A stretch of DNA of 64,000 nt. Origin: Ceratodon purpureus (taxonomy: Eukaryota > Streptophyta > Bryopsida > Pseudoditrichales > Ditrichaceae). The notes beneath the pieces were generated by a model that saw only the letters and a list, made by a program, of their open reading frames with translations, was not told the origin of the DNA and made no database searches. The DNA lies in contig CM026428.1 of assembly GCA_014871385.1 (NCBI GenBank), positions 9,406,772-9,470,771 on the forward strand, given 5' to 3'. The translations under genes were made by a program, and so were the position numbers. Below, in pieces: positions 1-64,000 of the stretch. The number at the start of each line of letters is the position of its first letter. Position 1 is the first letter of the stretch.

Positions 1-501
1 GTAACGCCAACTCTGTTTCTTCGAGAAGGTAAGGACTTTGAGTTCTAGTGAGATTCTAACTTTTCTTGTTTCATTGTGGTACCGGTGTTGCCATGAACTT
101 ATAATTTTTCGTCTGATAGCGTACATGTTGCTCACACAATGGAGTGCAGGAAGTGGGCTGTCTAGTTCTTCGTAATGATCGAGATTTTGTAGAGGACTTC
201 AATTGCATCTGTGAGTACCTTCGTGCTCTTTGTTTTTGCATGTATCTCTTTTGGTGGTTTGGTTGTGGTGAAGTTAGCTGCTACATTTGGGTTCCAAGGC
301 ATCAGTTCATGCGTTTTCTGGTTGCAAGTGAACATAGGTAAAGGCATAGTTGTTGTCATTGAGCTTGGACAGCGAAATAAGTGGAGTTGATGAGAGAGTT
401 TACAGCAGGATCATGGTAAGGAACCTGACCCTCTTGTTTTGAGCCTCTTGATACAGGAGTTGTTCATCGATTTGAGACGTTATGTTGTGGAGACTTGAAA
501 G
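1..501. other. Upstream region of the SINA-like gene
   Basis: No exon or repeat could be supported here. The short open frames are in unrelated frames and have no recognisable content. It probably holds the promoter and 5' leader of the gene starting at 502. Confidence 0.4.
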
Positions 502-1697
502 ATGGATGACCCTGAACATGTAACGGACTTCTGTGCGGAGCACTTCTGCCTCGTCTGTGCATCAGCTGCATTTGGGCTGCAACAGGAGCTTGAGGAGTGG
601 ACCGCCTCGTCCACGAATGAGCAATTAGCGGGAGAAGAGAAACCTAAGTTTAACTTTGATGCTGATTTGGTAGACTTGACTTGCATCGTCTGCAAGAAAG
701 ACGTCTTCCCACCGGTTTTGCAGGTGAGTACCGAAGATTTCAAGCACTAAATCTCTTCAGGGAACGTAGCCTCCATTTGGCTTGGGCACTGATTGTATTA
801 AAGTTGGCATCGAAGAGGTCACTCCTCAATGATTGAGAAAACAGAGTCAATCCAGAGCTTGGGACAGTGGTGACCTAATCTGGCAATGATACTTTGTCAT
901 AGATGATGTTGTTGACACAATTGGGACAATATAGACGAGGAAACCCTAATTAAACATGTTCCAATTCTCCATTAATTTAAACGTCGGCTGTATGCTTGCA
1001 ATGGATCCTGGCTCGAAGCAAGCCTCCTGATTCATATGTCATTGATCTGCAGTGTCAAAATGGCCACTTAGCCTGCATAGAGTGCTCTCAGAGAGTCGCT
1101 CAATGCTCAGCATGTTCAAGATCCATCAGCCGCATAAAAAACGTAGCACTTGAGAAGATACTCACCTCAGCCACGGTGAGCTGCAAGTACGCCAGGATGG
1201 GTTGCACAGAAGTATGCACCTTCATGTCACGCGACTCTCACGAGAAGATATGCTCCTTCGAGCCAAAAATGTGCACGGTCCCAGGTTGCAATCTAGCTGG
1301 TTTCGAGGCTCGCTTCCCAGAGCACTTGAAATCCGAGCACAACGTCGACAACATAATAGATCTTGAGAATTGCACTTCAGAAGCTGGGGAATACTCTCTG
1401 ATGGCAACCTTGTACTTGGACTCCTCGAATTCCAAGGCACTGTTGACACACGAGAACGGTGTTGATTGCTACCTCCTCCACCAAGAGAGCACTACTTCCG
1501 GAGAGCTGCTTCACATCACTGCACTTGAAGAATCGCTCAAGAGGAAGTACCAGATCGCTGTGGAGATAAACAATGAGCAGACTTACTGCTACAAATCTGT
1601 GTCCGCAGCCAACACACATCAGCATGGCCGCCTTCTCGTCCCCAAACAACCTGGTGTCACCTTTGAGAAGATGTTCTGCAAAATCAGACTGGAATAA
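502..1697 (+). CDS. SINA-like E3 ubiquitin ligase (RING + SIAH-type zinc finger)
   Basis: Two exons, 502-723 and 1053-1697, give about 288 aa. The donor is CAG|GTGAGT at 724 and the acceptor CTGCAG ends at 1052; the join is in phase. The intron splits the RING finger: CIVC is at residues 61-64 in exon 1, and CQNGH (75-79), C82, C85, C92 and C95 are in exon 2. A SIAH-type Cys/His region follows from about residue 118 (CKYARMGC, then HEKIC, VPGC and paired His). The C-terminal half resembles the SINA substrate-binding and dimerisation domain. Family members transfer ubiquitin to bound substrates. The length is typical of plant SINA-like proteins. The first in-frame ATG with coding character is at 502. 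Substrate unknown. Confidence 0.85.
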
Positions 1698-3108
1698 TGC
1701 ATTGCCTTGTTTGGTGACTCTTTTGCAAGGTGAGTGATATCAATCTTCAACCGAGACTTTGGCATTCTTCTGTAAGCAGGCTTTCAAGATGTCAACTTAT
1801 TTGAACCTTCACCTCAATGGGAACATCAATGTTGATGACAACAAGCCATGGTGCTGACCAGTGCTGTTCCAAATTTTGTGGAAACATTTTGCTCTAGAGA
1901 TTATGTCTCTGTTCATTCTGTTCCTGATATGATCATGTTTGTCTCGATGTTTGAAAGGAAGAAGAGGATTCTATCACTTCTTTTTGAACCGAGGAGAGGA
2001 GGATTTGAACTGTGATTGTGCTCGGGTTTCATAAAAATTGAAGTTACAACTTATGAAGTTTTTAGGAGCACAACCAAAACTTTGCAGCTACAATGGTATG
2101 TTAATCACTACTGGAAGACCTGTTGTTTTTTGATAGCTATTTTGAGGATTGTGCACACTGTTGAGTGGTTTTGGTCACATGAAACAAGAAAAAGAGCGCT
2201 TTTTGGTATTACAGTGAATGAGAAGCAACACTTTTCAAATGAAAAATGACAGGTTGCTAGTAGTGAATCTAGATATGGTCTTGAAGGATTATATTCCTAA
2301 TTTGCACCTCAGGAAGCCATTGGTAGTAATATGGGGAAGGAATGTACGCATACAGTACAATCTTGTGTGAAAGTTTCTCTATCCCTAGTGACTCCTTCAA
2401 AAAAGCATTTGCACTAGGTCAAAGTCCATGTTTTTGTGTTAGTATAAAGGGTGAAAGCTATTTTATAGTGTTAAGATGTATGAGCTGTGTATTGGCATGA
2501 TGTTGAAGTTTGAGCCTCTCTTACCCCACCAGGAAAGGTACTTTTGGTCTAATGTCCAGAAGGCATTGATTCAAAATACTTGAAAAAAATATACTTAATG
2601 CACGCCGATTTCTATCAAAGAAACCGGAGTTTTTCTTCTTCTTTGGCATGATGTTATATTCTTCTACAGTAAATGCCCGGAGAGTAGAGCCAATGAATGT
2701 AGTTGTGGATAACTTACACATAAGACAGAAGAATTTTATGTACAGTACACAGCAGATTGCTTGGAAGTCAAGGCTAAAACTGTGCTGACTCATGAGTGGA
2801 GTGCTGTTTTACATCATGCACATACAGTAGGCCAGCTATCCAGCATGAGAAACTTCATGGGGAAAACTTGGGTCCTAAGGGAATACAGTCCAATGTCCAT
2901 AAATCACCACCTTGCCCGTTCCTACATTGTAAACTTCTGCAAGGATGCTAAAAATATGGAATCATGAAAGATGTTTGTAAAGACCCTCTGTTTGTATTCA
3001 AACGTGGATGAAGGATCTAAGATACTTGCATTGAAATATGTGCTTCAATTAAGTGGGCAATTACAAAAACATTCAAGTATGTATTCTAATTAAACCTCCG
3101 CTATGAGT
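1698..3108. other. 3' flank of the SINA-like gene
   Basis: Non-coding by inspection apart from the dispersed repeat listed separately at about 2115-2258. The first few hundred bases are likely 3' UTR. No transposase-like protein fragment was seen. Confidence 0.4.
2115..2258 (+). repeat. Dispersed repeat, copy 1 (partner near 62370-62520)
   Basis: This stretch aligns by eye with 62370-62520 in the same orientation. Shared blocks include TTTTGAGGATT, TTGAGTGG, GGTCACAT, ACAAGAAAAAGAG, GTGAATGAGAAGC and TTTTTCAAATGAAAAA-like sequence, in the same order and spacing. It is non-coding. The family is unknown; it could be an internal fragment of a larger element. Confidence 0.6.
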
Positions 3109-3110
3109 TA

Positions 3111-4035
3111 ACCCCTAAAGTTCCTTGACTACGTTTCACCAAAAAACGCTCCAAAACTGCCATTTCCAATGTAAAAAGCTTGAATGACTAAAAAATCAAT
3201 AATTTCTAATTATAACCGTAAGATCTTCAATTAGATTATTGTAATAGATAGCTAAAAAATTTTCAGTATAAGTGACCGTACAGATTAGAAGATTATAGCA
3301 ATTGAAATTTAAAAACAAACTTTTTGGACAAGAGTTTTGACTAGGTTGACACACTCTAATTTTATTTTTCTTAGGTTTTTTGCATTATGGATTTTGGCGG
3401 TTTTGGTGCATGTCAAAGAAGACTAAGTTAAGTAATTTCACAAAAAAATTACACGAAAAAGTCAAGTGTAGCATGTTGAGATCAATATTTTTATTAAGTT
3501 GAATACATAAGAGTGCTAAATCTTATTTCTTTCCTAGAAATCCCATTATTTAATAAAGTCCCAATCCAAACGGTCAAAGTAAAGATTGATGTCCACGTTT
3601 TCACTGGAAAAAAGGAAAAACTTAAAATAATATTTTTTCTAACTTTTATGAAGGAAAGAAGAAGTTTTTTTAGTACAGTGCCCCAAATGCTAAGAAAATT
3701 TGGATATTTTGTGGAGTGAACATTATGCACTCAAAGTCGTTTTTTTTTTTGGAAACCTCAAAGATGACATCATGAAGTATTTATAGAAATATTCTCAGAG
3801 GTAATTGATGTATTTAGTATGGCTGCCCGAATTGCCCATTTAATAGCTTTTTCCACTTCGGGTACCATAACTATTTTTATAAATGTGGAATTGAAAATAA
3901 AATTAGATTCCCTCAAAGTTCTTGTTATGGCCTACATTCACAAAAAGTTTCAAAAAATCTCGACTTCAATTGAAGTCATAGGTACATAACCAAATTTTTA
4001 AAAAGCCCATTCTAGGACAATGGTCCTTTAGGGGT
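3111..4035. mobile_element. Non-autonomous TIR element, 925 bp, TA target duplication
   Basis: The left end is ACCCCTAAAGTTCC and the right end is its inverted counterpart, GGTCCTTTAGGGGT. The first 10 bp are perfect and the similarity then decays. Each side is flanked by TA (3109-3110 and 4036-4037), as expected of Tc1/mariner-type insertion. No transposase frame is present; the interior is AT-rich. A PIF-type TTA duplication fits less well because the flanks read TTA on the left and TAA on the right. Confidence 0.65.
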
Positions 4036-4037
4036 TA

Positions 4038-5232
4038 ATAAACCCACATAGTTGGTATCAACCTATGATTCACAATTTCACCCAAAATTTCATATGTTGA
4101 CTTTGGGATTAAATGGAAAGGTAGTGTCATGTTTGAGGATGCAAATAATCTTTGGTTCAACTCCTTTGGCAATCATCCGAGGAGACAAGGGCGCGATGTG
4201 CCATTGCTGCCAGACTTCTAATCAAGTTACTTCGCATTTGATAGGTTTTTATTCTAAGAATATTGAAATTCATTGTGGTAGTTTTTTATTATGGAGAGCC
4301 ATTATTTTTAGCTTGAGGTTGTGTTTCACACCTTTATATGCCTATAGTGGGATTTAAGTGCATGTAGCACTACAACATTGAAATATGTGTTCAATTCATA
4401 AATATGAATGAAGTCGCAACAAAGGTTAGGTTATATGTAACTATTGGATGAGAAAGTAGGTGAATAAGCAAATAATTTCATTCGAAAGAAATAATTGGTG
4501 GTTTTAGATATTCATAGAATCACATCTACAATTAAACATGCTTCAAACTTATGGTGGGCAATCTAATTTAATATATTTATTTACTATTATTATTTAGAAT
4601 TTTTGTATATATTTTATTCAAATATAGCTACATGTGAATGATAAAAGAAGGGATGTAGTAACTTTAGCAAGTAGAAGACAACAATTTTAATTGATATTTA
4701 TTACTACTCTTGATATATTTTCTTCATTAGTATTTTTTTGCTCTATTTATAAAATTCTAATAGATGATTATTGTTAACCCTTTATCTTTCTCAATCTTTA
4801 CTTGTATCATTTATGTTTCTATGACTTTTGATGCTAGTGGCTCATATTATTTGATATTAAGTTAATATAGGTGTATGTAAGTACTACATATATTTGATAT
4901 GACCTTTGGTTCTAAAGTAATTATTACTTTCAAAGTTATATAAATCTAAACTTTGGCAACAAACTTGCATAATATCCATCACAAAAATCATTTTATTCAA
5001 AAATATATACTTTTCCGAATATATGATTTTCACAAATATTCTATATCATGCATGTTGGTAGTTTAATCCTTGATGACCTTGAATGTTATTTTTTAATACT
5101 TTCCATGAATACAACTTTTGTAGAGAAGTTTCTTCTTCATCTGGTGTTCGATTTCGATGAATTTCTATTTGAATAGATTCCGATTTGTATAACAGAAGTA
5201 TCACTTCAACCTAAAGGGCGGTTTATACTATC
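4038..5232. other. AT-rich gap before the Copia element
   Basis: Strongly AT-rich below 4560. One 101-codon open frame at 4052-4357 has no recognisable domain and is not called. I looked for a 5' long terminal repeat or a tRNA primer-binding site just upstream of the Copia gag start and could not identify either. Confidence 0.4.
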
Positions 5233-8200
5233 GTGACATCTGAGAGTTTTGCAGCAAAGGAGATAGGAAAACTAAAAGGAACAGCAAACTATTACGTTTG
5301 GAGTCTGAAACTTCGTACCATTCTTAGATCCGAGTGTTTATGGGCACTTACTAAGACGAAACAATCTCATAGTGCCTTTCCTGCAACAATTGATGGAGAG
5401 GAATTTAGTAAACTCCAACTTGAGACACGGAAGGCTGTTGCATGTCGAATAATACTTTGTTCAGTTGCTGACGACTTAGTGAATTTCGTTGCTGATTACA
5501 CATATCCTAGCAAGGCATGGGATGGGCTCAAAATGATGCTCTCATTTGGCGACTTATCTCAAGTCCTCACGTTGACAACTCAACTGCAAACAATGAAGTT
5601 GGCCGAAGGTCCAGATTCCGTAGAGGATTACATCAAACGAGCTCGAGAACTAAAGAACCAATTGAAGAGCATGGGTGAGAAAATTGAAGATCGCCAACTC
5701 AATAGGATGGTTCTCACTGGGCTCCCACGTTCATATCAGAGTCTTGTTTAGACACTCAATTACTTGGATACCTCCATGTCCTTTGAGAAACTCTGTGCGA
5801 GTTTCATCTCGGAACAACTTAATCGTGAACATAGGAACGTGTTGCATGGAGACGAAGAGGCTCTAGTTGTATCTCACAAGCATGGAGGCTCATCAAACCA
5901 AGCAGGGGAAGATGACAATGGAGAAGAAGCCCACCATGGTACTTGATGCCACCACGAGCAGCATGGGGAAGAGGGCAGCCTCGTCCAGCACCACTAGGAC
6001 CAGGATACACACAAGGACGGGGTGCACCATGGCGGCCACCTATGTGTGGACCACCTACTGGAATGCCGAGACCATCATTCTACTGCTATTCCTACGGAAA
6101 ACCACGACACATTGCGAGAGACTGTCGTCAACAACCACTCACAACAAACAATGTCTCTGCCTATGCTGCAGAAACATTCAATGCGTTTGGGTACAATCAA
6201 TTTGACCCCTACTATTATAACTCCCCTGATATGTATTCTCAGGCTGATACTAATCCTTGGTATATCGATAGTGGTGCAACATCCCACATCGCAGCAGATA
6301 CAAGAAAACTAGATAGTGTTCCTGTTTCATCCAGATACCATAGCATTGTTAGAACAGGTGGAGGAGAATCCCATCCTGTAAATGGTAGTGGAACATCTAC
6401 CATTCAAACTTCCACATGTGAAATAAAAATAAAGAATGTTTGATATGTGCAGACCATGAAGAAAAACCTTGTATCCGTAGGGTTATAGCAGATTGAGGTC
6501 ACACGGTCTTGTTTACAAAGACACACTGTTGGATATGCAAAGATGACCGTGCATTCGCCACCGGATACATAAACCATCAGAATGGCTTATTTTTCTTCCG
6601 AACTTCTCTACTAAAGCGCTTTCGGTTGAGACTGGTGATAATGCAGAACTTTGGTACTGAAGGCTAGGACACCTTAGCTATTCTGGTTTAAGCTTTCTAT
6701 CAAACTCACCTAATAGGACTTCCTCTTATTAGTGTAAACAAGCGTGTTTGCACATGCTGCTTAGCTGGTAAACAACATCGAGAGAAGTTCCCACCAAAAT
6801 CTCAAACCAAAGCAAAGTTACTAGGCGAGAGAATACACAGCGACATAATGGGTCCAATGCAGCGCCCATCCATGGGAGGATCTCGATTTATTTTGGTGTT
6901 TACCGATGATCTCACAAGAAAGTGTTGGGTTTATTTTCTTAAGCATAAGAGTGAGACGATGAAATATTTTTGCCACTTGAAGATCAAGTTAGAAGGAGAA
7001 ACAAGAACCAAACTGATGGCATTACGCATAGGCAGAGGAGGATAATACTTGTCTGAAGAGTTAAAAAATTATTGTTTTGAATATGCAATTGAACGAGAAT
7101 TGACACAAGCAAAGACGCCCCAACAAAATGGAGTCTCTGAACGGCGAAATAGGACAATCATAAAGCGAACTCGGAGCATTGCAGCTGATTGCAACTTACC
7201 TTCTTTTTTATGGCCAGAAGCGGTGAATATGGCAACACATCTTATCAACAAGAGCCCAACAAGGAGTAATTTTGGAGTCCTACCCGAGTCTAGCTTCACA
7301 AGTAAACCTGTCGATCTGAGCAACTTGAAAATTTTTGGCTGCTTAGCTCACGTCCATGTACCGAGAGGAGACAGAGGAAAAATGGATAGACAAAGTCACA
7401 TGTGCACATTCGTGGGATATGATATGCAATCTAAAGCCTATAGATTATACAATCATATTAGAAAGGAAATCATCATCAATAGGGACGTGGTATTTGATGA
7501 GAGTCGCGCAGGTCTTCGACTCTTCGCCACTTGCAAGAGCCAGATATTCATGACAAACCTATCTTTAGCTGTGACACACTACTACCAATCACGAACTTAT
7601 CAAGCGATGGTTCCATTTCAAGCAGTGGTTCCAGTGCAACACCAAATATAGTGGACACTCAAAATTTGAGAAATCTGCCGTCACTGTCCCATGATCTGTA
7701 CGCGACTGATCATGTGAAAGGCCACGACACTGGACATGAGAATAGTGGTGCAGAATTTTCGCCTCCAACTTTGCCTTTACATGTAGGATATAGGTCAAAA
7801 GCTCATACATGGGCTATAAATACTCCTGACCTCAAAAGGACATTACCTGATGCAAGCTTATCGCAGCAAGGAGAGACTCATGAACTGCCACCTATCTCGT
7901 CAATATTACTTAATGAAAGTCAAACAAGGAGATACCACAGAGAAATAGACAACCTTCAACATGTTTGCATGACTATTGAGCTTTGAATTTAGATTCATCA
8001 GATGAGCCCTCCACTTATAGTGAAGCTGTCCTAGATCCAGGATGGCGAAAAGCAATAGAAAAGGAAGTTGACTAGGTCATGAAAATCGCACTTGGAAGGT
8101 CATTGATAGACAATTAGATCGCATTCCGATAACAGCAAAATGGATTTTTTGAACTAAACAGGCAAGAGACACCTTAAAATTAAAGGCTAGAATAGTAGCA

Positions 8201-10165
8201 AGAGGATTTCAACAGAGGGAAGGAGTTGATTATGGTGACATATTCGCACCAGTTGTAAGATGGTCAACAATCAGAACCATTCTTGCGATGGCTGCCAGCA
8301 ACTTATGGGATCTACATCAGATGGATGTCGTGACGGCCTTTCTGAATGGCATGCTACATGACGATGTGCTCATGGAAATTCCTGAAGGGTTGCCAGTTCC
8401 CGGAAGCAAACAATCCCTTGAAGATATGTAGAGTCAAGCGTGCCTTATACGGATTAAAATAGGCATCGCGAGCATGGTATGCTGGCATCAATACTTGGCT
8501 CATTTCCCAGGGATATACAAAGAGTCAGTCTGATCCAAATCTATACTACGCTATGCAGGATGGCAAAAGACTTTTCATTCAACTATATGTAGATGATCTC
8601 TTGATTACAAGAGATGACAAGGAAAGAATAGCTGCTCAGAAATGTGCCCTTCAGATTGAGTTTGAAATGACGGATCTTGGTGAAGTTCGATTATATTTAG
8701 GAGAAGAAACAACTTGTTATCGTGATCGTATACTCCTAACCCAAACGCAGTATATCAAGAAATTGTTGTAGATGTTCGGAATGGAAACTTGTAACTTGAG
8801 CTTGCTTCCAACGGATCGACAACTTCAGCTCCAGAAGTCGACAGGAACAGCAGAATTCAACCCTGAACTCTACCGATCACTTGTTGGCAGCCTAATTTAC
8901 CTAACCAATACTCGTCCGGATGTCACTTATGCAGTGGAGTGCGTAGCAAGGTATATGGACCATCCTGAGCACAAGCATCTTCAAACTGCAAAACGCATAC
9001 TCAGATATCTCAAGGGCACCATGTATCACGGATTGTTCTTAGCTGCAAGCAACTCTGAAGAATATTGTACTTATGCAGATGCAGATTGGGGAGAGATAGT
9101 GATATACGTAGATCAACGTCACGCATCTTGCATAAACTTGGTGGTTCATGTATTTTTCTGGTCTAGTAATTACAACCGACAATATCTCTCTCCACCACAG
9201 AAGCAGAATATAGAGTACTCACAGATGCTTCAAAGGATGGAGGAGAGCACAATAAAGTGGACCACAAAGTGCAATATGTGATCACTAAGAAGTGAATATG
9301 AAGTGTGCTGTTTTTGAAAGCTCAAAGCTGATTTTGAGCATTTTGGTGTAGTTTTTGAGCATTTTGGTCACTTTTTAAGATGTCATAAGATATTTTACAC
9401 GCATCTCCATAAAAAGAACATCTTCAATTGAAACTTAACTTGACCGCTAGTTCTAAATCATGAAAATGAACTTTTTCAAAGTTTTAATTTCTTCACTTGG
9501 GGCCCTCTATTGTCTTTAGAGGATGTTTTTTCCAATTTTAAAAACGATGTTCGGTGAAAAAAAACTCACAAAAAGTACCGCCGAAGTGACCCTTCTAAAA
9601 AACATCCGAGATATACTTCTCGTCCGTCCAAACTTCCGAACGAAGTGGGTGGTGCCCATTTCCACAACCACAATTCACAAATGGAGGGCACCATCCGCTC
9701 GAAAGTGTTTTCTGACAAAGTTTGCACTCTTTTCTAGCCACTTTTTCAAATGACTGCATTCACTTTGTCGCACTTTGAGGTACTCGTAGGGCATCGTAAA
9801 CACCTTACCTTCTTATGCAAATTTCCAAGACTCAAGATGACCGAGTCTATTTTCTATATCCCATCCCGCTTTCAACATATCAAAAACTTATATGGCACTT
9901 TTCTTAGTGTTTACAACAATGGCTGAAATTGGCAATGAGCTAAGCACTTTTGTGGTCCACTTTATTGTGCTTCCTCCCGGATATACTTTATTTTTGTAGG
10001 CTCTTAGAAGAACTTTGACTCAACGTGATAAAACCTTCAAAACTCTTTAGTGAACACTTTATTAGGGAAACAATACACAATTGACATGCAGAAGTTTGCT
10101 ACACTCCTACCATGTTGTAGCAAGCGGACTTTCTGACAAAACCATTCGAGGTCCTATAGCAAATT
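5233..10165 (+). mobile_element. Degenerate Ty1/Copia retrotransposon (gag-pol remnant), interrupted
   Basis: Domains occur in Copia order but in several frames with stops. Gag-like protein runs 5233-5751 (motif NYYVWSLKLRTIL) with an in-frame TAG at its end. The zinc knuckle near 6085 has lost its second Cys (CYSYGKPRHIARDC). The protease active site is WYIDSGATSH near 6258. The integrase region is about 6848-7500 (TPQQNGVSERRNRT). Reverse transcriptase is about 8160-8770 (KARIVARGF, QMDVVTAFLNG, LYVDDLL). RNase H begins near 9070 (YADADWG) and its tail, ADFLTKPF, lies near 10125-10150, beyond an inserted TIR element. No LTRs were found at either end. It cannot encode a working polyprotein as it stands. 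Confidence 0.88.
9238..9979. mobile_element. TIR element (about 742 bp) inserted in Copia RNase H
   Basis: The left end at 9238-9272 contains AGCACAATAAAGTGGACCAC followed by AAAGTGC. The right end at 9944-9979 is its inverted copy, about 30 bp with one indel. Copia RNase H reads up to ...LTDASKDG just before the left end. It resumes as LLEEL and then HFIRE and ADFLTKPF after the right end, so the element splits that domain. GGAT flanks both sides, but the exact duplication could not be fixed. No coding capacity. Confidence 0.65.
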
Positions 10166-10197
10166 CACTTTTAAGTTTTCACCGAGACAGTGCCGAC

Positions 10198-10856
10198 ATC
10201 ATCGCTCCTTCTCCCTAAATCTATCTTGAATCCAACCAGAAGTATGGTAACCATCAATCCACAGTGCTTGGCGAGTTCCTTTGTTCTTGAAATCATGCTG
10301 ACGATTCGTTCGTGACTAACGATTGTCCCAAAACTGACTTGGATCGGCAAAGTATTGTCTCCACGCAGCATCAACTAAACTTGTTGTCGACCTTGAACTC
10401 ATCTCTGGAGAAACTCTAGAGGGATATCATTCACTGTCTCGAACTCCTCCAACGACACGCGACTATTCAACTCAGTCTAAAAGAAGAAGATCTTGACCAT
10501 CGCATCACACGCTCGCCGCATCAACATAAGCAACATACCACAACAGAGTTGAAGGATCTGGACCTGTTCAAGGATCGAAGTTGCACATCAGCCATGTATC
10601 AACTCATCTAAAAAAAAAAAAAAAAAAAAAAAAATTAAAAAAAAAAACAAAAACAAAAACAACAAGAAATACTTACCGAAGTTAACGCTTCAATGTGCTG
10701 CCTCCACTCCTCATCGACAACTGCAGGAAGAACACGAAATCTTGGCATTGCTTCACCTTCTGCAAATTCGCTGCTACGTTGATACGGAGTCGAGAGTGAG
10801 GGAGGATGTTGGAAAACAACACTCTCGACTTTTGTGATACAATTAAAGTAGATCAT
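10198..10856 (-). pseudogene. Probable OSB-like gene fragment with PDF motif, broken
   Basis: On the minus strand, 10372 to 10198 reads AWRQYFADPSQFWDNR, a TAG stop, then HDFKNKGTRQALWIDG and a following Trp. This pattern (W..YF.DP..FWDNR ... DFK.K.T..ALW) matches the C-terminal PDF motif of plant organellar single-stranded DNA-binding (OSB) proteins. Upstream, about 10856-10677, is an exon-like open stretch (PRFRVLPAVVDEEWRQHIEAL) ending at a consensus donor, TTCG|GTAAGT. Between them lies a poly-purine tract. An intact gene is unlikely because of the stop codon; the link between the two pieces is inferred. Confidence 0.45.
10610..10662. repeat. Poly(A) / A-rich simple tract
   Basis: Two runs of A separated by TT, followed by (AAAAAC)-type repeats. 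It could be the tail of an old retroposed insertion or a simple repeat in an intron of the adjacent OSB-like remnant. Confidence 0.7.
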
Positions 10857-10860
10857 CCAA

Positions 10861-12091
10861 ATTATCTCATCCTAATTAGTTCATCCAGCTTATGTTGATC
10901 ATGTGTATATATTTGCCTCTGTGCACCTCAATCGATAGTGCGCACTTGCGCAACTTCTTGAGTCAGTAATTGTTACGTTTCCCTTCATCACTTTTGTTAC
11001 GTTTTCAATAATTTGTACAAGTTGGTTACATTTTTGTATCTTCATAAAGAATTTCAGAAACCCATTATCTGAACTGCCATTGTGAGAAGGTGCCAATACT
11101 CTCAAAAGGCTTATTTGGAAACGAAGTATTTGAAGGAATAATCATGTATATTGATAACGTTGATATTTAAATTTTTTATAAATAAAAAGACTAAATAGTC
11201 ATATTTAGGACTATTTGAAAGGTCAAAATTAGTTATAAAAAATCATTATCCATTAGAAAAAGCTCTATGTATGTGTTAATTATATAGAAAAATGGATTTG
11301 TGATTTTTCGTTGTTTACATCATATTAAAATGATTCACCAATGTTAGTCTAAGATTTTAGTTCTAAATTACTCTTCAAAACAAATTAAAAAAATTATAAA
11401 AAATAAATCCACAAAAGAATCTCTTAATAAATATGTCACATTTCAATCCATCACAACAAAATTCATCATTTAGTTGTCAATATACAAATATAGATTCACT
11501 TATATGGATATCATTATAAATTTGCAGCTTATATTTTCAATTTATAATACGTTAATATTTTAAAACTTTTTTTTTATGCTGGTAAAATTTCACAATAAAT
11601 TTTTTCCATTTTGCATATTTGGAGAAGAATCAGATCCTTTAGATGTCACATTTAGACTACTTCATGAATTTAAAAACTGAGACAGTTTGGCCCAAGTTTC
11701 TCTAGTGGAAACTGTGACTCGTTCCACCTGCGACTCCACCCCATGTATGCCCAATTCCACCTCCATTCCACCTCCATTCCACCTTGACAGGTGGGCTGGC
11801 AAGTGGAGTCGTAGGTGGAGCATGCCATGGTTTCCACTAGTGTTTTTTCTTTAGTTTTTGGAAACAAACAGAGGAACCATGTAGGTATCAACCATAGCAG
11901 AAGGCTCCATTACAAACTAACCTCACTTTCTCTATGATGTAATATGTTGCACAGGTGTACATCTCAATACCAAGATGTTCACTTTAGCAACACATTAGAC
12001 GGTTAATTTAGACCATGCAACAAGGGAGGTCCATTCTATTTCAAACTCTTGAAAGCAACACTTTGAGTCTTGTACTTTGTAGTACGTTCAG
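10861..12091. other. AT-rich gap
   Basis: No coding exon recognised. It contains the inverted repeat at 11702-11840 listed separately. Confidence 0.4.
11702..11840. repeat. Inverted repeat / foldback, 38-bp arms
   Basis: Arms 11702-11739 and 11803-11840 match at about 31 of 38 positions in inverted orientation (CTAGTGGAAAC...CGACTCCAC). The spacer contains three copies of CCATTCCACCT-like sequence. It could be a tiny MITE or a hairpin-forming transcript; no target duplication identified. Confidence 0.6.
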
Positions 12092-12093
12092 TA

Positions 12094-12526
12094 AGGTAGA
12101 ATGACCTTAAACCGTGCGGCCCCCAGAAGCGCAGGGTAGACCGCCTCTGTAGCCGCCCATGGCATGGACCTTATTGCGTGCACAGCAATTTCATAAATAG
12201 TGACTCGATATGGACATGTGTAGGGAGGTGGTTGGTTCATGGTTCATGGTTCATTAACTCTATTTTGCACGGTTTTAGCTACATGCGTGAGCGCCACAAA
12301 GTACTCGTCTGCCGGATAAAAAGGAGAGTCTACTGATCACTTTAAGGTCATGTACACTTTTCGCTTCAAAAATTTGTAGTAAATTCAGTTTTCGCTATTT
12401 AATTCTGGAAATTTTTGCATTCACTCTCCCTCCTGTTTCCCCATCCAAGAAAAATTACAAACAGTACACACGAGGTCCACAACCATGCTGAATCTCTTAT
12501 TCGCACGGTTTAAGGTCATTCTACCT
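12094..12526. mobile_element. 433-bp MITE with 25-bp perfect TIRs, TA duplication
   Basis: The left end starts AGGTAGAATGACCTTAAACC and continues GTGCG (12094-12118). The right end at 12502-12526 is its exact reverse complement. TA flanks both sides (12092-12093 and 12527-12528). There is no protein-coding capacity. The size, perfect TIRs and TA duplication fit a mariner-related MITE. Confidence 0.8.
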
Positions 12527-12528
12527 TA

Positions 12529-14153
12529 ATCAAAACACAAGTCCTGAGACTGACTTTCACCAGAGAATGAGGACTAGATTCTCTCACCTAACCCTCACCT
12601 CAAATAAACTAACAAATAAACTAATAAATAAACCAAAATAAACCAATACTTCACACAAAAAACATCAACAATCCTCACCTCTATGCATATCAATGAATCA
12701 TCAAACAATAATAATGACTCTGCAGCAAAGCGAACTGCAATCATGAAAGAAAAAACGAACCAAGTTCCTAGAAATGTATCATAAAACAAATTAAAGTCCC
12801 AGAAATTCTCCAAAAGAGAACTGGGTCTCCCTGTGGGGATGGTGCACATGTGTTGCACGTATCCAATGAAAGATATACAAATGCTCATCAAAAACAGCTC
12901 CAAACATAAATGGTCCAACTGTGTTAAAATACCAACCTGCAGAACCAATGGCAGAACCTGCAGAAATAACGGCCCCAGCTATTCATATTCTGCAAATGCT
13001 TCATACTCAAGCAACCTAGAACTTAACCATTGTATTTATTTAAAATCCAAATCCCTCCCATAATTAGAGCAATCGAACCATCCAAGTTGGACTCATCAGT
13101 CTGAGATTGACTCAATGACTAACTAGAGTACTAACTGAAGCAGTTGAGGAATGACTCCGAACTCTCTCGGTAATTAAGAAATGTGAGATTACTCAAATCT
13201 TTGCGCAATTTGGGTGGCTCTCCGACTGTAACTTATTCCTCCGCAGTTCTTCCCTTTCCTGTATTCTCTCCATGGCGCCCTCTTTTTCGGCGAACGATTT
13301 CAGTGCACCACGAACATGCACCTTCAAACGCCAGTCGGATTTATAATTATATAATTTTATTCATCTTAATCTTTGAATCTAGCGTAGAGATCAATATGTG
13401 ACGCTTGAAGGTCCTTCTCTCTTGCACAGTGTCTGCTTTTTTTCTTCTATATTTGGGCCCTTTGTTTTTCAAAAACAGTGCGCAGGAAATCTTTCGTATA
13501 ATTACATCTCGATTACAGGATTTAAGTTCCACGTAGATTTGCGACGTGCGTGTGGACAGACGGAGCTTGAGTGTTGAAGGCGAGTCTGAATCGAACTGGC
13601 TTCGGGTCCGGGAAAAGATGGCGCTCGGAGCCTCATTGTCGGGATTGCGATTCCTGGAGCGACGCAAGTGGAGGCCTGTGGTGTTGTTCGATTCCCAATG
13701 GCCAGGCACTGATGGCAGGCCGTGCTTGTGGACCGCACCATTGTTGACTTGACGCCGGAGTGCCGGAGTGGCGCAGAACTCAGTCAACTTCGTTTTTCGT
13801 TTCTTTTGTGCACTGGGGAATCTCGTCTGGTGCATGTGTCACGATGGTAATCTATACCGCCACTTATCTGCAGCTCTAGTAAGCAAGTCCTGAACAACGA
13901 CCAGGGATGTAAGCTGTTAAGTTTACTGCAACTGATTGTTTTTTTCTTAAGATGACCTTGGGGAGGTGGGAAGCCGCGGAGCGCTTGCAGTCTTATCTAG
14001 GAGTTCAATGCATGGTTGCAGGGAATGAGGACGCGGTCGGACACGGAGCGAGAAGACGCTAAGTGTCTTCGCTAGACGGGTTAGCGTGTTCAGTAGAGGA
14101 GGTTGTCGATTTGTCTAGGTTCTTGATTTGGCAGTTTTAGTTTAGATCTGTCG
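12529..14153. other. Upstream region of the first GRAS gene
   Basis: 12595-12660 holds short AAATAAAC-type repeats. From about 13200 base composition shifts to mixed GC and probably includes the promoter and long 5' leader of the GRAS gene. Long frames on both strands at 13347-13835 overlap one another and have no recognisable domain, so they are not called. Confidence 0.4.
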
Positions 14154-14384
14154 ATGATGCGAGCGGATGTTTTGTTTAGGAGGTTGTGGTATGAAAGTTG
14201 CGGGAGTTTTGATCGCGCCGGAGAGGAATGTAGGAGATTGTGTTTCGCGTTCCTTGAGTTGACTGAGGAGCTGTGTGCGGAGCTCTTCGATCTGCGGTCG
14301 AGAGGGCTGGAAGTGAAGTCGGGGAGGTTTTATAAAGAGGGTTGTGAGGTTTTGGTGTTAGGTGCGAGTGAGAGTACGATTTGA
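14154..14384 (+). other. Candidate upstream ORF in the GRAS leader (76 codons)
   Basis: An ATG-started frame ends about 100 bases before the GRAS start at 14486 and would give an acidic, Cys-containing 76-aa peptide. Whether it is transcribed within the GRAS leader is unknown. If it is, it could reduce main-frame translation. Its coding character is modest. Confidence 0.25.
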
Positions 14385-14485
14385 AGTGGGACCTTGGTTA
14401 GGCCGCGCTGTGCAGACTGTGAGAAAGAGTTGGAGAAGAGAAGTGCGGAATTCGACAATTCGACGAATATCGACTGCTTGTTGTT

Positions 14486-17400
14486 GTGATTGGTCTCGGG
14501 ATGCTAGGAAGCCGGGGACCTAACGGATTTCCTCAAGATAATTCTGCTGAAGTTTCGCCGCTAGAGAGTCTGCTGCAGCGAGCATGGTTGCAGTCTCATA
14601 AACCGAAAGTGCAAAGGCGAATTTCGTCTGCTCCGGTTACTGATGTCTCGGTTGGTAGGAGAGGTGGTTCACAGCCTTCCTCGCCAGCATTCTCAGGCTC
14701 ACAACCTTCCTCGCCAGGGCTCTCAGGAATTGTGTCTTCTCAGGTAGATAGTGAAGACGAGCCGGAGAATTTTTTCTTTCACAAATCGAGACTGGATGCA
14801 TCAACAGTGCTCATATCAAGGTTTGCACTTCCGAAGCTCGAATGTTACTCCGAGAAGACCTTTATTCCAAAGATAGTGCAATGGACAGTGCCAAGCAATG
14901 GTTATGGCCGGTCGCAGCCATTCAAGTCGCTGGTAGGTTCCCTTTCCCAGTCGAGTGAAAGTCCGTCATGCATCACCAGGTATTCATCTGGCGTCACAGA
15001 ATCCGAATACAGTAGCACTGGCTCAATCGACTTTGAAGGACAGACATTGCCCTCAGAGCCCTCGCCCTCTAGCTTTTTTGACGACTTCTTTGATACCGAA
15101 TACCCGGAAGCAGAAAAATCTTTGCCGTACAAGACTGATGCTTACCAGACTATGTCGAGGGAGATTGCTGATCTTATTGGCCTAGAATCTTCTGTGGAGT
15201 CTGAAGCATCCGATATTGTAGAATATGAGAGTTGCTGGGCGGACTCTGAACCCTATCGTACCGAAGCTGAAATAAGTATGCTTGAACAAAGCAGCGCTTA
15301 CCAAGCTATGGCCAGGGAGATTTCCGAACTCATTTCTCCGAATCCTGCAGAGCTTGAAGCTGGTAAATCCGAGATCGTCATCAGGAGTGGGGAATTCAGA
15401 CCATCAGAAGAACTGGCGGCTCTGAAGATGATGGAGGCATACGCTGCTATACTAACCAAACACATAAGGGATGTGTCGATGAGTTCTGGTACTGCTGATT
15501 CCGATTCCGATTCCTCGTTCAAGTACCGAACCAGTGATGAGCCAGATACCATTTTAACGTACTTTGATGATGACTGGAGATCATATCTGCAAAATATCAA
15601 TCAGAATTTTACGCCAACCTCGAGTTTCGATTTCAACCTGCTTCTATGTGGCACAGGAGGAGGCTCGAAAGTGTCAGCAGCCTCCTCTTGCGTTAGTCTG
15701 ACGGAACTGCTCTACAGGTATGGCCGTTATTCCGTAGCGTCTGTCCAACGATCTTTCGTTTCTTGACCCAAGAGTTTTAGGTGAAGTGCAAGGTCAACCG
15801 TGAAGGTAGACTCACCTTCGGGTTTGCCAGTTGCATCGAGCAAATGCTCGTTTGAATTCCAGAGATGAAAGTGTTGGAATCGTCATTAAATGCATGCAAT
15901 GCGGCAGGTCTGCACTCGCTGTGAGTCAGGGCAAGGACAAGGACGCGACCGATTTGCTAGCTGAACTGCGAGAGAAAGCATCACCTTACGGAAATCCTGT
16001 AGAACGCATGGCACATTATTTTATGGAAGCTCTGGTCAGTTCGCTCTGCTTTTAGGACCAAAAACTGTGTCAATTTTCAAAGCGGATTGTTTGCTGTAAC
16101 CCAAGCTCCTGTCGCGTCGGTGAAAAGTTTTGAATTCGAATTGCTTTTTAAAATAAAATAAAATCTTAAAAAGCCTTGGAGTAATCGTTGTTATTTGAAC
16201 GGGATTGTACTCTAGTGATAGCCATCTTCAGGGACACCTTGATTTTCATACCTGAAAAATTCACAGAAGAGGATACAATTTTAGGACCATACGAGGAATA
16301 AGTCCTCACAATATACGAGAAATATCAAATTGGCATCATCAGTGACATGATGTCTCCTTTTTCGCTCTTAAGCTCACATGGTAGTTACCGAGTTCTGAAT
16401 ACCTTTGGATCTGCAGGTTGCAAGAATGTCAGGGACCGGTGAAAAACTTTACACTGCCATCTCAAATAGCTGCCCCTCTACCGCCACTATATTTAAAGCA
16501 GTGCGCCTGTACACCGAAAATTGCCCTTTCCTCAAACTTGGTCACTTTTTCACGATAAAATCATTGGTAGATGCTTCTGAAGGCGCCACTCGCGTTCACG
16601 TGATTTCCTACGGAATTGGCTATGGAGTGGAATTCCCAACTCTCATTCAGCAGCTGGCAGAAAGGCGAGAAGGACCGCCCCATCTTCGTATCACAGGTAT
16701 ATAATCTTTGCCCACACTCTGTAGGATTTGGTAGAAACACCGGGGTTACGATTTTTCCTTGATGTGCAGTTTGTAAAGCTCATAGGTTTATGCTTGCGAT
16801 GTTGTTTTCCATAGTTGGATTCAATTACAAGCCTCTGTTCTGTTCTGGCAGGTATTGATACACCACATTCCGGAAACGATCCCTGTTTAAAAATAAAGGA
16901 AACAGGCAATAGACTGGAAGCAATTGCCAAGGACTGTGGAGTGCAACTCGAATTTGTGGCATTGGCTGGAAGTTGGGAATCATTTACGGCTAGAGATATG
17001 TGCTTGAGAGAAGATGAAGTGCTTGCAGTGTGCAGCGATAAGCTACACACTCTTCTCGATGAGTCGGTAATGGCTACAAGCCCTCGCGAAGTTGTATTGA
17101 GAAGGATCCGAAGTATGAATCCCAAGGTACATTTCTAAGGTCACGATTTGCATAATTAATTATAATTTTGTTCCAGTATCTTTGCTTAGGACATATTGCA
17201 CCTGGGCTAATCTAATTAGATCATCAGCGGTAGTTTTGAGTGGCGTTCTATTTCGTGTCAATCTTCTTTTCACTGCATTTTGAGGCAGGTGATTACAGTT
17301 CATCACCTCTTTTGTGATCTGATTGTGCAGGTATTCGTTCATGTGGGCCTGAATATAGGGCTCAATGCTCCCTTTTTCATGACTCGCTTTCGGGAGAGTG

Positions 17401-17774
17401 TCAAGCATTACTCAGCAGTATTTGAAGGGTTGGAGATATCTATGCCTCCCGATGACCCCGACAGAGTTTTAGTTGAACGAGCAATTTTTGGTGTAGAGAT
17501 TATGAACATTGTTGCATGTGAAGGACAAACGAGAGTGGAACGGTCAGAGCCATATCGGCAATGGCAGAATCGACTTCAACGAGCAGGCTTTGCTCAGCTT
17601 CCTTTGAAGAACAACGTTTTCTCCAAAATTAAAGGAATGATGGCCGCTTACCACAAAGACTACGGAGTCTGTAAAGACGAGGGCTGGTTCTTGATGGGAA
17701 TAAGAAACCATATTGTCAAATTTTGTTCGGCGTGGGAGCCTAGGAGCTCTCAAAGTTTTCACCAGATTTTGTAA
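14486..17774 (+). CDS. GRAS transcription factor, LISCL (SCL9/14-like) type, copy 1
   Basis: Five exons: 14486-15717, 15908-16034, 16417-16696, 16852-17126 and 17331-17774. All junctions are GT-AG and in phase, giving 785 aa. The N-terminal 400 residues are Ser- and acid-rich with the motif LLQRAWLQSHKPKVQRR and repeats of AYQAMAREISELI type. The GRAS domain follows: leucine-rich LTELLYRSALAVSQ, a VHIID-region variant VHVISYGIGYGVEFP, a PFYRE-region PREVVLRRIRSMNPKV, RVERSEPYRQWQNRLQRAGF, and a SAW end GWFLMGIRNHIVKFCSAWEP. LISCL members act as nuclear transcriptional regulators, often in stress and detoxification responses. The conserved Asp of VHIID is Ser here. The next gene downstream on the same strand is a paralogue. 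Confidence 0.9.
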
Positions 17775-19077
17775 CCATCCATCGCTTTTTGTTAATCACG
17801 GAGTGTAGGAGAAGGAGTTGCAGAGTATCTGTGAGCCTTTTAGATCACAGGATACCGAGATAGATTAGTAGTTAATTTGTCCCACAGCCTGCAGATCATG
17901 CTAGATGTGGATTGTGGCTTACTTCTTTACGCAGTCTTTTGGAGTTCAAGCTTTGCGGGCCCTGCATTTTCAGACCTTTTGCTTCGCTGATCTGCATGCA
18001 GCACAATTTCAAACTCTTCTTTTAGGCTCATCAGACAACTTGGTAAGCATTCTTCAAGAAAACTGGTTGTAGATCTGTTACGAGTGAGCGTGCATCGGAA
18101 ATTATCGCATGTGCTGGACAATACTCCCTTTCACTCCCTTTATAAAACTTTCCTGTTGAGAGTCAGTTTTCATGTTATTGGTTGTTCATCATTTTCAAGA
18201 GCACATAGAACATTGATTTTCCATCCTTTTGTTAATGAGCTGTGTTCATGGTGGTGGTGTTTTGTATTTGAAGCACCAATATAATCAATGGGCGTTTGCA
18301 GCAGTCTTTTCTAACTTGATATGACTTTTGTGTCACAGGGGCTGACGATCGTATGAAGATTACCTTGCATCATTAGAGTCGAGATAGTGCCGAGCTTCAA
18401 AAAATGGAGGTGGAATTGTTGTCTTGCACTGCGCACCACTACACATTCCGGTTTCTCTTCACTTCCATCGTAGTTTCAATATTGACCAGTTTTTGACACT
18501 TAAACCTCTAAGCCATTAGGATTTATATGATGGGATTTATATATGATGAGCTAAGTTACAGCTGCTCGATTCAGATGCAAACACTGAAAGTAATACTCAA
18601 GAGGAGAAACATCTACTTCGTGCTCATTGCTCTCCAGTGGACATTGTACAACATTGTTTTAGATGGGTGCCTGTTGCATTATTTGAAACGTCGTGTCACT
18701 GAACCAATACGTCTTGCTCAGACGCGGATCTCACTTGTACCCGATTCAGATTTTGCCTAAGTTTCTGGATCAACGATTCTCACATCGTACAGCAGCTGCA
18801 TTGATGACGAAACTTTCTCCTCATTCATGCGACTTGAGAAATTCAACACTGTCGTTGAGTTCAGATGAAACTGCACTCGTGTACATTCGACATAATTATG
18901 CTGACGCAATGAATTTGTAGTAATATTGGTCTGTCCACCTCAACGATCGGTTCGAGACTTTTCACTTAAACCTCCGGCGCCCTTGTTCTTCAACCCTAAA
19001 TATTTTACTTCACTTTTGAATACTCGTTGACGGAGAACGAAGTAAGAATCTGGAGCTGGATCACTGTGCGCATCAAG
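17775..19077. other. 3' flank of GRAS copy 1
   Basis: Likely 3' UTR and intergenic DNA. Short open frames (for example 18527-18760) have no recognisable content. Confidence 0.4.
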
Positions 19078-19078
19078 T

Positions 19079-19317
19079 CACCGTGTGTGGATCTTTGCAC
19101 TTGCTTCGAATTTGAATCTCCGTTGACGGTGAATGAGGGAACCGAGGAGTAAAGAAGCTGCATGAAGCATGCATCATTCGACCGTGTGTTTTTTTATGCT
19201 TCCACTTGCTTCGAATTTGAATCCCCGTCGACGGATGCCATGGAGGAAAGAAGCTGCATGTATCATGCATCATTCGACCGTGTGTTCCTAAAGTTTGCAC
19301 TTGCTGCGAATTTGAGA
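19079..19317. repeat. Degenerate tandem repeat, three units of about 100 bp
   Basis: Three successive units share ACCGTGTGT, then a spacer, then CACTTGCTTCGAATTTGAAT. The first two also share CGTTGACGG/CGTCGACGG and AAAGAAGCTGCATG followed by ATGCATCATTCG. Units differ by small indels. No function apparent. Confidence 0.75.
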
Positions 19318-21029
19318 TGAGACTTTAAGAGCTGAACCAAGGCTGAATCTCTTCACCGCGTGATTCATCTGTTTGCAATTCCTTGAAGGTGCAGCATGTT
19401 GGATATCCCCAGCGTACGGAGACGGCGCGGAGGCAGAGAGTGCGGGAGTCTATATGTTAAAGTATGATCCACTGTACGCTGTGTCAGGGTGAGAAGAGTG
19501 AGGTCCAAGTTTGGAATCAAGTCGCTGTCGGCATTTTGATTCCAAATTTTCTTACACCCTGGAAAGATATCTCACCGCCGTTCCGGACACGGCGGGTGGC
19601 CAGATTTTTGCATTCATCCTGGAGAAAGCCGGCCCCTTGCTCTGACAGAGGTAACTTAGACCATTCGTGGCGTACATGGAATTTACCCAGTTGTAACTTG
19701 TAACCCCGCCCTCCTTGAGTCCTCCACTCGAATAACTTCCTTGAAATGCCATCCTGTCCATGTCAAACCAATCATAAATTATCCAAAAGGAAGCGGATCC
19801 GAAGGAAACATAAAACCTTCCTCAGTAACTTTGAACCTTGTTTTTGGATCATGTCTAGCTTACAACACCAATAAGAATTAGTTGTACCCCCAATCAGCAT
19901 CTGTGAATCCTTATAAATTGGCAGCATCTGGATGAACAGTAACAAATATAAAGTCATCTCATTTACTCATGTGTCAAAAAGAGCAAGAAAAAACAAATGG
20001 CTTCCTTACACATTGTTAAATATCCTGACCCAGTGCTAGTGATATAGACCTAAACTAGCCACTATGTTGGACCACACAGACCTTCCAGCCACCAAAACAT
20101 CAGCCCAAGTTTTTCTCCTTAAATATTGGGAGGTCATATGAGTTGGTGGAGCAGTTGGAGTGGCTGGAGGGAGGAGAAGTATTGCAACTTGGCTGAACCT
20201 GGCTGGCTGCTCCGGTGTGGTCCTTTAACAATCACTTCGTTGAGGTGTTAACTGAATAGCTACGGATTCACACCTTTTCATGCTACGGATTAACCTGCTG
20301 GAAAAGAAAAGAAAGCAAAATTGATTCCTTTCGAAGGAACGTGCATTGAAAAAATGCAACACCATGCATCTTATTTTTGTGTTTTTTTTTCTGAAATGAT
20401 AAGCATGTATTGAGTTTCTTTTCCTCCCATAATCCGACCGAGTCATCCAGTTCAAGATGACGCTCGTCATAATTATAACAGAATTCCATTTTCTAAAAGT
20501 CCCAAATTCCCAATTAACCACTGATTTACAACTCAGAGAAACCATTTGACTAATTTTTGTAATTTTGGAAGGCCACGAAAGTACAAAAGCACAGAGTACC
20601 GAAGTGCACTCACACCGCAGCTCAACAGTAAACTCAAGTACAACGCAACCACGACCATCGATCAACTTAAACCAAATCTGCAACTTCATGGTCGCCAAAC
20701 AATAACATAAAAGAGAACAGAGGCTCTAATAAGAATCACAGACTCGGCCTCAATCACACTTGCAAACTGTGCGTCTTATCGATTTGTCTAGATTCAAGAA
20801 ACGCCGCTCGCGGCATCGAAAGCGCTCATCGAGCAGAAGAAGACGCAGTTCTCGTTGCTAGCTTCCAGTCTTCAATTTTGCGCCTAGCCACATCGGATGG
20901 AAGTTTTCACACAGTTGGGGGGTTAGGTGATGGCGGGTAACAGACGCCGGGTTATGTCGTGTCGAAGTTTCTGAGATTTTTGAGTGGGAAAGTTATGTGT
21001 CGGAGGTGAGTGTCTAGAGAAGGATTGGA
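19318..21029. other. Upstream region of GRAS copy 2
   Basis: No exon recognised. A 157-codon minus-strand frame at 20225-20698 has no family signature. The hairpin at 19485-19561 is listed separately. The last few hundred bases are likely the GRAS promoter and leader. Confidence 0.4.
19485..19561. repeat. Short hairpin with CAGGGTG / CACCCTG ends
   Basis: The inner perfect 11-bp stem is TTTGGAATCAA (19510-19520) and TTGATTCCAAA (19536-19546). Outer 7-bp arms CAGGGTG (19485-19491) and CACCCTG (19555-19561) also pair. No flanking duplication was seen, so this may be a small-RNA-like hairpin or a relic foldback. Confidence 0.5.
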
Positions 21030-24000
21030 GTGGTCAATGTGGAGATGGCAGGAACTGGACAGCAGTCGGACGGTTCGGTTGAAAGAGGGGGGAGTAAGGG
21101 CTCGTCGTCGTTGGAGAAGCTGTTGCAGCAAGCGTGGATCAATTCGCAGATACCCAAGGTGCAGAGACGGAGCATATCGGCTCCTATTGTAGATGTTTCC
21201 GTGGAGAAGCGAGCATTCTCGCAGCCGTCGGCGGAGCTCTTGTGGGGGGTGGTGTCTGGACGAGCGGGAGATGTCGACGAATTGGCGAAAACCTATTTCC
21301 ACAAGTCTAGGTCTGAGACATCAGCCGAGCTTCTGGAGAAGCTGGCGCAGCCGCAGTTGGAGAGCTTCTCCGACAAGACGGAGGTGCCGCAATCGAGTTC
21401 CTGGAATAGTTCGATGACAAGTAGGGGAGGCTCTGCGGGTGGTTCTAGTGATAAGTCTTCGTCTCAGGATTCGCGGTCGCCGACATATTGCGCTGGGGAG
21501 AGCCTGTTGAGTGATGTGCAGACGCCGACGACGGAAGGGCTTTTCGATGGTGTGGATTTTGACGGTGTGGGTAGTGGGTATGCCGATTTGGCAGCGCAAT
21601 CGGAGCCTCTGGCCAACTTTTTTGATGATCTTCTGACTGATGAGAATCTGGAAGGCGAGAAGTCTTTGTTGCAGCAGACGAGTGCTTACCACGCCATGGC
21701 GAAGGAGATTGCCGAGCTTCTTGACCCAAACGCTGCAACTGTGGATTCTGGGGAGTCGGAGGTTGTGGAAGGATCACAGGAGAGTTATTGGGCTAACACG
21801 GAGTTTTCACAGCTCGAAGATATTTGTGAAGTGGAGAAAAGTAGTGCATATCAGGCTATGGCCAAGGAGATTGCTGATCTGCTGTCTTCGGAGGGGAACG
21901 CTGAAAGTGGGGAGGTTTCAAACGACGAGAACAGCACTAGTGGTGATTTTTGGCCAACTGAGGACCAGACGACGTTGAGGTTGATGGAGGGGTATACTCG
22001 GATGCTGAGCAAGCACATTATGGATGTGAACGGCGTTAGCAGCTCGGACGATGTTGATTACAAATCGTGGATTACCGAGTCGGATGAGCTTATTATGGAC
22101 ATCGATGGAGCTTGGGCGGCTTATTTGGAGGGTTTGTTAGCCAAGGCATCCAATTCGAGGTCGATCCTTGACGGCAGTCTCCTTCCCTGTGGGAAAGCGT
22201 TAGCCTTAGATTTTTCTCAAAGCTGCGCTGTCTTCCCTCCTTGCACCAGCATGACGGAACTGCTCTACAGGTATGGCCATTCTCTGCAACACCTACTGTA
22301 TTCAGAGAAGCTGGCTTAGAATATTGGGGCACTTGCAAGTAGGTACTAAAATTTTGGTATTACAATCATATGTAAGTTTAGTCTAGCAACTTGAGTATTC
22401 CGAGAATATCATTGTGTTAGAGTGCAGTTAACGATGTTCTTGGTTCTTCAAGTTGTGTGATTTCTGTTTAAAGATGAAGCACTTATCTCCTGAGATATCT
22501 AAACTGATGTCTATCCTGAGTCGGATCATTTGTTTGCGATGGCGCAGGTGCGCTCTGGCAGTGAGTCAAAGTAACCCACGTACCGCCAGAGATTATTTGG
22601 CAGAATTGCGAAGCCGCACATCACCCCATGGCGATTATATGCAACGCATGGGGCATTATTTCCTGGAAGCTCTGGTTAGTCGCTTCTCCGTTAACATATT
22701 GTTGAAGGAAAATTGAGGATATTTCATTTGAGCTTGCCTCTTCCATTTTGCTCAGTAGTAATACCGTTCATGTTTTGAAAGTTTAGAGTATTTATTACAG
22801 CGCTGGATGAAGTACCCTCTATTTGTCGGGTTCAGAAAATTTCTATAATTTTGTACTTTGATTTGCAGGTCGCAAAGTTGTCAGGTACTGGTGAAGAACT
22901 TTACACTGTGATCACGAACAACTTCCCGTCGGCTTCGACTATGTTGAAAGCTTTTCGCCAGTATGTCGACTACTGCCCTTACATCAAAATCAGCCATTTT
23001 TTTTCAATGAAAACGATACTAGATGCCTTTGAAGGTGCCGCTCATGTTCACGTGATTCACTATGGCATTCTGTATGGAGTTGAATGGCCTAGTCTTATCC
23101 AACATCTCGCAATGAGGCCAGGAGGGCCCCCCCAGTTCCGTATGACAGGTGCAGCTTGAAATGTCTTTTTATCCTTCCGAGTAGAAATTTTAGAATATGG
23201 CAATGAATTCGTGCTTACAAGTGAGTACATGGTTTATTGAACAGTTCAAATCAACTCTATAACGTTCAAATGAATAGTGTACATTTCTATGTATTTAGCT
23301 CGATTCGTCTGAATCTTCTGTGCTTTTGCAGGTGTTGATTATCCATCACCGGGAGACGACCCCTGCAGGAAAATTCACGAGACTGGGCGGAGGCTTGCAG
23401 AGTTCGCGAAGAGGTGGGGAGTTCCATTTGAATATCATGCTCTAGCTGGAGAATGGGAATCCTTCACAGCAAAAGATTTTAACTTAAGAGATGATGAAGT
23501 TCTTGCAGTAACAAGCGTTAAAGTGCATCACATCTCTGATGAGTCTGTAGTGGGTGCAAGTCCTCGTGAACTTCTAATGCGAAGGATTCGAAGCTTGAAT
23601 CCCAAGGTAAATGTTGCAAGCATGATCCAGTAGTTAATTCTCATATGTTCTGAATTTTTTAATTTTTTCATGTCATATCTTTAAACAAAGCTGTCAGAGC
23701 AATTTGTGATATGCTGGATGTAAGACACCTTTACTCGGTGAACACGAGAGTCCTGTTTTTAATTGCCATTCCTTCATACCCAACCGTGTTTGGAAACATC
23801 AAGTCGGCTGGTGATTTGTACTTACTCTTACCTTATTTCATAGCTCTAATTATCTGTGCTCGATTCGTGTAGGTATTCATCTTCTACGTGGATAACGCTG
23901 CCTGCAATGCCCCACTTTTCATGACCCGCTTTCGGGAGAGCGTAAAGCTTTACACGGCTATGTTCAACGGGTTCGAACTATCTATGCCTCCTGACGACCC

Positions 24001-24313
24001 AGAAAGGGTCATTCTCGAAAGAGAGATGCTTGGTCGGGAAATTTTGAACGTTGTTGCATGCGATGGAAAAGCAAGAGTGGAACGGCAAGAGCCGTACAAG
24101 CAATGGAAAAATCGACTACTACGAGCAGGCTTCCAACAACTGGTGCCCAAGGAAATCATTTACTCCAAGATTAAAGCCATGATGAATACATTTCACAAAG
24201 ACTATGGGGTCGGTAGAGATGAAGGCTGGATACTTTTGGGCATTAAAAACCAAGTCGTTAAAGCTTTTTCAGCCTGGGAGCCTAAACCAGTCTTAGGCTT
24301 GATTGCTTCATGA
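21030..24313 (+). CDS. GRAS transcription factor, LISCL (SCL9/14-like) type, copy 2
   Basis: Five exons: 21030-22270, 22548-22674, 22869-23148, 23332-23606 and 23873-24313, giving 787 aa. Exons 2, 3 and 4 have exactly the lengths of copy 1 (127, 280 and 275 bp) and the same phases, so this is a tandem duplicate. The N-terminal motif LLQQAWINSQIPKVQRR and repeats AYHAMAKEIAELL and AYQAMAKEIADLL match copy 1. GRAS motifs are LTELLYRCALAVSQ, VHVIHYGILYGVEWP (the VHIID Asp is His), PRELLMRRIRSLNPKV, RVERQEPYKQWKNRLLRAGF and a final FSAWEP. The role is inferred from family: nuclear transcriptional regulation. The start at 21030 could alternatively be the in-frame ATG at 21045. Confidence 0.9.
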
Positions 24314-26076
24314 GGATTCCTGTTATATTCTTCCCAACAATCTCTGATTACACGAGATGGTCATTGAGCCAGTCTACAGAATCGTTCCACTTCTAGGACC
24401 GACTCTGGAGTCTTTCATCCTCCTGAGCTTCTGCTCCAATTGGAATCAGGATTTGAGACGTCGGATCTCAGTGATCAGTATTTTGAACACCACCGAAGTT
24501 GAACCGCGTGGGCTCCGTGTCGGCCATCACCCTCTTTCGAAGCACCTGTTGCTTGCTTGGGAACTTCTTCGGCCTGAGATTCCTGCTGGATGTAAGATAG
24601 AAAGGAAAAGCCTCTGCATGAATGCGCAGTGTCAACCTCCAGTGAAGTCCATTGAGGCCAAAGCCCCCCTTCATGGGCCATGATCACCACTGGCCCAGGC
24701 TCCCAGAACCGGCCCCGGAGATCATGAATACAGTAGAATACTAATACGTGGTCATTAAAGTTGTGTCCCAGTTTGCAGGTAGAGATCATTAGACAGTTTT
24801 GCGGAATTCCATTTCAATCTACAGTATGACCATTGAAACATTGTATATGACTAATGCTACTCCCTATTTTAGAAGCTGAGAAACTTTGCCCTGGATTCTG
24901 CATTCTATTCCGTCTATTTACTTTCCATTGCAGCGATTTCTGAACGTGTGAACAAGTAAAGTGCTCACACCATTTACACTTGGTCCATCAGTAATTTTCT
25001 AGGAGCAAATGGGCAACCTGTATTTCTCACAACTCATTCCTTGTTCTGTTTGCGCTAAATCAGTGGGGTAGAATAGATTCAAAAGAAGACGATCCTAGCC
25101 ATTTAATGATAAAAAGTTCTCCAGGATACCAAGTTACATTGACAAAAAGTTCTCTACATCATTACATTACAATACCAACAACAAATCATCATTTCTGATG
25201 ATTCAGAAGGCTGAACAACCCCCCTCAGTTCCCCTCACTACTCCCATAACCGTCCCCCAAGCTCTCCACATTCTCGCACACTAGTAATATAAATAGAACC
25301 CTAATTACAACACCCCCGAAAACATCGACACGTGCGTAACGGAATTCCACCCCTATTACAATTACGTCCCCTCAACATCAGTACCAGAAAACCGTCAGAG
25401 AACTAAACTCTTCGTCTAGACTCTACACCAGTCCAAAATCTACAATCACTAATTCAAAATGTACGTCAATCGTTGAATATTGGGTACAGTGACGCTATTT
25501 CGAGCACCTCCTTGACACTTCATCGACGCCCCTCATTGGTCGACTCAAGCCTCATGACGTGCTCGGCATCGAAGAACACAAATCAGTCACTTGTGGACTC
25601 AGTTCCTGATTCCGGAAGTTCGATGCACACAAGACTCAAGACCACCTGATCTCGCTCCAGACACACACACAATCAATCAATCAATCATTTTGTAAGTCAA
25701 AGACCTCACCTTCTCATCACTCTCTCAGTTTTCATTTCGCATCTTGAAGCTCATTTTTCTCCAACCTTCACATCATCTGGTATCATCTCAGATGGTGCTG
25801 TTTTGAGCTCCATGGTGGATGGTTTGCAATTCATATGTGAAATCTTGTGTTGGTAGTTTTGGAGTGAAGCTATGGTGATGTTTTGATGTGAGGGGTTATG
25901 TGTAAGGGTAGGTGTTATGTGGGAGATCGGTAGAGGTTGGAGATGAGAAGGTGAATTTGTTGGAGGGATTGTGGAGATGGTGATTTAGGGTTTAAGGCTT
26001 TTGGATGTGGGGAAGGGGTTGTTTCAGGTCGGAGTGGTGGTGAGAGGGTGGGTGAGAGCTCGGGGATGAGGCGGCC
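24314..26076. other. Intergenic region between GRAS copy 2 and the SDF2-like gene
   Basis: The first part is probably the GRAS 3' UTR. 25060-26076 lacks recognisable exons and likely contains the promoter and leader of the SDF2-like gene. Overlapping frames near 24357-24789 on both strands are unconvincing. Confidence 0.4.
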
Positions 26077-27000
26077 ATGAGCTCAGACGGTGAATTGTCT
26101 TCCACAGCCGCAGATCTGGCACCGGGATCGCCTCGGGGGTTTGGAGGTTTGGAGGAGTTTGTGGGGTCTGCGTCCGGGGTGCGTTCGCGCCCTGTGGTTG
26201 CAGGAGCGCAGCGGCGTGAGCTTGAGGAGTTTCTGAGACGGCTTGCGGAGGAGCGCGCCGGGGCGCCGCCGCGGGAGGAGGAAGTGGATCGTCGGAGTCC
26301 AGAAGTTGTTGAGTTGGGGAGTTCGTGGTTTCGTAGCGTTGGCTTCCTTCAGCTGACGTTCGCGATGGGGTTTCTCTCCCTGGCGCTGGTTGGGTTGTTG
26401 GCTATTTTTCAATCTACGGTTTCGCCACCCGTTGAGGCCGCCGTGCAGGGGAAAGAGGTGACGTATGGGAGCGTGATTAAGCTCCAGCATGACCGGACGA
26501 AGTATAGGTTGCACTCGCATGATGTTCCTTATGGGAGCGGGAGTGGGCAGCAATCTGTGACTGCGTTTCCGGGTGTTGAGGATGCTAATAGTTACTGGAT
26601 GGTGGAGATTGTTGATGATGGGCATGAACAGGGCGATGTGATACCTAATGGCGCCATTGTCCGGCTTCAGCATGTGCGGACGCGGAAATGGCTTCATAGC
26701 CACTTCCATCAGTCGCCGCTCTCTGGGAACCTCGAGGTTAGTGGTTTTGGGGGAGATGAGCAGACTGATACTGGGGACTATTGGAAGCTGGAGATCGAGG
26801 GGAAGGACTCTGTGTGGACTCTTGACCAGAAGGTGCGGCTTCGTCATGTTGATACTAATGGGTACCTTCACAGCCATAACATGAAGTACAACCAGTTGAA
26901 TCAGCGGGAGGTTTGCGGCGTGACGAAGAAGAATGCTGATAATCTCTGGTCTGCTGCGGAAGGGATCTACTTCCGTCCTAAAGGTAGCAGTCTGGAATGA
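26077..27000 (+). CDS. SDF2-like MIR-domain protein with N-terminal membrane anchor
   Basis: Single exon, 307 aa. Residues about 126-300 carry three MIR-type repeats: VTYGSVIKLQHDRTKYRLHS and SGSGQQSVTAFPGVEDANSY, then VRLQHVRTRKWLHSH, then VRLRHVDTNGYLHSHN. This matches stromal-cell-derived-factor-2-like proteins, which act in ER protein quality control. Plant SDF2 is usually about 220 aa with a cleaved signal peptide. Here a hydrophilic N-terminus of about 87 residues precedes one hydrophobic segment (about 88-111), implying a type II membrane anchor with MIR repeats in the ER lumen. The C-terminus ends PKGSSLE, with no HDEL-type signal. The N-terminus is GC-rich. Confidence 0.85.
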   Translation: MSSDGELSSTAADLAPGSPRGFGGLEEFVGSASGVRSRPVVAGAQRRELEEFLRRLAEERAGAPPREEEVDRRSPEVVELGSSWFRSVGFLQLTFAMGFLSLALVGLLAIFQSTVSPPVEAAVQGKEVTYGSVIKLQHDRTKYRLHSHDVPYGSGSGQQSVTAFPGVEDANSYWMVEIVDDGHEQGDVIPNGAIVRLQHVRTRKWLHSHFHQSPLSGNLEVSGFGGDEQTDTGDYWKLEIEGKDSVWTLDQKVRLRHVDTNGYLHSHNMKYNQLNQREVCGVTKKNADNLWSAAEGIYFRPKGSSLE

Positions 27001-28034
27001 TTTATTTAGGAGATGTTTAGTTATTCTCGGCTTGTGAGTTGGATTCGGGGATATTTGCAACTTGCAAGTATCTGTGGGAGGTGCTGCACATGGGTAGAGA
27101 TTAGGAAATTTTATGATTGTTGCGTTTTCCAAACATTTATGCTTATTCATGTAATCATATCAGGACGATATCATTTAATCTTGAAATAAGAACGGATTTA
27201 AACATTCTTTTCTTGAAATTCTATGGGTCATGGTATATGGATGAGTAGGTTGTGTTTACCGTGATTTTCCTCTTCTTGATTGGACGGAATGTACTGGTGA
27301 GTTGCTGTACCTTAGTTGGTTCTTCACATTCGTTGTTTCACGTAGAACATGGTGAGAAATCTCATACCATGGATTGCGTCAATGAAATTTTTGACTGACT
27401 GTTCATTTCTCTACTCCAAGTTCTAGCTGGTGAGAAGGGATTGCATGGATTTAAGAGATAAGTACACGAGAGTTCTAGCAAAGTTGAAGAACACTGATTG
27501 AATTACATGTGTTACTGAATTGTCCAAGATAACTTGTCCAAGATAACTTCTCACTAAATTGTCCAAGATAACTTCTCTTACTTGACACCCTCGTGAATGA
27601 ATAGCTTTAGGCTTTAGTCTTGTCGAAAGGTCAGTTGAGCACGCTGTAGAAGAGAGAGCTCTGAGGCTATACCTCCTTGACCTACACATCCTCCTGGATT
27701 TGTGGATCTGAAATTCTTGTGACTGCAGCACTTTGCAACATACAATTGAGCTGGGCTTACATTGTGCCAGAAATTGTGTATCTTTAGATAACATTTCTGC
27801 CACATATTGCACTGTAATGAGAATCATTTTTCTCAGAACAGAGGCCTTCTATTTGTTCCATGTCCACACGCATACGGTGGTGTCAAGGTTCTCCAATCCC
27901 AAGACCCTGGTGACAAGTTGACACCCAAAAATCCAACTTCAAGCTTGAATGCCGCAGTTTACCAAACTTTTACACCATGTCCCAGTTACATGTCGACAAG
28001 GAAAAATGCATCAAGCGAATGGACCTCAGTCCAC
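27001..28034. other. Intergenic region between converging genes
   Basis: It lies between the 3' ends of the SDF2-like gene (+) and the acyltransferase gene (-). AAGATAACTTGTCCAAGATAA-like short repeats occur at 27520-27575. No exon recognised. Confidence 0.4.
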
Positions 28035-31000
28035 TTAGTTCAAGGGATTCGTTGCAAATTGTCCTGAGTACCACCAGCCTTTCACCTCTGCTGCTTGCCA
28101 CTCTTTTCTCGGCCTGCTGAGAAGACCACGGGTAGCGAAGCCCATGCCCAAAAATGTGGGAGTGTCCACAAATCCTTCAACTTCTAAAAGGATCGATGGC
28201 TTCGATAGAGAATCCCAATCGTCCTCCAATCCAAAAAGATCCTCCATCTCAGCCTCAAAATTCCTCTCATCAGGAACAGGGAGTTTTTGCGTCATATTCG
28301 TCTGCGTCAGATGCTTCTCTGTACTCCCAAGACCAAAGACGGATAAGGGAACGACATTGCTACGAATTTCGGAAAGAAATAGCATCACCTGAACAATCAC
28401 ACTGTATAAAAAAACAAATTAATTACAACGTATCCAAAACTTGGCAGTCGATCTATTTTACCTCCAGATTCTCCTTCTACTTCAGAAGTTTGTGCATATT
28501 CATCACTGTTTCTTACTGAGTTGAGATCTAAAAAACGCTTCTTCCGATTAGAAGCACTTTCGGGCAAGTGCCCTTGAGCTTCCCAGTCAATATACTGAAG
28601 AAGGTCTTGTGCTCTCTCAACTGAATAATGTCTTTTTTCCTCTTCAGCAGCCAATTGAAGCTCTCGTACTCTAACTAGCTGGTCTAATTCCTCTTTTAGC
28701 AGTTGCATGCGTTGTCGAACTCGACGTGCTATTGCATCATAAAACTCTGCTGGTGAAGTTAACTTCCCCGAGTTCTCTTTGACAAGGTCATCCAGTTCAA
28801 TAGGATCCCCAATCAAAACAAATACCTGTGCACATATATTTTTCGTCACAATTATAGTCTTTTGGACAAGTCTTTGAAATTTGAATTTGGGATTTGTGAT
28901 AATCGACAACAGGATCATGTCTTATTCAGACAAGGATAACAACAAGCTGGATCCTTTAAAACTGTGATTATTCGCTGAACAATTCCATCAATAAAACAAC
29001 AAGAAATGAACGATGCCATTACAATTGCATATGACGGAAATAAAAGCGATGCAGATGATTTAGATGGTAATCCAAATCAAAGAAACAACCTTCTTGCCAG
29101 GTGAAGGGAACTTGCTGCCAATAGGCATCACATCCTGCATCCCTGTGTGCACAAACGGTATAACTAGGGGAGTCCTCTCAACATCTTTGATTAGCCTGCA
29201 GTTCATAATTTTGAGTAAACCAATCCATCTAAAACCCAGATGAACATGACTACCAACCATTTCGCAATACAGCAAGTCCAGCAGCTCGTAGTTATCGTTG
29301 CAACATGGAGTAGAAATTTAGGTTAACTGTAATTCAGAAGTATAACCTTAAGAAAAGGGGCATATCATGCGTGGTCAGGATATAGCATCTTCAATTGGTT
29401 GTACCAGAAGGATTTTGCTTGAACGTATAGGGTATGTTCGATAGTGAAATGGACATCCAGCAAGACAGGTGTGTGTAAGTTGCATATGTAGTAATAGCAA
29501 TTTAGTTCGAAAACTACCTGCCAATACCACGTCTAACAGTCCCAATGGTTTTACCACCATCCCGAGATCGGCCTCCTTCAGGGAATATATGAACCCAATC
29601 GCCACGCCTGAGCTTGGACAGCGCAATGTCCATACCCTGCTTTCAGCATAATCAGTAGAAGCTATATGTTGTTCGAGTACTTCACTAGAGAAAAACCATT
29701 TAAATACAAAGCATTCAATTCCATGGGTCAGCAATAAACTTTGCATAATCTAATTCCCTGGTAAGAGACATCTGTCAAGGTTTGTATAGAAGGGCACCAG
29801 TGAGTTCTAAGGGAGTAAAATGCCAAAATAATCTTTCGATATTCGACCCAGTAGATTGTTTTTAATACTCTGGAGAAAGGAATGGAAGAATACCTCCTGC
29901 TGTAGACCAGCTCCTCGCTTTAAAGGTAAAACTTTAACGCTGTCGAAGAAGGCTGAGACGGCAGCATTGGAGAAACATTGGTCAGTGGCACAAAGTGTCC
30001 ATCGAAGGCTCTTTGGATGGAGAAACAATTTAGGTCGAAGAATTGCACCCATCACCAATGGATCATCCATGGAAGCGACATGATTACAAACCTGATGAGG
30101 CCCAACATTGCACTTCAGATGGAGCCCATAAACGTAGCGATCCATTGAGAAAAAAAGACACCATCATGGAATCTACTCTAGAGCACAAGAGTAAAATGAG
30201 AGTATTAAGAAACCGGCTAACAAAACAGTAGCAAGAGCTGAACATTCTTGAGACATCTCGAATTGTCCACGGAGAGACTAGTATACAGCTCAACAAGCAC
30301 TTGAGTCAATACCGTAATGAGGGATTGCCCCTCAGGCCTATTCTTGATGGCCTCTTCGAGTTTATCAGCTCCATACACCTGAAATTCGATTTAATTTCTA
30401 TCAGTCTACAAACCCCTAACATCAATAGAAAGCGTTTAACTTTTTGAGCATTTTTATCACCAGAAATGCTTTCAAGTGTAATATAGATGGAAGACATCTG
30501 CTTGTGCCAATTCTCTAAAAACGTATAAGCCTATACAGTAAACATCCAGGACCACATTTTAGGAAGGTTGAACACCGATGCATACCTCAGTAACATTCAT
30601 TCCATGCATAAACATATGGGAAGCACTTGCCACAGTTGGCAAGACCACTGCCTGTGCAAGTTGAGACGATAGTGACTGTTCTCTGGCCCGTGTATAAGCT
30701 AGTTCTGCAATACACCACAGGATACATTTGTCACACAAGGATACAAGGATTTCCCTTCCACCATAAAAGCCCTGTAATGTCATTCAAACTGTGAACTTCC
30801 AATACTTAGCAAGCTCACAAAGAGCTCCCGTAATAATGTCAGAGATTGTCTACAAGAACTCCTTCACTACATAACAGAAGTCCATCATTTATCAGCATTT
30901 AATTTCGACAAAAAAAATGACTAGGTTTCTGATTCCAAGAATCTCTGCATCTCTCCAAGATTGAATGAGATTGAAACAGATGAGATTGAAAGAAGTGATC

Positions 31001-31602
31001 AGTCTTGCAAGCCAACAGGCGGAAGAATTGATCTTAATGGGTAATAGCATATCTAACGCACTTTCATAGTAAGCGGCCTTTGATTTCTTCGCCTCTTCCT
31101 TAGCACCTACAACGCCCTGGCTCCCAGACCCATGTGCTGATTCTCCAGGAGTCGTCAAGACAAGTGCCTCCGCCTGTGCAGGCTGGTGTTGCTGCTCTGT
31201 CACCACCACGACACCTCCTGCTGCCGAATACCCCAACCATGACCAAAACCTCGACGAAACAGACGATGGAAAGATCGTCACTGGTCGAATAGAGGATTTG
31301 ACCCATCCGACTCGTTTCTGCCACTCCTGCTTCGCCAAGTTGCGAGCCATCTTCTTCAAAATCACATTGCCTTGAAAAACACGGGCCACAACAAACCCTG
31401 TAGCTGTTGCTCGCAATGCGGGGCTACCTGATACCGAGACTAACCCTGCCCCTCTCGATTTCTGCCTCAAAAACCTACGAGAGGTCATAGCCACACGGAA
31501 CCGGCTCCTGATGCGCACTTGCATGGCACGCATGTTCTGCCCCCATCGTGAAGCCATCCCCTTGGACGTCTCCTCACCATGCTCTGATTGTTTCGGCTCC
31601 AT
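28035..31602 (-). CDS. Tafazzin-like phospholipid acyltransferase
   Basis: Minus-strand exons 31602-31062, 30704-30586, 30378-30313, 30091-29894, 29636-29518, 29195-29090 and 28825-28462 are GT-AG and in phase. The last exon is either 28318-28035 (about 598 aa, acidic tail) or a short one, 28388-28360 (about 513 aa). The acyltransferase motif HVASMDD (His246, Asp251) fits HX4D. RWTLCATDQCF, GMDIALSKL, FPEGGRSRDGGKT (326 on) and PFVHTGMQDVMPIG follow, as in plant tafazzin-like proteins. A helical, charged C-terminus (RRVRQRMQLLKEELDQLV) follows. The Arg-rich N-terminus, poor in acidic residues after the first dozen, may be an organelle-targeting region. The family transfers acyl groups among phospholipids, in mitochondria for cardiolipin remodelling. 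The terminal exon is the uncertain part. Confidence 0.85.
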
Positions 31603-33457
31603 CTCCTCAATCCCTCTGCAGCTTAATACACTTCCACTGTAACAACAGATAACAAAAACTTTGACCTCTCTGCTTTGATGTCAGTAACCCAGTAATTCTC
31701 ATCGCATCTTCATGCAACCTCCTGATTCAACTCTATTCCAATACTGCATACTCATCACACTATGAATGAATGCTAATCGCAATAAACTCTTGCGTTTTAT
31801 GATCATCACTCAGCTCAAAACTGATCATGAGATTGAATTGGGTGAAACTCAAAGGATTATGACTGAACCTAAGTTGTTACGTAGCCATGCAATAAAAGTA
31901 TGTCATAGACCTAAATTATACTTTCATTTCGTAAATTTGGGTTATTGATTGTCCGAAACAGGCACAATTATCCTCTTTGATCGTCTCTTCCTTCCCAACT
32001 GTCAACGATTTCTGATCTCAAATGATTGCACTGGACGTGATTAACTAGATTAACAGATTCACAGAAAAACATGTTGTGATGATGGTTTTCAGTTAGCCCT
32101 CCATGATAGGTGATTGATTGATTTCTCAACTGATTTTTCTCTGGATTGGACTTGGCATCAGTGCAGCAGAGAGTTTGATCTTCAGGAATCATCATCGATG
32201 AGGACGTTATGGATCAGGTGTAGAAATGATAGTGTTGATCGTGCAGCAAGAGAGCTAAACCCCGCAACAGAACACAGATTGTGTCTGGAAATGCTGCCAT
32301 TTAGGAATGCATGCCAAAATTGTCACTGTACTTAAAGTCGTCATTCTACCAATTGCACATATTTTAGTTTATATGATCTATGAACAGCGTAGGTGATCAT
32401 GGTCTTTGATACCATGACGGTATTGGATATGCCTGTCTTAGGGCTGACGTCACATCGATGGCAGTTGATCGCTAGTATCATAGTTTGTTCGCCAACTGCA
32501 CGAATATTTATTTATTTCTGAAAAAACAAGGTTTGTCTCTCAAAAATGGAATTTCTTGATTTATTTATTTTCTAAAAATCATTACTAATGACCTCAAATG
32601 GCTTGGAAATAATGAAATATTACAAGACATAATTTATTAAATTTTCATTTTTTTGTCTTCATAATTTTCTAAATTCTATGTTTTTAATTTTTTGAATTAT
32701 ATTTGGGCGAACCTGCTATGCTGCTACTGTAGTGATTCAGTCCAAGGATTCACTAGTCTACTCAAATCACTTTCAATGCAACATGATGTACATTCTTTGT
32801 AGATTAGTACTACCCAAGCAGGGATAATTTAGGAATCCATTTGATCAAAGAACTCAATTAGCAGTTCAGTTTCTCTCCTAACAACCAATTTCTGCGTGTT
32901 CCATTTTTCAGCACCAGGGTCACATATCTTTTTCCCGGATGGATGATTCGTTTTTATTCCAAATTTTCGATAAAATTATTTAGTTCGCCATACAATACCA
33001 TCAAGTGATTAAAAGTCATTTGATACATGTTTCGAATTCTAAGTGAAGCTTCTCACAGTTATTGATGGGTGCTGTGTGAGAAGCTGCAAAGTAGATTTCA
33101 GAACTCTTAAGAAGGTTGAGGTATTATACCACATAAACCAAAGAGTACAGCATTACCAAAAACACAATGACCAAGCATGATGCTCGATAAAAAAATGCAC
33201 TGACAGAGATCATACCAGCAAATATATCCGCGACACATCACGGTTTAAAAATTGATGGAGTCTTTGCTGACATTACCCCAGATCGAGAAGACTCTGCTTC
33301 AAGACCATGATATGTGCGGAGCAAAGACTCCCTCGAGAAAATAACAGGAGTGGTCACAGCCTCTCTGCTCTCCGGAGGAAGATTAAGCCTCCCCGTGAGC
33401 TGGGCTTCAAGGTCCTCAAACTAGCAAAATTGGACAGACGCATGATGCAGAAATAAT
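31603..33457. other. Intergenic, AT-rich
   Basis: It contains the promoter side of the acyltransferase gene at its left end and the 3' side of the NDPK gene at its right end. No exon or TIR element recognised. 32510-32700 is very AT-rich. Confidence 0.4.
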
Positions 33458-35730
33458 CTACTCGTAGAGCCACTTCTCGTCGTTCTTGGTGTAGCTGACG
33501 AGCTCCTCGGGCTTGAACCACAAGCCGATTTCGTTCACAGCGGTCTCAGGTCCGTCACTGCCGTGGATGATGTTCCTGGACACTTGCACACAGAGGTCTC
33601 CACGGATGGTTCCTGGCTCGGATGCCTGTGGGCTGGTAGCTCCGATCAGCTTGCGCCCGTACTTGATCACTCCTTGACCTTCCCAGACCTGAAGGTGGGC
33701 GGATTCATAAAGTGGGTTAAGTTTGTGCAACGAAAACAAAGTCAGAAGGGTTTCACATATACAATGCGGCATGGGTGCATGTAAATCGTTTCGGTCTTAG
33801 AATTATTGGGGAGGCGGTTTGAAGTTTAATAAATGTGCGTAACGTACCATGGCAACCACTGGGCCGGAGCTCAAGAAGTCGCACAAGCCGTCGAAGAATG
33901 GGCGTGAGCTCAAGTCATCGTAGTGCTGGGCGGCGAATTCCTTAGTGGGGACAATGAGCTTGATGGCTACCAACTTGTAACCCTTGCGTTCGAAGCGGCC
34001 AACAATCTCTGAGATCTGAACAGGTAAGTGAGTTTGTCAGAACAGTGAACTAAATGATCCGGTTTGCGGGAAAAAGTTAATGTGTATGGAATCGGAAGTA
34101 AGTCAAGAGTTTAATTGACCATACCAGTCCTCTCTGGACACCGTCTGGCTTGATGGCAATGAATGTGCGCTCGAGCTGGACAATAAAAGAGGTCGATATT
34201 AGTTCAAAAATAGAACAAGATATATACTTGCCCTGATATGATTAACAAGGCTCTGCAGTCATAGCCAATATAGTTTGAAAGAATGTAATTCAGTGATAAA
34301 CCAAAAAACAGCCAACGGCAATAAGCTTTACCTCAGCAGCTTCGACGGTTTGGTCGAGGGCCATGTAAGCTGCAGAACAAACACTAAAATGAATCTGTGG
34401 CATTTCACAACAAGATACACCTAATGCTGCTTTGCAATTGAATTTGATGAAACATGACGTAGCTCTAGAGAATGCGACCAAAAAACCGGAGACAATATGA
34501 ACGCTTCTTAGATTTCTGCAAAGCTACAAGGTTCTGGTTAACCCTAGATCGTACACCCTCCGAGCCGAGATGGCAATGCTGTTAAAAGATCCTTGGTGGA
34601 ATACACTGCTAGGGAAGAAGCGATGGGAACGATGGATGGGTATCGTTGTGAGTAGTACCTGCAGCTGGCAAAAATGCAGCAGCGGGGAACCACCTGCTGT
34701 AGCCACCATTGGTGCCTGCGGAAGCGCGGACAGCAGTTGCTGCGGCTCCACTGTTTCTAGCGGCAGAGGTTGCCAAAGCTGCCCTTCCCTCTGCAACCGC
34801 CACCAACACCACCAACAGTCTGTTAAAAAGGACTTCAAATAGGCAATCCTGTTCTCAATCTTTCATCGAATGACTCTCAAATATGATAAGGGACAACTCA
34901 GAAGCACGCTCGATGAGATCCAGATCAAAACAGAGTAAAATTTCCTTAAAAGAATCCAGCTTTACACAAACCCTGTACGACCAAACTTTCTTCTTTCGGA
35001 TAGACAATGAACACCGGCTTTCTTCAATTACAAAACTTCCTTGTGCCCCGGAACAACAAGCCGCATGAAAAACTAACGAAGAGCTCCACACAAAGAACAT
35101 GAAACCCCTCAATGAAGATCGATTAGTGCTAGATCCTCCTGCTAGGCTGCATGCATAGCTAGACACTACTCACTTTCAGATACAACGCATTAGCACTAGA
35201 TCTCGCACCTACAGACCTTCTAACTAAACGAATGACACCTTCGGCTTACCATGAAAGGCAAACCACCGCTCTGCATCAAAGTGTTCCGTATCTAAGATCA
35301 CAGTCTTCAGAGAGATTGTATGCTAGACTAAGGACGTTACAGAACAGGAAACAAACTTTGTTTTGAGAAAACTCTACAATTATCACATTCGATCTGTCAA
35401 CTACGTTCAGAACGTATCGACACGAAGCCCCCCGACGCAACAAAACGGCAATGTCTTAGACAACACCAACCCTCACCCTACCTACAATGCCAAAGCCACC
35501 AAAACAAACCAGGAAACGACGCAACACAGATCACATCCACCCAGATCAAAGACCCGCCCCTAACAACCCGAAACCTCCACCAGCACCATCAAACCGAACC
35601 CCTCCAGGCAATGCGCCATCGCAGCACACAAGGGACAGAATGCAGCACCTGAGAAGAGAGCTTGACGCGGCGCCTGAGTGGCGGCGCGGGCAGCCCGAGC
35701 AAGGCCGGATGCGAGACGAGCCCTCACCAT
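33458..35730 (-). CDS. NDPK3: Nucleoside diphosphate kinase, mitochondrial type III
   Basis: Six minus-strand exons, 35730-35649, 34790-34659, 34369-34332, 34175-34125, 34015-33848 and 33688-33458, are all GT-AG and in phase and encode 233 aa, the usual NDPK III length. The enzyme moves the terminal phosphate between nucleoside triphosphates and diphosphates. The N-terminus ([20 protein letters not shown]) is Arg/Ala-rich without acidic residues, a typical mitochondrial presequence. The core begins [16 protein letters not shown]. It contains [18 protein letters not shown] and the catalytic histidine motif NIIHGSDG (His199), and ends [19 protein letters not shown]. The acceptor for exon 2 (TTGCAG at 34791-34796) was chosen because it keeps the frame. 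A nearby TTTTTAACAG acceptor does not. Confidence 0.92.
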
Positions 35731-38687
35731 GGTGACGAAGAAAACCGACGTCTAGATCCAAGAAACAAGACGACGCGACGGCGGCGGCGTAGATTCCAAC
35801 TTCGCCTCGAGACTAGCACAAAACGAAGAAGCTCTAGACAATGGGTTTTCTCTGAGCACTGGGTTTGTATGAGACGCTGTGCACCAACTCGCCTTGGGAA
35901 GAGGAAGGTGGAGGGCGGGGAGCAGCCTAGAGTGGTGCCTGGCAGAAAAAGCTGGGAAGGAAAAAGGCGAGGAAAGGGGACCATTGAAAAACGTGGAGCA
36001 TGGGCCTTCGAAGTCGCAGCAGCCACACTAACTTCGTTACGTTCATACATCACTTGCATCGCCACCGCTCTTCATTCATCGGCCTCCATGAGTCGTCACT
36101 CATGCTGTCAGATTCGCTGCCAACGAGACCCTCGTCACTTCAATCACCTTCACCGTTTTGCATCATTCCGGAGGTCAGAAGATTGCTGCAAGTAGACGAG
36201 TATGTTACGTCATGTGCGTTCATGTTGTGAGTGAATTTCTTTCACAAGTTACCTTGTCCACCGATTTCTGAGAAAATTAGCAACTGATGTTTACAGATGG
36301 ATCTGGATTTTTGCCCATATTGTGAGTCAAATGCACATGGACCAGCGTGGCCCATGATTAGCTTGGAAGGTCAGAGATGAGGTGCCTGAACTAGTGGCAT
36401 TATTCGTTTGAGGGCTCTATCAGTGAGGTCAGATAATACACTTGAACAGTGCCACTTTTACCAACGTCACCACTCACGTCTTGGAATATGCGTGTGTACA
36501 TTTGCTCTAGAACCCTGTTCGCAACGGTGACTAGAACAGCTTCCTCCACCGTCCATTCAACGGGACTTAAGCAGCTTTTGAGTTCTAAGATAAGCAGTTG
36601 ATGTCTCTTCAATGAGTTTAGGGACCATCCTGGATTTGAAACTCTTCGCAGCACAAGCCAGTGTTGTTGGATGTTGAGAATGGGAATACAGCACCGGAGA
36701 GATCTTCACAGGCTCGGATGATGTTACAATTGGGTCTCAGCTCCATTCGCAATGAGGTGGTGACTTGACTTCAATAAACGGATTCATGTTTCGAAGTGAT
36801 CTTGCTCTCGTTCATACTCGATTGTCATTGCAATATCTGGAAGGTAAAGGTTCACAGGGAGTTTGTTTTGGGGATTTCCTTTCAGAGTTGAGAGCTGCGA
36901 AGTTCCACATGTGGTCGTGCACTTGTACATACTTGTACAATGTACTAGTTATTTGGATATGGCCTTGTCCTGTTCATTTTCTGTTTCAATCGACTGCAAA
37001 TGAGGCCCATGTGTAAAGTTTGGCATGGATGAGCAATTACCTGGACGCATATAATGGTGATGGTATCAGAAACTCTGAAAGGGTTGCAAAGTGTCCAGTA
37101 AAGTAGTAGCAAGGCTGGTGCGCAATGTGTGGTTGCTTGAGAAGCATGAGCATATTTTCTGGAAGAACCTGCTCAAACTGCATCGCCATGGGGCAGCCTT
37201 TACTTGTACTTTCATTTAGAAACACATCCAGGATTGTGCGTAGTGCTGTGAAGATACTAAAAAGATGCTTGCAACTGAAACAAATTTGCCTGGAAGTGGG
37301 CTCTTAATTCCTCATATGCAGGGTATTAATTATAAATTACGTGGAAGAAGTGGAAAATTCACAACATATCTTGTTTACCACCTTGCACTGTTGGCACATT
37401 GATGTCACAGGTTTCTTCTTTCCAACTCTCTTTTGACATGTTAACTTATTGCACATACAGACTGAGAGGCTCAATTGTGGTTGCTGCAAAGGAACAGCTT
37501 ATTACCATCAGAGAAAGTTGATCAACACACAATGTATGAAGGTGAGGTAATGTGGGAAGCAAGAAGGATAACATTAGCTTCAAGACACAAAACACAATGA
37601 TATTTATGAGTAATTTCTACAGGGGATTAAACTGGGAATACAAGTATATAGCCCATTTTCATTTGAAACCCTAATTTTGTGATCCCTTTTCACTTTTGTG
37701 AGCTCTAAGAGAGAAAGTCAAATAGTTTTTGACTTACTACATGGAGCAACTTTTCATATGAGCATGGGATGGGCTTGAATACTCCCAATTTAATGATAAA
37801 ATGATTTTCTGAAGGAAATCTTCTAGGTATTAAACTCGAGGTATGAGTATTTAAAGAAGAATAGTAGGCTTGTATCATTTGTAGCCCTAATCCTATGAAG
37901 CCTCTCTACATCTCTCGGATCTCTCTTCCAATCATATGAGTAGTCAAACCTTTTTTGACCTTCCAATAGAGTAACTTCCTTGTTTGCACTTTGGACTTCC
38001 GCGCTAAGTTGTGGATGCCTCTATTGGAGGATGTGTTGGGTTGATAGGTGATCAACATGTGCATGGCCACAAGGTCGGATTTTGCAGTGGGCAAGCTTTG
38101 TTTGTTCGTTCTGAAGCTTTGTACACACGAGAGGCCAGGTGTATGGTTTGGACTTCAACGTATCATGTGCTGGTGTTGGAGCCATCTCACTACGCATCTG
38201 CATAGCAAAAAACACTCTTCAGTAGCAAAATAAAAGATCTTTGATCATTTTATTAGTAAGTTGGCATGAATCCAAAAACATAGTTTTAACGTTTTGATGA
38301 TTTAAGTTTGTACAATATACACCTGTTTAATCTTGTTGAGTTCCAAGTCAAGTCCAATTGCTGAGTGTTTTAATTTAGATAACTTTGAAGCCATTTCTTT
38401 CATTGTTGCCTGCTAGATTACTGATAAAATATGATTAATATTAGTAATTCATACTTTAATACCTATGTTTTTCATTCAAATATAACTTATAAAATTAAAA
38501 GAATATTAATATAGGCCAAATTTTGATTATTTTATTTTATCAAATTTGAAAACTTCAAACCAATAGAGTTGTTTTTATTAGTTTTTTTTGTTAATACAAA
38601 ATGAACTGTTGTCATGAATATTATTGAATATTAAAAATAGTTAAGATTAAAAAGTATTTATTTTTTATACAATAGATGAGTTATTAT
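35731..38687. other. Intergenic region
   Basis: 35731-36070 is the NDPK promoter/leader side. 37590-37960 holds two diverged, roughly 200-bp similar segments sharing GTAGCCC, GTCAAA and TTTTTGAC blocks. No exon with both splice support and a recognisable protein was found. From about 38240 the DNA becomes strongly AT-rich. Confidence 0.4.
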
Positions 38688-41600
38688 TTATAGAAAATCT
38701 GATAAGTACTTTACCATTACAAGTTTTGATGGAAGTGCTTCTCTTGTCATCAATAGACACGATTTTGAACTGAAGAGATTTTTAGAAATAGAACTTGAGT
38801 TATAAAATGTTATAGAATTGATTATATAAAAATACACATACTCAAAATTGATGCATTCTTGATGCATTTTTCTAATCATCTATTTTGATTTTCTTAGTTT
38901 TTTTTCGTATTTATTCAACAATACACAAGATAAAATGGTATTTACCAACTATGTATAGGAGGATGGTAACAAACAATACAATCTTCACGATAATTGACTG
39001 ATGGCGGCCCACAAGCCACACAATTTTTAGTAGAATCAACTTTGAAGTCATTTGCATTTAAACACTTTGATGATTTAAGACCATTCAATTTGCCATTGTT
39101 CATAAAAGAATGACCATTTTTGGCAACTTTTTTAGCTCTTTCAAAAGATTTGCAAACATGGTAACTTTGAGTTTTTTTCAAATTGCAAGCAAGCATAGCC
39201 ATAAAATCTCTTTCTTCAAAAGAATTCCATAATTTTTTCTTAGTAAAGTTTTCTATCTTCTTCTCTTCCTTGACTTTAAAATTTTCTGCAACACCTTTGA
39301 TATTGTCTTCAAAATGTTGTTTGTTAAAACAAACATGTACTCCATGTTCTGAAGATTGTTTTTTATAACAAACATGAACGTAAGGTCTTTCTGAAGATTG
39401 TCTACTTTCACATGCATGAACATGTCCTTCAGAAGAATTTTTATCATAACATGTATGAATCTGCCCTTCTGAAGATCTTTCATCATCGTTCAAAGATGAT
39501 ATTAATTTATCATCATTCAAAGATGATATTACTTTATCGTCGTTCAAAGATGATATTAATTTATCATCATTCAAAGATGATATTACTTTATCATCGTTCA
39601 AAGCTGATGTTACTTTATCATCGTTCAAAGATGATATTACTTTATCATCGTACAAAGATTTACTCGTACTTTCACTTGAAGAATAATAACTAGATTTTGA
39701 TTTGATTTCAGTGTTGTATATATCTTCTGAGGATATACTTTTAGTACTTGAATTTGTTAACAAATGTGTATTTGGTTGAGAATACAATGTGAGTACATCA
39801 TTTTCATTCGCATTGCAAGGATTGCATAAACGAGGTAATGATTTTGGTAATTTTTTATTGCCTTTAGATTTTATATAACTCAAAGATTGAGCTCCAATTT
39901 GATACTTCCAACCTTTTTGTAACCAAATTAATCGTCTACATCGAAATCCAGAGTAATGTGATTGAATCTTAATTGCAGCAGCATTCAATCTTCGCTGCAA
40001 ATTATTGTTATTAGTTGTGTATATAAACTTATATATTTAATTTTTAAGTTTGGAATATTTTTTGAATTTAAAAATATTTTAGATGGCACATGTAAAATTT
40101 ACCTTGAAGTTATTTAAGACAGCTGAGAAAAATCTTCCCCATATAGGGCCATTTTTACGTTTTTGAATTATTGGATTTGTTTTAGTAAAAGTCATCCACG
40201 AGCTTGGTAGACTTTTAGACTTCAAAACTTGAAGTTCTTTTCTTGAATTTTTGGTGTTTTGAATTTTTCCATGAATCTCTTTAGAGTTGTCTTCATTTAT
40301 TTGAGGTACAGAAACTATGTATTTCCAAAAATATTTTAAAATAAGACCAAATGAATATAAAAATATATATTAAAAGATAAAAATATGTAATTACATTCAT
40401 TCTATTGAAGATTGTGAAATGTAGAATGCTAGAAATTTTAGAAGATGGATTAAAGATAGATAAAGATAGTTGGCTTTTATTATTGAAATTTTGAAATTTT
40501 GAAAATTTTATTATTGGTCTAATAATGATTGTTTTTCAAGACTAAAGCAAAATTGCATCAAGATGAAACAATTCTTAGTTTGTTTTCTCAAAAAATATCA
40601 ACAACCATTTTTTTAGACTTGCCTAGATAAAAAAAATGAGGTCATCAAGGTTGATCTTGATATTTAAGATTATTATCATTATTAAATACTAATTTTTAAA
40701 ATTTAAATTATACTTTTGCTTAAGAATAATTGTTTTAGTAACTAGTTACCTTCATGAGTTTTTATCAAATCTTGAGTATTTAATTCAATATTTTGATTTT
40801 CTGAGTCTTCAATACTTTTAGTATTTAAATCATTATGGAGTGTATCTACTTCACTATTTGTAATTGTTGATGAGTCATTTGTTGAACATGGTCTAATGGA
40901 AACATCTTCAAATGTACATTTAGATTCATTTGCATCACATTCATTGAATTGATTTGATTTATTAAAAGATGTTTCTTTATTAGATGGATTCTTCATTGAA
41001 ATATCACAAATTGACTCCAAGCGTACAGATTCTTCAGTAGTTTGTGAAACATTTGTTCCAAGAGTGGAAGGTTTATTTGAACTATTTGTTTTTGAAGTAG
41101 ATTCATCATCTTTTATTGATGATATTAATTCAATATCATTTTCAAATTCATCCAAGTCATATTCATTGCAACAATCATCCTTGGTTTCAATTGCATTATT
41201 GGACAAACAATTGTTGTTTTTGGTTTCATTAGACATATTTGGGTTGGAAGTCATAGGATATATGTTTGTATACATCATGCTTTCATGCCATTTAGAAGTA
41301 GATGTTTCTTCCAATTCCAGTCGGGAATTTAAACAAAAATTGATATCATCTTTTATATTAGAACTTGAAATGTCAGTGTCTTCATGTTCATTGTTTACAT
41401 TTAATGGCACATCCGTAGAATTAACATCCTCAAAGTGACAATTTATGTTAAATACAGAAGTTGAAATGTCATATGGATTTAGTTCAATTTCATTTATACC
41501 CACATCTTCATCATTCATTTCTTCTTCTTCAAAGCTTTCAATTGATTCATTGTTCAAGTCAGTTTTGATTGACTCTTTATAAAAATTTAACTCTTGTTTT

Positions 41601-44143
41601 TCATAAATTGCATTGTCATGTAATATATCCTTTTCATAAAGACCATCATTGCTTTGAACTTGAAAACTTTGAATTTTTTCATCAGCAGCATCAATAGTAA
41701 CAAATTCTTGGATTGAATTCAATTTTTGACATTCAATCTTTTTATTACAATTTATTTGATTTTGTTCCAAAAACTGATCAGTTTTTTGTTCCAAAATTGT
41801 TCCACAATCTATTGTTTGAATTCCAGAATTTATTGTGGGTTGACTAATATATAACATTGTATGAAGATGATCACCACAACATTGTTCTTTTGTATAAAAA
41901 GTATTCTCTGTTTGTGATGCTTCTGTTTTTTGAGTTTCAAAATCCTTAGTTAAATTTTCAAATGAAATTGATTTAAAATCAATATCATTTTCATACTGAC
42001 AAGAAGAATCAATCTTTGTATCCGCAATATCACATGTATTTAAAGTTTCGGTTTCTAAAGGCAGTTCTACAATTACAATATCATTGTTAACAAGTGTTTC
42101 AAAAGTCTTTTCAGATGTTGTATTACTTGAAATTGAACCATTTAGAGAATCATCATCTTCAAAAGTAGGCAATTGTTGTGACAATATGAAATTATTATAA
42201 TCATTGAGGCCTTTTCTATCATCCCAATGTTTTGTATTTGGATAGAAAAGTTGGCTGTTATTTATATAAACATTTTTTGTATGGTATGTTTCATTGATTA
42301 CGTCTTTTTTTTGAGAATTTTTTTTATCGTCTTCTCTTGTATCACAAAAATTCTAAACAAGTATAAATTAAAAATTAATGAATTGATAAATTTGTATATT
42401 ATACTATATGTATGTTAGAAACCTCATATATGATTATATCGTTGTCCAAACTGAAAAAAATAATTCAAATATATACCAAATGTTTTTGAATACATACATG
42501 TGTAATCAAACAATATATATTATGTTATAAGAAAATAAATAAGAAATATGTAATACCAAATAATTTTTTATAAAAAAATATTACATTTTTGCTTAGCTTG
42601 ATTTTTTATACATGCATCCAAAAAAATTCTACCTTAGCTTGAGGTGAATTAGAATTTAAAAGTGTAGTCATTAACATAGTTTGTTTTTGCACTCCGTCAA
42701 CAACTACAGTTCCAAGTTCACGATTTACACCTACAACATCTTGTATTAAACCATATAAACCTGCAAAGATTATTTTGTTTGTTTGTATAATTTCATATTT
42801 AGGTTGATTGTCTTAAATATCCATATATTATTTTATATCAAATATAGTAATATCATATGTAATTTTTACATTAGCTGTTTAATTTGTCAATTTAAAGTTG
42901 TGTAATTTAGTTATAATTAAGTCTATGTCATAGATCATTAAAATCATTTGAAATTTTAATTAAATGATTTTAATAAGGTAACAATAATAGATAATGACCT
43001 GCACACGCCTCTGAATGAACCTTTGATTGGTCAGTTAAGGCTTTTGTAATATTTTGAGTAATTGAATCAACCATATTCAATACACTTGTATTTTCAAGCA
43101 CGGTATTTGCCGATCTTTCTACTAATGGTTTTGGATGTTGCAAATTGGATTGGAAAAGAACTTTATCTTCTATGTTTTTGTCTTCACACTTTGAAGATTC
43201 ATGTGAAGTCTAAACAACAATTACATCAATGCTTTAAACTTCTTGTATATGTCATGTCTAAAGAATATTTGATACTTAAGTATATATTCTTTACATATGT
43301 AATGCAAAAAATGTGTCTACATACCTCTTCTTGAGATAAAGAATCTTGAAATCTTTGAGGAGTAGAACAACTTTTAAACTTTTGATTTACAAATAACTTT
43401 GGATGTTTTATTTTTGAACATGAAGAAAGATAATGAATTTCCTCTCGATTTTCAATATGAGCATTAAAAGTTTGCAAGGCATCTTCACTTTTGTTCCATG
43501 GATCTATGTAAAATATTTAATAATTTCAACAGCTATTCAAAAAAATATTTAGAATTTTAAATTTTATCTTGTGAAAAAATTCTTTAAAGAATATTTAACT
43601 TAAGTTTGTCATTTTTTCCTTAGGAAAAAAAAAAAATATAAAATCTTGGGATTCCAAATTTAAAACTAAATAACACATATTTTGAGAAATTGATTTGATG
43701 TGAGATTCTTTTGTCAGATTTAATATATCACAACTATACAATACAAACAATATTCTCTTAGTATTTTGTGGAATAATCTTGTGCTGAATCATTGATTATT
43801 TTAAAATTCAAAAAGGGAGATATATTTTCATTTCAAATTTTTTTAAACATAAATCTAAACTAGCTTACATAAAAATTATTCAATAATTTCATCGATTTAT
43901 AAAAAATATTTTAATAATTAATTGATTATTAGATTACAATTGTACGCAGGAAATATGTACTACTCACTAGTGTTAGTAGGCCAATCATCTTCAAAATTTG
44001 TAGCATATCCTTTGTATATAGGAATTGATGGTGATACCTCTATCATCCTCTCAAGATTTATAAAATGTCTTTTCTTTTTGGCTTTTCTATTTAAAAGTCT
44101 CACTGGTTCCATATTTTTTATGAATTTGTGAGCATGTAAAACT
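38688..44143 (-). CDS. Large IQ-motif protein of unknown family (5' end unresolved)
   Basis: Minus-strand exons: about 44143-43968, 43503-43325, 43209-42999, 42760-42633, 42352-40750, 40314-40103, 39994-38946 and 38793-38688. Seven internal junctions have GT-AG borders and compatible phases, giving a protein of about 1,200 aa or more. The first listed exon has a good donor (ACTA|GTGAGT) but an uncertain start. Exon 5 is a 534-codon Asn/Ser/Asp/Glu-rich low-complexity region. Exon 7 opens with an IQ motif (AAIKIQSHYSGFRCRR), implying calmodulin binding. Seven 9-residue repeats (ISSLNDDKL/V) follow, then four SSE-x-H-x-C repeats and a Cys-rich end (NCVACGPP, EDCIVCYHPP). Codon use is very AT-rich. 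I do not recognise a family; function unknown. Confidence 0.72.
39484..39665 (-). repeat. 27-bp coding minisatellite in the IQ-motif gene
   Basis: About seven tandem 27-bp units encode ISSLNDDKV/L. Units differ by a few substitutions that mostly swap Val/Leu or Ser/Ala. The period is a multiple of three, so the frame is kept, which supports this being translated. Confidence 0.85.
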
Positions 44144-44145
44144 CT

Positions 44146-46739
44146 ATTTTCATTTTATGTGTTTCTTCTTGTGAATCATTTAACAATTAATGGGCTTCAA
44201 AGTTTGTTTTGTATCTACTATAGCCTCAAGAAACATGTTGTCTACCTAAAAATTTAAGAATATATCAAAATATAATTTAACTTAATATTAAATAGTACAA
44301 CTAAAATAATTGTAGAATACAACAAAGATAGACATGTATTTTTTTTTTAGAATCATATACTGAATAAGTTAAATATTTTTGAATTCAACTAAACAACATA
44401 AATCACAAACTGAATTTTATGTTAGTATTTGGCCAATGTACATTCAAATTTACCACATTAATATTGTATACTACATTATAATATGGATTACTATATAGTA
44501 CGATAGCCAATTTAATGTGTAAAAACATATGAAAGTAATCATACGTATGAATTTGATGAATGCATGTAAATTATTGTATAATTTGTACCTTTGAAATTTT
44601 GAGTAATAATACAGTTCAATCTATAAGAGATATCACACTAAAAATTCATAACATTTTTAAAATCAAATTTAGTCACAATATTAATTCGAACATAAAAAAT
44701 TCGTATTTTAGTATGTTTAGAAAATATTACCAATATATCTCTTTAAAATCATAAACCCTAAATACATTAAGAATTCTTAAATAATTCTTCCTCCAACTTC
44801 TATAATAGATTTCAATATAATTGCTATATATTATGTCTATTGTTTATTTATGTGGCTCATCACTCATTGAAAGTAGTAATATATTTATGAAAATTGGGTG
44901 GATAATTTAAAATTCTAGCATTGAGATGTATTTTCCAATCAATTAGGTTATGATTTTTGTGCAAAAATTTTCACTCAAACAACAAGCACAAGTGGAGTAA
45001 ATGAAGATGTGAGATCAAGGTGAGTCTTTGGACCTCAGAAAACCAAGTCAATTTACAAAGAATTCTAAAGTTGCTAGACCTTCAATACAAGTAGATAGCC
45101 TAAAATGCTACATGACATCCAAGATGTTAATTCCAAGGTATAAGCAAAAGGTGTTAAGAATATTATGAATATTTGTAAGAAACCTATTTTTTAGACAATT
45201 GTATTGAAGTGAAAAAATGATCTAGTCTTAAACCATGAGTAATAAAGTTCATCTCTATGCTCATAGAAAAATTACTCCATGTACTAAATCAACATTGATT
45301 GACTCTTACTCTAAAGATGAGAAAGAACACAAAGAAGAGAAGAGGAAGCACACAAAAGAGAATAGGGGTCACATGGTTAGGATTTCCAATGAAAATAGGT
45401 TATCTCCAATTTAACAAAATGGGCTATCTTCAATACTTGCTAACACTCTCAATTTAAGAATTCTTGTCACACCAATGTTTGGCCATGGTTGAACACAATT
45501 TAATGATTCCTTAAACTATGTAGCTAGAACAAGTGCATCCATTGTACAAGCATAAGTTGTGAACACTTGACATGCTCTTCAATTCATTACAATTCTTACG
45601 CGCATCAGCAACAAAGATTCACTTCATTCTCATCGGACAACTTTGAGTACATTCTGCTTCAGTATGGTTTTAATACCTCATTGAGCTACAAACCCCCATT
45701 TTAGAATCTAGGTCATAATTTGGAGCCACTGCCCAAGATGAAGTTGTGTCCAACAAAATCCAGATTGTATCAATTGCACAAGTAATTCTAAATGTGCAAT
45801 TGCAAATTTCATTTTTACAAATCAAGGATAGAGAAAGGGATGTGTTGCTTCTCACCTTGCCAAGAGGATTTGGTTCTTTCCTCGCTCAGAAATCCTGGTA
45901 AAGAAGAAGCATAAACAAGAAGAAGAACTCCAACTCGGAAGGGGCTAACGTGAATATAGTGTTTGTTCATCCTATTCACTAATCCGATGGCCAATGGACA
46001 AAGAATAATGAATCTAAAGCTAAAGCATAATCATAAAACATAAACATAGCTTCGTGATGAGCTTGTTTTGATTTTCTTCTGTCAACAACTCTCGGTGTTT
46101 TCGTCATGATTTGGCACATCTTAGATAGTTCAAAATCTCGTAGATCGGTGGATGAATCAAATTATGTAAGTTGGAGAGTGAAGGCAATTCGGCCAGACAC
46201 GAAGGGGCAAACCAGAGTATTGCAGACGTTTCTTATCCCAACCGTTCCACCGATGGTACTCTAAGTCATGTACAATCTCAATTGAAAAATCAATCTTCCT
46301 TGGATTAAACTAATCTTGACAATGTGCATTTGGAAGAAACTGAGGCAGACATGGCCCTTTCACCCAAGTCAAGTAGATGAAATCATTGCATATCAAAAGT
46401 TAACTTCATGTGCTACAAAAAATAGTTGTAATATCTGTTATATTAGATGTAAGTCATGGTCCCAAACTACTCTGTTGTAGTGGAAGCTCTAAAAGGCTAG
46501 AATGGACATAATTTTTTAGGCTCTTACCAGGCTTGCTTGCAAGCTCGACTTGTATGATAACACCGTGATCAATGATGTCCAGCCATACCATGATGGCCAC
46601 TTTTACGATGCCTTCCGAAAATGTTCAAATAAGGGCTTGGCACATCTTTGAATGCTCATACCTCAAAATTGACTTTTTGTAATGCATTGAGTTTTTGTAA
46701 TGTATTATAAGCAATTGAAAAAATCTTCAATTTTTGAAA
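44146..46739. other. AT-rich region with a weak Copia protease-like trace
   Basis: Mostly non-coding. The missing 5' exon(s) of the IQ-motif gene should lie in the first part. At about 45790-45670 on the minus strand a frame reads IWILLDTTSSWAVAPNYDLD, which loosely resembles the Copia protease pattern WILDSGAS...PN.D. It could be an old retroelement trace but is not called as one. Confidence 0.35.
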
Positions 46740-46744
46740 GCAAT

Positions 46745-47250
46745 TGAAAAAAAGACTTTGGAGTACAAGTGAATGCAAATATAGTAAGGTATGCTCTTTC
46801 TAAACATAGTGTGAGGGCACAAGTGAAGAAAAAAAAGCTTCAACTTTTTTTAGAAGAAATATCACCAGATGTTTAGTATTTGCTACAACACACCAATATT
46901 GGACTATAAATGATTGGAGCCAAGTAATCTTATGAGATGAGTCTAAGAATAACCGGTTTTGTTTAGATAGAATGCCTTAGTATTGGATACGTGATTCGGA
47001 ACAATTTTCATCTTGAATTGTTTCTCAAATAGAGAAATATGGTGGTGGAGACACTATGATTTGGGGAAGCATGTCTATTCATGGACCAAAAATAATGTGC
47101 AAAGTTGAAAGTTGTATAAACCAACATCAGTCTTGAGAGATCTTGGTACAAGATTTATTTCAAATAATTTACGAATTTCATTTATACCCTTCTCATGATT
47201 TTCTTAACACATGCTCATGTACATAGGACAACCTTATTTCAACTTCTACT
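46745..47250 (+). pseudogene. Degenerate Tc1/mariner-type transposase remnant
   Basis: Conceptual translation over several frames gives VRYALSKHSVRAQVKKKKLQ, then YWTINDWSQVIL and DESKNNRFCLDRM, then EKYGGGDTMIWGSMS. This order matches the catalytic region of Tc1-like transposases (W..V...DES.F, and K.GGGSVMVWG). Multiple stops and frameshifts make it non-functional. TIRs of this element were not identified. Confidence 0.65.
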
Positions 47251-47378
47251 TTAACTTGATAAAAATGAATTAATTTTTCCTAATAAATAGAAATTTCTAT
47301 ATTTTAAACATTTTTTGTCCATTTTTTATATTAACTTCATTTATTTGATGGGATTCATATAAAGCAAAAAAAATCATA

Positions 47379-47597
47379 GTCCCTCCGTCTCACTAAAAGA
47401 CCATTGTTTGTTAATAATAACAAATTTAAGGGCATTTCTAAATTTAAAAACAATATTGGAAAATTTGAAAAAATGTGGCCAAATTTAGAAATAAATTAGC
47501 CAAATTTAGAAATAATTTGGCCAAATTTAGAAACCACTCTCTTATTTTGAGACAGATTATTTTACCAAACCAAGGTCTTTTGGTGAGACTGAGGGAG
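47379..47597. mobile_element. Stowaway-like MITE, 219 bp
   Basis: Left TIR GTCCCTCCGTCTCACTAAAA + GACC (47379-47402) and right TIR (47574-47597, GGTCTTTTGGTGAGACTGAG + GGAG) pair over 24 bp with few mismatches. TA flanks both ends (47377-47378, 47598-47599). CTCCCTC(C/A)GT is the typical Stowaway terminus. The interior has tandem GCCAAATTTAGAAATAA-like units. No coding capacity. Confidence 0.85.
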
Positions 47598-47599
47598 TA

Positions 47600-49636
47600 A
47601 GCATTAAAAAATACTAATACAGAACGTGGAATCAATTTATTTTTACTATTACTACTATATAAACATATAAATAACATTTTCAATGTAGTGAAGGATCCAT
47701 AATAACATCATGTTTTGTAAAAAAGATAACAAAGTATTAACAATTTTTATTTTTGTTTTTAAATAATCATAGTATAAAGCAAATTGTATGTACCTTTAAA
47801 ATGTCTGTAATACCTTTATATATTCTTTAAAACAATCTAAGATATGAACAAATTAAAAACATCATTCAACTCATATTCATCTTCTTGTGGAGCTTAATCA
47901 CTTCTTTTATTTTTATTTTATTTTATTTTATTTTTCTTTTCTATCTATCTACCTGTTCTTTTAAAAACAAAATTTGCCAAAGTAATATCTTTTCTATGTT
48001 GAATCATGACAATGACTCTTGTTTCTTTTTGTGTCTTTCTTTTATCTCAAATTATTTCAAATTTGTAGTTCATAACAAACATGTACAAACTCTTCCTCTA
48101 AATTTGGAACTTTATTAATTTTAAATTCAAGCTCATTTGACACATTACTTGAATGTGCTGTATAATTCATTATATTAAATTATTCTTCACAATATCTTTT
48201 AAGATCATCACCTAGCATCTCAGTTGTTGCTACTTCACTTAATGATGAAAGGAAAGTATCTTTCATTTTCTTTAAAAAAAAATACAACTACTTATAAATT
48301 ATATGACAAATTTTATTTTATTGCAAAGTACATATAATACGATGATTTAAATTTCAAATATATTGATTGTTAATTTTATATTTATGATGTTAATTTGTAC
48401 TTGTTTTCTCTCTGTAGTAAAGGGCTTCCCTTTTCTTGTGTCAAAAAAAAAATAAAAATAAAAATAAAAATGTTATACAATAAATACCTTTTATTCAATT
48501 TTGAAAAAAAAAACATGAACAAATTGATGAAGATTATGTTGAGGAAGAATAGTTCTTAAATAAGAGGAAAATGTACAAACCCTTTAGGCTTTTCATTCGA
48601 AATGAACATTCAATCATTTGAACATTCAAAATTGGCTGGCTTACCAATTGTACATAAACTGCATGATAGGCTACAACAACTGCATGCTTGTCTGCGGGTA
48701 TATTTGTGCAACTGCATCAATTGCACTATGGTATTAACTATGGAGCTTTTTGAAGTCAACACGGAAGAACTCTACAATGGTATTTTTTTAAGCATAGTTT
48801 CTAGAACTTTAATGCTATTGCGGCAAATGCTTACAGACTGGACTTAAAAAAACCTACATCATATTTAGAGAGGTAGATGATTAGTCAAATGAGGAATGGG
48901 GCATGATTCCTTGGGTGTCAGAACAACTTAGATTTGCAACATGTAAGCATCGTAATGTCTTTGTAAAATGATGAGCTTCTAAGGTAGAGAAACCGAAATC
49001 GGTTAACGCCCTCAAGGCGTGCAGTAGGGTTACTTTCAAACAGGGAGGGGGCAGACCGAAAATGGAGAACTTTTGAAAGAGCAACCGAGTTTTGGTGACT
49101 GGAAGCTGGTTTAGGGGGAGTCACGTGGACCATTGCGCATGTCAACCATGATCTGAATTAAATCTTATTAAATTCACTGACAAAGTGGCTTATGTGAGCA
49201 ATTTTAGGATGCCCATGTTAATCGAATACCAACTTTGGGAGCGTGATTTTTTGACAAACCAGATGTAGATCTAGAAAGTTAGAGCCACAAAATTTTGTTC
49301 ATGCATTAACGGTTTTAGATATTTCCGTGATCACCTTGTAATGTATGTGCTCACTGATTTAATGAGCCACGAAGTGAGATGTGCTCACTCTCATTGTTCG
49401 TGTCTTCTCTGTGCCTCTCAATGCATGCTGAGTTCTGTTTAGGGTGTGTGAAAGTTTGTCACGAGTGAAAATGAGCATGTGGCTATGATCAGTAGGGTCA
49501 GATTGTAACAGCAAAGTTGAATTCTCATTCTCTGTATTGCATTGACACAGTACACTTCACCTGAGATACCATATCGTCACTCTACTCTACTAGACCAAAA
49601 TCTCTTGCTACTTGCTGCGATTTGCTTCTGTGAACC
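47600..49636. other. AT-rich gap and pogo 5' flank
   Basis: 47600-48560 is AT-rich with (TTTTA)n and (AAAAAT)n runs. From about 48600 composition becomes mixed. The left end of the pogo-like element probably lies here, but I could not find its TIR. Confidence 0.4.
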
Positions 49637-50583
49637 ATGGCGCGAGATTGCACACGTCGGTCATTCTTTTCCCCTGAAGACGACTTGCAGTTCAGCTTGA
49701 ACGGCAATGGACCAGCTGAGGGTGAGCAGTCAAGCTCAAGCAGCTCAGAAGACGAGGCACCTGTTGGAACTCAGCAGGTTGATTATGAGCCTCTCGAGCG
49801 TGTGGAGCGCGTACAGACACGGCGGAGGCATAGAGAGATTGGACCAAACGGTGATCACCGCCAAGGAGGATTAGGTGGAAATTGGCAGAGCTCCATGCAG
49901 CCTACAGTGTCACAGCGGGGACGCGGTGGTCATCGAAGAGGTGCCTCCAGCATGCGCGTCTACACGAATGCCCCCCCTATGCCGCCCAGCTCTTCTCTGC
50001 AGGGAATCCGGGGTGCGCGGATGGGACTGTTCATGTGGACATAGGCAGAGACAGCGACGGTTTAGCAGTTGAAGACATCACGGCGATAGACCCGCCTCTT
50101 TGCCCGGACCGGCTGCAGAGGGCTTCTGGAGATGTGCAGGCCGACCATGCTCAAGGAGATCGCCCGCGGGGGAGACCAGTAGGCTCTCACCAAGGCAAAA
50201 AAATCCTGAAAAATGGAAATTGGTCAGACAAACAATTGGCGGATGCAATCGCAGCTCACGATGGTGGATTGAACATGAGGAAAGCCGCTCTGAAGTTCAA
50301 CATACCTTACACGTCATTCAGGGACCACCTCTACGGCGTGAGGACGGACAGGCTTCGCGGGGTGAAGACCGTCCTAAGTGAAGATGAGGAGCGACAGTTG
50401 GCTGATTTCTGCATGGCGATGGCTGAGAGGGGGCATGGGCTCTCCTCAACGGCACTAAAAATGAAGGTAAGTGAAATCACCATGGATAGAATCACACCTT
50501 TCCAAGATGGCATATCCGCGGAGGGGGGGAGGCGGGTGGATGAGATGTTGGAAGCGCAGGCATCCGAAGTTGAGCCTGCGAAC

Positions 50584-50591
50584 AGCAGAAG
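50584..50591. repeat. Left target-site duplication of the foldback element
   Basis: AGCAGAAG, matching AGCACAAG at 54824-54831 at 7 of 8 positions. Confidence 0.75.
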
Positions 50592-51089
50592 CAGAGTTGT
50601 TCAAATCGACGTCCGACCCGGCTCCGTACCTCCGGACGTCCGACCCCGACGTCCTCCGTCCCGGTCGTCGCGTCCCCAACGCTCCAGAATTACGTTGCGG
50701 TAAAAAAAATTCGACCGCAGGTGGGTAAAAATATTTCCAACCGTCCGATCAGCCGATCCACCCACGCCGCCACATCTCCGCCGTCGGATCGCGGGGACGG
50801 CCTCGAAGACGGCCGCGGGGTCGCCGGCGACGGCCGACCTTCGATCCGACGGCCACAATACAGCCGTTTTCGGCCATCACAGGCCGTCGGATGTGGGCGG
50901 CCGTGGTCCGCCGTCCGATCCCCAGGCTGTCTCCGCGGCCGACCGCGTGACGGCAACGGGGTCGGCCCCTCCGCGGCCGCTCCGATCCAACGGCCACGAT
51001 CGGGCCGCGACGGCCGCATCGTGGCCGCCCGATTCCGGCGGCCGTCGAGGGCCGTTGGATTGGGCGGCCGTCCGCACGGACAGCCGCGG

Positions 51090-51945
51090 AGACGGCCGCG
51101 AATTTAAAAAAAAAAAAACCCGAATCTTAAAATCTTCATAACTTCTTCAAAACTTATCCAAATCGGGCTTATGAGGTGTTTTTTGGCATCTACGTTTCCT
51201 GTAGATGCCAAAAAACATCTCATAAGTCCAATTTAGACAAGTTTTGAAGAAGTTTCGGGAATTTGAAGAATTCGGGGAGGTGAGGGGTCGGCCGTCGGCG
51301 GAGACGGTGGGGCCGACCCCGCGAACGGCCGCGGAGACGGGGGCCGTCCGCGGGGACGGCCCCGGAGACGGCCCTCCGTTCGCGTGGAGGCGAGGTCTCG
51401 CAAGGCCTTCCTTCTTTTCTTGGGTTTTTTCTCTAGAGACGGCCTCCCTTCCCTACCTCCACTCGTCCAACCTTGACAAAATAATTCCATTTCTAGATAC
51501 TCTAAAAACAAAATCATTACCGAATTAGAAATTTCAGACATATCCTTGAAATCATGGAAAATGTCCTAAAGAACTTGTAATCGGAATTGTGGATTCCGCC
51601 TTGATGTTGGGGTATATTTTAGATGGAGATATTAATGTCCTTCAATTGTTGTCGCTCTAGTATGGTTTGCAAACATAATCTTAATGTCTAGAAGGAAGAA
51701 TACATTTGTTGTGGAAATGAAATTATGGCCCATGGGCCTATAGAAGAGGGAGGTATGGAATGGGGGGTACAACTTAAAAGGTAATGAGAAGCTAATAAAA
51801 AATAATGTACTTTTATTTGAAGACATTATTTCGTTAGGTAATAAAATTAAAGGAGAATTCGACATGGATTTCTCTTACATTAATATGACAAGTTTGTATG
51901 TTTTTGGCTTTAATTTTATATGGCAAGACAAATCCTTTTTTCTTG
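51090..51945 (+). repeat. Left inverted arm of the foldback element
   Basis: Reverse-complements 53680-54540 almost perfectly over roughly 0.86 kb. The translated 94-codon frames in the two arms differ by one residue. The outer part is GC-rich (GACGGCC/GGCCGTC), the inner part AT-rich. Confidence 0.85.
51168..51226. repeat. Perfect-core hairpin inside the left arm
   Basis: 26-bp stem with one mismatch (CTTATGAGGTGTTTTTTGGC + ATCTAC), 7-base loop GTTTCCT. The similarity extends outward through AAAACTTATCCAAAT-type sequence to about 55 bp per side. An identical copy lies in the right arm near 54402-54461. Confidence 0.8.
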
Positions 51946-53679
51946 AATGGAAGATTGGAAAAAAATAAAGGGATAAACTTGAAATTTAGAAATGAATTTG
52001 AATGAGAGGATTTGAAAGGTATATTGTAGAGGAGGTAACACTTAGAAATTAGAATTCAAATTAAATTAGATAGATGTTGAAATTGTGTGAAGGAGGTTGG
52101 AGGACAGATTAATTAGAATTGAGGATTGTAAATTTGAATTAGAAGTCGATGATGTTGGACAAAAAATTCATTATAAGTGATAGAAGATAGAAATTTAAAT
52201 ACAACAAATTTTAGTTCTAATAATAAATAAATTTATTAAAATATTAAAAAACCTAGCCATCTGACAAGGATGATGTTTAATTTTAAAGGGTGAGTGAATT
52301 TTGTAGGTTTGGGAGTTGACATTAAGAGAACTGTTTCTTTCTTTTGGAATGAAGGATATGCTAGTGTTACATTTGAGTACTTGGGCTAGTGAATGGCACA
52401 TTGTTTGCCTTCCATTCCTTTTAGACAAACATTGAGTCTCTATGGCTTAGAGTTTAACAAATCTCGTCAATTTATTATTCTGAGATTTATGAATTTTTTT
52501 CCATCTTAAAGGTGATTCAAAATCATTATTTTTATGGATGAAGGACATAACATGTGGATTCATCTACATGTGGAAATACAAATACATACTTCATAGCCAA
52601 AAATAATATCTATTATGATTAAACAACTCATTTCTTTAAAATCATTGGCATTCATATTAATATTCCATTCTTAGTATTCTATTGTTCTGGATCCCAGCTT
52701 ATGTAAAGAATAGAGTATTACTACAGAATGCTTCTATAAAAAATACGAAGAAGTAATGGATAATTTATATATGTTTATTTATTTATTTAATTATTTTGTA
52801 TTCTTCCATTAGTCTCCGATTCTATATTTTATTTTTATACTTTTTCCATTTGCCTTCCTTCTATCTTCTTATTTTTTTATTATTACACTATTTTCCATTC
52901 TATCTTCTTAATTTTTTATTATTACACTATTTTCCATTCTATCGTCTCTTTAGTTTTTAATCTTGACATTATTCTTCCATCTTATCTTCTCATTTTCCTA
53001 TCCTTCCATTCCTCTCCTATCATTTATTTATTTATTTAATATTCCTCTGATCTGTCTCCCATTCTATCTTTTTATTTTTAACTATCGGAAGAAAGGAAAA
53101 ATAAATAAAAGATTAGGGGATTATATTATGTACAAGACAATAATAAAAAAAAAAACAATTGAAATAAAATACAATATGACGGTAAATGAAACATAACAAA
53201 TAACGGCCAGAGAGACAAACTACAATGGCAAAAGGTTTGAAGGAAATAGATGTGTATAGAGAAGATAGATATCAAGGGAAAAGATATAAAATAAAAAAAA
53301 TACATGAGAGGAAATAATAAATCAAGAAGATAATTAGAATAAAAGATCAAATAAAAAATATTAATAATAATTGCAAGAGTGGAAATGACATACAAGAAGA
53401 AATGGGGAGTATGAAGTGAATAGAGAAAACCATGTCATGGTAATAACATTATGGCAAAAGAAGAAACTAAATAAAAATATCCATCTCAGAAAGGAGTTTT
53501 TTTTTTTAAAGATTAAAGGATTAGATAGAGCACGAGACAATAATTGGAAAATAGTTAATTGAAATTATATAGAATATAATGGTATTTGAAAACCTCAAAA
53601 AATTACCCTGAGATATACAAATTACAGTGGACATAATTTTGAATACCCAAGAAAGCAAGTAATTAGGAAAAGAGCATAT
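51946..53679. other. AT-rich spacer between the foldback arms
   Basis: About 1.7 kb without coding signal. 52860-52945 has two copies of a roughly 45-bp unit (CTATCTTCTTA + T-rich + TTATTATTACACTATTTTCC). 53110-53250 and 53505-53640 are diverged direct repeats sharing GACAATAAT and AATTGAAAT blocks. Confidence 0.6.
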
Positions 53680-54540
53680 TCATGAAAAAAAAGGGTTTGT
53701 CTTGCCATATAAAATTAAAGCCAAAAACATACAAACTTGTCATATTAATGTAAGAGAAATCCATGTCGAATTCTCCTTTAATTTTATTACCTAACGAAAT
53801 AATGTCTTCAAATAAAAGTACATTATTTTTTATTAGCTTCTCATTACCTTTTAAGTTGTACCCCCCATTCCATACCTCCCTCTTCTATAGGCCCATGGGC
53901 CATAATTTCATTTCCACAACAAATGTATTCTTCCTTCTAGACATTAAGATTATGTTTGCAAACCATACTAGAGCGACAACAATTGAAGGACATTAATATC
54001 TCCATCTAAAATATACCCCAACATCAAGGCGGAATCCACAATTCCGATTACAAGTTCTTTAGGACATTTTCCATGATTTCAAGGATATGTCTGAAATTTC
54101 TAATTCGGTAATGATTTTGTTTTTAGAGTATCTAGAAATGGAATTATTTTGTCAAGGTTGGACGAGTGGAGGTAGGGAAGGGAGGCCGTCTCTAGAGAAA
54201 AAACCCAAGAAAAGAAGGAAGGCCTTGCGAGACCTCGCCTCCACGCGAACGGAGGGCCGTCTCCGGGGCCGTCCCCGCGGACGGCCCCCGTCTCCACGGC
54301 CGTTCGCGGGGTCGGCCCCACCGTCTCCGCCGACGGCCGACCCCTCACCTCCCCGAATTCTTCAAATTCCCGAAACTTCTTCAAAACTTGTCTAAATTGG
54401 ACTTATGAGATGTTTTTTGGCATCTACAGGAAACGTAGATGCCAAAAAACACCTCATAAGCCCGATTTGGATAAGTTTTGAAGAAGTTATGAAGATTTTA
54501 AGATTCGGGGTTTTTTTTAAAAAAAATTCGCGGCCGTCTC
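53680..54540 (-). repeat. Right inverted arm of the foldback element
   Basis: Near-perfect reverse complement of 51090-51945. Outside it, 54541-54660 is built from GGGGACGGCC-type units with the same motif as the left side but not alignable base for base. Confidence 0.85.
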
Positions 54541-54823
54541 CCCGGCCGTCGCCGGGGACGGCCTCCTCCACCGCGGGGACGGCAAGGGGCGGTCGCCGGG
54601 GACGGCCCCCCCCTCCGCGGCGACGGCAAGGGGCCGTCACCGGGGACGGCCCCCTCCACCGCGGCGACGACCGCTTTCTCCCTCCGCAACCCCTCCCCTG
54701 CGTTCAATGTGTGGTTTCACCCTTGGGTGAAACCTGTGCGGGTGATTTTTTTTTCCTAAGTCACAGGACGTCTTGGGGCGCTGGCGGACGTCCTGAGCGT
54801 CCCGGACGTCCGTGACAGCCCTG

Positions 54824-54831
54824 AGCACAAG
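54824..54831. repeat. Right target-site duplication of the foldback element
   Basis: AGCACAAG, partner of 50584-50591. The pogo frame continues immediately after it (codons for LDIAQAKALCKENV). Confidence 0.75.
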
Positions 54832-56940
54832 CGTTAGACATAGCGCAGGCAAAGGCTTTGTGCAAAGAGAACGTTGCAAGTTTCTATGATAATTTAGAGA
54901 AATTGTATACCATGCATGGGTACTCACCTGATCGTGTATGGAACTGCGACGAAAGCGGCGCGTAAGCTGGAAAGAACGGAGGCGGTCTGGTGATTGCGAA
55001 GACAGGTGCCCGTCGCGTCCACTCCCTTGTATCAGACCAGCGCGAGTGGCTATCCGTGCTAGTTTGCGTCAATGCCGCAGGCAGAGCAATACCCTCCTTC
55101 TATATCTTTCGCGGCAAGCGTTTTGGAGCGAATTATATTCAGCGGTGCGAGCCCGGGGCCACAATGGCCATGCAGCCCCGGGCGTGGATGACAACGCATC
55201 TGTTTTCAGCATGGGTGAGTCACTTCATTGCTTTGGTACGTCGTTTTAGTACCATCTCCCCTGACCATCGACATCTTCTGATCCTAGATGGACATTGTTC
55301 ACACGTCACATTAGATGTTGTGCATGAAGCCAAGAAAGCAGGTTTAGATTTACTGACCCTTCCATCTCATACTTCTCACGTACTTCAGCCCCTTGATGTG
55401 AGTCTATTTAAACCTTTCAAACTGCATTTCAGAGCTTATAGAGATTACTAGACCTCCTGCAACATGAATCAAGCGGCTACTAAAGAAACTCTTGCTCATT
55501 GGGTTTCTCTGTCATTGAAAAAAGCTCTAACTCACCAGAATATCACGAGTGGATTTTCTGCTACTGGGATCATGCCCCTTAACCGCACAGCAGTTGACGA
55601 TCACATGACTCCCTCGACAACTTCCAGCCTGCACCGGAGGCATCCCCAAACCTGCAGCAAATTGAGACAGAGGGGGTTACTGAAGGGGGCATTGCCGAGA
55701 GTGTACAGTGTGAGCAAGTACCGCAAGAGAGAAGCAGCCAGTGTTAGGACGTACTACAAGAGGGGTCTCATGGTGAGGAACAGGAAGGCGATGTTGAGGG
55801 CCACGGACATGTCCATGAGAACTCGGAAATTGCAGAGGAGTTGGCTGAGGCGCCGAATTCTCAGGCGGAGCATTATTTCGTGGACCTCGAAACTGATGAC
55901 CCTAGCGTGTCTGAGGAGATAGTCGGTTTTCAACCAGAGGGCGAGGAGCACAATTCCATAACCCAGTTCCTCACTCTTCCCACCGTAACTGAGCTGAGTA
56001 AGCCGCGGAATAGGGACCCATCCTGGATTACACGACCTCCAAAATTCTAACCGCAACAGAATATGAGGAAGCGGTCCAACGACTGAAAGACTCAAGAGAG
56101 AACCTGGCAAGAGAGAAAGAGAGGAAGGCAATTGTGATAGAAGCTGAGAAGAGAAGGAAACTCACGGAGAGGGAGGCGGCAAGCATAGCCAAGGCCGCTG
56201 CGCGTGAAGAAGCCGCGTGAGAGAAAGAATGTCGCGCCGCACAGCAAGCGGAGCTGCAGGCACGGCGCCGACATAAGAGGGAGCAGGCCGCCAGCTTGAA
56301 AGCCACCCGACTCGCAGAAGCTGCTGCCGCGAAGGCTGCGAAAGCAGCCGAGAGAGCCAGGAAGGCCATGGCTCGAGAAGAAAATCAGCGTCAAAGGGCC
56401 GCGAGGGCTGCAGAGAATGTACAAGGGCGCTAAAACCGTGGAGGGAGCGCCGAGGTCGAAGGCATGCCGGAAGACTTCCAATTTGACGTGGGAGGTGAGC
56501 AAAATCGCCCAAGGTCGTCGTTGCCAGTCCCACAGCCCCTTCCGCAGTATTCCTCCGTGCCAAATCCCAACCTCCAGTACTTCTTTCCTTCGCCTTCTCC
56601 ATTCACTCCTATGCCATCAAGCGGGCAAATCCCCCTCCACCATATTGGCACCCATGAGCAATCCATGTTACCATCACACCCAGCACAAAACCTACACTAC
56701 CAATTCTCACACCCTTTCCAATCTTCACTGATTTTCTCTCGTCCCCAGCCTCAGTGGAGCCTGCGATCGCAGCCGGAAGGCAGGCGGGAAGGAGAGCGAC
56801 CAAGTGACCGTTTGACGTGCGCAGCTTATCCAGGCACATGCGGGAACTTCTTCAGGGCCCTTAAGTCACGCAACCGGGAGAGAAGGCGACCAGTTCCAAG
56901 GACACAAAGCCACGGCAAGGGGAGGGGAGATGAACTCTAG

Positions 56941-58859
56941 GCTGGAACAACTTTGTGCCACCTACAGTAAACTTAGACTCTTGAATGAGTTCACTGTAGT
57001 GCCAGACAATGTGAAGCTGCGTTTATTTTTGGGAACCTTTCGGTGCGGTTTTGTGTGATCTTAGTTAACCGTTTTAGGTGTAACTTTGTGTAGAAAAGGA
57101 TAACACAAGGTTCGGTTTAGGAAGAATCTAGTATACAAGAAGGGGGTTTGACAAACTTCCCACTTTGAGAAATTGTAGACAATTATTTAAGGGAGAAAAA
57201 TTTACGAAACAACTTGCATTCTTCATCATTTCTTCTTCTCTACTTCAAAAAAATTTCACATGTCAATTTATAACTCCACTCTTTCTGGTCCAATCACCTA
57301 TTTTCACTGTTTTTGGTTCCTCTACCTTAGATATAGTGTAGATTTGCATATGTATCACAAACGTACGAGACAATTTAGCTCTCATACAACCTTCACCTAT
57401 CAATCACCATTTTTATGCAAAAAAATAATTTTTATTTTACTGCTCAAATTTTCAGTTGATTATCGTGCATAGATTCATCTATCTCTTTTCATTTATCATC
57501 TAAATCACATAACATCTTTTAAATAGTGGTTGTTTATTGTACATTTCATATACAATTCCATGTGTAAATCTACTTCATTTATTATGTTCATCACTAAACT
57601 TATATAATTGTATATGATTTGTAAAAAATTAAATTTTACAATCAAATAAGTTTTTTCAACAACAGAAACAATTTATTTGTATTTGGTATCTATTTTTAAA
57701 TTAATTTAAATTTAACTCTACATACACAATAACCTATTTTATTTGAAAGATTGTATACAATCTTGCATTTAAAGAATAATGTGCATCTAACATGATTCCT
57801 ACTAAAACATGAGTATAATTCTGTTATAGTGACAAATTAATTATAATAAAGATCAATATGAAACGTCTTGCTTGGATTAAAATATTTTTTTCTTAATTAT
57901 ACTATTCTTGGAAAATAACTTAATTAATATAAAATTAGATATTACACGTAATTAATAACTACACTTTAAAAACCTTTTGACTTCCTTCTACGATTTGCTA
58001 AACAGACCATAATTTCAAACAGCCAATCTAAGTGAGCATCCTCAAGTAAGCCATATCAAAATTCATAAATTGTTAGCTGTTAATGTCAAAAACTCTGATG
58101 AATTAATGAATGATTAAAAAAGAAGAAAAAATTAAAGCATTTAAACTCAAATAGAGTTTGGCCTTGAAGTATGAGGGGATAATTGATGCAAAGTAGCGCT
58201 CACTGCTCAAGAGTTACTCAGTACCGGTGTTCAAAGTTCTCGTCAAAGAAGTCGTTCCATGTAGCTTGGATCTAAACTTTTATCCATTCAAGACTAGAAT
58301 AACTAGGGGAGACATGTCTATACTTTAAAGACCTAGGGACAAGCCAGAAGAGATGAATGTGACAAAGCTTCTAAAGAACAAACTGATGTTGGAAAGGAAC
58401 ACTAAGACTAAAACAATATGCACTACAACATTCATGACGAGATTATCTAGTTTTCTATTCCGCTCATTGTCAATTTTGTTACACTAAAATATTACCTGAA
58501 TGAGTCCAAGAACCACTTGTGCATTTTATTCTCCAACTATGGCCACTGGATAGAAAATACAAATTGAGCTTCTTTTTATTCCTTAGCTTCTCAACTGTAT
58601 TATGCATAAATATCCATTATGAAATTATAAAGAATACATCTCAAATACACCCCTCCTTTGTTTCATTGTTGTTGCAATGTTTGGTGCATTAGTGCACTTT
58701 TTCAAAGTTGTGACAACATTGACTGAAAATTGGTCAATGGTTATATGAAACAGAAATGGAACATTTTGGAATGTTTAACTAATGGCTCAATGTGTACACA
58801 AAGTTAAATCAAAGTTAAATTGTTCCAACAGTGTGTCATAGTCACACCATTAAATTTGA
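56941..58859. other. 3' flank of the pogo-like element, AT-rich
   Basis: The right end of the pogo-like element is probably in the first few hundred bases, but no TIR could be matched to the left side. The rest is AT-rich with no coding signal. Confidence 0.4.
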
Positions 58860-59085
58860 AATTAATCCATATTTAAACACCATTTATCCATCATTGAGAC
58901 AATATTTAAACAACATCATATAATCATTGTTGAAATAACGATGAGACAATATTTAAACAACATTTAGCCATCGTTGAAATAACAATGAGACATTGTTCAA
59001 GCAAAAAAAAAATAATCACCATTGATACAATAATGAAACATTGTTACAACATATTGTATAACCATCATCGGCACAGTATTGAAAC
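58860..59085. repeat. Degenerate tandem repeat of about 55 bp
   Basis: Successive units share TTGAAATAACRATGAGACAA followed by TATTTAAACAACATTTA-like sequence; later units decay (CATTGATACAATAATGAAAC, ATCGGCACAGTATTGAAAC). About four units. Noncoding. Confidence 0.65.
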
Positions 59086-60535
59086 AACCTTTCAAAATTT
59101 CCATCTTTTGAAAAACAAAGACTTGGGTCATTAAAATGTGGGACTACATGACCTGCTTGCGAAATGCTCTTGACCATGAGAGTTGAATGCACTATGTCAA
59201 AGTATCCCAATGGTTTGGAAATAATTCACAATAAATTTGAACTAAAGCAAGACAAAGATTTCTATGGCATATGAAGAGTCTTACTTGTCCATACCATGTT
59301 TCAATTGATTGCCCTTCGGTTTCACCAAATTGGTCTCCAAGCTTGCTGGAATAGTAAGTGACTTGCATGTTCCCAAAATCTAAAAGGAAATTCAAAAAGT
59401 CCATGGGTAGTCTGCTTGTATCTTCCATTTCTTGTCCAATTTTTTGATGTATATCAAGGCGTCAATTATGCTTTACAATTTGAGCATTAACATTTCTTTT
59501 GTTGCTTTTTCTATATGTAGACTTTATTTGCACTATATGGAAATGTTCCAACATATTTATTGAATATTTTGCGAATGCTTAATACAATTGCTGAAATGGC
59601 CCATCATATGTACATTTATTGTGTTGAAATTTGACATCTGAATTTGACATAAACTTTCTTTCATAGAAGTCACTACTGTGGATGTTCATATGAAAAAAAG
59701 AAATTTATTAGAATCAATTTTGTATAAAAAGGCATAAAAAATATGAAATTAAATGTTGTAAAATAAAATTTCAAAATTATTAAAAACACCAAAAAAAACT
59801 TTCATACCTTTTCATAAGAAGTTCCATATCTTGTAAGGTACCCTCTATGTGATAAGAGCCCCGACATACTTTGATGTACCACTAAACAAAAATGATTGTT
59901 GTGTGTATTGTATCATCCTCATACAAACCTTGTAAATAGAGAATAAGTACTTGCATCAGAGCTCAATGTTTGAATCCATCATAATTAGCTTGAGAGACGA
60001 AGTAGCCTCCTTTTCCATTTCCACGTATTCGGAAATTTGGATATCGATAAGTTTCTTTTATTAACACTAACCTATCATCAAGTATTTGCAGTACATGGGG
60101 CTGACCAATTGGCGTCATACCCACCAACACTTTAAAATTCCAATGTTTCTTTGATGTAGAACATCAACATGGTTTGAAAGGTACGGATTGCCAAGGGGTG
60201 TTGTTCCTCCATCAAATTCCTAGAAAGCACTCTGTCACAAATTTGCAAACAATCTAGGTGTAAATAATCAAACCTTAACAACAATTAACATTGAAACATT
60301 TCAACTTGAGACCATTCAAGCACTTACAAATACACAATGAAGTGATCATTTTTTTATAAGTCTTAAGCAACCTTTGTAGAAGATGATTTCATTGCATGAT
60401 AAACTTTTTGAATATTTTCTTCTGTCCTACTTGTAAAGGATAATCCAACATCACCAAGATTATCTTTTCCACACATAAACAAGCAACAAGGGAATTGACA
60501 CCTATTGGTGTCATATATACATGTAACATGTAGTT
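59016..60535 (-). pseudogene. Unassigned coding remnant in several pieces, probably transposon-derived
   Basis: On the minus strand, protein-like stretches occur at about 60535-60368 (CIYDTNRCQFPCCLFMCGKD, then GLSFTSRTEENIQKVYHAM), 60110-59970 (QILDDRLVLIKETYRYPNFR, then GGYFVSQANYDGFKH) and 59400-59030 (QSIETWYGQVRLFICHRNLC, then CELFPNHWDTL, a stop, and SISQAGHVVPHFNDPSLC). The last piece resembles the C-terminal segments after the transposase core in some large plant DNA transposons (pattern W.GQV..F..H......L..I), but I cannot assign a family. Stops and the absence of clean splice sites argue for decay. Confidence 0.45.
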
Positions 60536-60764
60536 CAATTTGATCACCATGTCATAAATACTGTATTGAATGATAAATTAATAAACTAATACTAGAATGT
60601 ATATTTAAGCAAATTTAAAAGATTACTTCCCATACAGCCTTTGAGATGGTCGCATGCACTAACAAATTGAAGTGGATAAACAAATTATGGAATTCCCCGT
60701 GGGTCCATTAAAGCAAGTCCCCTATTCATAAGACAAAAGGATGTCAATTTATTTTTGAAATAAA

Positions 60765-60772
<8 letters not shown>

Positions 60773-60825
<53 letters not shown>
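60773..60825. repeat. (TA)n microsatellite
   Basis: About 26 uninterrupted TA units. Confidence 0.97.
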
Positions 60826-60828
<3 letters not shown>

Positions 60829-60960
60829 AAAGCCTACCTAATTAACGAGTGTTTTACACAAATGTAGTAACACTAGATTTTCATGATTGAAAAGAAAAAC
60901 TTACAAAGTCGTATAATAATATAAGCATAAGTAGTGCATCTCACAAAGGGAGAACAAAAA

Positions 60961-61000
60961 TGCATTTAGGTGCATTTAGGTGCATTTAGCTGCATTTAAC
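60961..61000. repeat. 10-bp tandem repeat, four units
   Basis: TGCATTTAGG twice, then TGCATTTAGC and TGCATTTAAC. Confidence 0.95.
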
Positions 61001-62369
61001 TACATACAGTTGGCCAAGTATCTCCTTGTTAGAGAAATTATAAGTTTTACACAAAATTCATGTCAGGGAAATTGGAGAGAAATTATGTCCATAACATGGA
61101 TGCCTAAAGTCGGTAGAATTCTTATGAAGTTTATGTAACAATAGTTCTCACTCTGTTCTAATAAACTCCAAGACAATCAATCAATAAACAAATATTTGAA
61201 ATTGTGCTTGAATAATAAGTACTTCAATCATCGCACTGGATACTTATAAATTCAAGTACATGAGATGTCATAACAACTGTGAAACAACACCTCCTAGAAA
61301 CACAATTATGAGAATGGTCTTACGAAACAAACGGAAGCCACCAATTCATCACATCAACAACCCTTGCTTACAACAAAAAGTGCTAATCAATAAAGCAAAA
61401 TCCCGCGTCTGAGTTTGCATTATCTCTTTCAAGTCATGATTTGGTTGCGAAAATCTCACAAGTGACATGCTTGACTGCATTCCTAGTATCAGCATCCACC
61501 AAAGCTCCACCAAAGCTCCGTGTTACACCTAAGAAGGTACATTTGAACCTGCGCAACCTTCAAACTTGTGTCATGACGATGGGATTGACGTAGCAAAGCA
61601 CAATCTATAACCAAAAACCAATCCGTCCCTTAGATAGAAGGCTACTACGGAGGATGACATTAGATAATTCAATTTTAATTTGAATTGGATACTTCGGAAG
61701 AGGAGAGAGGGATGCGTCTGTCTTAGAGCATTAAAGGATATTTGAACTTAGAAAGAGGCCTTCAAAGTTTGACACACTATCACATTGATTTAGGTAGATT
61801 TAGCATAGATTAGGTACCTACGGAAGGGTCTCTATCTTGTGTGAACCACGTACCCAACTAATAGCATGTGTCGTCCTTTTGCACTACATCGTGAAAAGTT
61901 CCGAGCGGGTATAGACTATTAGCCAGTGATTTAATAAAGGACACTCAATTTAAAATATTTTCACCCCCCATGCATCTTCCTTCAAGGGCCATCTGCTGAG
62001 TTCAAAAATCCTCTAATGGTAGTGCAACACCAAGACAACGCACGCGGATTTGGACACCAAGCTGCCGGATGGAACCACACTCGAGAAAAAATTAGATTAA
62101 TATTGTAAGGCTTGATGAGCCTTGTATCAGATACTAATACTGGAAGGAAGCAACTGCGTGGCTTTTGACTAACTGAACATCCGGGAAATGCCAAAAATCA
62201 CCTCCTCCAGCTTAAAATAATAAATAGCCACGCATTTTCTCCCAGTGTAAACTAATAAGAATAGATTCTATACATGATCTTCGCCGAACGGCCAAATACG
62301 ATATGGTACTTCATCCTCGCGTGAACTCCCTTGTAGTCCAGAGCCAAGCTCAGCACCTGACACCAATGG

Positions 62370-62520
62370 AACTATCGTCGTTTTTAATTTACCATTTTGA
62401 GGATTATATTGCACGGTGTTGAGTGGAGTTGGTCACATAATACAAGAAAAAGAGAGCTTTTCCGCATTCTCGTGAATGAGAAGCGACATTTTTCAAATGA
62501 AAAAGGATGGGTTTATTAGG
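62370..62520 (+). repeat. Dispersed repeat, copy 2 (partner near 2115-2258)
   Basis: Same orientation and block order as the copy near 2.1-2.3 kb (see that entry). The alignment ends near 62510. Confidence 0.6.
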
Positions 62521-64000
62521 AGTTTGAAAGCCGTATGGGACATTCAGCACCCCAAAAGCTCCTCCTGAACATTATGCAGAGCACACGCTCTACAACGTAC
62601 ACTCTACTGAGTTGATTTGACCCTAAGTGAAATAACCCTTCACATTCAGTATTATTCACACTGGATCCTTCCAAGCCATCAGAATTGTTCAGTTCTAGTG
62701 GGATAGAGATACAGACCATTTTTAGGTCGTTGCCTCTCCCATTCCAAGAACGACAAGAAGAAAGACTAGGAAGAAGACAAGCAAAAGACTAGAAAGAAGA
62801 CAAGAAAGAGAACAAGGTAAAAGAAAAGATAAAGATGTGGATTCAAAATAAATAAAAGAATTTGCTGTTTACAATGGACGCGATTGTACAAAGTCCAAAA
62901 TGCCATTTTTGAGATAAAAAAAAGAATTGTTTGTAATGAACTTGGGGCCAAGTGCATTATTATACAGCGGAGTGCATAAATAGTGAATTTCCTATTATTA
63001 GTGTACTTTACCACTCTTAGATTTCTTTGTGAGATCTCAAATCTTATGACCTAATGATGATTTTGCATATGAGGCTAAATAACAAAATGGAAATTCTCAA
63101 ATCTAGTTTCTACTTCCATTTTGAAATTTAGGAAAATTCCTAAAATTAAGTATTTTATTGTAATTACAAGTTTGATATCTATTATTAATGGAATAATACA
63201 ATTTAAAAAAGTTGTACACTTACTTGTTAAAATCTTATCCACTATCCCAAGCCTTTTATAACTAAGACAAAGGTCTCTATAGACCAATTGATTTGGACAA
63301 TTTAGTCTTTGAGTTCATGTCACATTAGAGAAGATTTCTACTATTGCATAGAAATGAATGATTTTCATTCACCGCAATGATCTTCATTGTTATTTAAACC
63401 TAGAGCTTAGAATTCTAAATTGCTTTAGAATGTTTTAGAGTTAGCATCAACTATTTATCATGCTTCTCTTATTAAAACCACAATAATTTCAAAATCTCAA
63501 ATGAACATGAAATACTAATGACTCGAACTTTACATATTCATTCAATTAAGGGAAAGTAATAATAAATAATGATATTATGAAACAGTCAAAAGAATACAAA
63601 TTGTAGTTTGACTCCTCAACCATAGGCTAAGGTCTTTAAAGGATGAAACTTGTATATTCAAATTTTACATTTTCTGTGTTTGATAGATTTTCCAAAACGA
63701 TCATAGGGTTAAGATCATCAACTTTTTGCACAATGATGCAGTATAATGTAATTTATAACACATGTCTCTCAATTTTAACGGCTTGTATGATGAAGCTCAA
63801 ATGCAAACATAATAATAATGAAAGTAAAATATTAAGCCCATTAAACAAAAGTCAAGACAACCTTTTACTTTGACATTTAATTTGGGCTTTAGTTTAATTT
63901 TTACTACAAAAAGTAAAAATATTAAAGTAAAAAAAAAAACATAATAATATATATATACACCATGTACAAATATATAAACACAACATTATTATTTGAACAC
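62521..64000. other. AT-rich region at the right edge
   Basis: Short minus-strand frames (62516-62719, 62766-63014, 63075-63287) lack recognisable domains. A small AGAAAGAAGACAAG-type repeat occurs at 62755-62830. No gene called. Confidence 0.4.

Follow-up and report, generated by a model that had tools for sequence, protein, structure and literature searches.

A nested insertion, probably of hAT type and with an internal inverted duplication, in a pogo-like transposase pseudogene

Organization of the locus

The window, i.e. the whole 64-kb stretch of DNA that was analysed, contains a pogo-like transposase pseudogene whose two parts are separated by an inserted element. The following features delimit the insert and its host (positions are those of the window; TSD, target-site duplication):

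48980-48981, no strand: TA, candidate left target duplication of the pogo-like element, immediately outside the candidate TIR
48982-49006, plus strand: candidate left TIR of the pogo-like element, AGGTAGAG..., 20/25 identical to the right end
49637-50591, plus strand: left part of the pogo-like transposase pseudogene, with HTH_psq (PF05225); start approximate
50584-50591, no strand: left TSD AGCAGAAG, 7/8 identical to the right copy
50592-54823, no strand: inserted element of 4,232 bp without recognisable coding, defined by the TSD, the end motifs and phase continuity
54824-54831, no strand: right TSD AGCACAAG, 7/8 identical to the left copy
54832-56950, plus strand: right part of the pogo-like pseudogene, with DDE_1 (PF03184, E 2.4e-23); end approximate
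57303-57327, minus strand: candidate right TIR of the pogo-like element, 20/25 identical to the left end
57328-57329, no strand: TA, candidate right target duplication of the pogo-like element, immediately outside the candidate TIR

Elsewhere in the window, the ORF at 26056-27000 has its best PDB match in 3mal (E 1.4e-79), a stromal cell-derived factor 2-like protein from Arabidopsis, and other ORFs encode GRAS, Sina-type zinc finger and retroviral-polymerase SH3-like domains, the last of which was read as Copia-like. Comparison of the whole window with Rfam gave no match at gathering score, and a tRNA search returned none. The window as a whole appears to be plant nuclear DNA.

The interrupted pogo-like gene

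Two features of the pogo superfamily are present at the locus: an HTH_psq / CENP-B-type DNA-binding domain upstream of the insert and, on the same strand downstream of it, a DDE_1 domain with DDxD. With a cut-off of 20.4 bits, HTH_psq scored 21.7 bits in the 90 amino acid piece 50200-50469 and 19.6 bits, i.e. under the cut-off, in the 244 amino acid ORF. The catalytic aspartates, picked by eye, lie at 54948, 55287 and 55395, and the 35 residues between the last two give a DD35D signature. Pfam detected no HTH_Tnp_Tc5 in the pogo-like gene and no domain in the short pieces beside the junctions, which lends no support to continuity through HTH_Tnp_Tc5. The proposal of an earlier note that the gene stops in mid-domain is therefore a reading by eye, though a plausible one. 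The 161 amino acid DDE piece matched nothing in the PDB up to E 1, and its pattern matches in viral contigs (6, 0 confirmed) and in genome contigs (132, 0 confirmed) come from collections of viruses and prokaryotes and are no evidence either way.

The codon phase 50201+3k on the left of the insert corresponds to 54831+3k on the right; joining the two flanks gives an empty site that is open from 50501 to the first in-phase stop at 54963-54965. The same note had described the gene as resuming in frame, and indeed one phase spans the empty site, with the refinement that the upstream HTH_psq ORF lies in a different phase from that at the left junction. A frame change falls between the two and was located by eye near a G-run at about 50525. 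Together with the in-phase stops at 54963-54965 and 55449-55451, and with a C-terminal part that is spread over other frames, it marks the pogo-like gene as broken independently of the insertion. Since one phase crosses the empty site, the order of events also stands as proposed, with the pogo-like element first and the insertion second.

The candidate ends of the pogo-like element align with a score of 33, which was reached in 2 of 1000 shuffles, and one further TA pair among 16,224, located in AT-rich sequence, likewise reaches 20/25. Bounded in this way, the candidate element would measure 8,346 bp, or 4,106 bp without the insertion, and the latter falls inside the 1.2-5.2 kb given for pogo elements in the available text of PMC7386202.

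By its HTH_psq domain and DD35D signature, the interrupted gene looks Fot-like and not Lemi-like. In the parts of a 2020 survey that were available, Lemi is the only pogo family found in land plants, Fot is assigned to fungi, and Fot-like elements, in which a TA duplication occurs, are placed in Chromista, protozoa, one green alga and three red algae. The available text of PMC7325037 has DD35D in groups 33 to 40 and a two-sequence Selaginella clade as number 38. The interrupted gene shares HTH_psq, DDE_1 and DD35D with Fot and Fot-like elements, but it sits in apparent plant DNA. As the Lemi range of DD29-42D includes 35, this assignment depends mainly on the DNA-binding domain, whose score is close to the cut-off. 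Among the papers listed by a literature search, none, judged by its title, deals with an element of this sort in a non-eudicot land plant.

Boundaries of the insertion

The insert begins with CAGAGTTGT and ends with the complement of CAGGGCTGT, the two ends matching at 7/9 positions. When 1,000,000 start/end pairs around the junctions were scanned, nine combined a TSD match of at least 7/8 with a TIR match of at least 7/9; the other eight lie in G+C-rich repeats or in a G-run, and only the pair 50592/54823 starts with CAG. For a fixed pair, a TSD match of at least 7/8 has a chance of 25/65536, or about 4e-4 (hand arithmetic, equal bases). The earlier claims of exact boundaries and of an 8-bp duplication with one mismatch were thus confirmed.

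The pattern CAGRGYTGT, which was built from the insert's own two ends and then sought in the 64 kb, occurs twice in the window, both times at these ends, with 1.8 occurrences expected by chance. Because 52 of 100 shuffles of the window also hold at least two matches, the motif alone proves little. The terminal alignment of the 120-bp insert ends was equalled in 22 of 2000 shuffles. Within the 64-kb window, the search for further copies of the insert gave only one 30-bp match outside the element (E 0.001), and no inverted homology was found between the gene flanks of the insert (score 16, shuffle maximum 19).

The continuing phase on both sides would also suit an intron or spacer native to the pogo-like gene. 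The 4.2 kb nevertheless starts with CAG and ends with CTG instead of GT...AG, and it is bracketed by a TSD and paired end motifs, which makes this reading so improbable as to be nearly negligible.

Internal architecture and coding content

The interior of the insert is organised as follows:

50592-50653, plus strand: left terminus, CAGAGTTGT and three GACGTC sites at 50608, 50635 and 50648; 15 of 5000 shuffles hold at least three
51110-51941, plus strand: left arm of the internal long inverted repeat, 829/832 complementary to 53687-54518
51125-51269, no strand: older AT-rich palindrome in the left arm, 84% self-complementary (repeats I2 82%, I3 84%)
51942-53686, no strand: AT-rich, CpG-poor loop of 1,745 bp, G+C 0.265, CpG o/e 0.30, 9 CpG
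53687-54518, minus strand: right arm of the internal long inverted repeat, 829/832 against 51110-51941
54359-54503, no strand: second palindrome copy, in the right arm, 82-84% self-complementary
54762-54823, minus strand: right terminus, CAGGGCTGT and three GACGTC sites at 54767, 54787 and 54805; 0 of 5000 shuffles hold at least three

The arms differ at three positions only (51118, 51332 and 51933 in left-arm coordinates), and the repeat that they form leaves the outermost 518 bp of the insert free on the left and the outermost 305 bp on the right. Foldback elements are recognised by long inverted repeats that reach the termini; because the 832-bp arms are internal, the insert does not have such a terminal foldback structure. 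The term foldback in the earlier note thus captured the 829/832 inverted repeat but not its position, and the true termini match at only 7/9. The palindrome within each arm is predicted to form a strong DNA hairpin (fold z-score -12.6). No further inverted homology was found between the halves of the loop (score 31, maximum of 50 shuffles 41).

Because the arms stop short of the ends, two nested events have to be considered, in which the inverted repeat would be a separate foldback element inside a hAT-like element. Farther out than the 44 bp that adjoin the arms, the outer regions (474 and 260 bp) align collinearly no better than shuffles do (score 30, against a best score of 32 in 50 shuffles), as such a history would allow. 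Against it, no duplication is seen by eye at the arm boundaries, and arm and outer region look continuous, because G+C-rich repeats of the CGGCCGTC type are common to the interior and the exterior of the arms and the 44 aligned bp directly outside the arms still match at 34/44. Two separate events are therefore quite unlikely. The near identity of the arms also raises the question of an assembly or read artefact, i.e. a foldback read. In that case the left outer region and the gene should reappear in reverse orientation behind the second arm. What follows there is a different right end, a second TSD and the continuing gene, and the loop measures 1.7 kb, so that an artefact is very improbable.

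The CpG o/e amounts to 1.44 in the left part of the insert (50592-51400) and drops to 0.57 where the left arm is AT-rich on its inner side; the two parts of the pogo gene have values of 0.78 and 0.77. The higher value of 50592-51400 compared to the pogo gene parts suggests that the insert is less decayed. The right outer part and the right arm, with values of 1.05 and 1.01, are both below the left side, and this counts against that reading. Taken as a whole, the CpG profile, in which the ratio for the loop is noisy at low G+C and with 9 CpG, is consistent with G+C-rich transposon arms that enclose an AT-rich segment of different origin.

The insert is overlapped by 39 stop-to-stop ORFs of at least 60 amino acids, one of which is the pogo-like ORF, which was scanned with Pfam up to the junction. 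The other 38 were scanned whole, and none gave a Pfam match at cut-off; in particular, no hAT protein was found among these 38 translations. Weak matches to MjAgo_N-like (E 0.059), DUF2678 (E 0.094) and DUF4440 (E 0.068) domains are unrelated and were taken as chance.

Superfamily of the insert

The ends of hAT elements follow a CAGRG pattern. Duplications of 8 bp can also be produced by P, Novosib, Merlin and Zisupton-type elements, and Mutator-like elements usually have TSDs of 9-11 bp. The insert combines an 8-bp TSD (7/8) with CAGAG/CAGGG ends of the CAGRG pattern, whose overall match of 7/9 is imperfect, and with subterminal repeats near both tips. The three GACGTC sites in each terminal 62 bp represent 6 of the 11 in the whole window; the 62-bp limit was chosen after the sites were seen, and the shuffles of these clusters are of each stretch itself.

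Non-autonomous plant hAT elements of the Ac/Ds-like type share with the insert the 8-bp TSD, short CAGRG ends, tip-clustered repeats and the lack of recognisable coding, but the insert differs by its large internal inverted duplication, its 7/9 ends and a TSD without T at base 2. With Mutator-like elements that carry long or multiple TIRs it shares long arms and an AT-rich, possibly captured interior, while its terminal match is short and its TSD is 8 bp instead of 9-11. According to the available text of PMC3942097, hAT elements are 2.5-5 kb long with TIRs of 10-25 bp and 8-bp TSDs; the 7/9 terminal match of the insert is shorter than this TIR range. For the hAT element Hermes, PMC10368747, as far as its text was available, reports 8-bp TSDs, putative subterminal repeats that are concentrated towards the tips (five in the first 55 bp per end) and a target preference nTnnnnAn. 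AGCAGAAG agrees with this motif at base 7 (A) and departs from it at base 2, which is not T. The nTnnnnAn motif is a preference and no rule for all hAT groups.

The insert also resembles Drosophila FB and Galileo in having long inverted repeats that contain repetitive stretches and surround a central loop, but its arms are internal and its TSD is 8 bp, compared to 7 bp in Galileo. In the available part of PMC2775673, Galileo, formerly filed as Foldback-like, is assigned to the P superfamily, and therefore the foldback form does not define a superfamily. The insertion could be real and yet belong to another superfamily with 8-bp TSDs, such as P, Novosib, Merlin, Zisupton/KDZ or an atypical long-armed Mutator-like group. 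The assignment depends on TSD length and a few end bases, Galileo proved to be a P-superfamily element, and most plant Mutator-like elements have long TIRs (PMC3310237, as far as available). On the other side, the TIR of the insert is short, the TSDs of Galileo are 7 bp long (PMC2775673, in the same part), and the CAGAG/CAGGG ends agree with the hAT pattern, so that we regard another superfamily as rather unlikely. It overlaps with the preferred explanation in everything except the superfamily.

The hAT label itself is likely correct, judged from structure (TSD length, CAGRG ends and GACGTC subterminal repeats). The earlier description as hAT-like is made plausible by these features, while the 38 scanned ORFs contain no hAT coding. 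Because of the 8-bp TSD, the CAGRG ends, the repeats at the tips and the internal position of the arms, the insert is best called probably hAT-type and non-autonomous, with an internal inverted duplication.

Timing and homogenisation of the arms

In the earlier note, the mismatch in the duplication was taken to imply that the insertion is not brand new. It turns out to be a poor clock: with an arm divergence of 3/832 (0.36%), a mismatch in 8 bp is predicted with a probability of 0.029 (0.006-0.081; Fisher p 0.038). Given this low value, either the TSD was imperfect from the start or hit by a chance mutation, or homogenisation of the arms took place afterwards. The divergence jumps from 0.4% to 23% at the arm edge (Fisher p 9e-12, for a 44-bp comparison whose bases are repetitive, partly homopolymer, picked at the alignment edge and possibly evolving by slippage), which favours homogenisation or recent re-duplication. 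With a plant substitution rate of 7e-9 per site per year, the arm divergence would correspond to an age of about 0.26 My (0.05-0.75); no date was drawn from this value, as the rate is assumed and conversion would reset the clock.

A more far-reaching reading, which we offer tentatively, is that the 832-bp arms of a hAT-type insert were converted after insertion, such that a foldback-like structure would be maintained inside a short-TIR transposon, and that the host is a Fot-like element of a kind that the 2020 survey and PMC7325037, in their available parts, do not list for land plants outside Selaginella. The conversion part of this reading is based on arms that are 0.4% apart, adjoining 44 bp that are 23% apart and a TSD that is already mutated.

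Conclusions

The feature is an ordinary nested insertion of a known kind, with an unusual internal inverted duplication. We consider it very likely that a non-autonomous cut-and-paste element, of probable hAT kind, inserted into an older pogo-type transposase gene. The short CAGRG ends and the GACGTC subterminal repeats would have served as binding sites for a transposase encoded elsewhere, which would have excised the element at a donor site and inserted it across an 8-bp stagger, the filling of which would have produced AGCAGAAG/AGCACAAG. The interior is an inverted duplication: arms that are 99.6% alike flank a segment that is AT-rich and possibly captured. These arms are either of recent origin or have been kept similar through gene conversion.

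Nested insertions reveal in which order transposons were active in a genome, and in this case the boundaries are exact. The near-identical inner arms, compared to the diverged outer regions, make arm homogenisation testable across copies. The Fot-like signature of the host may be a more useful lead than the insertion, and the interrupted gene may add to the few non-Lemi pogo elements that are on record for plants.

Palindromes within the insert

Each arm of the long inverted repeat inside the insert, the element that splits the pogo-like pseudogene, carries one AT-rich palindrome:

51125-51269, AT-rich palindrome in one arm
54359-54503, AT-rich palindrome in the other arm

The self-identity of these palindromes is 82-84%, compared with 99.6% between the arms, and judged by this lower value they predate the arms. 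Possibly, they represent a separate small element. The AT-rich loop between the arms contains a direct repeat (53108-53191 and 53508-53591) with 74% identity and a spacing of 400 bp.

Additional features of the window

A tandem gene pair is located at 16403-17742 and 22856-24284, with a DNA identity of 72-76% across three stretches. An open reading frame of the first copy contains a GRAS domain, the translation of the second copy appears similar by eye, and both copies, likewise by eye, are apparently split into several exons. Within a minus-strand open reading frame of 364 amino acids, a 27-bp tandem repeat (39477-39659, 6.7 copies) encodes LNDDKVISS-type peptide repeats. A dispersed repeat pair (2139-2246 and 62394-62504), 60 kb apart, shows 83% identity over 111 aligned bp; inspection by eye revealed no recognisable ends.

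The pogo-like pseudogene

49637-56950, pogo-like pseudogene with HTH_psq and DD35D

This signature appears to be Fot-like and not Lemi-like, and it occurs in an apparent plant genome.
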